Shown here piece by piece: positions 1 to 64,000 of a DNA stretch of 64,000 nt. The notes beneath the pieces were generated by a model. The model made no database searches. It was not told where the DNA came from and saw only the letters and a program-made list of their open reading frames with translations. Within the stretch, counting starts at the first letter, position 1; the number at the start of each line of letters is the position of its first letter. This DNA is from Ignavibacteriota bacterium. GTDB taxonomy: Bacteria; Bacteroidota; Ignavibacteria; Ignavibacteriales; Melioribacteraceae. Where the stretch lies: assembly GCA_013112585.1 (NCBI GenBank), contig JABFGH010000027.1, positions 1 through 64,000 on the forward strand, given 5' to 3'. A program made the translations under genes and the position numbers.

Positions 1-344
1 GTAGGTAATAGCATCATAGGTTTTGCAGAGTTTTCTAATATTTAAAACTCTTTTTCAACGGTCCTTTATCTTAAAAACAAAGACCCATTTAAAATAAGAG
101 AAGCAACCTAGTAAACTAGGCTGCTTCTGTTTTGCGCATTGGAAGCGCTTAGGGCAAAGGAGGGTTTAGAGGGCACTTCAAATGTATAATTTTTTTTATT
201 AATTACAAAACCATTTTTACATCTATACCACTTTTTTTCTACTTTTTTTTGTCTGCTTCAACACCCGCTCAAATAAATTTTAGCACAATAACATCTTTTT
301 CGCTTAAAACAGCAGATTTTGCAACAATATTAATTGTTATTTTA
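1..344. other. left-edge intergenic stretch
   Basis: Frame 1 reads 14 codons from the window edge to a TAA at 43-45, which could be the 3' end of a plus-strand gene that starts outside the window; this is too short to name. A strong stem-loop follows at 99-128. The rest, up to the stop of the glycosyltransferase at 345, is AT-rich and shows nothing else I can support. Confidence 0.4.
99..132 (+). terminator. stem-loop, probable terminator
   Basis: AGAAGCAACCTAGT and ACTAGGCTGCTTCT pair over 14 positions with one mismatch around a two-base loop. A short TGTTTTG run follows. It would end transcription of a plus-strand gene entering from the left edge. The T-run is short, so a dispersed hairpin repeat is an alternative. 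Confidence 0.5.
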
Positions 345-1898
345 TTAATTAAAGTGTTTCACTTTCTGCCACATATTATTTAGAGTGTACCTCGGTTTTT
401 TACAAATGTAGATTGGTAAATTATTTTCATAAGGCATTGCATAGGGGCTTTCAATAATTTCTACCGGTTCAACCACCTCAAACAAGTCCAAATTAAATTT
501 TAATCCCGTCCCCAAAACTATCATAACCTCGCCGGAATAACCCCCGTAACCCCAAAGCCAATAGTTGTTATGTCCGCTTATGGCTTTAGGCAAATTATAT
601 TTTCCGCTGTAAAAATTTATTGAGCCTGCCTCGCCGTAATTGCCTGTAAATATTCCGCACTTTCTCTTTTCATTTTCCGGTAATGAATTATAAACCTTAG
701 CAACAGTTGCCGCCATGTTTTCCCATCCGAACATATCAGCATAATGCTGAGGCAGCTTACCCATTTCATGCCGTTCGCTTGATGGAATACCTATACCTAA
801 TTTGTCGGCATACTTAACATAAGTTTCTACGGGCAACACCGGCAGTGCCATTGGTAATATCAATAAGTAGCTCGGTAAAATAAACGAAGCTAAGGAATAC
901 CTTAACCATAGAAATTTTTGATCTCTGATAAAATAACTTAAAGATGCTGCACCAAAGGCAATCATTGCGGGAAATATTGCTGCTAAATAATATGTTTTTG
1001 AATTTGTAAATATCATCAATAATAAAATTGCAATGTAACACCAAGCAAATAATTTATATTTTTTGAATTCCTTAATAAATAATAATGCTGCCAAACCAAT
1101 CACTAATATTATAAATGAATTTGGATGAGCTTCGAGAAATTGACCTGATAGGAATTCAATTGGTGATAGTGTTACATTTTTAAATTTCGCTGCATTGCCT
1201 GCAAATTCTAATGTGGGAAAACCATTACTCACCTGCCAAATAAAATTAGGAAGAAAAATTAAAAATGCAGTTGCTGCTCCAATCCATAAATATTTGTTTT
1301 TTAAAAAACGCCTGTGGGTTGTAAATAACATTCCGATCAACAATCCAAATAATAGAAATACAATTGAATGTTTATTCTGCAAACCTATTCCAATTATTAC
1401 TCCAAATAGGATCCAATATTTGTCACTTTTTCCGTTTAAGATTAAAATTAAAATATAAATTGCAAGCGTCCAAAAGAGTTGATCAAAAGGGTTCATCGAG
1501 AGTGTATGATTTGATCCGAGCAACACAGGGGAAAATAGAATGGCTATCATTCCGATAAGAATTGCAAATCTGCCGCCGCCAATTTCAGTTATAATCAAAC
1601 CGCCCACAAATAATGCTGCGGCTCCCGCTAAAGCAGGCAATATTCTAATTGCTTCAACCGAACTGCCGAATAGCAATATTGATAACTTTGTGATTAGTGC
1701 AATTAATGGCGGGTGATCTACGTATCCGAAAGCAAGATTCTCGGAACAGGCAATGTAGTAGAACTCGTCTCGAAAATAACCATATTCACTACTAAAAATT
1801 AAATGAAGGGATAACTTAACAGCTGCAAAAAATAAAATTATTGCAATCGGACTAAATAAAACTTTATCTGAAAAAAATTTCCTTAACATGCCGATCAA
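345..1898 (-). CDS. GT39-type membrane glycosyltransferase (ArnT/PMT-like)
   Basis: A 517-aa polytopic membrane protein with about ten hydrophobic segments in the first 350 residues and a soluble C-terminal part. After the first membrane segment it has the R43-D44-E45 motif in an external loop, then G-Y-V-D-H-P-P-L at about 58-65. These are hallmarks of the GT-C fold PMT_2/ArnT family, which moves a sugar from a polyprenyl-phosphate donor to an acceptor on the outer face of the inner membrane. The acceptor cannot be read from sequence. A start at residue 4 (ATG at 1889) is equally possible. It lies 16 bp downstream of a small membrane-protein gene in the same direction, so the two are probably cotranscribed. 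Confidence 0.8.
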   Translation of the reverse strand: MIGMLRKFFSDKVLFSPIAIILFFAAVKLSLHLIFSSEYGYFRDEFYYIACSENLAFGYVDHPPLIALITKLSILLFGSSVEAIRILPALAGAAALFVGGLIITEIGGGRFAILIGMIAILFSPVLLGSNHTLSMNPFDQLFWTLAIYILILILNGKSDKYWILFGVIIGIGLQNKHSIVFLLFGLLIGMLFTTHRRFLKNKYLWIGAATAFLIFLPNFIWQVSNGFPTLEFAGNAAKFKNVTLSPIEFLSGQFLEAHPNSFIILVIGLAALLFIKEFKKYKLFAWCYIAILLLMIFTNSKTYYLAAIFPAMIAFGAASLSYFIRDQKFLWLRYSLASFILPSYLLILPMALPVLPVETYVKYADKLGIGIPSSERHEMGKLPQHYADMFGWENMAATVAKVYNSLPENEKRKCGIFTGNYGEAGSINFYSGKYNLPKAISGHNNYWLWGYGGYSGEVMIVLGTGLKFNLDLFEVVEPVEIIESPYAMPYENNLPIYICKKPRYTLNNMWQKVKHFN

Positions 1899-1914
1899 AT
1901 ATTAAACCCCTTAT

Positions 1915-2148
1915 CTAATCTTTATTGTCATCGTTTGATTGTTCTTCCATTTTCTTGCCGGCATTTAAATCAACAATCATTTCTACGGCTTCTTTTTGTT
2001 CCTTGTTATAAAACTGATCCGTGGCGCCGAATGTAACTAATGTTTGGGTTCCGCCCTTTCTTTTATACATGCGGGAAACATAAACAAATCCTGCTATAAA
2101 AATAATCAGCAGAACCCCAACCAAAATTAAGCTGAATAATTCGTTCAT
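1915..2148 (-). CDS. small membrane protein, unknown function
   Basis: A 77-aa protein. Residues about 5-27 form one hydrophobic helix, followed by a basic stretch (RMYKRKGG) and a charged tail. Topology is probably N-out/C-in, giving a single-pass anchor with a short cytoplasmic domain. I do not recognise a family. It lies 20 bp downstream of the Ntn-hydrolase gene and 16 bp upstream of the glycosyltransferase gene, all on the minus strand, so a three-gene transcript is likely. Reading frame, spacing and composition support a real gene; no function can be assigned. Confidence 0.6.
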   Translation of the reverse strand: MNELFSLILVGVLLIIFIAGFVYVSRMYKRKGGTQTLVTFGATDQFYNKEQKEAVEMIVDLNAGKKMEEQSNDDNKD

Positions 2149-2168
2149 AAATTCTCCAGTTAATTATT

Positions 2169-3392
2169 TTATATACCGAAGTTTATATGATATTCGTTAG
2201 TAATAAATTCATTAACCCAATCATAAAACTTTAATGCCTCATCTTTTTTGAACTTATTTTTTTCCCAACCGGAAATATTTTTTTCAGCTTCATTTTTTAT
2301 TTTTTCTTCAATCGGTTTTAGCTTCTGCATAATACCTGAATTCTGTTTATTCAAAAGTGCGGCAACATTTAAGTAGCGTTTACCAGAACCCCTTTTAACA
2401 GGGAAGCATTTTTCTTTAAGTTGAAGAGCCTTGGTACAAAGCGGGGCTTCGCCCGATTCATCCGCGGTGAGTAGAGCCGGTAAATTTTTTCCGGCAGCAA
2501 CCCAAACGGGTACAGACACCGAACAAAGCTGGAAACCGAGTGTAGTCCACATGGTTGTTAAATCAGCACTTTCACCTTCAGCAACACCTTCAATAATTAC
2601 AGTTGTTACCGATGAATTTCTTGGAATAAAATCTTCAAAGTGAACAAACTTTTTTTCATTTTCATCCGGCAAATTTCCCTCTGTTAAATCTTTTCCGGTT
2701 AAGCCGTGTTTTAAGCACCTGCTTATATTTTGAGCAAGAAACTCAGCAGAAAAACTTTTTTCTGATACGGCATTTTCGAATAATTTTTCCGCTTGTGCGT
2801 GCCTAATGTAACCATAGCCTTGGTCTTCATCACCCGTAACCGAATAGTTTGTTCTAATGATATATCCATTAGGTGCTTCGTTAACATCAACTTTTATATA
2901 ATCGAAATTATTAGTTTCAAAATATGCGGCTCCCCCCTCTGCATCTATCACACCAAAATTTGCTTCTACACCCAAAGGCTTTGGTAATTCAGTTAAAAAT
3001 TTTTCAAAGTCTTTTATGGTAGCACATTGCATTAGCGCCTGTTTCATAATCACACCTTCCCTATCGGCAAAATCGGTTGAATCATCAGCCGGTTTTAGAT
3101 TATATGATGCTGAGTTCATTATTGAAAACCCCGCGCTATTGGTTCCCGCCCAGACTTCTTTACCTACGGAATCAACAGAATTTACCAGTCCTATGTAATT
3201 ATATTTACCATCCGTAAAATACATTAGTTTGTTTTGTTCAAAACCGGCATCGCGGTGTTTATATAGGAGAGGCTTTCCGTTTGAAGTATATTTACCAAGT
3301 ATTATTGCAGTTGTGCAAGGATATACATAACTGTTGATTAAAAAAAATGAGATAAGAATTAAATATGATATTCTTAAAAATTTTACGTTCAT
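2169..3392 (-). CDS. secreted Ntn-hydrolase (C45/C69-like peptidase or acyltransferase)
   Basis: A 407-aa protein with a classical signal peptide (residues 1-25) followed directly by Cys26 in Y-P-C-T-T. In the N-terminal nucleophile hydrolases related to acyl-CoA:6-aminopenicillanate acyltransferase and C69 dipeptidases, a Cys freed at the new N-terminus is the catalytic nucleophile, and this Cys fits that role. The following G-K-P-L-L-Y-K-H-R-D stretch and the W-A-G-T-N-S-A-G-F and N-F-G-V-I-D-A-E-G-G-A-A-Y-F-E motifs also match the fold. The product should act in the periplasm on amide bonds, substrate unknown. It is the first gene of a likely three-gene minus-strand run ending in the glycosyltransferase. 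Confidence 0.75.
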   Translation of the reverse strand: MNVKFLRISYLILISFFLINSYVYPCTTAIILGKYTSNGKPLLYKHRDAGFEQNKLMYFTDGKYNYIGLVNSVDSVGKEVWAGTNSAGFSIMNSASYNLKPADDSTDFADREGVIMKQALMQCATIKDFEKFLTELPKPLGVEANFGVIDAEGGAAYFETNNFDYIKVDVNEAPNGYIIRTNYSVTGDEDQGYGYIRHAQAEKLFENAVSEKSFSAEFLAQNISRCLKHGLTGKDLTEGNLPDENEKKFVHFEDFIPRNSSVTTVIIEGVAEGESADLTTMWTTLGFQLCSVSVPVWVAAGKNLPALLTADESGEAPLCTKALQLKEKCFPVKRGSGKRYLNVAALLNKQNSGIMQKLKPIEEKIKNEAEKNISGWEKNKFKKDEALKFYDWVNEFITNEYHINFGI

Positions 3393-3633
3393 AATATTTT
3401 ACCTAATAAATATTTAATGTTGATAAGAGAAATATAAAATTTTTCTGCTGAAAATAGGGCAATTATTTCCCCGTAAAGGATCAAATAGTGTATGAATAAT
3501 GTAACACAATAAATCAAATTAATACACTTAAAGACTTTATGTCCTATAAATTGTTTAATTTTTGTGAAATTTTAACTACCTGCACTGGTCTGAAATTTGT
3601 CTGTTAAACTTTACAACTGATATGGAGGATAAA

Positions 3634-4350
3634 ATGGAAAAGTTAACAATTGAAAACTTTATAGCAGCAGCCGATGATTTAGAAAAGAGCAAATATATTA
3701 TTTTAGCTCGATTACAAAAATACAATTCTATGCTTCATCAAAATAGACTTTACCCGGCTTTATCAGATTTAATTGAGCTTAATAAAATTTTGTTCGAACT
3801 AAACAAACAGCACGAAAAATTTACTCCCGATTTACCTAAGCAAAAAATGACGCTTAATATTATGAAGGCAGGTTCAGAAAGTAAATCACTTACTGTTGAT
3901 GAAAATGATATAAACACAGTTTTGAACCTGATACAATGGGCAACACCAAAAGTGGACGAAGCAATTAATGAAGGAAAAGTTATTTATGAGTTTGTTAATG
4001 AGAATTTATCGATTGATCATATTGGAATTATACCGCTTTATAAAAATGAAGGCTACTTTGTAATCACTAATTCTCAAAGAGTTGAATGCCAGATTTATAG
4101 ATTTTATTTAAGTTCAATTTCAAAAGGTGAGAATCCTTTTATGACATTCAAAACCGACTTAGTTGATTCCTTTACAATTACTGAACCTGAACGCATGCAC
4201 CCCGAATTGCTAAAGTTAGATTTAGTTAAAAAATTTCCTGAACTGCCGAATCCGGTTTTGTATAAAATTGATGCTGAAATTGATTTTCCTTTTATAGAAA
4301 CGATTTTGCCGGTAGCTAAAAGAAAATTAGTACAGCATATTGCAGCATAG
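3634..4350 (+). CDS. unknown protein, paralogue A of a tandem pair
   Basis: A 238-aa soluble protein with no signal peptide or membrane segment. The start at 3634 is chosen because GGAGG at 3624-3628 sits just upstream; an in-frame ATG at 3622 overlaps that ribosome-binding site. It is homologous to the next gene. Both begin L-T-(I/L)-(E/D)-N-F-I-x-A, share the Q-x-Y and L-Y-P blocks in the first 50 residues, and end with (S/T)-I-L-P-V-A-K-(R/K). The first 90 residues look helical. No family is recognised and the function is unknown. The pair is probably an old local duplication with strong divergence in the middle third. Confidence 0.7.
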   Translation: MEKLTIENFIAAADDLEKSKYIILARLQKYNSMLHQNRLYPALSDLIELNKILFELNKQHEKFTPDLPKQKMTLNIMKAGSESKSLTVDENDINTVLNLIQWATPKVDEAINEGKVIYEFVNENLSIDHIGIIPLYKNEGYFVITNSQRVECQIYRFYLSSISKGENPFMTFKTDLVDSFTITEPERMHPELLKLDLVKKFPELPNPVLYKIDAEIDFPFIETILPVAKRKLVQHIAA

Positions 4351-4561
4351 CATTAGCCGGCTGTAGAAGCAGCTTATTAATTTATAATCCGATACTTTTT
4401 ACTGGTAACTTTAAGCCTTTGTTTTATCAAGTAAACATTAGTTTACATCCATTTGATCTTTGATTTTGTTTATTTTTGAAGCAAATTCTTAACTTTTGGT
4501 CATACTCCTTTGTTGGTCTGCATTTTGAAATACCAAATTGAATTTTTGATTTGGAGTTTTA

Positions 4562-5278
4562 ATGCAGAAGCTTACACTTGATAATTTTATAATTGCAAAC
4601 GCTGATTTCGAAACAAGTCAGTATAACATTCTAAGCACTTTACAAGAGTATAAGAATGAATTAAAGCAATTTAAACTCTATCCTGTTTATCAGTATTTAA
4701 GCACTTTGGTTGAAGAACTGGAAAATGTACTGGTAAGAAAAGCCTGCATTAAAGAGTGTTCACCTGTCCGTCTCATTAAGTTTGAACTACCGGAAAATGA
4801 AGAAGTAATTGATACAGAAAATTTTATCAAAACTGAGATGGGCAAAATATGGAAATTGATTGAATGGGGTTACGATACAATATCACCAATCTTTGAAGAA
4901 GCTTGTATCCTGCACGATTTTATTGAGCGGAATATTAATTTGATGGCAATTGAAGATAGTGATGATTATGAAAAATCCGGCTGCCTATTAGTTCCCAATA
5001 ATAAAATGGCTGAGCTTAATTTTTATAAGTTCTCTAATTCCAACACACCTTATCTAAGCAAAAATCAAAAAACAGTGGAAGCCAATTTAATTGAATCAAT
5101 TAACTTTAACGAAATATATGATAACAACATAAGTAATATTGGCGATAAACTGATAAACGGCTATCCTGAGCTTACTAGTTCACCCGTTTATGCAATCAAA
5201 ACTGGTCTCGATCTTCCTTTTAACGAATCAATTCTGCCCGTTGCTAAAAAAATATTAGCAGACGAATTATCAGCATAA
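4562..5278 (+). CDS. unknown protein, paralogue B of a tandem pair
   Basis: A 238-aa protein, the same length as paralogue A counted from its ribosome-binding-site-supported start. It shares the N-terminal L-T-L-D-N-F-I block, the L-Q-E-Y and L-Y-P-V-Y-Q blocks, W-K-L-I-E-W-G in the middle (I-Q-W-A-T-P in A), and the C-terminal N-E-S-I-L-P-V-A-K-K-I-L. The 210-bp spacer upstream contains GGTCTGCATTTTGAAA, resembling CTGGTCTGAAATTTG upstream of A, so the pair may share promoter-proximal sequence. No signal peptide, membrane helix or known catalytic motif is visible. Function unknown. Confidence 0.7.
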   Translation: MQKLTLDNFIIANADFETSQYNILSTLQEYKNELKQFKLYPVYQYLSTLVEELENVLVRKACIKECSPVRLIKFELPENEEVIDTENFIKTEMGKIWKLIEWGYDTISPIFEEACILHDFIERNINLMAIEDSDDYEKSGCLLVPNNKMAELNFYKFSNSNTPYLSKNQKTVEANLIESINFNEIYDNNISNIGDKLINGYPELTSSPVYAIKTGLDLPFNESILPVAKKILADELSA

Positions 5279-5439
5279 CATTTCAACAACTACAATTTGT
5301 TTCAATTAAAGAGTAAAGTAGATTACTTGTTCCGCAGGAATACATTTTACTTTTCTTATTAGCTAATTTCATTGCTGATGAAAAAAGTAAGGTATTATTG
5401 AATATATAACTTTGAGACACATTGTCTTATATTAGCTTT

Positions 5440-7665
5440 ATGATTAATTTGATTTACAATTTAATTTCAAAAATACTTAACATTAAAAAGCTAAAAATTA
5501 TATTTTTGATGGCGGCGGTAACTCTTGCAGCCTGCCAAAATACAAACCGAGTGGAAGAAAATTTAATGAGTGATGAAAACAGAAAACCAAACAGACTTAT
5601 AAATGAAAAAAGCCCGTACCTTTTGCAGCATGCGTATAACCCTGTTGATTGGTATCCGTGGGGCGAAGAAGCATTTGAAAAAGCACGCGCAGAGGATAAA
5701 CCTATTTTCCTTTCAATCGGTTACTCAACTTGTCATTGGTGTCATGTAATGGAGCATGAATCATTTGAAGATTCAGCCGTTGCCGAATTAATGAATGAAG
5801 TTTTTGTTTCTGTAAAAGTTGATAGAGAAGAGAGACCTGATATTGATAACATTTATATGACTGTCTGCCAGATGATGACAGGTGGAGGAGGCTGGCCTCT
5901 CTCGGTTGTATTAACTCCCGACAAGCGACCATTTTTTGCCGGCACATATTTTCCTAAAGAAAGCCGCTTCGGTAGAATTGGTTTTATAGATCTAATAAAG
6001 CAACTGGATAATGCATGGAAAAATAAACGCACCGAAATAAATAGTTCGGCAGAACAAATCACATCGCATCTAAGTAATGCATTTGATAATGAAAGAGGAT
6101 CGGAATTATCTCCTTCAATTCTTTCAAAAACTTTTGATGAATTTTATAATCGATTCGATAAACAATACGGCGGATTCAGCAATGCACCTAAGTTTCCATC
6201 GCCGCAGAACTTTTTATTTCTTCTCCGTTATTGGAAAAAGACCGGTGAAAAGAGTGCGCTGGAAATGGTTGAGAAAACTTTAACAGAAATGCGCCAAGGC
6301 GGAATTTACGACCACCTTGGATTCGGGTTTCACCGCTATTCAACTGATGAAAAATGGCTCGTCCCTCATTTTGAAAAAATGCTTTACGACCAGGCAATGC
6401 TCGCAATGGCTTTTATTGAATGCTATCAGGCAACAGGAAAAGAAAAATTCAAAACGACAGCCGAAGAAATTTTTAAATACATTGCGCGCGATATGACCTC
6501 TCCTCATGGAGGATTTTATTCTGCCGAAGATGCCGACAGTGAAGGTGAGGAAGGTAAGTTTTATGTTTGGAGCAATTCTGAAATAGAAGAAATATTAAAT
6601 GATGATGATGCCGAACTCTTTCTAAATTTTTTCAACTTTACGGAAGAAGGGAATTTTATTGATGAAGTTAAAAAATCAAAAACCGGAACGAACATTCCTC
6701 ATCTTACCAAATCAATTGAAGAATATGCCGATGAATTAAAAAATTATCCGGCTGAATTAACTGATCGAATTTCCGCAATTAGAGAGAAATTATTTTCTGC
6801 TCGTGAAAAAAGAGTTCATCCCTACAAAGATGATAAAATTTTAACCGATTGGAACGGCTTGATGATCGCCGCATTGGCAATGAGCGGACGAGTTTTAGGA
6901 AATTATACTTACACAAATAGCGCTGAAAAATCGGTCGAGTTTATTTTTAATAATCTTGTAAATCCCGATGGAACATTGCTGCACAGATTCCGCGAAGGTG
7001 AAAGCGGATTGACTGCCAGCATTGATGATTATGCATTTTTAACCTGGGGCTTGCTTGAACTTTACGAATCAACTTTTAAAACAGACTATCTCATAAAAGC
7101 AATTTCATTAACAAAAATTGTAACAGATAAGTTTTGGGATGAAAAACAGGGCGGCTTTTTCTTTACTCCCGATGATGGCGAAAATTTAATTGTGCGGACT
7201 AAAGAATATTACGACAGTGCCATTCCATCAGGGAATTCAGTTGCACTAATGAATTTATTAAAACTCTCGAAACTTACGGGAGATAGTAAGTATGAGGAAC
7301 TCGCATCCGAGCTTACACTTTCAATTTCATCACAAGTTGAAAAAGCACCCAGCGCATTTACACAGTTTTTATCCGGATATATTTTTGCCGTTGGTCCATC
7401 AAATGAAATAATAATAGTTAGCGGCGACAATAAATCTGATACAAAAGAAATGCTGACAGAGTTAAACAAAAATTTTCATCCAAATAAGGTTGTTGTATTA
7501 TTATCTGCATCAGATAAGGAATTGAAAAACATTGCTTCGTTTACAGAAAACTACTCGGCGGTTAACAATAAAGCTACAGCTTATGTTTGTCAAAATTACG
7601 TTTGCAATTTGCCTACGAACGATCCTAAGGAAATGATGAGACAGCTGGAGGATAAAAACAAATAA
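5440..7665 (+). CDS. YyaL/DUF255-type thioredoxin-domain lipoprotein
   Basis: A member of the YyaL/SPATA20 family: an N-terminal thioredoxin-like domain joined to an (alpha/alpha)6 barrel like those of glycoside-processing enzymes. The family signature N[13 protein letters not shown] is present in variant form ([14 protein letters not shown]), followed by S-T-C-H-W-C-H-V-M with the C-x-x-C pair. Unusually for a family often described as cytosolic, it has a signal peptide with lipobox L-A-A-C, so it is probably a lipoprotein facing the periplasm. ATG at 5440 is preferred; an upstream in-frame TTG at 5422 adds six residues. The biochemical role of the family is not settled. Confidence 0.85.
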
Positions 7666-7840
7666 AAATATCAGTTGCAGCCCAACTTAGAAGGGGGAGA
7701 TATAATTTATCTTTTTCGGATAATTAAGATTTATCAAACCTAACAATTGCCGCTAATTGAATAATACAATTCTTAAATAAACAAAAAACAACTGTCTGAA
7801 CAGAAACATTATTAAGAGTAATTATTAAAAGATAATGATT

Positions 7841-8632
7841 TTACTCCCATACCGGCGGACCATATTTTTGAGCCAGCTCATAAGATTTTGCCACTATCGC
7901 TTCAAACTCAGAAAATCCATTTTCTTTAGCTTTTTCAATCAACTCCTCGGCAAGATTTTCATTATAATTTTCTTTCTTAATAGTAAGTTTATAAAGAACT
8001 GCATAAGCTTCTGCAAATTTGGGATTTAAGTTCACAGCCTTTAAAAAATATTTTTCTGCAATATCATATTTTTCAACCGCATGATAATAAAAATACCCTG
8101 CTAAGTATTGAAGTTCAGCATTTGTATTATCTTCCTCTAATAATTTATTAAAGTATCGATAGTATAAATAATCAACCAATTTTGTTTCTTTGTAAACCTC
8201 ATCTTTATAAAAGTCTAGAACAACACTCGTCTCTGCCGCATTTTTAAGCCCATGAAAAGATTCCAGCCATTCTTCTTCCGAATTAAATACAGCCCATGTA
8301 GGAGCCATCGGGACCTTACATATTTTTCTAAAACTTAAAACATCAATTTTAGTGCTGTCATAATAAACTGAATCAACTTCATGCAGATTAATTTTGATAG
8401 GGACAAAATCTTTTTCTAGAGTCTCGGCAATTATTTTATTTTGGAAAACTGTTTCCTCCAATTCAGTGCATGCACTGCATGAATCAGCAGAAAAATAAAC
8501 AACAGTATGCTTATTATTCTGCCTTGCAATAGCTGCCCCTTCTTCATAACCGAACCAGTTAATATTGCTGTTTGAACAGCCTGCCATTAAGATAAAGATA
8601 AAACTGATTGCTAAAATTTTTTGCTTGTTCAA
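7841..8632 (-). CDS. thioredoxin-fold lipoprotein with TPR-like C-terminus
   Basis: A 263-aa lipoprotein: signal peptide with lipobox L-M-A-G-C (Cys19), then a thioredoxin-like domain with F-S-A-D-S-C-S-A-C (Cys52-x-x-Cys55), then helical repeats. The stretch around E-K-Y-F-L-K-A-V-N-L-N-P-K-F-A-E-A-Y is a canonical TPR. The Val-Pro pair in C-K-V-P-M-A-P-T matches the thioredoxin cis-Pro position. Likely a periplasmic thiol-disulfide protein with a protein-interaction tail. It is convergent with the YyaL-type gene, also a thioredoxin-domain lipoprotein, so this may be an envelope redox neighbourhood. Confidence 0.75.
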   Translation of the reverse strand: MNKQKILAISFIFILMAGCSNSNINWFGYEEGAAIARQNNKHTVVYFSADSCSACTELEETVFQNKIIAETLEKDFVPIKINLHEVDSVYYDSTKIDVLSFRKICKVPMAPTWAVFNSEEEWLESFHGLKNAAETSVVLDFYKDEVYKETKLVDYLYYRYFNKLLEEDNTNAELQYLAGYFYYHAVEKYDIAEKYFLKAVNLNPKFAEAYAVLYKLTIKKENYNENLAEELIEKAKENGFSEFEAIVAKSYELAQKYGPPVWE

Positions 8633-8744
8633 ACTAACCCCATATTTATTTTAATTATTTATTAAGTAGAACTTTGTAAAAATTATTAACTTCGTAAAGG
8701 TTAATTTAATAACTTTGTTCACAACAGACAATGTAGTTATCAAG

Positions 8745-9056
8745 ATGTCAAATGAATTAGAAGAGTTTAAAGATTATCTATCAGAATTTGAAAACTTACC
8801 AATATTTGATTCCGAAGTTTGCAAGGTTTGCGGAATTGATATAAGCAGCGATATTGCACCTATTGTTTCATACAAGGTATTACTCTGCTCATGCTCCACC
8901 GATTCCGCTTTTGATAAAGTTAAAGCCTGTCTTACCGAAAATAATATCGAGTATTCATTCACTGAATTCCCCCAGTTGAAACCAACAGAATTTAGAGTTT
9001 TTGTTGACCGACAATCACATCCAACAGCGGAGAGTTTACTTACCAAACTCACTTAA
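8745..9056 (+). CDS. small conserved-looking protein, unknown function
   Basis: A 103-aa soluble acidic protein, using the ATG at 8745; a TTG at 8715 would add ten residues. One C-x-x-C (C-K-V-C-G) lies near residue 28, with further Cys residues in the middle (L-L-C-S-C-S), so metal binding or a thiol role is possible but not shown. No family is recognised. It is divergent from the thioredoxin-like lipoprotein gene. The 158-bp tandem repeat begins 10 bp after its stop, so its transcript probably runs into the repeat. Confidence 0.5.
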   Translation: MSNELEEFKDYLSEFENLPIFDSEVCKVCGIDISSDIAPIVSYKVLLCSCSTDSAFDKVKACLTENNIEYSFTEFPQLKPTEFRVFVDRQSHPTAESLLTKLT

Positions 9057-9065
9057 AATATTATT

Positions 9066-9600
9066 GCCGCAAAGACTCGAAGACACAAAGTATTTTCTTA
9101 GTGCCCTTGTGACTTCGTGGCATTTTTTCACGCAGAGACGTAAAGTAAAGATTTAAACCTTAGCGTCTTGGCAACTTAGTGTGCTATTCTATTTCTTGGT
9201 GACTTTGTGGCTATTTCTTTTTTGCCACTAAGACTCGAAGACACAAAGTATTTTCTTTGTGCCCTTGTGACTTTGTGGCATTTTTTCACGCAGAGACGTA
9301 AAGTAAAGATTTAAACCTTAGCGTCTTGGCAACTTAGTGTGCTATTCTATTTCTTGGTGACTTTGTGACTATTTCTTTTTTGCCACTAAGACTCGAAGAC
9401 ACAAAGTATTTTCTTAGTGCCCTTGTGACTTTGTGGCATTTTTTCACGCAGAGACGTGAAGTAAAGATTTAAACCTTAGCGTCTTGGCAACTTAGCGTGC
9501 TATTCTATTTCTTGGTGACTTTGTGGCTATTTCTTTTTTGCCACTAAGACTCGAAGACACAAAGTTTTTCTTAGTGCCTTGGTGACTTCGTGGCTATATC
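9066..9600. repeat. 158-bp tandem repeat, three full copies plus a partial fourth
   Basis: Units start at 9066, 9224, 9382 and 9540, exactly 158 bp apart. Full copies are nearly identical; the fourth breaks off after about 60 bp. Each unit holds two imperfect inverted repeats: GCC-CTAAGACTCGAAGACAC facing CCCTTGTGACTTTGTGGC, and CACGCAGAGACG facing CGTCTTGGCAACTTAGTGTG. Transcribed units would fold into long stem-loops. The same CACAAAG/CTTTGTG words recur at 30058-30270. The array separates the gene ending at 9056 from the SRPBCC gene and has no open frame of note. Confidence 0.9.
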
Positions 9601-9702
9601 TGTTTTTTGTCTCTCCCTTAAAAAGCCGTTGTATCTTATTAACCATTAGTTTAACTTAATTCACCAACAGTCATTCAATCTTTAAAATTGAAAGGAGAAA
9701 GA

Positions 9703-10131
9703 ATGCCGGATATTATTCATTACTTCCAAATAAAATCACCTGCAGAAAAAATATATAAAGCCGTAACAACCAAAGAAGGTGTTGACGGCTGGTGGACGGA
9801 GGAAAATACCGCCGATGCGAAAGTCGGTTCAATTATTGAATTTAACTTTGGTGAACAATACCAAAATAGAATGAAAGTTTTAACTCTGGTCGAAAATAAA
9901 CTAGTTGAGTGGGAATGCCTAGAGGGCGATACTGAATGGGTTGGGACAAAATATAAATTTGAGATAATGGAAGATGAACAGTATTGCTGGTTAAGATTTT
10001 CTCACACAGATTGGAAAGAGCAAACCGACTTTTACGGAAGCTGCAATTACCATTGGGGTTTATACATGAAGAGTTTAAAGAGTTTTTGCGAAGATGGCAA
10101 AGGAACTCCCTTTTTAAAAACATTGACTTAA
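9703..10131 (+). CDS. SRPBCC/AHSA1-family protein
   Basis: A 142-aa protein of the START-like SRPBCC fold (Aha1/CalC type). It begins with a beta-strand and the I-K-S-P-A-E-K-I-Y-K-A-V-T-T-K-E-G-V-D-G-W-W-T signature and ends in the amphipathic C-terminal helix W-G-L-Y-M-K-S-L-K. The start at 9703 follows AAAGGAGAAAGA; the TTG at 9688 overlaps that ribosome-binding site. Members bind hydrophobic ligands or act in stress responses; the ligand cannot be predicted. It lies 19 bp upstream of the NTF2-like gene on the same strand, so the two are probably cotranscribed. Confidence 0.85.
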   Translation: MPDIIHYFQIKSPAEKIYKAVTTKEGVDGWWTEENTADAKVGSIIEFNFGEQYQNRMKVLTLVENKLVEWECLEGDTEWVGTKYKFEIMEDEQYCWLRFSHTDWKEQTDFYGSCNYHWGLYMKSLKSFCEDGKGTPFLKTLT

Positions 10132-10150
10132 AAATTGAAAGGAAATATCC

Positions 10151-10525
10151 ATGACGGAGAAAACATTTGAACAATGGCTGCAAGTTTACGGCAGGGCTTG
10201 GGAAGATAAAAACACCGAAAAATTTGTAAGCGGATTTGCCGCGGATGCAAATTACTATTGGACACCTTTTGATACCCCTCAAAAAGGGATAGATGAAATA
10301 AACAAAGCTTTCAATGAAGCAATAGCATCGCAGGAAGGAATAAATTTTGACTCGCAAATTTTAAATGTTGATAACGATAGAGGTTTGTGTCAATGGTGGT
10401 GCTCCTTTACGCGAATTGCAACACAGCAGCTAATAAATCTTGATGGAATTTTTCTAATTAAATTTAATGAAGAAAATCTATGCACCGAATTCAGGGAGTG
10501 GTGGCATACCGATGAGTTTATGTAG
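10151..10525 (+). CDS. NTF2-like (SnoaL-type) protein
   Basis: A 124-aa protein with the cone-shaped alpha+beta barrel fold of the NTF2/SnoaL superfamily, seen from the helix W-L-Q-V-Y-G-R-A-W-E-D-K-N, the F-A-A-D-A-N-Y-Y-W-T-P-F strand region and the W-W-C-S-F-T-R / F-L-I-K-F-N / F-R-E-W-W-H strands. The fold binds small hydrophobic ligands or catalyses isomerase-type reactions; nothing here fixes a substrate. It follows the SRPBCC gene by 19 bp, with GAAAGGAAAT as ribosome-binding site. Convergent with the cytosine deaminase gene, whose stop lies 15 bp away. Confidence 0.8.
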   Translation: MTEKTFEQWLQVYGRAWEDKNTEKFVSGFAADANYYWTPFDTPQKGIDEINKAFNEAIASQEGINFDSQILNVDNDRGLCQWWCSFTRIATQQLINLDGIFLIKFNEENLCTEFREWWHTDEFM

Positions 10526-10540
10526 CTTCAATGTTAAATT

Positions 10541-10981
10541 CTATTCGCCAATATCTTCATTCCAAAGTTCAGGTTTTGAGGCTATAAAATTTTTCATCAA
10601 CTCAATACATTCTTCGTTATTCTTAATTTCTATTTCAACACCTCTGCTTCTCAAATAATCTTCCGGACCCTGGAAAGTTTGATTCTCACCAATCACAATT
10701 TTAGGAATGTTATATAATAAAGATGTTCCGCTGCACATATCACATGGTGAAAGTGTAGAATACAAAACAGCTTTTTTGTAATCACTTGCTTTTAATCTAC
10801 CGGCATTTTCAAAACAATCCATTTCAGCATGAAGTATGGCACTTCCATTTTGAACCCGTCGGTTATGTCCACGCCCTACAATTTCACCGCCAATTACTAA
10901 TACTGAACCTATAGGAATACCCCCTTCCTCCAACCCTTTTTTTGCTTCTTCAATTGCTGCCTGCATAAATTTGTCTGTCAT
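10541..10981 (-). CDS. cytosine deaminase, yeast Fcy1 type
   Basis: A 146-aa zinc deaminase of the CDA fold. Zinc and catalytic residues are His51-A-Glu53 and Cys80-D-M-Cys83 (H-A-E and S-P-C-D-M-C). The sequence follows the yeast cytosine deaminase pattern almost block by block: E-G-G-I-P-I-G near residue 20, G-R-G-H-N, S-A-x-L-H-A-E, L-S-P-C-D-M-C, I-x-x-x-V-x-G-E-N and the C-terminal N-E-D-I-G-E. This favours free cytosine to uracil plus ammonia over guanine or tRNA deamination. The next gene downstream on the same strand encodes the dihydropyrimidinase-family enzyme of uracil breakdown in reverse order (11102-12487), which fits pyrimidine salvage or catabolism. Confidence 0.8.
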   Translation of the reverse strand: MTDKFMQAAIEEAKKGLEEGGIPIGSVLVIGGEIVGRGHNRRVQNGSAILHAEMDCFENAGRLKASDYKKAVLYSTLSPCDMCSGTSLLYNIPKIVIGENQTFQGPEDYLRSRGVEIEIKNNEECIELMKNFIASKPELWNEDIGE

Positions 10982-11101
10982 ATTTTACTCCTAAAATTTT
11001 GTTTTGCTAATTTCTAATCATTGCAATTTTATTACGTTCTAATAAATTTCTCAGCCGTCGAGGAGCATCCATCTATCACAATTATTTGTTGCTATTATTT
11101 T

Positions 11102-12487
11102 TTAACCCAGCACCGGCATTCTACGTTTCACAAAATTCCCTCTTCCTGTTTTTCCTTTAAACTTATCTTCTGCAATAATAATTTCTCCGCGGGAAAGAAC
11201 TGTCTCGGCATTCCCTTTAATTTTCATTCCTTCGTACAATGAGTAATCGCAGTTCATGTGGTGAGTTTCCGCTGAGATTGTGTGCTCGGTATTCGGGTCC
11301 CAAATTACAATATCGGCATCGGCACCAACAGAAATGTTTCCCTTTTGAGGGTAAAGCCCAAACAACTTTGCCGGAGTTGTAGAAATTATATCCACCCATC
11401 TGTTCAACGAAAAACGTCCCTCATTCACTCCCCCTTGAAAAGTTAAATGCAGCCTGTTCTCAATTCCCGCTCCCCCATTTGGAATTTTTGTAAAATCATT
11501 TTTGCCCAAATCTTTTTGTCCTTTAAAATTAAACGGGCAATGGTCAGTTGCCGCAACTTGCAGATCATTGCTCTTAAGTCCCGCCCATAATTTTTCCTGA
11601 TGAAACTTTTCTCTAACCGGGGGAGAAAAAACAAATTTCGCACCTTCAAATCCCGGCTTGCTTATGTCATCAATTGATAGATAAAGATATTGCGGACAAG
11701 TTTCCGCAAACACTGGCAAACCTTTGCTTCTTGCTTCCGCTACTTTTTTTAACGCGTCATCACAAGTTAAATGAACAATGTAAAGAGGCGTGCCTGCCAT
11801 TTCCGAAATTGCAATTGCGCGGTACGTTGCTTCGGCTTCGGCGGCAACTGGTCGGCTGAGCGCATGATATTTCGGTTCAACTTTTCCTTCGCTTAGCATT
11901 TGCTCAATTATCAGATCGATCACGGGTCCGTTTTCAGCATGCATTAAGATCAGTGTCCCCAGATTTGCAGACTCACTCATTACTTTAAATATTGAACCGT
12001 CATCCAACATTAGATCATTTGGGTAAGCGGTAAAAAGTTTAAAGCTGGTTATTCCTTCATTCGCAAGTTCTCTCATTTCCTGCTGCCAGTTTTCTACCAA
12101 ATCAGTAACTGCCATGTGAAAGCTGTAATCGATGACCGACTTTCCGTCAGCTTTCTTCATCCATGTTTCCAAACCTTCTTTTAAACTTTTTCCTTTGGTT
12201 TGATTTGCAAAATCGATGATAGTTGTTGTTCCCCCAAACGCTGCGGCAATTGTTCCCGATTTAAAATCATCGGAAGAAGTGGTGATTCCACGGTAAGGCA
12301 TATCCAAATGTGTGTGTACGTCAATTCCGCCGGGAATAACAAGTTTTCCCTTTGCGTCAATTATAATGTCGGCTTCAATAGTTAAATTCTTTTCAATCAA
12401 ACTGATGGTTTCATTTTCAATAAAAATATCAGCCGTGTAATCTTCATCAGCCGTAATTATTCTTCCGTTTTTAATTAATGTTGACAT
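11102..12487 (-). CDS. hydA: dihydropyrimidinase (D-hydantoinase family)
   Basis: A 461-aa cyclic amidohydrolase. Metal ligands are seen in G-G-I-D-V-H-T-H-L-D (residues about 52-61). The lysine that is carboxylated in this family lies in S-F-K-L-F-T-A-Y-P, and further ligands in H-A-E-N-G and A-T-D-H-C-P-F. Length matches bacterial dihydropyrimidinases, which open the ring of dihydrouracil or hydantoins reversibly. It ends 121 bp upstream of the cytosine deaminase start, same strand. Dihydropyrimidine dehydrogenase and beta-ureidopropionase are not in the window, so a complete reductive uracil pathway cannot be claimed from here. Confidence 0.9.
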   Translation of the reverse strand: MSTLIKNGRIITADEDYTADIFIENETISLIEKNLTIEADIIIDAKGKLVIPGGIDVHTHLDMPYRGITTSSDDFKSGTIAAAFGGTTTIIDFANQTKGKSLKEGLETWMKKADGKSVIDYSFHMAVTDLVENWQQEMRELANEGITSFKLFTAYPNDLMLDDGSIFKVMSESANLGTLILMHAENGPVIDLIIEQMLSEGKVEPKYHALSRPVAAEAEATYRAIAISEMAGTPLYIVHLTCDDALKKVAEARSKGLPVFAETCPQYLYLSIDDISKPGFEGAKFVFSPPVREKFHQEKLWAGLKSNDLQVAATDHCPFNFKGQKDLGKNDFTKIPNGGAGIENRLHLTFQGGVNEGRFSLNRWVDIISTTPAKLFGLYPQKGNISVGADADIVIWDPNTEHTISAETHHMNCDYSLYEGMKIKGNAETVLSRGEIIIAEDKFKGKTGRGNFVKRRMPVLG

Positions 12488-12550
12488 TGCCGGTTCTATA
12501 CTTTGTGATAAATTTAAATTTCAAAACAATATTAAACAAAAAACCAATTA

Positions 12551-12590
12551 AAATAAAAAAGCCGCCAATCATTTAATATGAAAAGCGGCT
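12551..12590 (-). terminator. Rho-independent terminator of the M28 peptidase gene
   Basis: Read on the minus strand, AGCCGC and GCGGCT pair around a roughly 18-base AT-rich loop and are followed by a TTTTTTATTTT run. It lies 70 bp after the peptidase stop, upstream of the dihydropyrimidinase start at 12487. A separate hairpin built from CCTGCC/GGCAGG at 12618-12640 is a dispersed repeat rather than a terminator. Confidence 0.75.
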
Positions 12591-12660
12591 GTAAGGGTTT
12601 TGGTTTTTATTCTGAATCCTGCCTGACCGGCAGGCAGGTCTGACTACTGAATTCTGACTA

Positions 12661-15003
12661 CTACTTAAGAAGCATCATCTTCCGAACCTCAGTATATTCC
12701 CCTGCTTGAATTTGGTAAAAATATACTCCACTGGAGTAATTGCCTGCATTAAAGTTCAGTTCATGCCTGCCTGCTTCTAATTTACCATTAAGCAATTCTG
12801 CTACTTGCTGACCCAAACTGTTCGATACAATAATTTTTACATTCTCTTCTTTCGGAATAGAAAAACTGATTTTTGTTGTCGGGTTAAACGGGTTTGGATA
12901 GTTTTGTTCGAGTGCATAATCTATACTTCCGGTAAACTCAACTTCAATCGGTCCATAAATTTTAAATGTACCGTCAAAATCTAATTGTTTTAATCTATAG
13001 TAAAGCTGTCCGTATTGATTTGGTTCATCGGCAATTGAATATGAGTTAGGGTTTGATGTTGTCCCCTTTCCTTCAACATAGGAAATCATTTGCCAGTTTT
13101 CATTATCAGAAGAACGATAAACTTCAAACCCCTGATTATTTAACTCGGTAGCCGTTTCCCAATTAAGAATAACACTGTTATCATTTGTTTGAAAAGTAAA
13201 ACTAGTTAACTCAACCGGAACTATTCCATAATTTTCGACACTAATATCATCAACATACCATCCGTCTCTAGTTACTGATCCATCACTCTTCAGCATAAAT
13301 CTTAATTTAATTTGCTGCCCTATATAGGGGGTCAAATCAATTTCTTCTTCAACCCAAGTTAATTGAGCACCATCATAAACCGGTTCACCTGTCGGCTGAA
13401 AAGAACCGGTTCCTGCTTGTGTATGGATACCTTCTAGCGGAGTCCAATTAGTTCCGTTTGTAGAAATCTGAATTTGCCCGTAATCCCAATTACTTTCAAT
13501 ATCCCATTGAGTTTGGAATTTTAGCACTGAACCAATTGCATCATCCATAGTTAAAAATGAGGCAGTAGTAAAAGTTACGGTTTGACTGTTTGAATAATTT
13601 CCGATTGGAGAATCAGTAAAAGAAGATGGACCTGAAACATATTTTGAAGTAGTTGTATTCCAGTTACCGGTTGCCTGCCAGTTACTTGTGTTTGAAGCAT
13701 CGTCGTCAAATACCAGGTCAATTGGTGCAACATAAAATTGATATGCGTTTGGCGGAGCAATATTACCGGCAGGATTAAATCCGCTGCCGCCCGCAGGCAT
13801 TGTTGCAACTAATGTTGAGGCGGAATCTTGTGCTGCAATATAGTATTGAACTTTTGTTCCTAACTGCTGTGCAGGAATTGTAAAATTGTATGTTCCGATA
13901 TTGTCAGTTGAAATTCCTTCAACCTCCATAAAGGCTGTAAACCCGCTTCCGTTATCAGTCCTATAAAACAAACGCGGTCCGGAGCTGCCGGTGCCGATTG
14001 ATAATCCGCTTGAGATATTTGCGCTCAAGATCATATCGCTTGAATAATCAACGGATGCAAATGGAGTGTGTTCTATTACAATGTTTAAGTTCATTGCCAA
14101 TGCAAGAGTTGTTGCAATGCCAAGCTGTGCACATTTTTTAAAGTATGGCTGATTAAAATGTATCATTAGATCATTTACTGAATGGTAATAATTATTAAAG
14201 TCGGAAACATCATCTTCAATAAGAAGAATAGCACTATAATTATTTGACCAAAACGCCGCGTGATCACTTGCACCTGTTCCCGGATCTTCAATAATTGGGT
14301 TAAGCCCAATAGAATGAACAGAATTCATCTCAACCATTTTATCGGCGATTGCATTCGATTCATTTATATCCCTGGTATGAACACGAACAACACCGTCATC
14401 GTTCTGATCCCATGCAATCATATCCATATTAACAACACCGATAATTGAATCTCCCGCTGCAAATGCAACATCGGAATAATGCTCGGCACCAACCAAGCCT
14501 TGTTCCTCTTCATCCCACAATGCAAAAACAACTGTGTAAGGGAATGAATAATTTTGAAGAACTCTGGCAGCTTCAATAACTGCGGTAGTGCCGCTTCCGT
14601 TATCATCTGCGCCAGGTGCAGTATTACCTGAAGGCATTGAATCATAATGCCCGCAAATAATCACTTTTTGATTCGGGAAATCTGTTCCGGTTTTTTCAGC
14701 CAAAACATTAATGCCGAGTGAACCAAAATTTTGATAGAATGCTGTTAATCCATAACTATCTAATCGTTGTTTCAAATAAACTGCGGCTTTTGCATTGCCG
14801 TCTGAATATTTATGTCTCGATGTTATTGTATAAGGCGAGCCATTAATTATTGTCGAAACTTCGCCTGTTAATTCTTCAATCGTAAACATTAATGAATCTA
14901 AATTTACGTCGTTAATAATGTTTTGAATTGTTGGGTTACCCTGAGCAAAGGATATTTTGAATAGTGTAAGTACGAATAAAATAGTAGAAAGTTTTTTAAT
15001 CAT
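12661..15003 (-). CDS. secreted M28-family aminopeptidase with T9SS sorting domain
   Basis: A 780-aa secreted peptidase. Signal peptide 1-20 (ending S-F-A-Q). Di-zinc M28 catalytic domain about 60-300 with ligands and base visible: His119 in G-H-Y-D-S, Asp133 in G-A-D-D-N-G-S-G, Glu165/166 in W-D-E-E-E, Asp194 in N-M-D-M, His248 in S-D-H-A-A. A beta-rich region follows, with a jelly-roll-like domain around W-Y-V-D-D-I-S-V-E, a fibronectin-like segment and a C-terminal type A sorting domain (N-Y-P-N-P-F-N-P-T-T to K-M-M-L-L-K). It should release N-terminal residues from peptides outside the cell or at its surface, exported by Sec and then the type IX system. Confidence 0.9.
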   Translation of the reverse strand: MIKKLSTILFVLTLFKISFAQGNPTIQNIINDVNLDSLMFTIEELTGEVSTIINGSPYTITSRHKYSDGNAKAAVYLKQRLDSYGLTAFYQNFGSLGINVLAEKTGTDFPNQKVIICGHYDSMPSGNTAPGADDNGSGTTAVIEAARVLQNYSFPYTVVFALWDEEEQGLVGAEHYSDVAFAAGDSIIGVVNMDMIAWDQNDDGVVRVHTRDINESNAIADKMVEMNSVHSIGLNPIIEDPGTGASDHAAFWSNNYSAILLIEDDVSDFNNYYHSVNDLMIHFNQPYFKKCAQLGIATTLALAMNLNIVIEHTPFASVDYSSDMILSANISSGLSIGTGSSGPRLFYRTDNGSGFTAFMEVEGISTDNIGTYNFTIPAQQLGTKVQYYIAAQDSASTLVATMPAGGSGFNPAGNIAPPNAYQFYVAPIDLVFDDDASNTSNWQATGNWNTTTSKYVSGPSSFTDSPIGNYSNSQTVTFTTASFLTMDDAIGSVLKFQTQWDIESNWDYGQIQISTNGTNWTPLEGIHTQAGTGSFQPTGEPVYDGAQLTWVEEEIDLTPYIGQQIKLRFMLKSDGSVTRDGWYVDDISVENYGIVPVELTSFTFQTNDNSVILNWETATELNNQGFEVYRSSDNENWQMISYVEGKGTTSNPNSYSIADEPNQYGQLYYRLKQLDFDGTFKIYGPIEVEFTGSIDYALEQNYPNPFNPTTKISFSIPKEENVKIIVSNSLGQQVAELLNGKLEAGRHELNFNAGNYSSGVYFYQIQAGEYTEVRKMMLLK

Positions 15004-15390
15004 TATTCTTCCGGTTTTGTGGTATAGTAGTTTTTAAACTTCATTAAAATTTTTACAAATTCCAAATATTTTAAAACCGGATGCGGGGTCTTTGTTTGAC
15101 ATCACTATTTGGATGCAGCAATATTTATGAATCAGTTCAACTGCCGCACGGTTGCAAATTGTTTTACTTTTTTCATTACAACAAACACCTAACTGCCGTC
15201 TGAGCTACATTAACAAATTCTCAAACCAGCGTGTAAATATTTTAGAGCCCAGGGGGGTTTTCAACCGCGTTAGCGGTTCAATGTTTGTAGCTCTAGTGTA
15301 GATACCAGATGACCAACCACAGAGTGGTTGAACAATAAAAAAAAGGCTGCCAAAATTTGACAGCCAATTCAAAAACAAATTCAAAAAAAA
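15004..15390. repeat. repeat-bearing spacer between peptidase and aconitase genes
   Basis: Two hairpin repeats are seen. AACCGCGTTAGCGGTT at 15263-15278 is followed by CAATGTTTGTAG; the same hairpin-plus-tail design occurs at 24017-24044 with a different stem (GATGGCGTTAGCCATC). CAACCAC-AG-AGTGGTTG at 15314-15330 matches the ACCACTCTGTGGTTG words at 23700-23720. No open frame or RNA gene is recognised in the rest. Confidence 0.65.
15334..15365 (-). terminator. Rho-independent terminator of the aconitase gene
   Basis: On the minus strand GGCTG and CAGCC (extended by TCAAATTTTGG in the loop) form a stem followed by TTTTTTTTATTG. It begins 26 bp after the aconitase stop. Confidence 0.8.
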
Positions 15391-17652
15391 TTATTTATTT
15401 TGTTCGGAAATTAAATTTAACGCACTGCCTGCTTCAAACCATTTAATTTGGTTCTCATTAAATGTATGATTAAGAACCGCGTCTGTTACTGAACCGTCAC
15501 TATGCTTTATTACTAACGTTAGTGGTTTGCCAGGTGTTAAATTTGTCAATCCGATTATACTTAGTTTATCATCTTCATGAATTTTATCATAGTCGGAAGG
15601 ATTGGCAAAAGTAAGAGGCAGCATACCCTGCTTTTTGAGATTAGTTTCATGAATGCGTGCAAAGCTTTTTACAATAATTGCTTTACCGCCAAGATGTCTC
15701 GGTTCCATAGCAGCGTGTTCCCTGCTTGAACCTTCGCCATAATTTTCATCACCGACTACAATCCAGCCAACACCCTTTGCTTTATACTCACGAGCTACTT
15801 CATGCACCATTTTAGTTTCACCGGTAAATTGATTTTTAACTTCACCGGGTCTATCTGAAAATGCATTTATTGCACCGAGGAACATATTGTTGGAAATATT
15901 ATCAAGATGTCCGCGGAAACGAAGCCAGGGTCCCGCCATAGAAATATGATCAGTTGTACACTTTCCCTTAGCCTTCAACAAAAGTGCAAGGTCTTCATAA
16001 TCATTCCCATCCCAAGCTTCAAATTTTTCCAGCAACTGAAGTCTTTCACTATCCTTCTTCACAATAACTTCAACATCTTTGCCTTCACTGCTCGGAGGAA
16101 TGTAGCCGACATCTCCCTTGTCAAATCCTTTGCTCGGCAGTTCATCACCAACCGGGGCGTCAAGTTTTACTTTTTCGCCGACTTCATTTTCTAATCCATC
16201 AGTTTCGGGATTAAATGTTAGAACACCTGCAGCGGCAATAGCGGTGGTCATTTCGGGACTTGCAACAAACGCAAGTGTTTGAGGATTACCGTCATTTCGT
16301 TTTGCAAAGTTTCTATTGAAAGAAGTTACAATTGTGTTCTTTTCCCCGGTTTCAATATCCATTCTTTTCCACATCCCAATACATGGTCCGCATGCATTTG
16401 CAAGAACCACGCCACCGAATTCTGTAAGTGTTCTCAATTGTCCGTCTCTTTCAATTGTAGCCCTAACCTGCTCACTGCCGGGAGTAATTGTAAATTGTGA
16501 TTTTGCTTTTAATCCTTTTGCCAATGCCTGCCTTGCAATGCTGGCTGCGCGGTCTATATCTTCGTAACTGGAGTTTGTACAGCTTCCTATTAGTGCCACG
16601 CTTACTTTCTCCGGATAATCATTTTCTTTTACCGCTTCTTTCATTTTGGAAACAGGCCAGGCTAAATCCGGCGTAAACGGTCCGTTCAAATGAGGTTCCA
16701 GTTCATCTAAATTAATTTCAATTACTTGATCATAAAAGTTCTCCGGATCAGCATAAACTTCATCATCAGCTTTTAATAGGGCAGCATACTTTTCTGCCAA
16801 TTCTGCAACATCATCTCTATCGGTTGATCTCAAATAATCAGCCATTTTTTTATCGAATCCAAAAACAGAAGTAGTTGCACCTATTTCTGCGCCCATGTTG
16901 CAGATAGTTCCTTTACCGGTGCAGGAAAGAGATTCTGCTCCTTCACCAAAATATTCTACAATTGCACCCGTGCCGCCTTTAACTGTAAGAATTCCCGCAA
17001 CTTTTAAAATTACATCTTTTGCTGAGGTCCAGCCGGAAAGTTTACCTGTTAATTTAACGCCGATAACTTTGGGCCACTTAAGTTCCCACGGCATTCCTGC
17101 CATAACATCAACTGCATCCGCACCGCCAACTCCTATTGCAATCATCCCTAATCCTCCGGCGTTGGGAGTGTGAGAATCGGTCCCAATCATCATTCCGCCC
17201 GGGAATGCATAATTTTCTAAAACCACTTGATGAATTATTCCTGCACCCGGTTTCCAAAAACCAATACCATATTTTTTAGATACACTTTCGAGAAAATCAA
17301 ATACTTCCTTGTTTTCATCTTTCGCTCTATTTAAGTCATCAACTGCACCAACTTTAGCTTGAATTAAGTGGTCACAATGAACAGTTGTTGGTACAGCGGT
17401 GGTATTTCTTCCGGCATGCATAAACTGCAATAACGCCATTTGTGCAGTCGCATCCTGCATTGCAACTCTATCGGGCGATAAATCTACATAATTTTTTCCT
17501 CTTTCCAATTCATGAGTTGGGCTTTCCCACAAATGGGAATAAAGTATCTTTTCGGTATAAGTTAGCGGTCTGCCAACAACTTCTTTAACTTTTATTAATT
17601 TCGCGTCCATTCCTTCATAAACAGCTTTTATCATTTTAATATTTTCTGTCAT
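15391..17652 (-). CDS. acn: aconitate hydratase
   Basis: A 753-aa aconitase, the citrate-isocitrate isomerase of the TCA cycle. The three iron-sulfur cysteines are found in G-S-C-T-N-S-S and A-C-G-P-C-I-G. Other family blocks include H-C-D-H-L at about residue 90, [14 protein letters not shown] near 165, and the swivelling C-terminal domain with [14 protein letters not shown]. Length and order fit the mitochondrial-type aconitase common in Bacteroidota. The start at 17652 gives M-T-E-N-I-K; a second Met at residue 7 is possible. A ferredoxin gene lies divergently upstream. Confidence 0.97.
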
Positions 17653-17894
17653 TTTAGCCTCTTTTTTAATTATTTATTAAAATCTAAAATAAACAATTTT
17701 AGTAATTAAACTATAATTTCAATTCAGTTTTCATTATAAATTTTAACAGGCACTCTATTTGCAAGATGTTAGGCAATAGTATTTCTTTTGGTTAAAAAAT
17801 ATTGATAAAGATTTGATCGGGATTAATACTCAAAAATTTTAATATAATTTCGAAAATGAAGTAAGATAAATAATCCATATTCTACAAAAAATAA

Positions 17895-18212
<318 letters not shown>

Positions 18213-18240
18213 GCATTCATTTTAGTTTTGATTTTTTGAA

Positions 18241-18268
18241 ACCCGGACTTGTGCCGGGTTTTTTATTT
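18241..18268 (+). terminator. Rho-independent terminator of the ferredoxin gene
   Basis: ACCCGG-ACTTGTG-CCGGGT stem-loop followed by TTTTTATTTTT, 29 bp after the ferredoxin stop on the same strand. Confidence 0.85.
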
Positions 18269-18269
18269 T

Positions 18270-18745
18270 TGTCGAGATCGAACTTGACGGCATCTCGATA
18301 CGTCCCATAAACCGGGACTACTCGATAACCTTACATTCTTCCACTTGATAGGTGGCTGAGTAATCCCGCGGAGCGGGATGTATCGAAGCCCCGGCATCTC
18401 GATACAGCCCAAAGAATGGGACTTCTCGATAACCTTACTTTTTTCTACTTGAAGGTGAATTCCCCCCTGGAGAGGAACATCAGCATACAATTACGAATGT
18501 AACTGAAATGCTTCTTCTTGAACTGTGTTGCAGTTCCGTATTTACTTCCTTTTCTGTTTTCTATGGATTGCATCCATAGCTATTCATTTTGAAGTACTTC
18601 GTACTTCCTGATAAACAATACTCCTAGCGTTTTATTTATATTTTGTTACTGCAGCGCAGTAATAGGTGAATAGCCCCGAATGAAATTCGGCGATAACTTA
18701 CATTGTGACACGACTTATAAATTGGACTTATTTGATACGTGGAGA
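18270..18745. repeat. dispersed CTCGATAC repeat cluster, no gene
   Basis: Two units of one repeat are visible (about 18284-18395 and 18393-18440). Each begins CATCTCGATAC, followed by an accession-variable CCC/GGG hairpin and then CTACTCGATAACCTTAC or CTTCTCGATAACCTTAC. Between them lies AGGTGGCTGAGTAATCCCG with a CCCGCGGAGCGGG hairpin and ATGTATCGAAGCC. The same series recurs at 19485-19597. From 18440 to 18745 I see only AT-rich sequence with stray hairpins. Confidence 0.7.
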
Positions 18746-18746
18746 T

Positions 18747-19424
18747 TTAAAATCCGAAAGTATTTGAAAAACCAATATTGAAGACTGGTGTTTTGTATTT
18801 CATATCGTAAGCTAAGCCGAGTTGTAATCTATGATTATTACGCATCAGCGGGAAATATAAAACTCCTCTTATTCCAATTAGGTTAACATCAAAGGGCTCA
18901 GTTTTATCCATAGAAAAGAAGTTTATGTATCCTTGTCTTTCATGCCGGTAATTAAAACCAAAACTTCCTTTAAAATACTTTCCGTCAAAAATTTTTGTTT
19001 GTAAAATTAATTCTGCATTTTTTGTCAGATTCCCCAAGCCTGTAATATAAAGATTGCTGGATATCTCATATGTGAAATCCGCACCTGCATTTACCAATAA
19101 CGATGGGTTTAAACCAATTGAAAATTTATCCCCGAATACTAATAAAAAACTATAACCCGCAACACCAATCTGCCAAAATGGATTAAGTGTTGTATCAACA
19201 TTTACAGCATATCTTTCTCTATTCAAGCTCTCAAAAGTCTTACTATAATATGATTTAGTTAATGATACTCTCACTTTAGAAGAGCGAAAAATCGAATTGA
19301 AGTCAGTAGTTTCTTCAAGTTCGTCGTCAAAAATTATTTCTTCTGAAAGTGGTGCATGAAGGGCACATCCGGTTAACGATAAACCTAAAAGTGATAAAGC
19401 TAATATTTTAAGTTTTACATTCAT
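18747..19424 (-). CDS. outer-membrane-type lipoprotein, unknown function
   Basis: A 225-aa lipoprotein from the Met at 19424 (M-N-V-K-L-K), preferred because it gives a clean signal peptide and lipobox L-T-G-C; the upstream ATG at 19439 adds five polar residues. After residue 60 the sequence alternates hydrophobic and polar residues in strands with many aromatic and Gly residues (for example F-K-G-S-F-G-F-N-Y-R-H) and ends in Phe (T-F-G-F), suggesting a small beta-barrel or beta-rich envelope protein. No family is recognised. It is flanked on both sides by the CTCGATAC repeat. Confidence 0.6.
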   Translation of the reverse strand: MNVKLKILALSLLGLSLTGCALHAPLSEEIIFDDELEETTDFNSIFRSSKVRVSLTKSYYSKTFESLNRERYAVNVDTTLNPFWQIGVAGYSFLLVFGDKFSIGLNPSLLVNAGADFTYEISSNLYITGLGNLTKNAELILQTKIFDGKYFKGSFGFNYRHERQGYINFFSMDKTEPFDVNLIGIRGVLYFPLMRNNHRLQLGLAYDMKYKTPVFNIGFSNTFGF

Positions 19425-19484
19425 ATGAAAATTATCCATGTATGCAGCAAACTATTTCTAAATACAAATCTTATACATTTCGAA

Positions 19485-19597
19485 AGTGTCGGTATCTCGA
19501 TACGCCCTAAAAAACGGGGCTACTCGATAACCTTACTTTTTCTCTGCAGGATAGGTGGCTGAGTATTCCCGCGGAGCGGGATGTATCGAAGCCACCG
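19485..19597. repeat. third copy of the CTCGATAC repeat
   Basis: GTATCTCGATACGCCC, a C/G hairpin, CTACTCGATAACCTTAC, then AGGTGGCTGAGTATTCCCG and ATGTATCGAAGCC, in the same order and orientation as 18284-18395. It ends about ten bases before the exonuclease stop codon. Confidence 0.8.
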
Positions 19598-19607
19598 GAA
19601 ATTGTCT

Positions 19608-20294
19608 TCACACATTCAAAAACTCCTGCCAAATTTTGTAAAGCTCGTAAGTTGCTTTAATGTCTTCACCGCAGTAAATGGCAATGTCTTTTATTCTACC
19701 CGCATTGTAAAGTTCCTTCACTTCCATTCCGGATATGCCTTTTGATTTTGGAGATTCAATTCCAAAAGCGTGGCAGTAAAAATCTAGATTGAATTTGCGC
19801 GTGAGTCCGAAGTTGGTGAACTGCTCAAGCAGATCAACATGAGATTTATTACTGTAACGGTTTTTGATAAAATTTCGTGTCGGTTTGATTTTGTGCATTG
19901 CAGAGCGAAGCATTAAAAAGGGTATATCAAAATGGCGACCATTAAATGTAATTACCTGCTCAACCTTTTTAACATATTCCCAAAATGTTTTAAGAATTTC
20001 TTCTTCGCTCATTGAGCGGTAGGTAATGCTCTTCTCTTCAGATTGCCATTCTTCGCTTTCCTCACTTTCGTAAAGCACAAGCGAGTTTTCCGTCTGAGTG
20101 TTCAGCATTGCAATGCTTACAACCTTTGCCGTAAAAGGATAAAGGCTCAAATACCTTATCGCTTCATCTTTCTTTTGTGTGCGGGCTTCCTCGTCGCTCT
20201 CTTTTTCCGCATAGCGCAGCAAGTATTCCTGCTGTGATTCTGAAAGTGATTCAAAATCATAACCTGAAGTTTCGATATCAAAAACAATTTTCAT
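19608..20294 (-). CDS. DEDD-type 3'-5' exonuclease (RNase H fold)
   Basis: A 228-aa nuclease of the DnaQ-like/RNase H_2 superfamily. Motif I is F-D-I-E-T-S-G (Asp6, Glu8). Motif II is I-T-F-N-G-R-H-F-D-I-P-F-L (Asp). Motif III is E-D-I-K-A-T-Y-E-L-Y at the C-terminus, with a Tyr as in DEDDy enzymes. It most resembles the stand-alone predicted exonucleases related to the PolB proofreading domain. Four acidic residues would bind two metal ions to remove nucleotides from 3' ends. The substrate (DNA or RNA) is not clear. It appears monocistronic. Confidence 0.8.
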   Translation of the reverse strand: MKIVFDIETSGYDFESLSESQQEYLLRYAEKESDEEARTQKKDEAIRYLSLYPFTAKVVSIAMLNTQTENSLVLYESEESEEWQSEEKSITYRSMSEEEILKTFWEYVKKVEQVITFNGRHFDIPFLMLRSAMHKIKPTRNFIKNRYSNKSHVDLLEQFTNFGLTRKFNLDFYCHAFGIESPKSKGISGMEVKELYNAGRIKDIAIYCGEDIKATYELYKIWQEFLNV

Positions 20295-20354
20295 GCTACT
20301 CCCTATTTTGTTAACCCTATCCCAAAATAAAAAAAACTTGTCTGCTTAACAAGA

Positions 20355-20448
20355 GGTGAAAATAGCACGCAGAAGACGCTGATTTAACAGATAACCGCAG
20401 ATAATTCTTACAGTGTAAATCTGCTTTATCTGTGTAATCTGTGTTCTA
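20355..20448. repeat. TCTGTGTAATCTGTG-type intergenic repeat
   Basis: CACGCAGAAGACGCTGATT with CAGATAACCGCAGAT on one side, and ATCTGCTTTATCTGTGT and AATCTGTGTTCT on the other, form an imperfect inverted repeat. Sequences of this wording are scattered through spacers of many Bacteroidota-like genomes; I state that from general knowledge. No gene is seen here. Confidence 0.5.
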
Positions 20449-20452
20449 TTAA

Positions 20453-20905
20453 TTATTGCTGCTTTACGATTTTTACTTCCCCCTCAAATTCTTTCACCGC
20501 ATCATAAAACTCCTGTGGCAAGGGAATTGATTGATTTGTAGTTTTATTGATATGAACTACTGCGCCGCCGCCCTTAGCAATTATTTTTCCGCTGCTTACT
20601 TTTTTAACTAAATGTTTAAATCCAAAGCTTGAGTTTTTTATGTAATCTATTTTTGTGTGTATTTTCAATTCGTCATCGAGGTAGGCGGGTTCAATGTAAT
20701 CGCACTCGTTACGGACCATTATAAAAAATGAATCGCCGCTTAAAAAATTTCTCAACTTGAATTTCTTTACAATGTCCTGCACATATTTTAGTCGTGCGTC
20801 TTCAAAATAGTTAAAATAGACAGCATTATTGCAGATGCCCAGCATATCCACTTCGTGAAATTTTACTGCTTCATTTATACTGTGTTTATAATTTTTTATT
20901 TCCAT
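20453..20905 (-). CDS. acyl-CoA thioesterase, hotdog fold (4HBT)
   Basis: A 150-aa hotdog-fold protein. The N-terminal block F-H-E-V-D-M-L-G-I-C-N-N-A-V-Y-F-N-Y-F-E-D-A-R matches the 4-hydroxybenzoyl-CoA thioesterase/YbgC pattern, in which Asp at the D-x-x-G/N position is catalytic. It should hydrolyse an acyl-CoA thioester; chain length is not predictable. It lies 18 bp downstream of the threonine aldolase gene, same strand, as the last gene of an lnt-aldolase-thioesterase run. Confidence 0.8.
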   Translation of the reverse strand: MEIKNYKHSINEAVKFHEVDMLGICNNAVYFNYFEDARLKYVQDIVKKFKLRNFLSGDSFFIMVRNECDYIEPAYLDDELKIHTKIDYIKNSSFGFKHLVKKVSSGKIIAKGGGAVVHINKTTNQSIPLPQEFYDAVKEFEGEVKIVKQQ

Positions 20906-20923
20906 TGATTTTATCCGTTTTAA

Positions 20924-21955
20924 CTAACCTAAAATTTCATCTAAAATATTTTTCGCTTTTTCAATGTCCTCAAAACTTACATCCATGTGAGTAACAATTC
21001 TTATGTAGCCTACAGCCCCAACAGAAAGGAGCAATCCTTTTTCCTTAGCTTCCTCTAAAATATCCTCAACACTTTTCTTCACCGGTTTGAACATTAAAAT
21101 ATTTGTTTCAACACTGCCCAGATCAATTTCAACAGCATCATTTCCCGCAAAATGTTCAGCAAGTATCTGAGCTTTATCATGATCTTCTGATAATCTATCA
21201 ATATTATTTTTTAATGCGTACAATCCGGCAGCGGCAATAATTCCAACTTGACGCATTCCTCCGCCCCAGGCTTTTCTAATACGGTAAGCTTCTACAATAA
21301 ACTCGGTTGTGCTTGCAATGATAGAACCGATCGGCGCCCCGAGCCCCTTTGATAAACAGACAGAAACAGAATCAAAGTATGATGCATACTGATCTACTGA
21401 AATCCCGGTTGTGACAGACGCATTCCAAAGCCGAGCACCATCGAGATGATAAAACAATCCGTGTTCATCAGCCAGTTCCTGCAATCCTTCAATTATACTA
21501 ATCGGCTGAATTGTTCCGCCAGCTCGGTTATGTGTGTTTTCAATTTCAATCACTTTGCTTCGCGGCATGTAGTAAGCACTGGTATCCCTTATCAGTGGTT
21601 CAACACTTTCCGGAGTAATAATTCCCCGCACCCCATCAACCTGGCAAAGCTGTATTCCGCTTAGCATTGCCGGTGCACCTGACTCATACTGAAATATATG
21701 TGCATCCTTATGACAAATAACTTCATCACCCGGATTGGTTAAAACATTCAAGCAAATTTGGTTGCCCATCATCCCGCTCGGCACAAATAAAGCGGCTTCC
21801 TTACCAAGCAGTTCGGCTGCATAATTTTCTAATTCATTTACTGTCGGGTCTTCTTTGTAAATATCATCGCCCACTTCAGCTTCATACATTGCTTTACGCA
21901 TCTCTTCGGATGGCTTGGTTACTGTATCGCTTCTTAGATCAATTATTTTTTTCAT
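20924..21955 (-). CDS. ltaE: low-specificity L-threonine aldolase
   Basis: A 343-aa PLP enzyme of fold type I. It starts with the family hallmark I-D-L-R-S-D-T-V-T-K-P-S. The PLP-binding lysine lies in S-V-C-L-S-K-G-L-G-A-P-I-G-S. It cleaves L-threonine and L-allo-threonine to glycine and acetaldehyde. Its start lies inside the end of lnt (17-bp overlap), so translation of the two is probably coupled. The metabolic link between lipoprotein acylation and glycine supply is not obvious, and the grouping may be only transcriptional. Confidence 0.9.
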   Translation of the reverse strand: MKKIIDLRSDTVTKPSEEMRKAMYEAEVGDDIYKEDPTVNELENYAAELLGKEAALFVPSGMMGNQICLNVLTNPGDEVICHKDAHIFQYESGAPAMLSGIQLCQVDGVRGIITPESVEPLIRDTSAYYMPRSKVIEIENTHNRAGGTIQPISIIEGLQELADEHGLFYHLDGARLWNASVTTGISVDQYASYFDSVSVCLSKGLGAPIGSIIASTTEFIVEAYRIRKAWGGGMRQVGIIAAAGLYALKNNIDRLSEDHDKAQILAEHFAGNDAVEIDLGSVETNILMFKPVKKSVEDILEEAKEKGLLLSVGAVGYIRIVTHMDVSFEDIEKAKNILDEILG

Positions 21956-23636
21956 GTTTCTCTTTTTCTATTTCAGGTGGATAAAATTTAATGCTCATTT
22001 TTTTGATCAAAAACATTCCGAATATCCAAATTGAAATTACACTGCATAAAATAGGAATTAGCAATGGATACTTGGTGTATAATGAAATTTCATTTTCGAG
22101 TGCCGCATCAACAACAAGTGTGGTTTTCTCAAACATTTTTGTCTCAACAATTGTATTTCCGAGCGGATCGATCAAACAGCTAATGCCGCCGTTGGCGCAG
22201 CGGATCAATGACCGGCGGTTTTCTACCGCCCGCAAAACACTGAATTCTTTATGCTGATACGGTCCGCTCGAATTACCATACCAGCTGTCGTTTGTTACAA
22301 CTGTAATGATCTCTGCGCCTCTTTTAACAAATGAGGAAACAAAATCCGGGTATATCGATTCGATGCAGACTACTGCTCCAATTTTAACAGTGTCCTCAAT
22401 TGCTCTATCTTTTACAAAATTAAATACAACCGTGTCTCTGCCTGTATTCCAACTGGAAATTCCAACATTCCATTTTAGAAAATCACCAAGAAATGGAAGG
22501 TCTTCAACATAGGGTACTTTTTCACCAAATGGCACCAGTTTTATTTTTCCGTATTTATCTGCCTTATCATTATATGGGTTGAATAACAGAATTGAATTGT
22601 ATGATGTATAAAATGATTTTGAATTTTTAACAGGCTTTGCATCATCAGGAACAATATCTCCTTCTCGATAAAATTCAGCATCAGGCATTCCCGATAGTAT
22701 GTGAACATCATTCTGCTTTGCGTAATCAAATATTCTTTGAGCCGTGGAATTATAGTTGCCCGACAATAAATAAACTGGCAGCGCTGTTTCGGGCCATAAA
22801 ATTATTTCCCCACCTTCGGCAATAACCTTATCCGACATATCCAGATACAGATCTAAAATCTGATCGAGGCTGCCGACTTCCCATTTTTTATTTGGATTTA
22901 GGTCCGGCTGAATTATGCCTACTTTTATTTTTTTTCCCGGCTGTTCGTAATTATTTATTTTTATTACACCGTAAAGGATTGGGATAAATACTAAACTCAG
23001 CAATGCTGCTATTCCAATATAGCTTATCCTTTTTTCCTTTAAGTATTTATTCACCAAAAAGAAAAGAGAAACATTTATGAAAAGAAGAATAAGTGACAAA
23101 CCGTAAGCGCCAATGATATCTGTAATTTGAATGAACGTTAAAAAGTAACTTTGACTATTTGCAAGAGTCAGCCAGGGAAAGCGGAATTCTGTTATGCTGT
23201 AAACATATTCATACGATACCCAAAAGAGGGGTAATAAAATGAACGCAATATTTTTATTGAATAATTTTTTTGCAGCGTAGAATAAAGTAGAAGGAATTAA
23301 AAATAAAATAGGATTCCAGAACATGAGTATGCTGCCTGCCATCATTAAAAATGGGTCTGCATCGGGAGTCCAACTCCCTACCCAGTAAAGTGTAACAATG
23401 TTGAAGATGAATGCAGTGAAGTAAGTCAACCGGCTGATCTCCCCAAGTCCTTCCCGTTTATTTAAAACATACAAATAAGGAACGAGAGCAAAAAACATAA
23501 ACCAGTGGAAAGGCACGGGCTGGAATGACAATCCCATCAACACACCGCTTAGTAATCCTAATAATAATTGCCGGCGGGATTCTTTACGCTGCTCTGGAGT
23601 TTTGGGAATTCTTTGAAAGAAATATTTGATTTTCAC
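21939..23636 (-). CDS. lnt: apolipoprotein N-acyltransferase
   Basis: A 565-aa protein with six to seven hydrophobic segments in the first 225 residues, a periplasmic nitrilase domain (about 235-500) and a final membrane helix. The catalytic triad Glu-Lys-Cys is visible in L-W-P-E-T-A-L-P, K-L-V-P-F-G-E-K-V-P-Y and V-V-C-I-E-S-I-Y-P. It acylates the alpha-amino group of the lipid-modified Cys, the last step of lipoprotein maturation. The many lipoproteins predicted in this window are potential substrates. It overlaps the threonine aldolase gene by 17 bp. Confidence 0.93.
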   Translation of the reverse strand: MKIKYFFQRIPKTPEQRKESRRQLLLGLLSGVLMGLSFQPVPFHWFMFFALVPYLYVLNKREGLGEISRLTYFTAFIFNIVTLYWVGSWTPDADPFLMMAGSILMFWNPILFLIPSTLFYAAKKLFNKNIAFILLPLFWVSYEYVYSITEFRFPWLTLANSQSYFLTFIQITDIIGAYGLSLILLFINVSLFFLVNKYLKEKRISYIGIAALLSLVFIPILYGVIKINNYEQPGKKIKVGIIQPDLNPNKKWEVGSLDQILDLYLDMSDKVIAEGGEIILWPETALPVYLLSGNYNSTAQRIFDYAKQNDVHILSGMPDAEFYREGDIVPDDAKPVKNSKSFYTSYNSILLFNPYNDKADKYGKIKLVPFGEKVPYVEDLPFLGDFLKWNVGISSWNTGRDTVVFNFVKDRAIEDTVKIGAVVCIESIYPDFVSSFVKRGAEIITVVTNDSWYGNSSGPYQHKEFSVLRAVENRRSLIRCANGGISCLIDPLGNTIVETKMFEKTTLVVDAALENEISLYTKYPLLIPILCSVISIWIFGMFLIKKMSIKFYPPEIEKEKHEKNN

Positions 23637-24195
23637 TAGTGCCGTGGAATATTTTAGTTTTTAATTTATTGATAACAAAGATAAGTAATAGGAAGGAAAG
23701 TTCAACCACTCTGTGGTTGGGGGGCTAAGGCTTTATTCTAGTCCCCGTGATGAATCACGGGGTTAATGAAATATTGAAAAACGCATTAACCCACGATTTC
23801 AATCGTGGGAATAGGAGCAAAAAGTAGATCATCTACATAACAGTTTCAATTGATGCGCTGTGGGGTATCGTTTTAGTGGTTTTTAAACAGCCACTAAATC
23901 ACGGGGTTAATAGGAATTAAACTACTAAGTGGTTGGACTATTTGTTAATTGCTTTAAACTCGATAATGGGTCAACGGATTAATATTTTGTTTACAATCTC
24001 ATCATTATTTTGTTTTGATGGCGTTAGCCATCCAATGTTTGTAGAAAATAGGTAAACAAGATTAAGACACAACAGCGTAGCTGTTGAACTGATTTTATGG
24101 CTTGTAATATCAATAACTTCAACAACTCTGTGGTTGGGGGCTCAGGCTTTATTCTGGTCTCTGTGATGAATCACGGGGTTAATGAAATAGTAAAA
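23637..24195. repeat. hairpin-repeat cluster between lnt and ispF
   Basis: At least five related units. Two long near-copies (23700-23772 and 24118-24191) read ACTCTGTGGTTGGGGG, CTTTATTCTAGTC, then GTGATGAATCACGGGGTTAATGAAAT. Between them are TTAACCCACGATTTC/AATCGTGGGAA at 23784-23811, AATCACGGGGTTAATAGG at 23896, ACTAAGTGGTTGGAC at 23924, and GATGGCGTTAGCCATC followed by CAATGTTTGTAG at 24017-24044. The (C/G)GTGGGTTAATGAAAT tail also occurs at 28101-28115. There is no coding frame, and no REP-type transposase gene in the window. Confidence 0.8.
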
Positions 24196-24681
24196 CTATT
24201 TTCTTTGAACTAAAACTGTGGAATAAGCAGCAACACCTTCCCCTCTTCCTGCAAATCCCATTTTTTCTGAGGTGGTAGCTTTAACAGAAATTTGATCTAT
24301 CGAACAATCCAGCAATTCTGCGATCTTCTCTCTTATTGAATCAATATGATCTAGCAATTTTGGTTTTTCCAGAACAAGTGTTGAATCGCAATTGGCTAAT
24401 TCATAACCTTGATCTGTTATCATTGCGTAGACTTCTTTTAACAAAACTGTGCTGTCGGCTCCCTTATACTTAGGATCTGTATCTGGAAAATGTTTGCCTA
24501 TATCGCCGAGAGCGAACGCGCCTAAAAGTGCATCGCAAATTGCGTGGAGCAATACATCTGCATCGCTGTGTCCAAGCAATCCTTTTTCATATGGGATTTC
24601 AATTCCGCCTAAGATTAATTTTCTGTTTTCTGCAAATGCGTGAACATCATAACCGAAACCGATTCTAAAATTTGTATTCAA
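24196..24681 (-). CDS. ispF: 2-C-methyl-D-erythritol 2,4-cyclodiphosphate synthase
   Basis: A 161-aa enzyme of the MEP pathway that makes the cyclic diphosphate with loss of CMP. Family blocks: [11 protein letters not shown] at the start with metal ligands Asp and His, [32 protein letters not shown], and the C-terminal [16 protein letters not shown]. It overlaps the acylphosphatase gene by 4 bp (ATGA) and is the last gene of the era-EamA-acyP-ispF run. Confidence 0.96.
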
Positions 24682-24962
24682 TGTTTTATCTCAAATGTTG
24701 AAAATTCATTTTTATAATCGCTCCACTGTATTGAAGCATTTTTAACATGGGCATGCATTGGTCCAACTTTTAACTTTTGAAAGAAGTCTTCCACTGCAAA
24801 TTTTTCTCCCTCAACTACTGAAAGGACTTCCCCGGTATAAAGATTTTTAACATATCCCGCCAAATTTAACTTGTGTGCTTCCCTCATTACAAAATATCTG
24901 AAGCCGACGCCCTGCACCAATCCGCTTACTAAAATTTCCGCTCTTACTAATTCGTTAGACAT
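24678..24962 (-). CDS. acyP: acylphosphatase
   Basis: A 94-aa acylphosphatase from the Met at 24962 (M-S-N-E-L-V). A longer frame to 25010 exists but runs into the EamA coding region. The catalytic signature [11 protein letters not shown] with Arg, and the Asn in [11 protein letters not shown], are both present. It hydrolyses carboxyl-phosphate bonds of acylphosphates. The start overlaps the EamA stop by 8 bp and the stop overlaps the ispF start by 4 bp, giving a tightly coupled operon. Confidence 0.92.
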
Positions 24963-25878
24963 GTTTTCTTTTAAAGCTATCCGACACTTCTGAAATAAGC
25001 AGTCCCGCAATGATCAAAATACTGCCGATGAATCCAAAATTAGTTATTATTTCATTTAATAAAAAGTATGCGAACACTGCGGCAAAGATCGGCTCGAGTG
25101 AAAATATGATTCCGGTTTTCGTAGGGCTTACATCTTTTTGATATTTAGTATGAAGCGCGGTCGTTATCAGTGTTGCAAATACCGAAGTATAAATTAATCC
25201 AAAAATTAAATATGGAGTAAACTCAATCCTGGCTTCCTCAATTCCTGTTGAAGAAAAAATTAACGCTGCAGAAAAACCTAGCAGCGCAGTAACAATTAAC
25301 TGAACCGAAAGCAAATTCATAAAATCATGCTCGGCAGAATTTGATTCCAAATAAATTATATAAGCAGCAAAAAAGAATGCACAGAGGAATGTTAGAAAGT
25401 CGCCAAAATTAAAACTGCCGCCCAGTTCCGAAAGAAAAGTAAAAATGGAATTGCCGCCGCTTGAAAGAAAAAGTATTCCAATAGTTACAAGCACAACACC
25501 TATGATTGATGCTTTCGTTGGCGGCTTTCGGTGAATTATTGTTTGAAGAATCGGTATCATTACAACAGCGGAACCGGTTATAAATCCCGACTTAGTAGCT
25601 GTTGTATATTTTAATCCAACCGTTTGAGTTGCGAAACCCATAAAGAGAAGCACACCTAAAATTATTCCTGTTTTAACTGCTGCAGAATTGAACTTGACCT
25701 TTTTGTAAATCACAAACGGCAGAAATAAAACGGATGCGATTGTAAATCGCGATGCAATAAATATCATTGGAGAAGCACTGTTGAGCGATTCTTTTACAAT
25801 TACAAAGGTTGCACCCCAGAGAAGTGTTACCAATAAAAGTGCGGAAGCGCCAATGAAATGTTTAGAAGGCTTTTGCAT
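24955..25878 (-). CDS. EamA/DMT-family transporter
   Basis: A 307-aa integral membrane protein with ten predicted helices in two EamA repeats (about 8-140 and 160-295). The first repeat starts L-L-W-G-A-T-F-V-I-V-K-E-S and the second has S-L-E-P-I-F-A-A-V-F-A-Y-F-L-L-N-E, both diagnostic of the drug/metabolite transporter superfamily. Substrate unknown. It lies 3 bp downstream of era and overlaps acyP. Confidence 0.9.
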   Translation of the reverse strand: MQKPSKHFIGASALLLVTLLWGATFVIVKESLNSASPMIFIASRFTIASVLFLPFVIYKKVKFNSAAVKTGIILGVLLFMGFATQTVGLKYTTATKSGFITGSAVVMIPILQTIIHRKPPTKASIIGVVLVTIGILFLSSGGNSIFTFLSELGGSFNFGDFLTFLCAFFFAAYIIYLESNSAEHDFMNLLSVQLIVTALLGFSAALIFSSTGIEEARIEFTPYLIFGLIYTSVFATLITTALHTKYQKDVSPTKTGIIFSLEPIFAAVFAYFLLNEIITNFGFIGSILIIAGLLISEVSDSFKRKHV

Positions 25879-25881
25879 AAA

Positions 25882-26793
25882 TTATTTTTCATCACCGGTT
25901 GTGTAGCCGAAATTTTTAAGCTGCTGGGGATTGCTTCGCCACTTGCTTTTTACCTTAACTTGTAATTCCAAATAGACATCCCGCTGCAAAAATTCCTCAA
26001 TCGCTTCACGTGCTATCTTTCCTACTCTTTTTATCGCATCTCCCCGTTTGCCAATAATAATGGGCTTTTGCGAGTCACGCTCAACAATGATCGCAGCACG
26101 AATAAAATCTTTTCTTCCCTCACGCTCTTTAAATTCTTCTATCAACACTTCTGTGCTGTACGGAATTTCGTCCTGGTATTTTTCAAATATTTTTTCACGA
26201 ATAATTTCCGATACGAAAAATTTTTCCGGTTCATCAGTTAGCTGATCATCGGGATAATACTTGGGATGTGCGGGCAAATATTTTTTAATTAATTGTAGCA
26301 GTGCATCAACGTTGAAATTAACCAGAGCGGAAATAGTAATTATTTGATCAAAAAGATTTAGGCTCTCCAACTCTTTAATTTTTAACTCAGCATCTTCCTG
26401 CTTCGATAGATCCATTTTATTGAGTACTGCTATTTTTTTTATTCTTTTCTTCTTTAATATTTTAATCAGTTCTTCTTGTTCCTCCGTTTCAAACGAGGGC
26501 AGTTTTTCATTAACATCAAACAGATAAAGAAGAACATCCGCATCTTTGGCTGAGTTTATAATGTAATCAACCATTTTTTCCTGCAGCAAGTAAGATGGAT
26601 CGAGAATTCCGGGTGTATCCAAAAATATTATTTGTGTCTCTTCATCACTTAGTATTCCAAGAATTCTTTTACGCGTTGTTTGCGGTTTGTTTGTTATTAT
26701 AGAAAGCCGCTCGCCTAACAGCGCATTCATTAATGTGGACTTACCGACATTCGGTTTGCCGATTATTGTTACAAAGCCTGCTTTAGTTTCCAT
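25882..26793 (-). CDS. era: GTPase Era, ribosome assembly factor
   Basis: A 303-aa GTPase with N-terminal G domain: G1 G-K-P-N-V-G-K-S-T, G2 T-T-R-K-R-I, G3 D-T-P-G, G4 N-K-M-D. A C-terminal KH domain (about 200-290) contains I-I-I-G-K-R-G-D-A-I-K-R-V-G, which binds the 3' end of 16S rRNA. Era helps assemble the small ribosomal subunit. First gene of the run era-EamA-acyP-ispF, with 3-bp or overlapping junctions throughout. Confidence 0.97.
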   Translation of the reverse strand: METKAGFVTIIGKPNVGKSTLMNALLGERLSIITNKPQTTRKRILGILSDEETQIIFLDTPGILDPSYLLQEKMVDYIINSAKDADVLLYLFDVNEKLPSFETEEQEELIKILKKKRIKKIAVLNKMDLSKQEDAELKIKELESLNLFDQIITISALVNFNVDALLQLIKKYLPAHPKYYPDDQLTDEPEKFFVSEIIREKIFEKYQDEIPYSTEVLIEEFKEREGRKDFIRAAIIVERDSQKPIIIGKRGDAIKRVGKIAREAIEEFLQRDVYLELQVKVKSKWRSNPQQLKNFGYTTGDEK

Positions 26794-26857
26794 TGAATTT
26801 TAAAATATTAAGAAAGGCAAAATATATATAAAGGCATTCTGAAAGGCAATTTATAGC

Positions 26858-27385
26858 TTAGTGAAAAGAGTTTTCCAATTTTTGTTTGAATGATTTGTGG
26901 GACTCCAAAACAAAGTAGCCGCTGATCAGCAATACAATTGTAAGTATTCCGCCGATCATTATTAATGTATTATTATTAAGCAGATTACTAAGGCTTCCTA
27001 AATTTTCATTTAGAAATTTAGATGCTGTATCAAATACCTTTAAAGATGTTTGAGATTCCGGCTCAGGTTCCGGTAAATTATTAATTATAAAAAATATTGT
27101 TCCTGAAATAAGCAGTGCAAATAGTGAAACGACAAATCTGAAAAAATAAAACTTTTTACCTTTTACACTTGAGGCAGCGGAAATAATATTCATCACTCGT
27201 TGTGTAATTCCAACGGGTGCGGTTTCAGTTTCAATTTTGGAAAGAGTTTTATCAACAAATTTGTGTGTCTTTAAAGTAGTAAGTGCATCAGGGTCTTCTT
27301 CAATTAATAAATTTAATTCTTTCAGTTCATCGGATGATAATTCACCGTCTAAATATTTATTTAATATTTCATCTGTCAATTTCAT
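26858..27385 (-). CDS. putative anti-sigma factor, membrane anchored
   Basis: A 175-aa protein whose start overlaps the ECF sigma gene stop by 4 bp. The N-terminal 50 residues (I-L-N-K-Y-L-D-G-E-L-S-S-D-E-L-K-E-L) match the helical sigma-binding region of RsiW/anti-sigma-type proteins, without the zinc-binding H-x3-C-x2-C. Two hydrophobic segments follow (about 82-105 and 140-162). It probably sequesters the sigma factor at the membrane until a signal releases it. The inducing signal is unknown. Confidence 0.7.
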   Translation of the reverse strand: MKLTDEILNKYLDGELSSDELKELNLLIEEDPDALTTLKTHKFVDKTLSKIETETAPVGITQRVMNIISAASSVKGKKFYFFRFVVSLFALLISGTIFFIINNLPEPEPESQTSLKVFDTASKFLNENLGSLSNLLNNNTLIMIGGILTIVLLISGYFVLESHKSFKQKLENSFH

Positions 27386-27948
27386 AAAAGTTCCTCCTGA
27401 TAATTATGCTCTTCAAGTAATTTTCGTAAACTGTTGCGCGACCTATGCAGCATAACTTTTACATTAACAAGCGATAGGTTCAGTACTTGTGCTATTTCAT
27501 TGAGCGATAAATTATCTATATAAAATAATATTAAAACTAATCCATTTTTAACAGGCAATTTGTTTACCATTTTAAGCAGGTACATCGATGCGTTTTCCGA
27601 TTGAGAATATATCTCATTGTCATACTGTCCCAAATCAAAATGCTCATCAATCGAGCTCATTTCCATTTCAGTTTTTCTCTTTTTGCTTGCTAATTTTGTA
27701 AGAGCCGTGTTGTAAACAATTCTATAAAACCAAGTTGAAAATTTTGAGTCTTGCCGAAAACTGTTAAGAGAATTGTAGGCTTTGAGAAAGCAGTCTTGCA
27801 AAACTTCTTCCGCATCCATCTCATTCTTCAGCATTCTTTTAAGCATTGAAAAAGCTCTATCCTTATAGCGTTCAATGAGCAGGGCAAAATCACTTTGGTT
27901 TCCCCTATTAACCGAATCGATTATTTCAACATCGCTTAAATTTTTCAT
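27382..27948 (-). CDS. RNA polymerase ECF sigma factor
   Basis: A 188-aa sigma-70 family protein with region 2 (A-F-S-M-L-K-R-M-L-K to F-S-T-W-F-Y-R-I-V-Y-N) and region 4 (L-P-V-K-N-G-L-V-L-I-L-F to N-V-K-V-M-L-H-R-S-R). The D-A-E-E-V-L-Q-D motif is the core-binding block. Length fits the ECF group. It is transcribed with the overlapping anti-sigma gene. Its regulon cannot be read from here. Confidence 0.9.
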   Translation of the reverse strand: MKNLSDVEIIDSVNRGNQSDFALLIERYKDRAFSMLKRMLKNEMDAEEVLQDCFLKAYNSLNSFRQDSKFSTWFYRIVYNTALTKLASKKRKTEMEMSSIDEHFDLGQYDNEIYSQSENASMYLLKMVNKLPVKNGLVLILFYIDNLSLNEIAQVLNLSLVNVKVMLHRSRNSLRKLLEEHNYQEELL

Positions 27949-28331
27949 TACGTAACATATGACTAATATTTGTATGCACAGGTTACAAAAGATTGAATAA
28001 ATATTTTCGCCTAACTTCGGTTATGTAAACCGTACGCCCCGGCGCATAAATTGAAACGGTTGTTCATTCTATATTTTCTAATTAACCCACGACTTAAGTC
28101 GTGGGTTAGTGAAATTAACAAATCTTTTTAACCGTTTTAACGGTTTTTAATCAGGTCTAATATTTCAACAAAATTAACAATTCTAATCTGTAACCTTTCA
28201 GTAGTTAACCATTGTCAAAAGGTGTGAAGTTCGAATTCGATATAATAGTTAAAAAATTGATTTAATTGATTTGTAACCTTTTAAAAGAAGTTGAGTCAAA
28301 ACTTTTAGAAATAATAAATTTGAGGTAAAAA
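27949..28331. repeat. spacer with perfect palindrome
   Basis: TAACCCACGACTT/AAGTCGTGGGTTA at 28083-28108 is a perfect 26-bp palindrome followed by GTGAAATT, the same stem-plus-tail design as at 23741-23772. A small AACCGTT/AACGGTT hairpin follows at about 28130-28147. Promoters for the divergent sigma-factor gene and the gene at 28332 should lie here, but I cannot place them securely. Confidence 0.7.
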
Positions 28332-28691
28332 ATGACGGAAACAATTGCAGTATTTATACCAATAATCGGAATAATAATAACGGGTTTAGTTATAGTGACC
28401 TGGGTATATTTTCGTTCCAAAGAAAAACAGATGATGATCGAAAAGGGAATGTCCTACGAGCAGATGGTTGAATTTTTAAAAACCAAAAAAAGTCCCTACA
28501 CAATGCTGAAAATTGGGATCGTATTAATTTTCTTTGGCTTTGGATTAGGAATAGGATTGCTGATTGAGGAGGCAACAATGATTGGGCAATGGATACCATT
28601 TTTAATTTTTGTATTTACCGGTGCGGGTTTTGTTACAGCTTTTTATGTAGCCGATAAATTAGATAAAAGAGATAAAATGAATATTCAGTAA
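28332..28691 (+). CDS. small membrane protein (DUF6249-like)
   Basis: A 119-aa protein with three hydrophobic helices: residues 5-27, 55-77 and 87-109. Between helix 1 and 2 is a charged segment F-R-S-K-E-K-Q-M-M-I-E-K-G-M-S, a pattern shared with small Bacteroidota membrane proteins annotated as DUF6249. Function unknown. The start follows GAGGTAAAAA. It lies divergent from the sigma/anti-sigma operon and ends in its own terminator, so a link to that regulon is possible but unproven. Confidence 0.65.
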   Translation: MTETIAVFIPIIGIIITGLVIVTWVYFRSKEKQMMIEKGMSYEQMVEFLKTKKSPYTMLKIGIVLIFFGFGLGIGLLIEEATMIGQWIPFLIFVFTGAGFVTAFYVADKLDKRDKMNIQ

Positions 28692-28712
28692 AATTGAAGA
28701 AGTATCAAAAAG

Positions 28713-28743
28713 AAAGCCCGGCAAATTTTGTCGGGCTTTTTTA
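28713..28743 (+). terminator. Rho-independent terminator
   Basis: AAAGCCCGGCA-AATT-TTGTCGGGCTTT stem-loop followed by a T-run, 22 bp after the stop of the small membrane-protein gene. Confidence 0.85.
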
Positions 28744-29005
28744 TGTCTTTATCATTCTTTGGTTTTCCTCACACTTCGACTCCGCTCGGTGTTACAATAA
28801 TTTCATTTTTTTTGCAAAGTCAGTCTGAGCTTGCTTGCCGGAGGGAAGGTTCTCGAGCCTGTATGCTGAAAGTAGAGAGGGGCTGATGACTTATCTTTAT
28901 TTCAATTATTATTTTATAAGTCAGCAAATCAAAATACAATCGAAATAAATTTCGATTTACAATTGTAATGTGAAATTTATTTCGCAAGTCAATTACCCCA
29001 AACGG
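28744..29005. repeat. spacer with TTCGACTCCGCTCGGTG-type repeat
   Basis: TTCGACTCCGCTCGGTG at 28776 and AGTCAGTCTGAGCTTG at 28819 form the two arms of a dispersed intergenic repeat common in this bacterial group (general knowledge). A TTTCGATTTACAATTG stretch follows near 28947. No gene seen. Confidence 0.45.
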
Positions 29006-29956
29006 CTAAGCCAGTTCTTTCTCTTCCAGCCATCTTTGAGCATCAATAGCAGCCATACATCCGGTTCCGGCAGCAGTAACCGCCTGGCGGTAAGTTTTGT
29101 CTGCCACATCACCTGCGGCAAAAACGCCTTCAACATTTGTGTATGTTGATCCCGGTTTAACAATTAAGTAACCCGTTTCATCCATATCCAATTTGCCTTC
29201 AAAAAGTTTCGTGTTCGGCTGATGCCCGATTGCCATAAAAATCCCATCTACCAAAACATCCTTGGTTGTACCGTCTTGTGTGTTTTCCAAAATTGCGCCG
29301 GTTACTTTTTTAATTCCGTTTGTTTCTTCTCCGGTAATCTCTTTAACTATGGCATTCAGTTCAAATTTTATTTTAGGATTTTTCTGTGCACGCTCAAGCA
29401 TAATTGGTGAAGCCCTAAAACCTTCGCGCCTGTGAACAACTGTAACTTCCGAAGCAAATTTAGTTAAGTAAGTCGCCTCTTCCATTGCGGTGTCGCCCCC
29501 GCCGACAACAATAATTTTCTGATTCTTAAAGAAAAATCCGTCACAAGTTGCGCATGCCGAAACACCGTAACCCATATATTTACTTTCACTTTCTAATCCA
29601 AGCAGTTTTGCCGATGCACCTGTTGAAATTATCACTGAATCAGCGGTGAGTGTTTCGTTTCCTGCTTTCATTTCCAATGGTCGCTTTGAAAAATCTACTT
29701 CTGTTATTTCTTTGAAAAAGCTTTTAGCGCCGAACTTTAAAACTTGTTTTCTCATTGCATCCATCAACTCCGGTCCTTGAATTCCATGCTCGAATCCCGG
29801 ATAGTTTTCAACTTCTGTCGTCATCGTTAATTGTCCGCCCGGCTGTATGCCTTCATAAATAACCGGATTAAGATTTGCGCGTGCTGCGTATAGCGCCGCT
29901 GTTAACCCTGCCGGACCTGATCCAATAATTACTACACTATGATGATTATCTGACAT
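29006..29956 (-). CDS. trxB: thioredoxin-disulfide reductase
   Basis: A 316-aa flavoenzyme. FAD-binding [10 protein letters not shown] near residue 12, redox-active C-A-T-C at about 135-138 (A-C-A-T-C-D-G), NADPH-binding G-G-G-D-T-A-M-E-E, and the C-terminal F-A-A-G-D-V FAD motif are all present. It reduces thioredoxin with NADPH. The thioredoxin-like proteins elsewhere in the window may be in the same redox network, though the lipoproteins are periplasmic and would need a membrane relay. Confidence 0.96.
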
Positions 29957-30302
29957 TTTAATTACTCCATTTTCTAATTGCTTTAATTTCTATTTTTTTT
30001 GAATCACAATTTACAAAAAACTACTTTCTTTAACTTTATCTTCTTCTTGAGTAAAAAAACCTTAACCACAAAGGACACGAATAAAAGATACACAAAGTTC
30101 ACCAAGACATAATAACCGAAAGTAAAAATTTATTTTTGTTACAATACTGCGCTGTCAATTTTTTAAACTGATTTAATTATTTTTATTTTGACTTTGTGTT
30201 CTTTGTGCATTCTTTGTGTGCTTTGTGGTAAAAGCTTTAACCGCGAAGGGCACAAAGAAAAGCATATTCAATTTCATTAGATTCTCAATTCTTCGATGGG
30301 AT
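29957..30302. repeat. CACAAAG/CTTTGTG inverted-repeat spacer
   Basis: AACCACAAAGGACACGAA and ACACAAAGTTCACCAAGAC at 30064-30105 face TTTGTGTTCTTTGTGC, TTTGTGTGCTTTGTGG and AACCGCGAAGGGCACAAAG at 30190-30258. This is the same word family as the 158-bp tandem repeat at 9066-9600 but a single diverged unit. No gene seen. Confidence 0.65.
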
Positions 30303-31229
30303 TCACTTGGAGGCGCTTTTCAAAAATGCGGCGTTGCGTTTCATGCCTTTTAATCTTGCTCTGCTTATTGGAGTGGTACCATACTTTTTTTTGAATGTCG
30401 AATTTGTCAATCCTTCAAATTCATTTAATGGAATTTCCTTGTTTACGGGTTCAAACTCTTTCAAGCTCGTCTCTTCTGCAAATTTAATATTCCACGGACA
30501 AACATCCTGACAAACATCGCAGCCGAATAACCAATTATCAAATTGATTGCCGAACTCTTCATGTATATCTTTTTTGTTTTCAATCGTGAGATATGAAATG
30601 CATCTATTCGCATCAACAACATATTCATCAACAATTGCATTGGTAGGACAAGCATCAATACACGCCGTGCAGCTTCCGCAAAAATCTTCAATCGGTTTAT
30701 CCGGTTCAAACTTTATGTTTGTAATTATGTTTGCAATAAAAAACCAGCTGCCCATTTGCTTGTTGATAACATTTGTATGCTTGCCCATCCAGCCTAATCC
30801 GGCTCGCACTGCCCAGGCTTTGTCCATAACGGGACCGGTATCAACGTAAGATTTAGCCTCCAAGCCGGGATCAATTTCCTTTAAAGCTGCAATCATTTCA
30901 TCAAGTTTTTCCCAAATAATTAAGTGATAATCTTTTCCCCATGCATAACGCGAAACTTTTCCCCTGTCGGAAATATTCTCGTATTCATCATCTGTATAAT
31001 AATTCAATCCGAGAGAAATTACTGACTTTGAATCCGGAAGAATTTCATTCACGTCTTTTCGCTTTTCAATATTTTTCTCCATATATGCCATGCCTGCTTG
31101 AAAACCCTTACCCAGCCAATCTTTTAAGCGGTCTGTTTCTTCAGCCAGTTCTTCAGCATCTGTAAAACCGACAAGATCAAAACCCGTTTTCTTTGCAAGC
31201 TGCGTTACTATTTTTTTTGTGAGGTTCAT
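30303..31229 (-). CDS. queG: epoxyqueuosine reductase
   Basis: A 308-aa cobalamin-dependent iron-sulfur enzyme that reduces epoxyqueuosine to queuosine at tRNA position 34. The two [4Fe-4S] motifs are C-G-S-C-T-A-C-I-D-A-C-P-T and G-C-D-V-C-Q-D-V-C-P-W-N. The N-terminal domain contains Y-V-D-T-G-P-V-M-D-K and A-G-L-G-W-M-G-K, diagnostic of QueG. It lies 9 bp downstream of the Rieske gene and is last in the MBL-Rieske-queG run. Confidence 0.94.
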   Translation of the reverse strand: MNLTKKIVTQLAKKTGFDLVGFTDAEELAEETDRLKDWLGKGFQAGMAYMEKNIEKRKDVNEILPDSKSVISLGLNYYTDDEYENISDRGKVSRYAWGKDYHLIIWEKLDEMIAALKEIDPGLEAKSYVDTGPVMDKAWAVRAGLGWMGKHTNVINKQMGSWFFIANIITNIKFEPDKPIEDFCGSCTACIDACPTNAIVDEYVVDANRCISYLTIENKKDIHEEFGNQFDNWLFGCDVCQDVCPWNIKFAEETSLKEFEPVNKEIPLNEFEGLTNSTFKKKYGTTPISRARLKGMKRNAAFLKSASK

Positions 31230-31238
31230 TAGGAAGGA

Positions 31239-31574
31239 TTACCAATTTAAATCTTTTTTCTTTTTTACTTTTACAAGCACATCATCGCCTTCAATTTTTA
31301 CATCGTACTTATCCAAACCTGAATGTGTTGCTTTAAGCGAGCCGGTTTTTAAGTCAAACATCCAGCCGTGGTTAGGGCAAACAATGCAGCCTTCTTCAAT
31401 AAATCCGTTATACATTACCGGCGCATGCTGGTGCGGACAAACATTGCTGAATGCAAATACTTCACCATCAACTTTATATACCGCAACATCAACATCGTCA
31501 ATCCAATATCGCTTTCCTTCCTTTTCTCTCAGATCGGAAAGCTTGCATACTTTTTCAAATCCATTTGATTCCAA
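31239..31574 (-). CDS. Rieske [2Fe-2S] ferredoxin
   Basis: A 111-aa small Rieske protein. Cluster ligands are C-P-H-Q-H (Cys, His) and C-P-N-H-G (Cys, His). It resembles soluble Rieske ferredoxins of the BphF/NirD type and carries no membrane anchor. It probably passes electrons to an oxidoreductase. It sits 3 bp downstream of the MBL hydrolase gene and 9 bp upstream of queG; whether it serves QueG, which needs external electrons, is an open inference. Confidence 0.88.
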   Translation of the reverse strand: MESNGFEKVCKLSDLREKEGKRYWIDDVDVAVYKVDGEVFAFSNVCPHQHAPVMYNGFIEEGCIVCPNHGWMFDLKTGSLKATHSGLDKYDVKIEGDDVLVKVKKKKDLNW

Positions 31575-31577
31575 AAA

Positions 31578-32423
31578 CTATATCTCCTTAAATTTTTCGC
31601 CGAGTGCAAAACCTCTCTCTGTCTTGATCACTTTAGCTCCCGCAATAAACGGGTCATGCTCAAAAATTAATGTCCAATCCTCTTCAACAGCTTGGGGCAG
31701 AAAAATATTTTTCTCTTTCACAGTTTCAAGCGGCTGAACATCGTAACCCATAACATACGGAATAGGAACATGCGATGAAGTAGGTATAAGGTCAGCACAA
31801 TAAAAAAGTGTGTTTGATGCATCAGAAATTTTTAAAGCCTGCATTGCAATTGTGTGTCCGTTAAGCGGGTGGAACTCAATCTCATCATCAAAGTTTGCCT
31901 GCCCATTAATAAAATGCAGAATCCCTTCTTCTGCAAGGGGAATAAATCTCTCCTTTATAAAACTGCCGCGGTCTTTCTGCGTAGGATTTTTCGCCCACTC
32001 AAATTGATCTTTCTGCACATGATATTTTGCACGCGGAAATGCAGGAACCCATTTTTCATTTTCTAAAATTACAGATCCGCCCGTATGATCAAAATGAAGG
32101 TGAGTTAAAATTACATCGGTAATATCTGAAGGAGATAAATTATTTTTTTTGAGCGAACTGACGAGAGCATCATTCGATTGATCGACATTATAAATTTTTG
32201 TGAATTTCTCATCCCAATAACTTCCCATTCCTGTATCAACAAGTATAACTTTATTGTCGCTCTGCAGAAGCAGGCATTGCACTTTAAGTGTTATACGGTT
32301 TTTATCATCCGCGGGATTTGTTTTGCCCCATAATGGTTTTGGGATAATGCCGAACATTGCTCCGCCATCCAAACCAAACGTGCCGGTTTGAATTAGACTA
32401 ATATTATATTTTCCAATTTTCAT
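31578..32423 (-). CDS. metallo-beta-lactamase-fold hydrolase
   Basis: A 281-aa MBL-fold enzyme. The metal motif is T-H-L-H-F-D-H-T-G, with the second-shell Asp in V-D-T-G-M-G. Further ligands are the His in L-N-G-H-T and the Asp in Y-C-A-D. This is the AttM/quorum-quenching lactonase-like clade; the physiological substrate is not evident. First gene of MBL-Rieske-queG. A second copy of its first 69 codons and its upstream region lies at 34224-34486, identical at protein level. Confidence 0.88.
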   Translation of the reverse strand: MKIGKYNISLIQTGTFGLDGGAMFGIIPKPLWGKTNPADDKNRITLKVQCLLLQSDNKVILVDTGMGSYWDEKFTKIYNVDQSNDALVSSLKKNNLSPSDITDVILTHLHFDHTGGSVILENEKWVPAFPRAKYHVQKDQFEWAKNPTQKDRGSFIKERFIPLAEEGILHFINGQANFDDEIEFHPLNGHTIAMQALKISDASNTLFYCADLIPTSSHVPIPYVMGYDVQPLETVKEKNIFLPQAVEEDWTLIFEHDPFIAGAKVIKTERGFALGEKFKEI

Positions 32424-32479
32424 AAACTAAAGTATTTGTTAATTATTATGACTAACTATCCAAATTTACAATTATATCT
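32217..32479. repeat. 263-bp direct repeat, left copy (5' end of MBL gene)
   Basis: Covers codons 1-69 of the MBL gene and about 56 bp upstream. Copy 2 starts 2007 bp to the right at 34224. I count 11 mismatches in 263 positions. Nine are in coding sequence and all nine are synonymous. Confidence 0.9.
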
Positions 32480-32533
32480 GAAATTTCACATATCCTTATA
32501 ATATTTTTCGAATATAGTTAAATCATTTATACG

Positions 32534-32577
32534 TAGCCAAATCTCGTATTTTTTTGTACATTTGGCTGGTTATAAAT
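32534..32577. repeat. AGCCAAAT hairpin repeat upstream of the ATPase gene
   Basis: TAGCCAAATCT, 16 bases, TTTGGCTG, then TATAAA. The AGCCAAA and TTTGGCT arms pair. An equal-length copy with the same arms lies at 34026-34069, so the two bracket the ATPase gene, ending 15 bp before its ATG and starting 12 bp after its stop. Confidence 0.8.
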
Positions 32578-32591
32578 ATTTACGGATAAAA

Positions 32592-34013
32592 ATGTTAATC
32601 GGAAGAAAATCTGAAATAGTAATATTAGAAAGTGCTTTGCAAAGTAAAAAGTCCGAACTAATAGCTGTATATGGCAGAAGAAGAGTTGGAAAAACTTTTT
32701 TAATAAGGGAAGTTTTCAAAACGCAAATACAGTTTGAATTATCCGGTCTGCATAACAGAAAATTATCAGATCAATTAGAAAATTTTTCGATTGAACTTTC
32801 ATCTAAACTGAAGAACTCTAAAAATATTACTAAGCCTGTAAGTTGGTTAGAAGCATTCAAATTATTAGCTGAATATATCGACAAGTCAAGATCAAAAAAG
32901 AAAAAAGTAATTTTTATTGACGAATTCCCATGGCTTGTTACTCCGAAATCAAAATTTTTAATGGCATTTGAAAATTTTTGGAATAGCTATGCTGCAAAAA
33001 GAAACGATTTAGTTGTTGTAATTTGTGGTTCAGCGGCTTCTTATATGGTTCAAAAAATCATTAATAATAAAGGGGGACTTCACCATAGAATTACACAAAC
33101 TATTAGACTACTGCCGTTTACTTTGCATGAGACCGAACTTTTTTTAAAAAGCAAAAATATTCAGTTTTCACGCTATGATATTCTGCAGCTTTATATGGCA
33201 ATTGGAGGCATTCCATATTATCTAGAATTTTTAAGAAAAGGTGAAAGCATTGCTCAAGCGCTAGACCGATTGTGTTTTGCAAAAGATGGGGTCTTAAATA
33301 ATGAATTTAATCTCGTATTTTCCTCATTATTTGAGAACCATGAAAGACATATCAATATTGTCACGTCACTAGCTGCCGTAAGAAAAGGACTTACTCGCAG
33401 TGATCTATTGCAAAAAAGTAAAATAACTACTGGAGGTACATTTACCGGAACGATTCAAGATTTAGTTGAATCGGGCTTCGTAGCTCAATTCCTTCCTTTT
33501 GGCAAAACAAGTAAGGATACTCTCTATAGATTAACAGACGAGTACTCCATGTTCTTTCTTAAATTTATTAGCAACAGATCAAATGGCGCGGGAACTTGGA
33601 AAAAGTTGTTTAACTCTAAGTCTTATGTTGCTTGGGCGGGATTTAGTTTTGAAACTGTCTGTTTAAAACATGTGGAGCAAATAAAAACCGCTTTGGGTAT
33701 TTCAGCAATTTATTCGAATAATGCCAGTTGGATTGGTAAGGACTCAACTAATGGAGCTCAAATTGATTTGCTGATTGATAGAGATGACAATATAATTAAT
33801 CTATGCGAAATGAAATTCGCACATGATACTTTTACAATCACAAAAAGATATGCCGGTGAAATAAAAAATAAAGTGACCACTTTTAAATTAAATACGAAAA
33901 CCAAAAAAAATATTTTTGTAACACTTATTACTACCTACGGCTTAAAAGAAAATAGTTATCGATTAGAATTAGTTGATAATAGTCTGGAGATGGGTTGTCT
34001 TTTCGAAGATTGA
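32592..34013 (+). CDS. STAND-like ATPase (ATPase_2 + DUF234)
   Basis: A 473-aa protein from the ATG at 32592 (M-L-I-G-R-K-S-E); an upstream TTG at 32562 falls inside the hairpin repeat. Walker A is Y-G-R-R-R-V-G-K-T (Lys34) and Walker B is V-I-F-I-D-E-F-P-W (Asp110, Glu111). The C-terminal DUF234 domain ends in A-Q-I-D-L-L-I and L-C-E-M-K-F-A, a PD-(D/E)XK-like arrangement that may be active or degenerate. The family is found in many copies in archaea and bacteria, often in mobile or defence contexts, with unclear function. It lies between two hairpin repeats in a region bounded by the MBL duplication, so it is probably acquired DNA. Confidence 0.85.
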   Translation: MLIGRKSEIVILESALQSKKSELIAVYGRRRVGKTFLIREVFKTQIQFELSGLHNRKLSDQLENFSIELSSKLKNSKNITKPVSWLEAFKLLAEYIDKSRSKKKKVIFIDEFPWLVTPKSKFLMAFENFWNSYAAKRNDLVVVICGSAASYMVQKIINNKGGLHHRITQTIRLLPFTLHETELFLKSKNIQFSRYDILQLYMAIGGIPYYLEFLRKGESIAQALDRLCFAKDGVLNNEFNLVFSSLFENHERHINIVTSLAAVRKGLTRSDLLQKSKITTGGTFTGTIQDLVESGFVAQFLPFGKTSKDTLYRLTDEYSMFFLKFISNRSNGAGTWKKLFNSKSYVAWAGFSFETVCLKHVEQIKTALGISAIYSNNASWIGKDSTNGAQIDLLIDRDDNIINLCEMKFAHDTFTITKRYAGEIKNKVTTFKLNTKTKKNIFVTLITTYGLKENSYRLELVDNSLEMGCLFED

Positions 34014-34025
34014 AAAAATTATAGA

Positions 34026-34069
34026 TAGCCAAATCTATAAAATTATTCTACTTTTGGCTGACTATAAGA
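34026..34069. repeat. AGCCAAAT hairpin repeat downstream of the ATPase gene
   Basis: TAGCCAAATCT, 16 bases, TTTGGCTG, then ACTATAA. Arms and spacing equal those of the upstream copy; the 16-base loop matches at only about half of its positions, so selection seems to act on the arms. Confidence 0.8.
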
Positions 34070-34183
34070 ACATGCCCTTCAGGGGATAAAGGAAACCTCA
34101 TTCTTGAAACTTCACGTTAAATAATAGTTTATTTTTTTATAAAAAGAAAAGTTGAATGACTAAATGTTTTTTTACTCATCTCT

Positions 34184-34225
34184 TCTTTCCAAAGATTCTA
34201 TCTTTTTCAGAGATGTGATCTTGAT
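34184..34225. repeat. CCAAAGATC hairpin repeat (H1), copy 1
   Basis: TTTCCAAAGATTCTATCT, TTTTC, AGAGATGTGATCTTGAT. The inverted repeat is AAGATNCTATCTCT / AGAGATATGATCTT. It abuts the truncated MBL copy. Three further copies lie at 53435, 54371 and 54631, around the toxin-antitoxin pair. Confidence 0.75.
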
Positions 34226-34430
34226 AACTTCCCATTCCTGTATCAACAAGTATAACTTTGTTGTCGCTCTGCAGAAGCAGGCATTGCACTTTAAGTGTTA
34301 TACGGTTTTTATCATCCGCGGGATTTGTTTTACCCCACAAAGGTTTTGGGATTATCCCGAACATCGCCCCGCCATCCAAACCGAACGTGCCGGTTTGAAT
34401 TAGACTAATATTATATTTTCCAATTTTCAT
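34224..34430 (-). pseudogene. truncated copy of the MBL hydrolase gene (codons 1-69)
   Basis: The first 69 residues are identical to those of the intact gene 2 kb away. The frame then runs a few codons into the H1 repeat and stops at about 34176. The metal-binding T-H-L-H-F-D-H motif is missing, so the fragment cannot be active. Its 5' flank up to 34486 is also duplicated. Because all nine coding differences are synonymous, it must have been part of a functional gene when it diverged, so a foreign or paralogous allele was truncated rather than a recent duplicate decaying in place. Confidence 0.85.
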
Positions 34431-34580
34431 AAACTAAAGTATTTGTTAATTATTATGACTAACTATTCAAATTTACGATTATAAATTGAAATTGAAAAAA
34501 ATTACTGATAAGTTTGGTTTGATTAAAGGCAGTAAATTAATTTTAATTCTTTCATTCACTAACTATGGTTTGTTTAGCTA

Positions 34581-37500
34581 ATGGAAAACCTAATAAACAG
34601 CATTTCGCACAAAACAATTCAAAATTTCTTTCGCAGTAAATCTGAAAAATTTAGACCGATTAATAAAAACTATACTCACTACCTAAAAGATGCGGATGCA
34701 GAATTTGTTGATGAACTTTTTCTACTCGGCGAAATTGATTTTGAAGAAGATGCCCAAGAACTAATAATTATTGCCGGCAAGTGGAAAAAGGAATTAACCG
34801 AACGCACAAGTAAACTGCGTCAATACAAAATTGCTAAGGAAGTTTTAAAAGCAAATAACAGCAATGCTGCAATTTTTATTTTTTATGATGAAGAAAACCA
34901 TTTCCGTTTTTCTCTTGTAACTGCAAGCTATAGCGGTACTAAACGGAATTTTACTACCTACAAACGTTATACTTATTTTGTTAGTCCCGAATTAACCAAC
35001 AAAACTTTTAAAGAAAGAATTGGTAAATGTTCGTTTACAAGTGTTAATACTATTCAAGAAGCTTTTAGTGTTGAAAAGGTAACCAAAGAGTTCTATAAAG
35101 AAATTGCCAACTGGTATTTCTGGGCAATCAAAGAATGCAATTTTCCAAAGGATGCCGAAAAGGAAGTTAATGGTAAAAATAATGCAGTAATTCGTTTAAT
35201 TACTAGAATGATTTTTATCTGGTTTATGAAACAAAGAAATCTTGTACCGAATAATTTATTCGACTATAATTTTATTAAATCAATACTAAGGGATACAACA
35301 TCAAAAAAAACAACTTATTATAAGGCAATATTGCAAAATCTATTCTTTGCAACTTTGAACACTAAAACAAAAGAAAGAAAATTCAGATTTCAAAAATCGT
35401 TTCAGGGTAAGAACAGAGATTATTTTGATCAAAGCGTTTACAGATATGAAGATTATTTTAAAAACAAAAATGATATGCTGAAAATCTTCAAAGAAATTCC
35501 ATTCCTTAACGGAGGATTATTTGATTGTTTAGATAGAAGAATTATAGATAATGATAAAAATATTGAAATAAGAATTGATGGATTTTCTGATAAAGAAATT
35601 GGGTTAAAGGTGCCTAATTTTCTGTTCTTTAATGATGAAGTAGAACTCGATTTAAATAATGATTATGGAACTAAAAATAAAAAATATAAAACCGAAGGCT
35701 TAATAAACATTCTGCAGGCATATAATTTTACAATAGATGAAAACGATCCGAGTGATGTAGAAGTTGCACTTGATCCCGAATTACTTGGCAAAGTCTTTGA
35801 AAACCTTCTTGCAAGTTTTAATCCCGAAACTTCCACAACTGCCCGCAAAGCTACCGGAAGCTATTACACACCGCGTGAAATTGTTGATTATATGGTTTCT
35901 CAATCTCTTAAAGAATATTTTAAAACTCATTTAATAAAAATTGATAAATTTGATGAAAAATTAGATAAACTTTTTAGTCCAAATAGTGAAGAAGAAAACA
36001 TAAATCCTTTTAATAAAATCGAAACAAAACAACTTGTAAAACTAATTGATAATGTTAGAATTGTAGATCCCGCAGTTGGTTCCGGCGCTTTCCCAATGGG
36101 CATTTTGAACAAACTTGTTTTTTTACTTGCAAAGGTAGACCCCAAAAATGAAATTTGGAAAGATACTCAAGTTAAAGCGGTTGAAAATAATATTACAGAC
36201 CCGGCGCTAAGACAAAAACTAATACTGCAAATTGAAGAAGCTTTTGAAGATAAAAATTTTAATTACGGCAGAAAACTTTACTTAATACAAAATTGTATAT
36301 ACGGAGTTGATATTCAGCAGATTGCAGTTGAAATTGCAAAACTCCGTTTCTTTATTTCGCTGCTTGTTGATGAAAATATTGATAAAGCCAAAGATAATTG
36401 GGGAATTGAACCACTGCCGAATCTTGAATTTAAACTAATGCAGGGCAACAGCCTAATTTCTGAATTTATGGGAATTAATTTTGATGAAGAAAAACCTCGT
36501 AAAATAGATTCACTTTTTGTAGATGAATCTGAAAGTCTGATTGATGAATTTCAAGATAAAAAGAATGCGTTCCAAAATGAAGCTGATAGGAAAAAGAAGG
36601 AAAAATTAAGAAAAGAAATTGAAGAGCTTATAATTAAAATTTTTGAAAATAAACTAAAAAGAGAAAAAGCAGATTACTTTAACAGACTTGCACACATTGA
36701 AGAAAGATGGCAGGGGCAGGATGAAGTAATAAAAAACGAAAAAGAAAAGGTTTATAAAAGTACTAGATTTAATTTAGATGAAATAGAAAAACAGTTACGT
36801 GAATTTTCATCGGGCACAAAAGCCAAACCATTTTTTCTTTGGAAGTTATACTTTGCAGAAATATTTCATGGGAATAATCCGGGTTTTGATATTGTTATTG
36901 GCAATCCGCCATACATACAGCTTCAAAAAAATGGGGGTGAATTAGCTAACCTTTACAAAGAAAGTAATTTTGAATCATATACAAGAACCGGGGATATTTA
37001 CACACTTTTTTATGAAAACGGAAATAACCTGCTTAACGGAAAAGGACACCTTGTTTTTATAACAAGCAACAAATGGATGCGAGCCGGTTATGGTGAAAAG
37101 TTACGTAAATATCTTGCGGATAATACAACACCAAAATTGCTTATTGATTTAGGTCCTGATGTTTTTGAAGCTGCAACTGTTGATACAAATATTTTACTTT
37201 TCAGCAAACAAAAAACTAATGCAAATTGTAAAGCATGTGCTATAAAAGAAAAACTGAATAACGGAAAAACTACACTTGCAGAATATATTAAGCAAAACAG
37301 CTTAATGCTGAACTCTTTTACAAAAGATGCCTGGATTATACTTAGCCCTATTGAACAAAGTATTAAAGAAAAAATTGAAAAAGTTGGAACACCCCTAAAA
37401 GATTGGGATATTAAAATTAACCGTGGAATATTAACCGGATTAAATGAAGCATTTATTATTAGTGGTAAAAAGCGCACGGAGATTTTACATAATTGTAAAA

Positions 37501-38186
37501 CAGCAGATGAACGAAAACGTACAGACGAATTAATTAGACCCATTTTACGCGGCAGAGATATAAAAAGATATAAAGCTGAATTTGCAGATTTGTGGCTAAT
37601 AAATACTCATAACGGCTATACTGATGAAGCTGGAAAAAAAATAAAAAGAATAGAAATTGATGATTATCCTGCCGTGAAAGAGCATTTGGATAACTATTTT
37701 GAAAAGCTGGTAAAACGAGATGACCAAGGTGATACGCCATATAACTTGCGTAGTTGTGCTTATATGGAGGATTTTTTTAAGCCTAAAATTATTTACCAAG
37801 AAATGGTTCAAAAACCGTGCTTTGTATATGATGAAAGTAAAAATTATTTTTGCTTAGATACCGCTAGAATTATCACTGGACCCAATATATTATTTATATA
37901 CCCCATTCTTAATTCTTCATTGTTTTTCTTTGCGATAAAGAGTTTTTATTCTGGAGGTAGACTTGGAACTAGTGGAATAAGAATGAAGCATACATTTTTT
38001 AATATTTTCCCTATGGTAAATTTTCAATCCTCTCACAAAGAGTTAATTCAGAAAATAATTACAGAAAATACTATTAATTCACTTGATAGGCTGACATTTG
38101 AAAGAATTGATACAATAGTTTACGAACTTTATAAATTGACCTCTGAAGAAATAGATTATATTCGATTAAACAATTATACTGATTAA
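34581..38186 (+). CDS. Eco57I-type DNA methyltransferase/restriction protein with switchable C-terminal TRD
   Basis: A 1201-aa protein. The N-terminal region (1-150) has Q-E-L-I-I-I-A-G-K-W-K-K and E-L-T-E-R, possibly a degenerate nuclease-like domain. SAM motif I is D-P-A-V-G-S-G-A-F (about 496). The N6-adenine catalytic motif is N775-P-P-Y. A charged helical insertion (about 650-720) precedes it. R-G-R-D-I-K-R-Y (989-996) marks the entry to the C-terminal target-recognition domain. The nucleotide sequence of exactly this motif recurs inverted at 38816-38844, and a second complete TRD lies between. It should methylate, and perhaps cut, DNA at a sequence set by the current TRD. It is read toward an invertase gene and, further on, an ATPase and PLD-helicase in the same direction. 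Confidence 0.85.
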   Translation: MENLINSISHKTIQNFFRSKSEKFRPINKNYTHYLKDADAEFVDELFLLGEIDFEEDAQELIIIAGKWKKELTERTSKLRQYKIAKEVLKANNSNAAIFIFYDEENHFRFSLVTASYSGTKRNFTTYKRYTYFVSPELTNKTFKERIGKCSFTSVNTIQEAFSVEKVTKEFYKEIANWYFWAIKECNFPKDAEKEVNGKNNAVIRLITRMIFIWFMKQRNLVPNNLFDYNFIKSILRDTTSKKTTYYKAILQNLFFATLNTKTKERKFRFQKSFQGKNRDYFDQSVYRYEDYFKNKNDMLKIFKEIPFLNGGLFDCLDRRIIDNDKNIEIRIDGFSDKEIGLKVPNFLFFNDEVELDLNNDYGTKNKKYKTEGLINILQAYNFTIDENDPSDVEVALDPELLGKVFENLLASFNPETSTTARKATGSYYTPREIVDYMVSQSLKEYFKTHLIKIDKFDEKLDKLFSPNSEEENINPFNKIETKQLVKLIDNVRIVDPAVGSGAFPMGILNKLVFLLAKVDPKNEIWKDTQVKAVENNITDPALRQKLILQIEEAFEDKNFNYGRKLYLIQNCIYGVDIQQIAVEIAKLRFFISLLVDENIDKAKDNWGIEPLPNLEFKLMQGNSLISEFMGINFDEEKPRKIDSLFVDESESLIDEFQDKKNAFQNEADRKKKEKLRKEIEELIIKIFENKLKREKADYFNRLAHIEERWQGQDEVIKNEKEKVYKSTRFNLDEIEKQLREFSSGTKAKPFFLWKLYFAEIFHGNNPGFDIVIGNPPYIQLQKNGGELANLYKESNFESYTRTGDIYTLFYENGNNLLNGKGHLVFITSNKWMRAGYGEKLRKYLADNTTPKLLIDLGPDVFEAATVDTNILLFSKQKTNANCKACAIKEKLNNGKTTLAEYIKQNSLMLNSFTKDAWIILSPIEQSIKEKIEKVGTPLKDWDIKINRGILTGLNEAFIISGKKRTEILHNCKTADERKRTDELIRPILRGRDIKRYKAEFADLWLINTHNGYTDEAGKKIKRIEIDDYPAVKEHLDNYFEKLVKRDDQGDTPYNLRSCAYMEDFFKPKIIYQEMVQKPCFVYDESKNYFCLDTARIITGPNILFIYPILNSSLFFFAIKSFYSGGRLGTSGIRMKHTFFNIFPMVNFQSSHKELIQKIITENTINSLDRLTFERIDTIVYELYKLTSEEIDYIRLNNYTD
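37537..37565 (+). repeat. left inverted repeat of the invertible TRD segment
   Basis: The 29 bp starting GACCCATTTTACGCGGCAG and ending GATATAAAA match the reverse complement of 38816-38844 except for one base (37556, A versus G; AGA/AGG, both Arg). It encodes part of R-P-I-L-R-G-R-D-I-K, so inversion through it keeps the reading frame. Confidence 0.9.
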
Positions 38187-38842
38187 GATGCTTCAATAAA
38201 TTTTATTTCTTCCGCGGTTAATTCCATTAGTTCGTAAAAGTTCTTGTTAATTGTTTTTTCAATCTCTGCAGTGTTTGTTCCCATTTCTTTTGATTCAATG
38301 ATATTATTAACTTTTTCAACATACCACAATTGATTTTTTTGATCTATTATTGGTATACGGATGTTTTCGAAAAATATTTTACTTAATTCTCGTGTGCCAC
38401 CTTGTAACTCAGGTAAATTCAGCTTAATCCAAAAGTGTGCAATTTTAGTATTTAGGAACGAAGTTAAATAAGCCAATGATTCACCAGTTAATATGAAACA
38501 CTTTTGATTTGTCATATAATTTTGTTCATCAAGTATAAAAGGCAAATATTTTGTCATATTAGGATAGATTATTTTCTGTTTATTAAAATCCTCCCAATAA
38601 TTTATACTATCTTGTGTTTCAAACCATTTGTTTTCCGTTTTCTTTCTCGTCTTTTCTTTTTTGCCTTCTTTGTTAATAAAAGTTTCACCGGTCTGTTTAA
38701 TTTTTGGTAAATATGTTTCTAAGTGTTTTTTTACTGCGGGAAAGGTTTCAATATCATAATTTCTACTTGGAAAAGTCGCTATAAGATATAAATCAGCAAA
38801 TTCTGCCCTGTACCGTTTTATATCCCTGCCGCGTAAAATGGG
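38183..38842 (-). CDS. silent alternative TRD cassette (C-terminal half of the methyltransferase, no start of its own)
   Basis: On the minus strand the frame is open for 219 codons from the right inverted repeat to a TAA at 38183-38185. It begins P-I-L-R-G-R-D-I-K-R-Y-R-A-E-F-A-D-L-Y, the same motif as in the intact gene (P-I-L-R-G-R-D-I-K-R-Y-K-A-E-F-A-D-L-W), keeps F-P-A-V-K-K-H-L-E and F-x-K-Q-K-I-I-Y-x-x-M, then diverges. The tail F-Y-E-L-M-E-L-T-A-E-E-I-K aligns with V-Y-E-L-Y-K-L-T-S-E-E-I-D of the active TRD. There is no start codon or ribosome-binding site at its 5' end; an internal ATG at 38557 would give only a 124-aa fragment. It is intact, as expected of a stored cassette. Confidence 0.85.
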   Translation of the reverse strand, partial: PILRGRDIKRYRAEFADLYLIATFPSRNYDIETFPAVKKHLETYLPKIKQTGETFINKEGKKEKTRKKTENKWFETQDSINYWEDFNKQKIIYPNMTKYLPFILDEQNYMTNQKCFILTGESLAYLTSFLNTKIAHFWIKLNLPELQGGTRELSKIFFENIRIPIIDQKNQLWYVEKVNNIIESKEMGTNTAEIEKTINKNFYELMELTAEEIKFIEAS

Positions 38843-38844
38843 TC
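38816..38844 (-). repeat. right inverted repeat of the invertible TRD segment
   Basis: Reverse complement of the left repeat with one mismatch in 29 bp. Homology stops sharply outside (TTAATTA versus ATAAAAAC just upstream in the coding sense) and declines inside, so the identity is not explained by general gene similarity. Confidence 0.9.
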
Positions 38845-38890
38845 GTTTTTATTATACTTTCCCTTTCAAATAATTTTTGAGGTATCAATT

Positions 38891-39490
38891 ATGAACTATG
38901 GTTACATAAGGGTAAGTACAGACAAACAGACGGTTGAGAATCAACGATATGAAATAAAAGAATTCTGCAACAGAAAAGAAATAATTATAGATAGATGGAT
39001 AGAAGAAACCATATCCGGCACAAAAAAGGTTGCAGAAAGAAAACTGGGAGCACTGCTCCAAAAAATGCAAGCTGAAGATATTATTATCTGCACAGAACTT
39101 TCCAGATTAGGAAGAAATTTACTTATGATAATGAGTGTACTAAATGATTGTATGAAAAAAGATGTACAGATTTGGACAATTAAAGATAATTTCCGACTTG
39201 GAGATGATATAAATTCAAAAGTTCTTGCATTTGCTTTTGGTTTAGCAGCAGAAATAGAAAGAGATTTGATCTCACAAAGAACAAAAGAGGCATTAGCTAG
39301 AAAAAGAGCGAATGGAGTTATCCTCGGTCGACCGAAGGGAAGAAAATCAAGCAAGACAAAACTCACAGGTAAAGAGAATATTATTTCAGAGTTTCTAAAT
39401 TTAGGAATGTCTTACAGCTCAATTGCACGCTCACTCAATGTTCATAGGCTAACAGTTTCAAAATTTGTAAAGGCTAATAATTTGTATTAA
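38891..39490 (+). CDS. Mpi-family serine site-specific DNA invertase
   Basis: A 199-aa serine recombinase of the small resolvase/invertase class. The catalytic Ser9 lies in Y-G-Y-I-R-V-S-T-D-K-Q. L-S-R-L-G-R-N, L-A-F-A-F-G-L-A-A-E-I-E-R-D-L-I-S-Q-R-T-K-E-A-L and the C-terminal HTH (S-Y-S-S-I-A-R-S-L-N-V-H-R-L-T-V-S) follow. The wording I-E-E-T-I-S-G-T-K and R-K-R-A-N-G-V-I-L-G-R-P-K-G matches the Bacteroides master invertase Mpi closely, by memory. Its ATG lies 46 bp outside the right inverted repeat, with TTGAGGTATC as ribosome-binding site, so the gene is outside the flipping segment and its expression should not depend on orientation. Confidence 0.93.
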   Translation: MNYGYIRVSTDKQTVENQRYEIKEFCNRKEIIIDRWIEETISGTKKVAERKLGALLQKMQAEDIIICTELSRLGRNLLMIMSVLNDCMKKDVQIWTIKDNFRLGDDINSKVLAFAFGLAAEIERDLISQRTKEALARKRANGVILGRPKGRKSSKTKLTGKENIISEFLNLGMSYSSIARSLNVHRLTVSKFVKANNLY

Positions 39491-39509
39491 GTTTTAACAT
39501 AAATTTATT

Positions 39510-39641
39510 TTTGGCAGTCATGCAACAACCCTAGAAAACCAAATAGTTTACAAACTTTACGGTTTAACAGAAGAAAAAATAAAGCTGGTGAAAAACGACC
39601 TCACCCCAAACCCCTCTCCTAAACCATGAGAGGGGCTTTTA
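39510..39641 (+). pseudogene. remnant of a third methyltransferase TRD tail
   Basis: In one frame from about 39519 the sequence reads T-T-L-E-N-Q-I-V-Y-K-L-Y-G-L-T-E-E-K-I-K-L-V, the characteristic C-terminal tail of Eco57I/TaqI-type methyltransferases. It aligns with I-V-Y-E-L-Y-K-L-T-S-E-E-I of the active TRD. No intact upstream part exists, because the invertase gene ends at 39490. The frame then runs into a hairpin repeat. It may be the original 3' end of the methyltransferase gene, displaced when the switching unit was inserted. Confidence 0.65.
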
Positions 39642-39687
39642 AATTTCTTCTCCTTTTGAAGGAGAGGGCTAGGGTGAGGTAGAGAGG
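39598..39687. repeat. CCTCACCC/GGGTGAGG hairpin repeat, copy 1
   Basis: CCTCACCCCAAACCCCTCTCCT and AGGAGAGGGCTAGGGTGAGG pair over about 20 positions. The trailing AGAGAGGAC gives the ribosome-binding site of the DUF559 gene. A second, shorter copy lies at 40077-40175 in the same relation to a decayed DUF559 gene. Confidence 0.8.
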
Positions 39688-39690
39688 ACT

Positions 39691-40062
39691 ATGAGCAAAC
39701 ACCTCAACAAACCAGAACTAAAACAACGCCGCCGCCAACTGCGCCAAGACCAAACCTACGCAGAAAAAGTAATGTGGTCACAACTGCGTAACCGGCAGTT
39801 TCTCGGAATTAAGTTTAAACGGCAATACTCGGTTGATAATTATGTATTAGACTATTACGCTCCGGAGCTTAAACTTGCAATTGAGTTAGATGGGAGCGTA
39901 CACAACGAACCCGAACAATTTGAGTATGAGAAAATTCGACAGAAACACATAGAAAAATTTGGAATAAAATTTATACGAGTAACTAATAAAGAACTGTTAA
40001 GTAATCCGAATAAAACATTCAGCAAAATTGAAAATGAGATAAATAAGTTAGACAATAATTAG
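39691..40062 (+). CDS. DUF559 endonuclease-fold protein
   Basis: A 123-aa protein of the DUF559 family, which has the Vsr/very-short-patch-repair-like PD-(D/E)XK fold. Visible are A-E-K-V-M-W-S-Q-L-R-N-R, F-K-R-Q-Y-S-V-D-N-Y-V-L-D-Y-Y (catalytic Asp), L-A-I-E-L-D-G-S-V-H (Glu and Asp) and I-R-V-T-N-K-E. The biological role is unknown; members are frequent near DNA-modification genes and hairpin repeats. It uses AGAGAGGACT from the upstream repeat as ribosome-binding site, so gene and repeat may form one unit. Confidence 0.85.
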   Translation: MSKHLNKPELKQRRRQLRQDQTYAEKVMWSQLRNRQFLGIKFKRQYSVDNYVLDYYAPELKLAIELDGSVHNEPEQFEYEKIRQKHIEKFGIKFIRVTNKELLSNPNKTFSKIENEINKLDNN

Positions 40063-40076
40063 AAGGAGCTAATAAC

Positions 40077-40175
40077 CTCATCCCAAACCTGCCTTTGCCG
40101 ACAGGTATGCTTCTCCTTATAACTTTTAAATTCCCTCTCCTTTTGAAGGAGAGAGTTAGGGTGAGGTAGAGAGGA
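40077..40175. repeat. CCTCACCC/GGGTGAGG hairpin repeat, copy 2
   Basis: CCTCATCCCAAACCTGCC on the left and CTTTTGAAGGAGAGAGTTA, GGGTGAGGTAGAGAGGACT on the right. The right arm and the following gene start match copy 1 with an offset of 487 bp. Confidence 0.75.
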
Positions 40176-40177
40176 CT

Positions 40178-40260
40178 GTGAGCAAGCACTTCAACAAACC
40201 CGCACTTAATACCCATCACCGACAACTAAACCAAGAACCAACATGCACAGAAAAGTGTCA
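40178..40260 (+). pseudogene. decayed 5' fragment of a second DUF559 gene
   Basis: From GTG at 40178, translation gives M-S-K-H-F-N-K-P-A-L-N-T, matching M-S-K-H-L-N-K-P-E-L-K-Q of the intact gene. Similarity fades over about 80 bp and the frame is lost near 40255. The unit of hairpin plus gene has been duplicated and only one gene copy has survived. Confidence 0.7.
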
Positions 40261-40384
40261 ATCCGCGCAATGCTGAGTGTATTAATCCAAACCTCTTTTT
40301 ACATAATGCTTGTAATTTTCCAAGCATATTATTACATTGTTGACGTAAAAGCAGCATATTACTTTTCTAAGTGGTTATTTTAAA

Positions 40385-41758
40385 ATGAAGAGATTTTTTT
40401 CAGATTATTTAACGGAACGCCATTCAAAAAAAAATAAAAAGCCATTAATTGTTAATGGTGCAAGGCAAGTAGGCAAAACATACGTTATTGAAGAATTTGC
40501 AAGACAAAACTTTGATGACTATATAAAAATAAACTTTGAAGAAACGCCCGAGTTAAAAGAATATTTTAAGACAAACGATGTAATTGAAATAAAGCAGAAT
40601 CTTGAAGTTTATTTTGGCAAAAAAATCATTCCCGGAAAAACACTATTATTTATTGATGAAATACAAGCCTGCCCCGAAGCAATTGTTACATTGCGGTACT
40701 TTTACGAAAAACTGCCGGGAATAGATGTAATAACTGCCGGGTCCTTATTAGACCACACTCTTAATAACTTAAAATATTCCATGCCGGTTGGCAGAGTGGA
40801 ATTTGCATATTTAACGCCAATGAATTTTTATGAATTTCTTTCGGCATTAAGCGAAACAGCGATATTAGATTTTTTAAAGAATTATAAACTTGAAAAAGAG
40901 ATTCCACTGCCTCTGCATCAAAAAATATTAAAAATTTTAAGACTATATTTTTTTATTGGCGGAATGCCTCAAGCAGTAAAAGCTTATCTTGAAAATAATA
41001 GTTTAAAGGATGTTGAGATTGTTCATGAAAGCATACTTAAATCACTACAGTATGATTTTGCTAAATATGGAACCAGAAGTCAGCAAGAAGTTTTAATAGG
41101 CTTACTTAAATATCTGCCAAATAGTATTGGTAAAAAATTTAAGTACACAAATGCTATTCCTGAAATGAGGGTAGAAAATACAAAAAGAGCGTTGGAGTTA
41201 TTAAAGCTAAGTAGAATTGTAAATATAGTATATAGTACTGATGCAAATGGAATTCCATTAGAAAGTGAAATTAATCAAAAAGTATTTAAACCTATTTTTT
41301 TAGACATTGGATTAGCGAATCACTTGTTAAAACTGCGTCTTCAAAAAATAGAAGATTTAATTACGGTTAATGAAGGTAATTTGGCAGAACAGTTTATTGG
41401 TCAACAGCTTTTAAGTTTAGAACCTTTTTATTTAGAAAAACAAATTTATTATTGGGCTAGAGAAAAAAGAAACTCTTCTGCTGAAATTGATTTTGTGACC
41501 GAATACAATGGAATGATTATTCCAATTGAAGTAAAGGCAGGAAAAACAGGAACCTTAAAATCATTACATATATTTATGAAAGAGAAAAAAATGAAATATG
41601 CCTTAAGGTTTAATACAGATATAGCTTTAACTACACAAGTAAATAATGAAATGAAAATTGGAAATAATGTAACTGAAATTGAGTACAAATTAATTTCATT
41701 GCCATTATACCTGATATTGGAACATCAAAGAATTTTTGAGAACAGAGAAAATGTCTAA
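40385..41758 (+). CDS. AAA_14/DUF4143 ATPase
   Basis: A 457-aa protein: AAA_14 ATPase domain with Walker A G-A-R-Q-V-G-K-T (residues 25-32) and Walker B L-L-F-I-D-E-I-Q (Asp91, Glu92), then a DUF4143 C-terminal domain with S-A-E-I-D-F-V and I-P-I-E-V-K-A-G-K, a PD-(D/E)XK-like pattern. The family is widespread, usually of unknown role, and often in defence or mobile islands. Here it overlaps the helicase gene by 8 bp (its stop lies within ATGTCTAA), so the two products are probably made together. Confidence 0.88.
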   Translation: MKRFFSDYLTERHSKKNKKPLIVNGARQVGKTYVIEEFARQNFDDYIKINFEETPELKEYFKTNDVIEIKQNLEVYFGKKIIPGKTLLFIDEIQACPEAIVTLRYFYEKLPGIDVITAGSLLDHTLNNLKYSMPVGRVEFAYLTPMNFYEFLSALSETAILDFLKNYKLEKEIPLPLHQKILKILRLYFFIGGMPQAVKAYLENNSLKDVEIVHESILKSLQYDFAKYGTRSQQEVLIGLLKYLPNSIGKKFKYTNAIPEMRVENTKRALELLKLSRIVNIVYSTDANGIPLESEINQKVFKPIFLDIGLANHLLKLRLQKIEDLITVNEGNLAEQFIGQQLLSLEPFYLEKQIYYWAREKRNSSAEIDFVTEYNGMIIPIEVKAGKTGTLKSLHIFMKEKKMKYALRFNTDIALTTQVNNEMKIGNNVTEIEYKLISLPLYLILEHQRIFENRENV

Positions 41759-44700
41759 CAACTTTATTACCAACAATCCGCAAAAAACTAAAACTTTAGA
41801 GAAAAGAGTTAAACAATTAGTTTCCGTCAGCAGCGAGCTGAAATTTTTAGTCGGCTTCTTTTTCTTTTCCGGGTGGAGTAAACTTTTCGATAGTATAAAA
41901 GAGAAAACAGCACATGATGAAAATTTTAATATAAAACTGTTAGTCGGGCTGGAAATTGATAAAACATTAAAAGGAATAATCGAAGCCGCTGATAATAATG
42001 AAGAGTACTCGAATGAAGAAATAGTTAATAATTATTTTCAATCACTTTACACCGCAATAAACAATGCTGAATTAGATGTTGAAGAGTTTTACAATCAAGT
42101 TGAGTTTTTTATTGAACTGCTTGAAAAAGAAAGAATAATATTGAGAAAAACATATAAGCCCAACCATGCTAAGTTATATATATTTAAACTCGGCGGCGAT
42201 GCAGCAGTTGTTACTCCCTCTGAGTTTATTACCGGCAGCAGTAATTTAACCAGGGCAGGTTTAACACATCAAAATGAATTTAATGTAGAAATTAGAGATT
42301 ACGGCATCAAGGAAGCCGAGGAATACTTTGACGAACTTTGGGAATCAGCAATCAAAATTTCTGAGATACCCGAACGCAGGCAATACATAATTGATTTTAT
42401 TAAGAACCGCTCACAAGCTGCCACCGTTACTCCATTTGAAGCTTATGTTTTTGTTTTAAAACTATATGTTGAGTTGATGGAACAGAAACATATAAAGCCT
42501 TATGTAGAAAGATTGTTAGAAGAAAATAATTTTAAAAAGTACAGCTATCAAATTGATGCTGTTAACCAAGCACTTTCAATAATTGAGCAGTATAATGGGG
42601 TTATTGTTGCTGATGTAGTTGGATTAGGCAAATCGGTTATAGCATCTCTGCTGGCAAAAAATCTAGGTAAACGAGGCTTGGTTATTTGTCCGCCCGCTTT
42701 AATTGGTGAGCGAAGAAACAAATCTGGAGAATCAACCGGCTGGTGGGAATATTTACAAAGATTTAAACTGCACGATTGGGAAGTTGAATCATCCGGCAAG
42801 TTAGAGGAACTATCGGAATATTTTAATAAAAACGATGATACTCCCGAAGTAATAATTGTTGATGAAGCACATCGTTTCAGAAACCAAGATACGGCAGATT
42901 ATGAGTTTTTACAGAACATCTGCAGAAATAAAATTGTTCTACTTCTTACCGCAACTCCTTTTAATAATAGTCCGGCTGATATTTTCTCCTTATTAAAACT
43001 TTTTATTATTCCAGGTAAATCGGGCATAACGCTTGATGATGATTTGGAAAGTAGGTTCGCTTCTTATAATTATCTATTCAAACGCCTCTCAAATATTTTA
43101 AAAAATTATAACTCGAAGGAAGATGAAAAGAGAAAAAAAGCTGAGAATCAGTATAAATCTATTTTTGATATAGAACCGCCGATTGACATTAGAAGAGTTA
43201 AGAACGAAACTAAAAGGCTTGCAAAAGAAATTAAATCAGTACTTGAACCAATTTTAATAAGAAGAAATCGTTTAGACTTAGAAGCCGATTATCTTTATTC
43301 AAAAGAAGTTACTGAACTTTCAAAAGTTGAAGACCCTGAAGAATTATTTTTTGAATTATCAACAGAACAATCCTTGTTTTATGATAGAGTGATAAACGAG
43401 TATTTTGGAAGCGAGGGTAAATTTACTGGTGCAATTTATCAGCCGTTTGTTTATGAAAAGAAAACATTTGACGAAGAAAAACTTGGGCTGGAAGATAACC
43501 GAACATTTTTACAGCAGCGCAACTTGTATGATTTTATGAGACGATTGCTTGTAAAAAGATTTGAGAGCTCATTCGGCGCATTTTATGCCAGCATTAAAAG
43601 ATTTAAACGTGTGCATAAAATTGTATTGGAGTTTATTGAAAAAACTGATAAATATATTTTAGATAGAAAACTAATTGAAAGTATTTATGAAAATGATGCA
43701 GATGAAATTGATAAAGAGATAGAAAAATTTGCAGAATCGCTTAAAGATAAAAACTTGCCAAAACATAATAAGGTTTATCATGTAAATAAATTCTCAAGAA
43801 AAACTGATTTTATAACAGATATAGAAAATGACCTTAAACTATTAACAGAGATCAGTAATAAAATTGAAAAACTTGATCTTTTAAACAATGATCCTAAGCG
43901 GGAAGAAGTTCTTCATACAATTAAAAAAATAATTGAGAGCGAAGAAAACCCAAAAAGAAAAGTTATAGTATTCACCGAATATTTAGATACACTGAATTCC
44001 TTAAAGTCATACTTTAAAGAGCATTTCGGAGATCAGATTTTATTTTCTGAAGGAAGTTTAACAATCAGCTTTTCGCATAAACTTAATGAAAATTTTAATG
44101 CTCAATATCAGGGCAGCCATAAAAATCAATTTCAAATATTATTCACTTCCGATAAACTTTCTGAAGGAGTAAACTTAAATAGAGCCGGGACAATAATAAA
44201 TTATGACATACCCTGGAACCCGACACGAGTAATTCAGAGAGTGGGCAGAATTAATAGAATTGGAATGAAAGTTTTTGATCAATTATTTATATATAATTTT
44301 TTCCCTTCTGAAAAAGGCGCAGATATTGTAAAAAGCCGCGAGATTGCTGCAAATAAAATGTTTTTAATTCATAATACTCTTGGCGAGGATTCAAAAATAT
44401 TTGATCCGGATGAAGAACCGACACCAAGTAAATTATTCAACCGCATAAATGAAAATCCGGAGGAAGATGAAGAACAAAGTACATTAACTAAAATTAGAAA
44501 TGAACTGAACATAATTAAAACGAATCATCCCGAAACAATAAAACGAATATCAAATTTTCCATATAGAATTAAATCAGCAAAATCTTTTTCTCAAAATGAA
44601 TTGCTGGTTATCCGCAAAAAGGGACTGAGTTTATTCGTACAAAAAATTGAAGATGAAAACGAGGATAAACCGGATATTAATTTAATTACAATTGATGAGC

Positions 44701-45149
44701 TTATTCCATCCATAAAATGTGATGTTGATGAACCGAAATTAAATTTAAGTGAAAAGTTTTGGCAGCATTATGAGCTAATGAAAAAGTACAAACCCGCATA
44801 TAAAAATACTCAATCAGCTCAATCGATAGAATTTAAATCTCTCACCAACTTACATTCCGCATTAAAAAATTATAGAACTGAGCTTGAACCTCACATTCAG
44901 TTTATTATTGATTTGATAAAAGACTTGAAGGAATATCAAACAATCAATAAATACTCATTACGCCGGTTGATCAAATATGAATTATCGAAAGATGCTTCAG
45001 CGGAAATAGTTCAAAAATTTTCAAATGAAATAATTTCATTAAAATCTCAATTGGGTGAAAACTATTTGGAAATCATAAAAGAAAAAACCAAGCAAACTAA
45101 AACGGAAGTTATAGTTGCAGATGAAAACATTAGAAACCAATTGCTTTAA
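41751..45149 (+). CDS. PLD-nuclease/SNF2-type helicase, probable defence effector
   Basis: An 1132-aa protein from ATG at 41751. Residues 1-230 form a phospholipase-D-like nuclease domain: H139-A-K-L-Y and F-I-T-G-S-S-N-L-T-R-A-G. A superfamily 2 helicase follows: Walker A D-V-V-G-L-G-K-S (Lys294), D371-E-A-H, L-L-T-A-T-P-F-N-N, and in the second lobe S-E-G-V-N-L and R-V-I-Q-R-V-G-R-I-N-R-I-G with the arginine fingers. The C-terminal 250 residues are unassigned. PLD-helicase proteins paired with Eco57I-type methyltransferases look like restriction systems in which the methyltransferase marks self and the helicase-nuclease degrades unmarked DNA. This is inference from architecture and context. 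Confidence 0.88.
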   Translation: MSNNFITNNPQKTKTLEKRVKQLVSVSSELKFLVGFFFFSGWSKLFDSIKEKTAHDENFNIKLLVGLEIDKTLKGIIEAADNNEEYSNEEIVNNYFQSLYTAINNAELDVEEFYNQVEFFIELLEKERIILRKTYKPNHAKLYIFKLGGDAAVVTPSEFITGSSNLTRAGLTHQNEFNVEIRDYGIKEAEEYFDELWESAIKISEIPERRQYIIDFIKNRSQAATVTPFEAYVFVLKLYVELMEQKHIKPYVERLLEENNFKKYSYQIDAVNQALSIIEQYNGVIVADVVGLGKSVIASLLAKNLGKRGLVICPPALIGERRNKSGESTGWWEYLQRFKLHDWEVESSGKLEELSEYFNKNDDTPEVIIVDEAHRFRNQDTADYEFLQNICRNKIVLLLTATPFNNSPADIFSLLKLFIIPGKSGITLDDDLESRFASYNYLFKRLSNILKNYNSKEDEKRKKAENQYKSIFDIEPPIDIRRVKNETKRLAKEIKSVLEPILIRRNRLDLEADYLYSKEVTELSKVEDPEELFFELSTEQSLFYDRVINEYFGSEGKFTGAIYQPFVYEKKTFDEEKLGLEDNRTFLQQRNLYDFMRRLLVKRFESSFGAFYASIKRFKRVHKIVLEFIEKTDKYILDRKLIESIYENDADEIDKEIEKFAESLKDKNLPKHNKVYHVNKFSRKTDFITDIENDLKLLTEISNKIEKLDLLNNDPKREEVLHTIKKIIESEENPKRKVIVFTEYLDTLNSLKSYFKEHFGDQILFSEGSLTISFSHKLNENFNAQYQGSHKNQFQILFTSDKLSEGVNLNRAGTIINYDIPWNPTRVIQRVGRINRIGMKVFDQLFIYNFFPSEKGADIVKSREIAANKMFLIHNTLGEDSKIFDPDEEPTPSKLFNRINENPEEDEEQSTLTKIRNELNIIKTNHPETIKRISNFPYRIKSAKSFSQNELLVIRKKGLSLFVQKIEDENEDKPDINLITIDELIPSIKCDVDEPKLNLSEKFWQHYELMKKYKPAYKNTQSAQSIEFKSLTNLHSALKNYRTELEPHIQFIIDLIKDLKEYQTINKYSLRRLIKYELSKDASAEIVQKFSNEIISLKSQLGENYLEIIKEKTKQTKTEVIVADENIRNQLL

Positions 45150-45169
45150 TAACTATTTTCAATCTTTTA

Positions 45170-45275
45170 AAGGATACAGTTTAAAAGCATGCTTTTACCT
45201 GTCAAGCCCTAACCATCCTTTACACACTTCACATATCGAGATTTACTACAAATAATATTCTTTTACACCCAATGT
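45170..45275 (-). pseudogene. remnant resembling the 3' end of the serine hydrolase/TPR gene
   Basis: CTAACCATCCTTT at 45207, and about 25 further bases ending near ATTTAC, resemble the 3' end of the serine hydrolase gene at 54829-54866 (I count 7 mismatches in the 24 positions after the identical 13). On the minus strand the frame would give the N-P-H-M-P-S-A-Q-R-M-V-R-type tail but contains stops. No further homologous sequence is recognisable. Confidence 0.4.
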
Positions 45276-45382
45276 AAAATCCTACTTCCCACTTAATCAT
45301 TCTTGAAATTTTATAGTTATTTTTGATTTTATTTTTTTATTTTCTTTCAAAAATAAATTACCAACTTCTTATAAATGTTGAT

Positions 45383-48300
45383 TTGAATAGAACTCACATC
45401 ATAATACTGCTTCTATTACTCTCCTCTATTGCATATCCAAAAGCAAATTCCGATACACCAAGTTTTCATTTACTTACCGTTAAAGATGGATTAACTCATA
45501 ACAGCGGTTTGTGTATTCTGCAGGATAAAAAAGGTTTTCTTTGGATCGGGACACAGAATGGATTATGCAGGTATGACGGCTACTCGATAAAAAAATATAT
45601 TAATATACCGGAAGATTCATCCTCAATTTCGGGCAATTATATTAATTCTATCTATGAAGATAGTAGATCAGTAATTTGGATTGGTACAAATCAAGGCGGA
45701 ATAAATAAATATGACCCCATAACAGATACGTTTAAAAGTTATCGGGCAGATGCTAATGATACGAGCAGCATTGGCGAAGGTTCAATATATTCAATCAATG
45801 AAGACCGATTCAACAATCTTTGGATAGCCGTAAATCCTTCGGGGCTTTATTTATTTGATAGAGTTTCAGAAAAATTTCATCACATTCAAACTGATCCAAA
45901 TAGTATAACCGGATTAAAAGGAGACAGAGCATACTGCTTGTATAAAGATTCCGATTCTATACTTTGGGCGGGCACATCGGGCGGCATCAATAAACTTAGC
46001 ATTACGGAAAGAAGAAACGTTGCTAATCAAAATGATAATTTATTAAGCAAGTATGATATAAAATTTCAAAACTGGAATAGTGATAAGCATAATAAAAACA
46101 GTCTTGTAAATAATATCATCGCCGGCATTTACGAAGAAAAAACCAATGACCGAAAAACAATGTGGATAGGCACTCAATACGGTTTATCAAGAATGACTAT
46201 TTTACCGGAGGGAACCGCAAGTTTTAAAAACTATAACATCCTCTCCGAATACCCCAAAGCCATCGGCTCTAATCTTATTTGGGCTATCACTGAAGATAGT
46301 AACGGCAATCTTTTAGTAGGAACTAAGTCGGAAGGACTTTTTAAATATGATCGTGTGAATGATAATTTCACTAAATATTATGATCCTTTGCTGGAACCGA
46401 TGAATAACAATTATACAGTACGCTGCTTCTACAATGATAAGTCGGGCAATTTATGGATAGGTACAGAGGATATAGGTGTTTTAAAACTTTATAGTAAGCG
46501 CAGAAATTTTAGTGCGTACATCAATAATCCGAAAAACCCAAACAGCTTAAGCGACAATAATGTTACCGCAATTTTTGAAGACAGCAAAAAAAATCTTTGG
46601 GTCGGTACAAAATACGGAGGACTGAACAAACTGAGTTTCAAAAACCGTCAACTCGGTTACTTCGAGCGTTTTACCGCAGATCAGGATGATGAGAATTCAA
46701 TTCTTCATAATACAATTAAAGCAATTTGTGAAGATGACAAAGGCAACATTTGGATTGGGAGTTGGAATATTGCGGGAGGTTTAAGTAAATATATTCCCGC
46801 CGACAATAAATTTATTCATTATCAAAATATTCCGGATGATCCAAACAGCCTGGGCGAAAATCAAGTAAGAAGTTTAAGCACTGATGAATTTGGAAATTTA
46901 TGGATTGGATTTTCGGAGGCGGGTATGGATAAATTTGATATTGCAAATAATTTATTCACACACTATTTGCCCAACCCTAACACCGCTAATAGTTTAAGTA
47001 ATAAAACAATCACAACAGTCTATTCTGATCAGCAGGGTTCCGTATGGATCTCAACTTTTTCAGGAGGATTTAATAAGTTTGATATAAAATCTGAATCCTT
47101 TAAGCAATTTCAATTTAATAAAAAAAATAAATTCAGTATTAGCAGCAATAGAGTTTGGACATCTTTTAAAGACAGCTTTGAGCGGCTTTGGGTTGGTACG
47201 GATAACGGACTAGATTATTTCGAGCGGGGAAATGAAAGGTTCATCCATTTTAATAAAAGTAACGGGCTAATGAATAATGCGGTATATGGTATAATTGAAG
47301 ATAATTCCAGAAAAATTTGGCTGAGCTTAAAAAATGGTCTCTGTAAAATTGAATTTGAAGATGAGTTAAATATTAAGCCTAAGAATGCCCGCTTTATTAA
47401 TTTCGATGCTAATGATCATTCTTCAATTACAGAGTTTTACAATGGCTCTTGTTTAAAAAGTTTTACAGGTGAATTATTTTTCGGCGGAGTAAATGGTTTA
47501 TTATACTTTGACCCTGATGAAATTGAACTAAGTGATCATGCACCGAATGTTGCAATTACATCATTAAAAATATTTGAAGCCGAAGCTGAGCTTGATACTC
47601 AAATTGTATATAAAAAAAATATTGACCTCCCATCTTCAAATAATTTTTTCTCAATTGAATTTGCGGCACTTGATTATATGTCGCCGGAAAAAAACCAGTA
47701 TGCATATAAACTAGAAGGATTACATAGCAATTGGGTTTATTGCTGCAGCAGAAGATTTGTAAGTTTTAATCACTTGGACCCGGGCAGCTATAAATTTAAG
47801 GTAAAAGCATCAAACGGTGACGGTGTTTGGAACGAAGCAGGAACATCTTTATTAATAAATATCATACCTCCATTTTGGCTCACCACTTGGTTCAGAATAT
47901 TAAGCTCAATAATATTTATCACTTTAGGTGTATTATTACTAAGAAGTTTATTTACTAAAAAGTACAAACAAAGGTTAAGAGAACTTGCTACAAAACAAAA
48001 AATTCAAAATGAACGAGAAAGAATATCACGAGAACTCCATGACAGCATTGGTTCTAATTTAACCTCAATAATTACCGGTCTGGAAATCTCAAAAAAATAT
48101 TTTGATAAAGGAGACAGATTAAATCTATCTGAAAATATTTCTTCTTTAGAATGTCATACAAGAAATACTATTGAGGAATTAAGACAAACAATTTGGTCAC
48201 TTCATGAAGATGTTAAAAACTTCGGCGATTTAAATGAAAAAATACGAGAGCTGCTTCTTCATAAAATTAAGCTGGGCGATAATCTTAATGTTAAATATAA

Positions 48301-48619
48301 ATTCAAAGGTGATGAGTCATTTAGTATTTCATCGGTAGATGCTTTAAATATATTTAGAATTTTTCAGGAGGCAGTTAATAATGCTGTTAAATATTCTGAA
48401 TGTTCAGAGATAAAGTTAAGCGGTAAATTAGAGAACAATTCATTCATCTTAAAAATTTCTGATAACGGGAAAGGCTTTGATGTGCAGGCGGCAGCATCCT
48501 GCGTCGATAAATTCGGATTAAAAAATATGGAGCAGAGGGCAGATCAAATAGATGCCGTATTGAAAATTGAATCAGAAATTGGATTAGGAACAATAATAAC
48601 TGTGACTAAAAGTTTTTAA
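45383..48619 (+). CDS. two-component regulator-propeller sensor histidine kinase
   Basis: About 1078 aa. The start is uncertain: no ATG fits. TTG at 45383 gives M-N-R-T-H-I and a clean signal peptide, while TTG at 45323 adds 20 residues. After the signal, two seven-bladed propellers are built of repeats like D-K-K-G-F-L-W-I-G-T-Q-N-G-L (roughly 35-720), followed by a Y_Y_Y domain (Y-K-L-E-G-L-H-S-N-W), one membrane helix (about 840-860) and a HisKA_3/HATPase kinase with R-E-L-H-D-S-I-G (His886). The periplasmic propeller should sense a polymer or its fragments. The partner is the LuxR-type regulator 51 bp downstream. Confidence 0.9.
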   Translation: MNRTHIIILLLLLSSIAYPKANSDTPSFHLLTVKDGLTHNSGLCILQDKKGFLWIGTQNGLCRYDGYSIKKYINIPEDSSSISGNYINSIYEDSRSVIWIGTNQGGINKYDPITDTFKSYRADANDTSSIGEGSIYSINEDRFNNLWIAVNPSGLYLFDRVSEKFHHIQTDPNSITGLKGDRAYCLYKDSDSILWAGTSGGINKLSITERRNVANQNDNLLSKYDIKFQNWNSDKHNKNSLVNNIIAGIYEEKTNDRKTMWIGTQYGLSRMTILPEGTASFKNYNILSEYPKAIGSNLIWAITEDSNGNLLVGTKSEGLFKYDRVNDNFTKYYDPLLEPMNNNYTVRCFYNDKSGNLWIGTEDIGVLKLYSKRRNFSAYINNPKNPNSLSDNNVTAIFEDSKKNLWVGTKYGGLNKLSFKNRQLGYFERFTADQDDENSILHNTIKAICEDDKGNIWIGSWNIAGGLSKYIPADNKFIHYQNIPDDPNSLGENQVRSLSTDEFGNLWIGFSEAGMDKFDIANNLFTHYLPNPNTANSLSNKTITTVYSDQQGSVWISTFSGGFNKFDIKSESFKQFQFNKKNKFSISSNRVWTSFKDSFERLWVGTDNGLDYFERGNERFIHFNKSNGLMNNAVYGIIEDNSRKIWLSLKNGLCKIEFEDELNIKPKNARFINFDANDHSSITEFYNGSCLKSFTGELFFGGVNGLLYFDPDEIELSDHAPNVAITSLKIFEAEAELDTQIVYKKNIDLPSSNNFFSIEFAALDYMSPEKNQYAYKLEGLHSNWVYCCSRRFVSFNHLDPGSYKFKVKASNGDGVWNEAGTSLLINIIPPFWLTTWFRILSSIIFITLGVLLLRSLFTKKYKQRLRELATKQKIQNERERISRELHDSIGSNLTSIITGLEISKKYFDKGDRLNLSENISSLECHTRNTIEELRQTIWSLHEDVKNFGDLNEKIRELLLHKIKLGDNLNVKYKFKGDESFSISSVDALNIFRIFQEAVNNAVKYSECSEIKLSGKLENNSFILKISDNGKGFDVQAAASCVDKFGLKNMEQRADQIDAVLKIESEIGLGTIITVTKSF

Positions 48620-48670
48620 TCCCCTTAACAGGTTATTTTTTTTATTGATTTAGAAAATTACCTTAATCGT

Positions 48671-49321
48671 ATGATAAAAATAGCAATAGCAGAAGATAAT
48701 TTTATAACACGGAAGCAATACAGGCAGCGCTTTCAGTTTTATGAAGATATTAAAATTATATTAATGGCAAAGGACGGAAAAAACCTGATTGAGAAACTAT
48801 CCATTGCCGAAGAATTACCGGATGTGATTTTGATGGATATTGATATGCCCGGTATGTCCGGAATTGATACCACGGCAATTGTAAAAGATAAATATCCGCA
48901 AATAGAAATTATGATGGTAACAGTATTCAAAGATGAAAAAAATATTTTCAGTGCAATAAAATCGGGTGCATCAGGCTATCTGTTAAAAGATATTTCCACT
49001 GATGAAATTGTTGATTCAATTAAAGAATTGGTAAATGGGGGTTCTCCTCTTTCAAAATCAATTGCAAGAAAAGTGCTGGGCTATCTTCAAAAAGAAGAGC
49101 CGGCAAATGTTAAAGCAGACCAGGAAATAAATCTAACTGATAGGGAAATTGAAATTCTTAAAGCAATAGTACAGGATGATACTGAATATGCTATTGCAAT
49201 GGACCTGGGAATAAGTCAGCATACTGTAAGATCGCACGTGAAAAATATTTATAAAAAACTTCAAGTACATTCCCGCACCGCAGTTGTAAAAGCCGCATAC
49301 GAGAGAAATCTACTTAAATAG
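48671..49321 (+). CDS. NarL/LuxR-family response regulator
   Basis: A 216-aa regulator. The receiver domain has acidic A-E-D-N at the start, the phospho-acceptor Asp56 in I-L-M-D-I-D-M-P-G and K in G-Y-L-L-K-D. The C-terminal LuxR HTH (about 150-212) shows L-T-D-R-E-I-E-I-L, Y-A-I-A-M-D-L-G-I-S-Q-H-T-V-R-S-H-V-K-N-I and Y-K-K-L. It should be phosphorylated by the propeller kinase encoded just upstream. Its targets are unknown; the two secreted proteins encoded just downstream are candidates. Confidence 0.92.
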   Translation: MIKIAIAEDNFITRKQYRQRFQFYEDIKIILMAKDGKNLIEKLSIAEELPDVILMDIDMPGMSGIDTTAIVKDKYPQIEIMMVTVFKDEKNIFSAIKSGASGYLLKDISTDEIVDSIKELVNGGSPLSKSIARKVLGYLQKEEPANVKADQEINLTDREIEILKAIVQDDTEYAIAMDLGISQHTVRSHVKNIYKKLQVHSRTAVVKAAYERNLLK

Positions 49322-49426
49322 ACACGCTGTCTTTTATCACCTCAACAGGTTATTGTACAAATAACCTCACCAAATTAAATTACTTCCGCACATAAAGCTA
49401 TTTCACAAACACTTTGGAGGAATAAA

Positions 49427-50701
49427 ATGAAAATGTTTACTGCAGCTCTATTTATACTATTCTTCATCAGCAATTTACTTTTAGCACAATGGACTTATGT
49501 TACTCCGCCTGAGACATTTTTCGGAGGCAACTATGTACTATCCCACAATAGTGAGCTTTATTTTGCCAACAACAAGGATGTTTATAAAACAACCGATGAC
49601 GGAAATACATGGGTTAATCTAACCAACGGTTTTGTTACAAATTTAGGCAACTCTAATATTATGATAGAAATTGCAGGGAGTAATATTTTTGTAGGCTCCA
49701 CAGTATTAGGTGTGTTTATGTCGCCCGATAACGGATCAACATGGCAAAGCGATACATCCGGTTTAGAAGGCTCTTTCAATTGTCATATTATTTATTCAGA
49801 CGGAACAAACATCTTTTCCAGCTTCGATTGGCCTACTTATGGCTTTTACATGAAACCTGCTTCAGCCGGATCATGGACTAGAGTAAACAGTAATTCTATC
49901 GGCAGCGGTTATGCAGCAACTGTTAAAGGAATGACGAAAGTAAACAATACACTGTATGCCGCTACAAGAAATTCTGGTGTGTTTGAATCTACGGATAATG
50001 GAACAACATGGACTCAGAAAACTAACTCAGGACTTCCTTCACCCATTGATGGACAACACGGAGATAGATTATTGAATATTGGTTCTGATCTATTTGTCTC
50101 CACCGACAACGGAATCTATAAATCAACCGATCAAGCTGACAGCTGGACAAGAGTTGATCAAGGATTTGCGGTTTGGAATCAATTTAATGTTGCACAGATT
50201 TGGGGAATGTACACAGATGGAAGCAATCTTTATGCGTCAATGGCTCAGGATGATTCTGCTTATTATTCAACAAACGGCGGCAGCAGCTGGAGTGATATCA
50301 GCGGAGGATTGAATCATAGATTAAAATCTTTTGCAATGCATAATGGAACATTGTTCGCCGCTCAGTGGGATATTGACAGCTCCATTGTTAAGTACACCGG
50401 GTTGACCGGTATTGAAAAAGAAAATGAATTTCAACCGGAAATATTTTCTCTTAGTCAAAATTATCCTAACCCATTTAATCCAAGTACAAAAATCTCATTT
50501 AGTATTCCTTCAAACACTTTTGTTACTTTAAGTATTTACGATATACTGGGCAGCAAAATAACCGAATTGATAAATGAGGAAATGTCTCCGGGTCAATATA
50601 GCATTGACTTTGATGCTTCTGATCTTGCGTCAGGAATTTATTACTATACCCTAAGCACCAATAATTCAGCTATAAGTAAAAAAATGATTCTTTTAAAATA
50701 A
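49427..50701 (+). CDS. secreted BNR/Ycf48-like beta-propeller protein with T9SS sorting domain
   Basis: A 424-aa protein: signal peptide 1-20 (L-L-L-A-Q), then repeated Asp-box elements such as S-T-D-N-G-T-T-W, K-S-T-D-Q-A-D-S-W and S-T-N-G-G-S-S-W (BNR/Ycf48-type blades), and a C-terminal type A sorting domain (N-Y-P-N-P-F-N-P-S-T to K-K-M-I-L-L-K). It should be exported by the Sec and type IX systems and stay on the surface or be released. Enzymatic activity is not evident; the Asp-box residues are structural. Lies 105 bp after the response regulator and has a GGAGGAATAAA ribosome-binding site. Confidence 0.88.
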   Translation: MKMFTAALFILFFISNLLLAQWTYVTPPETFFGGNYVLSHNSELYFANNKDVYKTTDDGNTWVNLTNGFVTNLGNSNIMIEIAGSNIFVGSTVLGVFMSPDNGSTWQSDTSGLEGSFNCHIIYSDGTNIFSSFDWPTYGFYMKPASAGSWTRVNSNSIGSGYAATVKGMTKVNNTLYAATRNSGVFESTDNGTTWTQKTNSGLPSPIDGQHGDRLLNIGSDLFVSTDNGIYKSTDQADSWTRVDQGFAVWNQFNVAQIWGMYTDGSNLYASMAQDDSAYYSTNGGSSWSDISGGLNHRLKSFAMHNGTLFAAQWDIDSSIVKYTGLTGIEKENEFQPEIFSLSQNYPNPFNPSTKISFSIPSNTFVTLSIYDILGSKITELINEEMSPGQYSIDFDASDLASGIYYYTLSTNNSAISKKMILLK

Positions 50702-50745
50702 TCCGCTTAAATAACCTATCGATATAAATTATTCGAGGAAATAAT

Positions 50746-53277
50746 ATGAAAAGACTAATAAACATTTTTTTAACATTCCAATTTATTGCACTCTCAAATT
50801 TAATATTAGCCCAAGCACCTCAATGGACGGTTGACCTTGGCGAACCAATAAAAACAAGTGATTTTATGAAAGAGGGCGAATTGCTCTTCTTTACTTCAGG
50901 TGAATATGCATGGTGTTATAATTCAGCAAGCGGGCAAGAAGTATGGAGTATGGAAATTCCCGATTTTAGTGAAACAGGTGTAAACCAATTACTCGGCGAA
51001 ATGTTTTTAACTAATTCAGATAATAAAATTCAGTCTTATGATGCGACAACAGGAAAACTACTTTGGGAAAAGGAATACGAAGATGTTGATCAATCGGATT
51101 TTATGAGTTTTGAATTTATAAATAACAATGCTGTATTCAGGTATGGCGAACTTCATTTGGGTATTGATTTAGATAACGGAAATGAAATTTACAGAACCGA
51201 AGTATATTACTGGGGAGAGTTGGTAACTCTTGGTACTTTTAATTATTCGGTTTTCCATAATAAAGGTAAAATGCTGGTTATGGAAAATTCAGAAATCGCC
51301 TCTCTATTTGACATTGCAAATGGAAATAGAATTCTCTCGTTAGAAGGGTACGATGTAAATAAGGATCTAATTGCAAAAGGATTTCCCTGGTTATATAAGT
51401 CCCCCGATCGCTCACATTTACTTTTTGTTCTGGAAGATGGTGCCGCGGTAATTGATGTTGATAATAACAAGGAAACGGCACGCAGAGAATTTGACATTGA
51501 CGGTGATATGAATGCTATTCTTCCTACCGGGGTTGGCTGTGCCGTAATGGGCGAAGAAAAATTCGTGCATTTTAATTTTCAAACCGGCGCAGTTAATGAA
51601 CTTGAATTTCCTGTCGATGATATAAGAACGATGTATTCTTACGAAGCGGAGGGTAAAACTATTCTAATCGTTTCGATGGGAGACCAAATGGCAAGTGTTG
51701 ATTTGATTGAGGGAAAAGTGCTTTGGCAGACTAAGGAGGATGATCCTATGTTTGAAGGTTATGCCCATAGATACTTGAAAACTGACGGCAGCAATGTTGT
51801 TCTTGTTTATAACAGAGCCAGGTTAGTAAGTTCAGATAGCGGAACATACCTTTATTTGATGAGTATTAATGGCATAACCGGAAAGATAAATTATAAAACC
51901 GCCGCATTGCTATCCGGAGCGGTTTGGTCAGATTTTCAAAGATCACTAACTAGTATTGTAACATCTGCATTTACCGCTTTTATTGATGTTGGAACACTAG
52001 GGAGCGCCTCGCAGCAAACTAATCAGGCAACTAACATGGTAAACAAATTGCTCGGCTATGATAATATTGGATTTGAATACGAAACATTTGAGCATAACAA
52101 CAATATTGTGTTTTTTTCAAGAAGTGATAAACCAATGATGAATCCTGAAAACCGTGAATCACCGGGTGAAGGTTTTGCAGCAATTGATTTTGCAACGGGA
52201 AAGTTACAATACAGAAAATTATTTGAAATTGCAGATGGAATTAATATAACGGAACTTGAACAATTAGCTCCTATCACCTTTGATAATGACTTTGCATACA
52301 TTGCCGGGGATGAAAAATTTATTAAATTTAATCTCGCATCCGGAGAATTAGTTTGGGAAAATAAAAAGGAAACCGGTCAAATTACAGACATACTTCTTTA
52401 CAAAGATGTTATTCATACTAAATACGGCAAACAAAATTTTAGTATTAAGCTTGTTGAAAAAGATGTAAACGTGAATAGCAGTTTAGATATTGACCCTTAC
52501 GGCTTTCAGGCTTATGACCCTTCAAACGGGAACTCACTTTGGAAAGTTTCAATTGAAACAGACCCTGCATTATTGACGCCTCAATTTTCTTTATCAAATT
52601 ATTATAACATTGATAATGATAATTTATATTTTGCCGATGAACAAAATCTATACGCTCTTAAAATGGGAAAAGATGGAGGCTCCTACTCATGGAAATATAA
52701 CTTCGAACAAAATGGAATTGGCGAAATAGAATACGAGGATTCTTATGCAATTAAAACAAGATGGATTGGAAGTGAAGTAAGAACAAATTCTTACAGCACA
52801 TATCTCGGAGGCGGATGGGTAAGTACAACTACATGGACAAGCGGTGGAATGGATGCGGAAAGTTCGGCACAATTTCTTGAAGATGCTGCAGGCTCTGATC
52901 TCACGACAACATATACAAGCTGGGGTAATATTTGGGGAGTTTCGGCAAAACGCTGTCTGCGGGTGCTTTATGGGAAAGATGTTTTACTTGTAATAGGTCC
53001 CGAAGGAATCGGGCTTGTGGACTCTGATAACGGAAATCCGCGATGGGTTACTCCATGGGAATATGATAATCAAGATGTTCAATATATTCCTAAACCTATT
53101 GGCAGCAGTATCATTTACTGTTCGAGCGAAATTTTAACACTGCTTAATTTATCTGACGGCAGCCAAGTTTGGCAGGTAGAAGAATCTGAAAAATCAAAAT
53201 TCTTTGAATCACCTAAACAAGAATATCTTTTCTCCATTAATGATGAAGAGATAAAGGAGTACACAATTAAAAACTGA
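50746..53277 (+). CDS. secreted PQQ-type beta-propeller protein
   Basis: An 843-aa protein with signal peptide 1-22 (N-L-I-L-A-Q) and repeated propeller blades of the PQQ-binding-like type, each with W at the end of the blade (G-Q-E-V-W-S-M, G-K-L-L-W-E-K, G-K-V-L-W-Q-T, G-E-L-V-W-E-N, G-S-Q-V-W-Q-V). The tryptophan-docking pattern is the mark of this fold, but PQQ-ligand residues are not identifiable, so an enzyme role is unlikely. There is no type A sorting domain at the C-terminus (it ends E-Y-T-I-K-N), so it is probably periplasmic or a surface protein exported by another route. It lies 44 bp after the T9SS cargo gene. Confidence 0.8.
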   Translation: MKRLINIFLTFQFIALSNLILAQAPQWTVDLGEPIKTSDFMKEGELLFFTSGEYAWCYNSASGQEVWSMEIPDFSETGVNQLLGEMFLTNSDNKIQSYDATTGKLLWEKEYEDVDQSDFMSFEFINNNAVFRYGELHLGIDLDNGNEIYRTEVYYWGELVTLGTFNYSVFHNKGKMLVMENSEIASLFDIANGNRILSLEGYDVNKDLIAKGFPWLYKSPDRSHLLFVLEDGAAVIDVDNNKETARREFDIDGDMNAILPTGVGCAVMGEEKFVHFNFQTGAVNELEFPVDDIRTMYSYEAEGKTILIVSMGDQMASVDLIEGKVLWQTKEDDPMFEGYAHRYLKTDGSNVVLVYNRARLVSSDSGTYLYLMSINGITGKINYKTAALLSGAVWSDFQRSLTSIVTSAFTAFIDVGTLGSASQQTNQATNMVNKLLGYDNIGFEYETFEHNNNIVFFSRSDKPMMNPENRESPGEGFAAIDFATGKLQYRKLFEIADGINITELEQLAPITFDNDFAYIAGDEKFIKFNLASGELVWENKKETGQITDILLYKDVIHTKYGKQNFSIKLVEKDVNVNSSLDIDPYGFQAYDPSNGNSLWKVSIETDPALLTPQFSLSNYYNIDNDNLYFADEQNLYALKMGKDGGSYSWKYNFEQNGIGEIEYEDSYAIKTRWIGSEVRTNSYSTYLGGGWVSTTTWTSGGMDAESSAQFLEDAAGSDLTTTYTSWGNIWGVSAKRCLRVLYGKDVLLVIGPEGIGLVDSDNGNPRWVTPWEYDNQDVQYIPKPIGSSIIYCSSEILTLLNLSDGSQVWQVEESEKSKFFESPKQEYLFSINDEEIKEYTIKN

Positions 53278-53279
53278 AA

Positions 53280-53600
53280 AATATTAAGATGCCATCTTAA
53301 AGTTTAAGATGGCATCTCTGGAAGATATGAAATCTTTGTCACCGAACTTTTTCAGATAGCTATTTACAAAAGTCATTATGAAATTCGATAGTCGATAATC
53401 GTTAATCATCACAAAAAAAATAAATTAATTGCGCTTTCCAAAGATCCTATCTCTTGTCAGAGATATGATCTTGATTGAGTTAAGATGGCATCTCTGGAAG
53501 AGATATGATCCTGAAGATTTTAGTAGGGATTTATTAACATTGCACAAACTAATTTTTTTTAATAAATTTACACGTGTTAATTATTAAAAAAAAGAACGTG
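53280..53600. repeat. hairpin repeats left of the toxin-antitoxin genes
   Basis: AAGATGCCATCTTAAA/GTTTAAGATGGCATCTC at 53286-53318 is a near-perfect 15-bp stem placed 9 bp after the propeller gene stop; it may serve as terminator although its T-run is poor. H1 (CCAAAGATCCTATCTC to GATATGATCTTGATT) and H2 (TTAAGATGGCATCTCTGG plus AGAGATATGATCC) follow at 53435-53515. The same H1-H2 pair recurs at 54371-54452. Confidence 0.85.
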
Positions 53601-53602
53601 TT

Positions 53603-53860
53603 ATGAATGCAAAATTGACATTGACCATTGATAAGTCAACAATAAAAAGAGCAAAAAAATATGCCGGCAGTAAGGGACGCAGTCTATCTAATATTATTGA
53701 AAATTACTTAAAGGTAATTACAACTGATTCTCAGAATATTGAAGTTGAAGATACACCAATCGTTAAGTCACTAAAAGGTTCATTTAGCGCACCGGCAGAC
53801 TTTGATTACAAGAAGGAATTAACAAAATCATTAAGCAAAAAATATATTTCAGATGGATAA
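53603..53860 (+). CDS. antitoxin of a PIN-type toxin (DUF6364-like)
   Basis: An 85-aa protein with an N-terminal ribbon-helix-helix-like segment (K-L-T-L-T-I-D-K-S-T-I-K-R-A-K-K-Y-A) followed by S-L-S-N-I-I-E-N-Y-L and a C-terminal tail likely to wrap the toxin. It resembles the DUF6364 antitoxins. It would repress its own operon and neutralise the PIN toxin. It overlaps the toxin gene by 8 bp. Confidence 0.85.
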   Translation: MNAKLTLTIDKSTIKRAKKYAGSKGRSLSNIIENYLKVITTDSQNIEVEDTPIVKSLKGSFSAPADFDYKKELTKSLSKKYISDG

Positions 53861-54278
53861 AGTTTTAATTGATACTGATGTTATTCTTGATTTCTTTTTT
53901 GACAGAAAACCATTTTCAGAAAATGCTGCTTCTGTTTTATCACTGTGTGAATCTAAAAATATTAAAGGTTTTGTAACACCCGTAATCATTAGTAATTGTT
54001 ATTACCTGCTTAAGCAAACTGCTTCACATAAAAAGGTAATTGATAAATTAAAACAGCTGCTTATTATTATTGATGTTTTATCAATGGATAAGGGAATTAT
54101 TATCAAAGCAATAAACTCCAACTTTACTGATTTTGAAGATGCTTTACAAAATTTTACTGCTGTTAAGCATGGGGGAATAAGTGTAATTATAACAAGAAAC
54201 GTAAAAGATTATAAGAAAAGTGAAATCGGTGTACTTACACCGGAAAGTTATTTGAGAACAAAAGTTTACGGGGCTTAA
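53853..54278 (+). CDS. PIN-domain toxin, VapC-like
   Basis: A 141-aa PIN-fold ribonuclease. Acidic residues: Asp8/Asp10 in L-I-D-T-D-V-I-L-D, Glu in E-N-A-A-S-V, Asp in F-E-D-A-L-Q and Asp in N-V-K-D-Y, as in the VapC-type catalytic tetrad. It is predicted to cleave RNA in bacteria lacking the antitoxin. It overlaps its antitoxin gene by 8 bp and lies between direct copies of the H1-H2 repeat. Confidence 0.88.
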   Translation: MDKVLIDTDVILDFFFDRKPFSENAASVLSLCESKNIKGFVTPVIISNCYYLLKQTASHKKVIDKLKQLLIIIDVLSMDKGIIIKAINSNFTDFEDALQNFTAVKHGGISVIITRNVKDYKKSEIGVLTPESYLRTKVYGA

Positions 54279-54810
54279 CTTTTCTCCGCCTGCCCAGCCT
54301 ATATTATTTCTTCGAGTGTTTTTTCCAACTATAGCTCTTTATTAAACCTTCCTATTTTTTATTCATCTGTTTTCCAAAGATCCTGTCTCTTTTCAGAGAT
54401 ATGATCTTGATTTTAGTTTAAGATGGCATCTCTGGAAGAGATGACATCTTTCGAAAGCTTTGTCGGCAGAGCTGCTTATCAAAAAGTAAAATTTAAAGGC
54501 AATAGCAATTAAGGAGCATCGAATTTTGATCATCGATTTTTAGTATTACTCGCCAAACAAAATTTCATCATTCATTATTCTTCAATCGATAATTATCAAT
54601 CACCAATAATAAATAATAAATTAGTTCGTCTTCCAAAGATCCTATCTCTTTTCAGAGATATGATCTTTTATTAATTATATAAAAGGAATTGCCAACTAAT
54701 ATTTGCTGCTCTTTTTATAGAATCAGCAATTATCTCACGGGGTAAATGGGACCTGGAAAAAGAGATTGATAATTTAGAATTATAAGTCCTATGTCATGAT
54801 TAAATATTTT
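54279..54810. repeat. hairpin repeats right of the toxin-antitoxin genes
   Basis: H1-H2 at 54371-54452 (TTTCCAAAGATCCTGTCTCT, TTTCAGAGATATGATCTTGAT, then TTTAAGATGGCATCTCTGG and AAGAGATGACATCTT) and a further H1 alone at 54631-54667. The first pair is 936 bp from its match at 53435. The remainder is AT-rich without a supportable gene. Confidence 0.85.
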
Positions 54811-56232
54811 CTATTCCCCACTCAACTCCCTAACCATCCTTTGCGCACTCGGCATATGGGGATTTAACTCAAGTGCTTTTTTATAATTTTTTAATGCTTC
54901 TTTTTTATTGCCTTTTTTAAAAAGAGCTTCACCTAAACTATCATAGCAGTTTGCAACTTCGGGAAACATTTCCACATTTAACTTAAAAGCTATAATTGCT
55001 TTATCGATTTCATCATCAAATAAAAACTCATAACCAACTTGGTTCAATATTAAATCTTTAGGATCAGAAGGATGAAAATTTTTTGTGAGTTTATCAAAAT
55101 TATTTTTAACATACTTAGCTCCGAATTCTTCAATAGCAGCATAAATATTCTGTATTGCCGGCAGAGCAGGTTCTTCCGGCTCCTCTCCCCTAACAAGCGC
55201 AAGGATGCCGGCTCCAAGCTGTTCAGCAACCGGTTCATCCATATTTGCAAAAACAATAATTGATATTTTATCGCGAAGGATTTCATAAATTACAGTATTG
55301 GCGCCCGGGAATCCTCCGGCTTGAGTAACAGCACCGCGGGTTTTACTTACTTCTTCATAATAACTGAACTCTTCCATTTCACTTTTTATTTTAGCACTAA
55401 GTAGTTTATCACCATAATAATATTCACGGTAAAATTTAAGTATATCACTAACAGTAGATTGAAAACCTCCATCGGGATTAGGAATTTCAACCTCATTTCC
55501 ATTGTCCTCTATTTCACCTTTAGCAGTTTTAAAGTAACCGATCGCTCTAACCGGCACTTGGTCTTTCTTTTCAAGATAAGTTTCATTTAAACTAAGCGGT
55601 TCGGTTATTCTTTCCCTCACATTTTGGTAATAACTTTTTCCGCTAACTTTTTCAATTATGCCGCCGAGTAAAATATAACCTGCATTGCTGTAATCTTGAT
55701 CAGTTCCCGGTTCAAAATGCAGCTTCATTTTTTTAATAAGGGGAAGCAATCCGGCAATATTTTTTTTCTCTCTCGGCAAATTAAAATACTCAGGTGAATG
55801 ATAATCTCCATATCCTGATGAATGATTTAATAAATTCTCTATTGTTATTTTCTCTGAGGATTCTTTTGGAAATCCATCTAAATAATTTCCCAGTTTGTCA
55901 TCCAGCTTAAGTTTGCCTTCTTCAGCAAGCTGATAAACAACCACCTTCGTAAAAGTTTTATTCATCGAGCCGATATCAAACTTTGTTTTAGTTGTGTTCT
56001 CAATATTATTTTCACGGTCGGCTAAGCCGAATGCTTTTTTGTAAAAAGGTTTTCCATCTTCGGCTATCAACACTGCACCCGAAAATATATCGAGTGCGAC
56101 GTATTTCTCAACCAGTTCATCCGTCTTTTGAGAAATAGATTCTTTATCTAAATTAGATTTTTCGTCAATAGCTTTACATGCAATTATTAAAACGAGTAGT
56201 GAAATAATTGTAAAGTATATTTTTAGTTTCAT
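54811..56232 (-). CDS. beta-lactamase-family serine hydrolase lipoprotein with C-terminal TPR
   Basis: A 473-aa lipoprotein: lipobox I-I-A-C (Cys19), then a class C beta-lactamase/D-alanyl-D-alanine carboxypeptidase-like domain with S-M-N-K (S-x-x-K nucleophile motif), the Tyr motif Y-S-N, and V-T-Q-A-G-G in the third-motif region. The last 70 residues form a TPR pair ending in L-E-L-N-P-H-M-P-S-A-Q-R-M. The substrate is unknown; these proteins often act on peptides or esters rather than beta-lactams. A probable 3' remnant of a related gene lies at 45170-45275. Confidence 0.85.
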   Translation of the reverse strand: MKLKIYFTIISLLVLIIACKAIDEKSNLDKESISQKTDELVEKYVALDIFSGAVLIAEDGKPFYKKAFGLADRENNIENTTKTKFDIGSMNKTFTKVVVYQLAEEGKLKLDDKLGNYLDGFPKESSEKITIENLLNHSSGYGDYHSPEYFNLPREKKNIAGLLPLIKKMKLHFEPGTDQDYSNAGYILLGGIIEKVSGKSYYQNVRERITEPLSLNETYLEKKDQVPVRAIGYFKTAKGEIEDNGNEVEIPNPDGGFQSTVSDILKFYREYYYGDKLLSAKIKSEMEEFSYYEEVSKTRGAVTQAGGFPGANTVIYEILRDKISIIVFANMDEPVAEQLGAGILALVRGEEPEEPALPAIQNIYAAIEEFGAKYVKNNFDKLTKNFHPSDPKDLILNQVGYEFLFDDEIDKAIIAFKLNVEMFPEVANCYDSLGEALFKKGNKKEALKNYKKALELNPHMPSAQRMVRELSGE

Positions 56233-56344
56233 TTTTCATCCTTTTTACTTGCGGTTATAAATTTCAAAATAATTTTAATTAAAAGGTATGCAAAGTTAAT
56301 TTGTGTGAATAATTGTTAAGAAGTGTTAAATAGCTTTGCTTTTT

Positions 56345-56362
56345 GACAACTCGCGAGTTGTC
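56345..56362. promoter_or_regulatory. 18-bp perfect palindrome
   Basis: GACAACTCGCGAGTTGTC, about 105 bp upstream of the thioredoxin-like gene and between divergent genes. It could be an operator for the MarR-type regulator encoded downstream, or a dispersed palindromic repeat. Confidence 0.5.
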
Positions 56363-56466
56363 ACTACAAAAACATTTTGGAAAGGGAGGAATAATTTTAC
56401 TTGCATTAGTTAGGACTCCTTACTATATTTATTTCATCATTAAATAATAATTATAGGAGAAGCAAA

Positions 56467-56703
56467 ATGAGTAAATCAATTTTTTATCACGCAGGCTGCC
56501 CGGTTTGTATCAGTGCCGAACACGAGATTGTTAATCTTATCGGTGAAACAAATGTGCAAATAGTTCATTTAGGAGAAGACAAATCCAAAATTGATAATGC
56601 AGAAGTTTCCGGCGTTAAATCAGTGCCCGCCTTAGTTACACCAACCGGAAATGTTTTACACCTTAATTTTGGTGCTTCAATGGAAGAAGTAAAGGGGAGC
56701 TGA
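56467..56703 (+). CDS. small thioredoxin-fold protein
   Basis: A 78-aa thioredoxin/glutaredoxin-fold protein. F-Y-H-A-G-C-P-V-C-I-S gives the C-x-x-C redox pair (residues about 11-14), and S-V-P-A-L the cis-Pro. The small size resembles glutaredoxin-like or arsenate-reductase-linked redox proteins. A TAGGAGAAGC ribosome-binding site precedes the start. Two bases separate its stop from the next gene. Confidence 0.85.
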   Translation: MSKSIFYHAGCPVCISAEHEIVNLIGETNVQIVHLGEDKSKIDNAEVSGVKSVPALVTPTGNVLHLNFGASMEEVKGS

Positions 56704-56705
56704 AA

Positions 56706-57431
56706 ATGAAAAAATTAATTTTATTTATATCCGTGTTCATTGCATCTTATTGTTTTGCCGGCAATGAAGGTTCACAATATGACAATGAAGACTTTAAAAT
56801 TGCTAAAGTTGAAGTTGTTCATAGTGCTGAGCTTAACTCAACTATTTGGAATATTCAAGTTGATGGAAATGCAGGGAACACATTGCCTGTACCTGCCGGA
56901 CAATTACACGGTGCACCTGTGCTTGGGTATGTTTTTCCTACCACGTTAAAACCAACTGATGTTGGATTTAACCAGGTTGAAGGAATTGTTGCTCTGGCAC
57001 TCACCTCGCATCCCGATTTTGATGATACACCTCTATGGGATGAAAACAATGATTCCAATTATAAAAATGATGGAATAATATGGCATCCGCACTGGGTTGT
57101 TCTGGTAGAAGACAAACGAATTGAAGGCGGTTTATCCGTGAAGCAATTCGCAAAGGATGATGAGTCAGTAGTTCTGCCTCCTACAAATCCCGGCATGCCG
57201 ATGTACATGGATTCACCGGGTTTTAATGTTACAACCAAAGGCAGTTCTATAAAAGTTATTGTTCCCGATTTCAGAATGAATAACCAAGTAAACTTTAAGT
57301 ATGACGGCGTTGCTGCATACATGCAGGTAAATACCGAAATGAAAGATATGCCAATGCTTGGAGTGTATAAAGTTTATAGTGTAGCCAGCGGTAATCTTTC
57401 TCTACCCTACTCCGTTAAATTGGAAGAGTAA
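56706..57431 (+). CDS. secreted protein of unknown function
   Basis: A 241-aa protein with a signal peptide (residues 1-18, ending F-A-G). Mature sequence is beta-rich, with H-P-H-W-V-V-L-V, P-V-P-A-G-Q-L-H-G-A-P and M-Y-M-D-S-P-G-F segments. His, Asp and Met are frequent but no metal motif is certain. I do not recognise a family. It is translated directly after the thioredoxin-like gene (2-bp gap), and MarR follows 83 bp later, so a redox- or stress-linked periplasmic role is a reasonable guess only. Confidence 0.7.
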   Translation: MKKLILFISVFIASYCFAGNEGSQYDNEDFKIAKVEVVHSAELNSTIWNIQVDGNAGNTLPVPAGQLHGAPVLGYVFPTTLKPTDVGFNQVEGIVALALTSHPDFDDTPLWDENNDSNYKNDGIIWHPHWVVLVEDKRIEGGLSVKQFAKDDESVVLPPTNPGMPMYMDSPGFNVTTKGSSIKVIVPDFRMNNQVNFKYDGVAAYMQVNTEMKDMPMLGVYKVYSVASGNLSLPYSVKLEE

Positions 57432-57475
57432 CATTGATTTAATTAGTTTGAATAATATAATTAGGATTACTAACT

Positions 57476-57511
57476 TGCCTGTTAGGAAATATTTCTTAAC
57501 AGGCATTTATT
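57476..57511. promoter_or_regulatory. 30-bp inverted repeat before the MarR gene (terminator or operator)
   Basis: TGCCTGTTAGGAAAT/ATTTCTTAACAGGCA pairs at nearly every position and is followed by TTTATTTTT, then the MarR start at 57515. It could end the transcript of the secreted-protein gene, or bind the MarR dimer for autoregulation. The 3-bp distance from the tail to ATG leaves no room for a normal ribosome-binding site outside the stem. Confidence 0.65.
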
Positions 57512-57514
57512 TTT

Positions 57515-58129
57515 ATGAATAACAGTGTATTTAATACCGAACTTCAGCAGCAGAATATTTCAAGCAAAATTGTAGTTGGACTGGAACGTATTTCGGAAGC
57601 ATTTAAGTCTTTAATCTGGCAAATTGCAAAAACAATAAATCTCAGTCCTATTCAAATTCAGATAATGATATTTATTGCTTACCACAAAAAAGAATTGTGC
57701 AACGTTAGTTACCTTGCAAAGGAGTTTAATGTAACCAAACCGACTATCAGTGATGCCGTTAAAGTTTTAGAGAATAAAAATTTAATAACAAAAAAATATT
57801 CAAAAAAAGACAGCAGAAGTTTCTCAATCATTCTTTCTGCTAAAGGGAAAAAGGCGGTCGATAAAATCAGCGGGTTTGCTAATCCAATTAAAGATGAGGT
57901 TGAAAAAATAAGCAGTGAGGAGCTGCTCCAACTTTATAATTCATTAAACCAATTAATACATAGATTAAATAAAGCCGGTATTTTAAGTGTACAGAGAATT
58001 TGCTACACTTGTAATTTTTATGAGAAGAATAAAGACAATCATTTTTGTAAACTCTTAAACTTAAAACTATCGGAAAAAGATATTAGAATTGACTGTCCTG
58101 ATTTTGAAGAATTGGAATTGGCTGAATAA
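57515..58129 (+). CDS. MarR-family regulator with C-terminal four-Cys segment
   Basis: A 204-aa winged-helix regulator. HTH region: L-S-P-I-Q-I-Q-I, Y-L-A-K-E-F-N-V-T-K-P-T-I-S-D-A-V-K-V-L-E, with the wing K-D-S-R-S-F-S. MarR proteins are usually about 140-150 residues; here an extra C-terminal segment carries C-Y-T-C, 11 residues, C, 15 residues, C-P. This could bind zinc or an iron-sulfur cluster, giving redox or metal sensing. Neighbouring thioredoxin-like and secreted genes are likely targets. Confidence 0.8.
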   Translation: MNNSVFNTELQQQNISSKIVVGLERISEAFKSLIWQIAKTINLSPIQIQIMIFIAYHKKELCNVSYLAKEFNVTKPTISDAVKVLENKNLITKKYSKKDSRSFSIILSAKGKKAVDKISGFANPIKDEVEKISSEELLQLYNSLNQLIHRLNKAGILSVQRICYTCNFYEKNKDNHFCKLLNLKLSEKDIRIDCPDFEELELAE

Positions 58130-58184
58130 AAATTTATTAAATAAATTCGGAGCAGGCTTATCGGGAGGCAGTAATCTCTCACTT

Positions 58185-58262
58185 TTTGGCAGATTGCTTC
58201 TCCCAATAAAGAACATCGGGATCGCAATGACCCGAACCAGTTTATTCAGAGGTTATTCAAAG
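58185..58262. repeat. AGATTGCTTC/CGCAATGACC-type intergenic repeat
   Basis: GCAGATTGCTTCTCCC faces GGGATCGCAATGACCC; wording typical of widely dispersed bacterial spacer repeats. The gap of about 200 bp between the MarR gene and the AlbA_2 gene contains nothing else recognised. Confidence 0.45.
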
Positions 58263-58327
58263 GCTTCAAATATTATTTTGATGAGAAATTCTTAATTTTC
58301 ATTTTATAGTGATAACCGTAATTAGTA

Positions 58328-58984
58328 CTACCCCACATAAGTGAAATAATCTTCACCGTTATCTTTTGAATGTATCATCAGCAAATTTGCACGTACCAAT
58401 TTTATTAACGCGCGTGAGGCTCTGCGTGTAGAAATATTTGCAAGTTTACTAAGTTCCTTAACTGATATTGTATTGTTAGTATCTAAATATTCAAATGCAA
58501 TTTTTTCGTTTTTTCCAATTTCATAATGTTTAAGACTTTTACCGCTAGCTTGTGCCTGAAGAATTTTGATCATTTCCTTACTGGCAAGCATGCTCATCTC
58601 ATTAACTCTAACGTAAACACCGGCTTTTCTAATATCAAATTCCGGAAGGTAATCTTGAATTCGATGAGGCTTCACATCCGATTCAGGAATTTCCATTATT
58701 ACCAATTCTTTATCTTTGTACTCAAGGTAATGCAGTTTATAATTAACGGGGGGTTCGCAATAATTTTCTGCCGTTAGTTTAATTAATTCCGCTTCACCCT
58801 TTTCACTTTCTACACCGCAAATTGATTTATCATCATTAACGCCGAAAATAATATACCCGCCCCTTGTGTTTGCAAGTGCAATAACTTCTTTAGCAATTTT
58901 TTCATGTGTAGAAAACCGCTGTTTGAACTCGGTGATAAGTCCTTCGCCCTCTTCAATTAATTTTAATAATTGTCTTCGGGTCAT
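58328..58984 (-). CDS. AlbA_2 (Schlafen-like) domain protein with winged helix
   Basis: A 218-aa protein. Residues 10-130 match the AlbA_2/divergent AAA_4 domain: E-G-E-G-L-I-T-E-F-K-Q at the start, I-A-K-E-V-I-A-L-A-N-T-R-G-G-Y-I-I-F-G-V-N-D in the centre. The C-terminal 60 residues form a winged helix (V-K-E-L-S-K-L-A-N-I-S-T-R-R-A-S-R-A-L). Such proteins are thought to be nucleic-acid-binding regulators; the domain is also found in Schlafen-type RNases. Function here is not fixed by context. Confidence 0.85.
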   Translation of the reverse strand: MTRRQLLKLIEEGEGLITEFKQRFSTHEKIAKEVIALANTRGGYIIFGVNDDKSICGVESEKGEAELIKLTAENYCEPPVNYKLHYLEYKDKELVIMEIPESDVKPHRIQDYLPEFDIRKAGVYVRVNEMSMLASKEMIKILQAQASGKSLKHYEIGKNEKIAFEYLDTNNTISVKELSKLANISTRRASRALIKLVRANLLMIHSKDNGEDYFTYVG

Positions 58985-59015
58985 AATTAACTTTCTTATT
59001 ATTGGCGGGGTTTGA

Positions 59016-61238
59016 TTAGCGTAATTTTTTCTTTAGAGAATCCGGTAAATCCTTGTCCGGTTTTATTATATCTTTATATACCTTTTCTTTTTTATCAGAC
59101 GGGGTTTTCAAATCATTTTCTTCAATTACTGCCGAACTGTCGCCGGGTAATAAAGAGTTAATTAAACTGTCGGGTAAATTGCCATTCTGATTTTCTAATG
59201 AATCGCTCTCAATAATTTCCGGAATTACATTTGCAAGGCTATCTGCTTTAATTGAATCAGCGATCTGTTTTTGTATAAGGTCTAAAGAATCTTGAATGTT
59301 TCTATGATATGATCTATAAAAATTTAATTTTTTCGATGAAGCCCGTGCATAATCCGTGTTTGAATATTTTTGAGCAAGTGAATCATATACTGCTGCGGCT
59401 GAATCTAATAATTGCAAATCATTCTCTAAAATATAGCCTACGGTATAAAGTGCTTTCGGTGCGAGGTAAGAATCCGGATGCTCGCTATAAATATTATAAA
59501 ATGAATCAATTGCAGTATCGAAATTTGATGCGAAATAAATTTTCTCCGCTTCTAAATATGATAACTCAAGCGGATTTGTTGTTTCGGTTATCTCTGTTTT
59601 ACCAAGTCGCTTTGCAGCTTCGGCAGCAACTGCATCTGCGCTGAAATTTACATACACGTAATTAAATAAACTGTCGGCTTTTTCTTCTTCGCCAATGCTT
59701 GAATAATAATTTGCATAAGTGAATAAGAACTTCGGCTTAAAGCTTATGTTTGGATATTGTGAATCAATCAAATTATAATAGTGGTAAGCAGAATCTACAA
59801 CCTGCAGTTCACCGAAAAAGACATTACCAAGGTTGAATAAATTTTTTGCAATTAATGTATTCAGCGAGTCGGCGGTAATATCCATTTTAACCGGTTTAAC
59901 TAATTTATCTTCTATCTTTGCTGTATCCTGTATTGCGGCAAAATTGGCTTTTTCTTCTTCATCTTCACCTTCCGGCAAATTATCTCTGTCAAATAATAAA
60001 CTGTCAGATATTGCTGTTGAGGTATCCCGGCTAATATAATCGGCATAAGCCAATGAATCCCTGTAAAACGATTCAGGGTCTGTTCTATAAATAATTTGCT
60101 TGTAAAGTTTATCCTGCTCTTGTTTCAATTTAAAGTAATTATTGAAAGTTGATGATTTTGCCCGTGCTTCATTTTTTCTTTCAGTTGATGCAGTTGATGA
60201 AATTGCTTTTTCATAATAGAAATTTGCGCTGTCATAATCTCTAAAATATTTTTCCCAAATTTCGGCACGTTTAAATTTAGCCTCGCCGGAACTGGGTTCA
60301 TTCTTATAGGTTGTATCAATAATAGTGTATAGTTCAAGTGCAGCGTCAAGTTCTTCTTTATCTAAATAGATTTGTGCAATTTCTAAATCCAGCTTATCAA
60401 AGTGCTGATTGAACTTTCCTTCTTCGCGCATATCCTGCAGTAATTGCAGGCTCTCATCAACATTACCCAATTGCTTTTGGAGTTTGGCTGCCTCAAACTT
60501 ACTTAAAAATTCAATTTCAAACGAAGGGGAATAAGAATCAAGCGCGGCAAATGCTTCCGCTGCATTTTCAACCTGGTCTAATTCAACATAAAATTTTCCT
60601 AATTGAAAATATGTTTCTGCCTGCAGTTCTTCATTATCGGTTACTTCCAATAATTCTTTCGATAAATCAACGGCATCAGCATAATTTTCGCGGAAGTTTA
60701 AAAAGGCAATCTGCTTAATATAAACCCGGTCAACAAGTTCATCTTCACCTTCTTCCAATGCCATTTTTTTTACTTCTTCTAACTTATTATAACCTTCATC
60801 AAAATTTCTTAAATGCAATTCTGTTATTCCGATCCAATACTGATTTATCAATAATAGATCGGTATCCTCAACGGCTGCAAGTTCATTAAATTTCCTTAAT
60901 GCTTTTGCAAATTCCGATTGAAAATAGAATGATTTTCCAATCATCAGCAGGGCATCATCAACATAGCTGGATTCTTGATCGAACTGAAGAATTTTTGAAC
61001 ATTTTTCTATCACTTTAACAACCGGTGTTTGTGCACTGCCGGGAAGTTTTGGTTCTTTAAATTCAAACAGCGGATGATTTAGCTTTTCCCTCTCCTCTTC
61101 AACTTGTTCAAATAATGTTTTAGCATTGTAGTATGTGTTAAAGTATGCGGTAAAATTCTGCCACACGCTGCACCCGCCAGCAATTAAGATTAATGCCGCC
61201 GCCAAAAAATATAATTTAGAATTCCCTTTTCTCAACAT
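59016..61238 (-). CDS. SprE/PorW-like TPR lipoprotein of the type IX system
   Basis: A 740-aa lipoprotein: signal and lipobox A-G-G-C (Cys23), then F-T-A-Y-F-N-T-Y-Y-N-A-K, the N-T-x-Y-N-A-(K/R) block I associate with SprE/PorW proteins of Bacteroidota, then about eight to twelve TPRs (F-A-K-A-L-R-K-F-N, Y-A-D-A-V-D-L-S-K-E and others) and an acidic-to-basic low-complexity tail. SprE/PorW is needed for gliding and T9SS secretion in flavobacteria. The identity rests on pattern; with two T9SS cargo proteins in the window it is plausible. It is followed upstream by glnB and secA on the same strand. Confidence 0.7.
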   Translation of the reverse strand: MLRKGNSKLYFLAAALILIAGGCSVWQNFTAYFNTYYNAKTLFEQVEEEREKLNHPLFEFKEPKLPGSAQTPVVKVIEKCSKILQFDQESSYVDDALLMIGKSFYFQSEFAKALRKFNELAAVEDTDLLLINQYWIGITELHLRNFDEGYNKLEEVKKMALEEGEDELVDRVYIKQIAFLNFRENYADAVDLSKELLEVTDNEELQAETYFQLGKFYVELDQVENAAEAFAALDSYSPSFEIEFLSKFEAAKLQKQLGNVDESLQLLQDMREEGKFNQHFDKLDLEIAQIYLDKEELDAALELYTIIDTTYKNEPSSGEAKFKRAEIWEKYFRDYDSANFYYEKAISSTASTERKNEARAKSSTFNNYFKLKQEQDKLYKQIIYRTDPESFYRDSLAYADYISRDTSTAISDSLLFDRDNLPEGEDEEEKANFAAIQDTAKIEDKLVKPVKMDITADSLNTLIAKNLFNLGNVFFGELQVVDSAYHYYNLIDSQYPNISFKPKFLFTYANYYSSIGEEEKADSLFNYVYVNFSADAVAAEAAKRLGKTEITETTNPLELSYLEAEKIYFASNFDTAIDSFYNIYSEHPDSYLAPKALYTVGYILENDLQLLDSAAAVYDSLAQKYSNTDYARASSKKLNFYRSYHRNIQDSLDLIQKQIADSIKADSLANVIPEIIESDSLENQNGNLPDSLINSLLPGDSSAVIEENDLKTPSDKKEKVYKDIIKPDKDLPDSLKKKLR

Positions 61239-61252
61239 GTTCTTCCCTAAAA

Positions 61253-61591
<339 letters not shown>

Positions 61592-61612
61592 TTATACCTC
61601 AAAAAAGATTAA

Positions 61613-64000
61613 CTAAATTTTACCATGACACTGTTTATATTTTTTACCGCTGCCGCAAGGGCAAGGGTCATTTCTACCTACTTTTTCTTCAACTCTAACA
61701 GGCTTCTGCTTACCTCTTTTCGCACCCTCATTTTCCTGTGCTGCGGCTCCTCTAATTCCCATATTGGTAGCACTGTCTTTAACCGTTCTCATTCTCTGTG
61801 TCGGGTCAGGTCTCTGTTCGGCTACTTGTTCCGGTTCTTTGGGGAAAAACTTAAAGCAGAATGATATTATTTCATCACGAAGCTGTTCTAATAAACTGAC
61901 GAATAATTTAAAAGATTCGGCTTTGTATTCAACAAGCGGGTCTTTCTGTCCATAAGCCCTTAGCCCAATACCTTCCTTCAAATCATCCATTTCACGAAGA
62001 TGTTCTTTCCACTTTTCGTCAATGACACTAAGTACGGCGTATCTTTCAAGCCGCGCCATTAATTCATGTGTAAGCATTTCTTCTTTCCGCACATAAAAAG
62101 TTTCGGCGGCTTCAATAATATTCTGCTTCAAACCATCTCTGCCAACTTTTTCATAAGTATCGGGGTCAATTTTTACTTCAACTAAAAGATGCTGAAGCAA
62201 ATCTTCATTAATTCTCTCTATCAATGCGTCATCGTAATACTTATCTAATAGACTGTCAACGTATTCATCTAAGTAATCAAAAATTTCATCTTTTAATCTT
62301 TCACCTTCTAATGCTTGTCTCCGTTTTGCATAAATAACTTCTCTCTGCTGATTCATCACATCATCATACTCAAGCAGTCTTTTACGAATTGCAAAGTTAT
62401 TTTCTTCAACTTTTTTCTGGGCACGTTCAACGGATTTGGTAATAAGAGGATGCTGAATTGCTTCTCCTTCTTCCAGTCCGAGCTTACCCATAATATTGGT
62501 AACTCTATCGCCGCCGAAAATTCTCATCAAATCATCTTCGAGCGAAATATAAAATTTAGAAGTTCCCGGGTCTCCCTGTCTTCCGGCACGTCCTCTAAGC
62601 TGTCTGTCAATTCTTCTGGATTCATGGCGTTCTGTACCCAGAATATAAAGTCCGCCTAATTCAATTACACCGGCTCCAAGTTTAATATCGGTACCTCTAC
62701 CAGCCATGTTAGTTGCAATAGTAACTGCACCCGGCTGCCCTGCGGAAGCAACAATTTCAGATTCGCGCTGATGCTGTTTAGCATTAAGCACATTATGCTG
62801 TACACCCTGCCGCTTCAGCATTCTGCTCAATGTTTCAGAAACTTCTACGCTGGTTGTACCCACAAGCACCGGTCTTTTTTCTTCTTTCAGTTCTTTTATT
62901 TTTTCAATAATTGCGTTGTATTTTTCACGCTTGGTTCTATAAATTGAGTCATCGCTGTCATCTCTTGCAATTGGCTTGTTGGTTGGAATTACATTTACTT
63001 CTAATTTATAGATTTCAAAAAACTCGCCTTCTTCAGTCTCTGCGGTACCCGTCATACCGGCTAATTTTTTATAAAGTCTAAAATAATTCTGAAGTGTAAT
63101 CGTTGCTAATGTCTGCGTGTCTCTTTCAACTTTAACATTTTCTTTTGCTTCAATTGCCTGATGAAGTCCGTCGGAATACCTTCTGCCGGCTAATACACGC
63201 CCGGTAAACTCATCAACAATTGCTATTTTACCTTCTTCTGTAATTACATACTCATCATCTTTTTGGAAAAGTGTATAGGCTTTTAATAATTGATTAAGTG
63301 TATGAATTCTATCACTTCTTTCGCTGTAAGTTTGGTAAAGTTTATCCTTTAAACCAATTTTATCTTCATTAGAAAGAGACTCATCATTTTCAATTTTACT
63401 AACTTCTGTTCCTAAATCGGGTAAAACAAAAAACTCCTTTCCTTCTGCCGAACCCGATGCTAATTCTTCTCTTCCCTTTTCGGTTAAGTCAATTGAGTGA
63501 TTTCGTTCATCTATTGCAAAGTAAAGTTCTTCATCTATTTCAGGCATTCGCTTTGCATTTTCTCTCAAATATTCAAGCTCAACCGTCTGAAGCATTTTTT
63601 TATTTTCAGGTTCACTTAAAATTTTATAGAGGCGTTTATTTTTAGGATAACCTCTGTGCGCACGGAGTAAAGGCACTGCAGCATTCTGGCGTTCTTTTAC
63701 ATCATCCGAGGTCAGATATTTTTCCGCATCCTGCACAAGTGCCGCAACTAAGCTGGATTGTTTTCTGAAAAGTCTTTCAACCTTTGGCTTCATATCATTG
63801 AACTTATGATCGGTTGTACCTACGGGACCTGAAATAATCAACGGTGTTCGAGCTTCGTCAATCAGCACAGAGTCAACCTCATCCACAATTGTATAGTTAT
63901 GCGGGCGCTGTACACGGTGTTCTTTTGTAATTGACATATTGTCACGAAGATAATCAAACCCGAATTCACTGTTGGTTCCGTAGGTGATATCGTAGTTATA
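61613..64000 (-). CDS. secA: preprotein translocase ATPase SecA, 5' end outside the window
   Basis: Partial: the frame stays open to the right edge ([22 protein letters not shown] precedes the internal Met at 63937), so at least 795 residues are seen. Walker B region [17 protein letters not shown] is near the visible start; [11 protein letters not shown] and [11 protein letters not shown] mark the second helicase lobe. The C-terminal zinc SEC-C motif is [14 protein letters not shown] long insertion (about 30-150 of the visible sequence) is typical of SecA in Bacteroidota. It drives Sec export ATP-dependently. Confidence 0.96.

Follow-up and report, generated by a model that had tools for sequence, protein, structure and literature searches.

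The 3′ end of a large adenine methyltransferase gene in an Ignavibacteriota bacterium is probably inverted by an Mpi-type invertase at a repeat termed joint I, an event that exchanges the target-recognition domain (TRD) in use for a silent one. Support comes from 17 loci of the same architecture, whose orientation varies independently of phylogeny, and from closely similar operons that differ by an inversion. The window, that is, the whole stretch of 64,000 nucleotides analysed, corresponds to positions 1-64,000 of contig JABFGH010000027.1 (assembly GCA_013112585.1, forward strand). In the proposed mechanism, the Mpi-family serine invertase would recombine the two copies of joint I and so reverse the DNA between them, placing the silent antisense TRD where the active one now stands, and the exchanged TRD would change the sequence that the enzyme methylates.

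Organisation of the locus

The features of the locus are listed in Table 1. The original prediction had placed a 29-bp inverted repeat in frame within the R-P-I-L-R-G-R-D-I-K codons of the methyltransferase gene, and the repeat is indeed found there, identical at 28 of 29 positions, with a likeness that extends inward (85% over 55 nt). Given that only ~9e-7 such pairs are expected in a 16-kb stretch, a chance origin is ruled out; inversion of a promoter is ruled out as well, because the repeat sits within the coding frame. The second TRD was recovered open on the minus strand, with 219 aa counted from the P codon and a stop at 38183-38185, and inversion of the segment in silico gave the anticipated protein of 1205 aa.

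Table 1. Features of the methyltransferase locus, in window positions.
Feature	Position	Strand	Evidence
Eco57I/TaqI_C-type adenine methyltransferase, 1201 aa, present form, TRD class A	34581..38186	+	PF07669, PF12950, PADLOC
Predicted invertible segment between both joint I copies	37537..38844	.	repeat and in-silico inversion
Joint I, sense copy; predicted 2-bp core CC at 37539-37540	37537..37565	+	
Joint I, antisense copy	38816..38844	-	28/29 identical to sense copy
TRD in use, class A N-half (LINTHNG)	37539..38186	+	
Silent TRD, class B N-half (LIATFPS), open, without own start	38183..38845	-	
Joint M, sense copy, weak in the window; predicted core GG at 37766-37767	37760..37795	+	
Joint M, antisense copy; predicted core at 38593-38594	38565..38600	-	
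Mpi-family serine invertase, 199 aa	38891..39490	+	NF009949 above cut-off; PF00239
Remnant of methyltransferase 3′ end, beyond invertase	39542..39590	+	73% over 40 nt to 38114-38153
PLD-SNF2 helicase, probable restriction partner	41736..45149	+	PF13091 and PF00176

The invertase gene that had been noticed just outside the segment starts 46 bp from it. Its product belongs to the Mpi family (NF009949, 327.9 bits against a cut-off of 272, residues 1-197; Resolvase PF00239, 118.3 bits) and is unique in the genome, the sole other match being 25% identical (E 3.2e-6). Judged from the sequence, Mpi is the likely recombinase of the window segment, the segment may be switching actively in its own population, and the two TRDs would read different motifs.

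A second possible crossover, joint M, has 27 of 36 nt common to both of its window copies, 10 exact. All four combinations of I and M are in frame in silico (1201, 1205, 1198 and 1208 aa), and an in-place I-by-M inversion keeps the frame open with a scrambled N-half. Given joint I and a weaker M, the window locus probably takes two forms and could take four; a further joint found in relatives, O, is not usable here, because the antisense copy begins at I. The core CC of joint I was inferred by hand from the junctions of a rearranged relative, L138 (see below).

The remnant beyond the invertase, whose reading frame is IVYKLYGLTEEKI, suggests that the cassette displaced an older TRD. Elsewhere in the window, a direct repeat of 260 nt (32217-32476 and 34224-34483, 96% identical), which takes in the 5′ part of a metallo-hydrolase-like ORF (31578-32423), flanks an AAA ATPase gene (32562-34013), as if this gene had been inserted with duplication. 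Another direct repeat, of 132 nt (39636-39767 and 40123-40254, 80% identical), lies over the start of a DUF559 gene, and its second copy resembles a truncated duplicate.

Identity of the methyltransferase and its probable helicase partner

The methyltransferase contains an Eco57I methylase domain (PF07669, 133.7 bits, cut-off 25.3) and a TaqI_C domain (PF12950, 32.8 bits, cut-off 26.5, residues 987-1128), and IGNPPY is present in the consensus. Its best PADLOC match is to the model for type IIG enzymes, which unite nuclease and methylase activity in a single chain (REase_MTase_IIG, 455.6 bits), but Pfam reported no nuclease domain. The PglX protein of BREX is likewise a large single-chain adenine methyltransferase with a C-terminal TRD, and PglX inversion occurs in some BREX loci; however, an identity with PglX was rejected, the window protein scoring 83.1 bits against the BREX-1 PglX cut-off of 500 (NF033452) and 47.8 against 400 (NF033451). 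A structure model of the C-terminal 501 residues (mean pLDDT 77.4) aligned with CamA (Z 17.1, rmsd 6.6, 414 residues), M.BseCI (Z 16.5, rmsd 7.4, 416 residues) and M.TaqI (Z 13.6, rmsd 6.1, 294 residues), behind which BREX BrxX/PglX ranks (Z ≤12.0). When the silent TRD was modelled alone (pLDDT 65.8), the same proteins came first, weakly (best E 1.9e-3).

A relative of the PLD-SNF2 helicase was present near the methyltransferase in 11 of the 15 stretches searched; the match in L134 spans no more than 176 residues, and the four stretches without one include L122, which duplicates L066. The helicase may be the partner that restricts unmarked DNA. Its assignment to DISARM class 1 (DrmD) was rejected (NF038317, 145.6 bits against 610); the PADLOC models DrmMI (96.2 bits) and DrmD (114.8 bits) do match. 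The same helicase-methyltransferase pair occurs on the Lactococcus plasmid pUCCL635A (L135), which is 97% identical to the plasmid pJM1F over the first 2636 nt; no invertase or antisense TRD is annotated there, and the gene that comes next is one for phage abortive infection.

The three components in relatives

Of the 101 methyltransferase relatives confirmed in a genome scan, 80 were kept. By tblastn with window queries (E 1e-3), an antisense TRD and Mpi occur together in nine of the 80, only one of them in none, and neither in 71, many of these last being loci cut by contig ends. With Lactococcus plasmids and further genomes added, at least 17 distinct loci, the window included, hold the trio of methyltransferase, antisense TRD and Mpi, a lower bound among the loci examined, and Mpi lies beside the segment in all of them. 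The titles of the scan records name Sphingobacterium, Anaerolineales, Planctomycetaceae, Victivallales, Bacillota, Bacteroidales, Balneola, Spirochaetes and Bacteroidetes, labels that may be wrong since most records are metagenome bins. No near relative of the window was found among 58 relatives (highest identity 57%). The protein scan of viral contigs found no relative and the phage neighbourhood search no match, and a second viral pattern scan returned the same four stretches as the first.

Several records represent one locus (L011 and L100 are L134, L122 is L066, L115 is L170 and L119 is L133). Two loci are uncounted, L172, in which Mpi and one arm with joint I are accompanied by an unmatched remainder of the TRD, and L171, which is truncated. 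In L034 the antisense arm, near 10024, contains a partial duplication and a stop codon directly ahead of joint I, and the sense TRD of L061 ends early, at 140 aa; with such damaged arms, not every locus can express both forms.

Inverted operons and their joints

The original prediction had proposed that related genomes be searched for the flipped arrangement, and it was found in Lactococcus plasmids and in IMG/VR contigs. The operons of pUCCL629A and pJM1F (L130/L131) match over 6697 nt on the left (93.1%) and 1241 nt on the right (91.1%), with a 496-nt segment 99.2% identical and inverted, and the other arm (537 nt, 85.5%) also inverted. Contigs L138 and L137 have a core of 2454 nt in common (98.2% identical) and a TRD segment of 541 nt that is 99.4% identical and inverted; Bacteroides finegoldii NZ_OY725960.1 (L173) has the L137 arrangement. 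It counts against our reading of the window that both documented flips cross at O, the joint missing from its short antisense copy.

In ten long-arm loci, joint O is an exact run of 12-96 nt, located 239-263 nt upstream of the RPIL codons. Joint I is an exact run of 17-48 nt in eight of these ten loci and is degenerate in L032 and L133, so its use is not universal. The arm of L115 is identical over almost its full length, and no island is visible there. In 12 of 17 loci the runs of joint M share one starting point, a GG; they reach 24-29 nt in six loci (L033, L034, L066, L166, L169 and L170) and only 3-6 nt in L052, L092 and L130. The joint I motif was seen in 42 of the 80 loci (44 places); its codon is Arg in all nine trio loci of the scan (7 CGA, 2 AGA), and at the other places 29 Lys and 6 Arg were found. 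The contigs of L038 and L059, which have CGA at joint I, end 65 and 56 nt past the codon, as if the assembly had broken at a repeat in mixed orientation, which is only suggestive.

Rearranged relatives point to inversion at several joints. L138 carries its I-M piece in inverted orientation at the usual position; the L170 counterpart (78% identical) is uninterrupted. Serine recombinases make a 2-bp overlap, and CC/GG are the only common bases at the L138 junctions as read by hand (2 bp), so that this I-by-M inversion fits a serine recombinase. L166 is 92% identical to L138 on both sides of the I-M piece, with different N-halves. In L167, part of the core has been inverted between O and a second site, within the core, with which O has 3 bp in common, and the gene is broken; the rearrangement of L138 likewise breaks the methyltransferase gene. 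In the stretches read for L137, L167 and L173, neither an antisense copy nor a close match to Mpi is present; these are apparently locked or broken forms, although the sequences of L137 and L173 end nearby. Together, L138, L137, L167 and L166 support several inverting joints; in the window, I is strong and M weaker (27/36 nt).

Two classes of TRD N-half

The N-half of the TRD, from RPILRG to the MEDF/WEDF motif, comprises class A (16 sequences), class B (15) and the outliers C and D. The A/B labels were set by eye (LINTHNG/LIATFPS) before the tree was made, and L130a and L131s were relabelled from B to D afterwards. A tree of whole TRDs was set aside as hard to read, the TRD being mosaic, and splitting at M resolved the classes; the trees omit L138 and L139/L136, which are rearranged or split. 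N-halves are paired as A+B in 14 of 17 loci, A+D in two and B+C in one, with no pair of the same class, and the sense gene carries class A in nine of the 17 and B or D in eight. With three C/D tips left out of these counts and of that for the C-halves below, the A/B label requires one change on the tree against 10.6 in shuffles, and the ON/OFF label six changes in each class, against 5.5 and 5.2 in shuffles. The A/B pairing is therefore old and the orientation, unrelated to phylogeny, is not inherited.

Among C-halves the A/B split is only weakly reflected (8 changes against 10.7 shuffled; 77 of 1000 shuffles were as low). All four combinations of arm type and N-half exist in sense genes (RG-A 4, NYG-A 5, RG-B 5, NYG-B 3). 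Natural chimeras at M suggest that each half of the TRD, N and C, recognises its own part of the target. Since relatives use the further joints O and M, the family as a whole appears to be a specificity shuffler. The original idea of a TRD swap by inversion is supported, while alternation between two specificities may be too narrow a description, given three joints in relatives and one strong I plus a weak M in the window. That the cell would stay protected meanwhile was a supposition of the original prediction; broken arrangements occur in the relatives L138 and L167. A wider proposal, which we hold to be about evenly balanced, is that of a widespread TRD shufflon, in which an Mpi-type invertase recombines a single-chain methyltransferase gene at three coding joints near LS[VD][FY], RPILRG and [MW]EDF, reassorting linker arm, TRD N-half and C-half, with A and B N-halves kept as alternatives in bacteria whose labels span several phyla. 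If true, up to eight enzyme variants per locus would be formed (four in the window), with occasional broken states arising from I-by-M inversion.

Discussion

The window could hold a fossil, an old inverted pair of TRDs that switched once and does so no longer in this organism. Damaged or locked versions exist among relatives (L137, L167 and L173, two of them, L137 and L173, cut close by), but in the window neither TRD frame nor the invertase is disrupted and the two copies of the joint agree at 28 of 29 positions, which makes this improbable. A switch that served mainly to turn the methyltransferase ON and OFF would fit the rearrangements of L138 and L167, which break the gene. Nevertheless, every one of the I/M arrangements in the window stays in frame (1198-1208 aa), and from locus to locus the TRD pair is maintained as two distinct classes, something for which an OFF switch would have no need; we give such a switch very little credence.

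That the inversion is due to homologous recombination, or to some other recombinase acting in trans, and not to the adjacent Mpi, is equally hard to credit. O, I and M did not yield a single half-site consensus, and the lack of an obvious one speaks for such an agent. On the other hand, Mpi accompanies the segment in 17 of 17 loci, and the 2 bp common to I and M at the L138 crossover are too little for homologous recombination. Inversion at joint I by the neighbouring Mpi, with exchange of TRDs, is the reading that we favour.

The Milman 2023 survey of gene-altering programmed inversions is said to have predicted gene/pseudogene inversions with type II restriction-modification among the targets. 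With TRD inversion established for type I systems and predicted for type II, the basic switch is of a known kind. In type I hsdS loci, as described for a pneumoniae locus and for B. fragilis, DNA inversion exchanges the TRDs of expressed and silent copies and the methylation target changes (PMC4948785, PMC3090145). The window resembles these accounts in swapping expressed and silent TRDs, but the TRDs described there lie in a separate HsdS subunit, whereas in the window a single-chain methyltransferase carries the TRD as its own end. The B. fragilis hsdS shufflon is described with four repeat sets and an adjacent tyrosine integrase (PMC3090145), in contrast to the serine invertase of the window. 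Mpi of B. fragilis, of the same serine invertase family, is reported to invert 13 regions, seven of them capsule promoters (PMC4747536), whereas the window Mpi lies beside one coding segment. In the limited set of literature searched, TRD inversion in a type II/IIG enzyme was not recognised, which says little on priority, and reassortment at three joints, the conserved pairing of A with B and the partnership with Mpi were not met.

A lineage that varies the sequence it methylates and, with a nuclease partner, the DNA it attacks would present phages with a mixed defence, and possibly also a mixed gene regulation. The A/B pairing poses the testable question of why two classes of N-half are kept together in distant bacteria while the C-halves vary. 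The swap of TRDs in a single-chain methyltransferase by a serine invertase would constitute a compact natural system for domain exchange.
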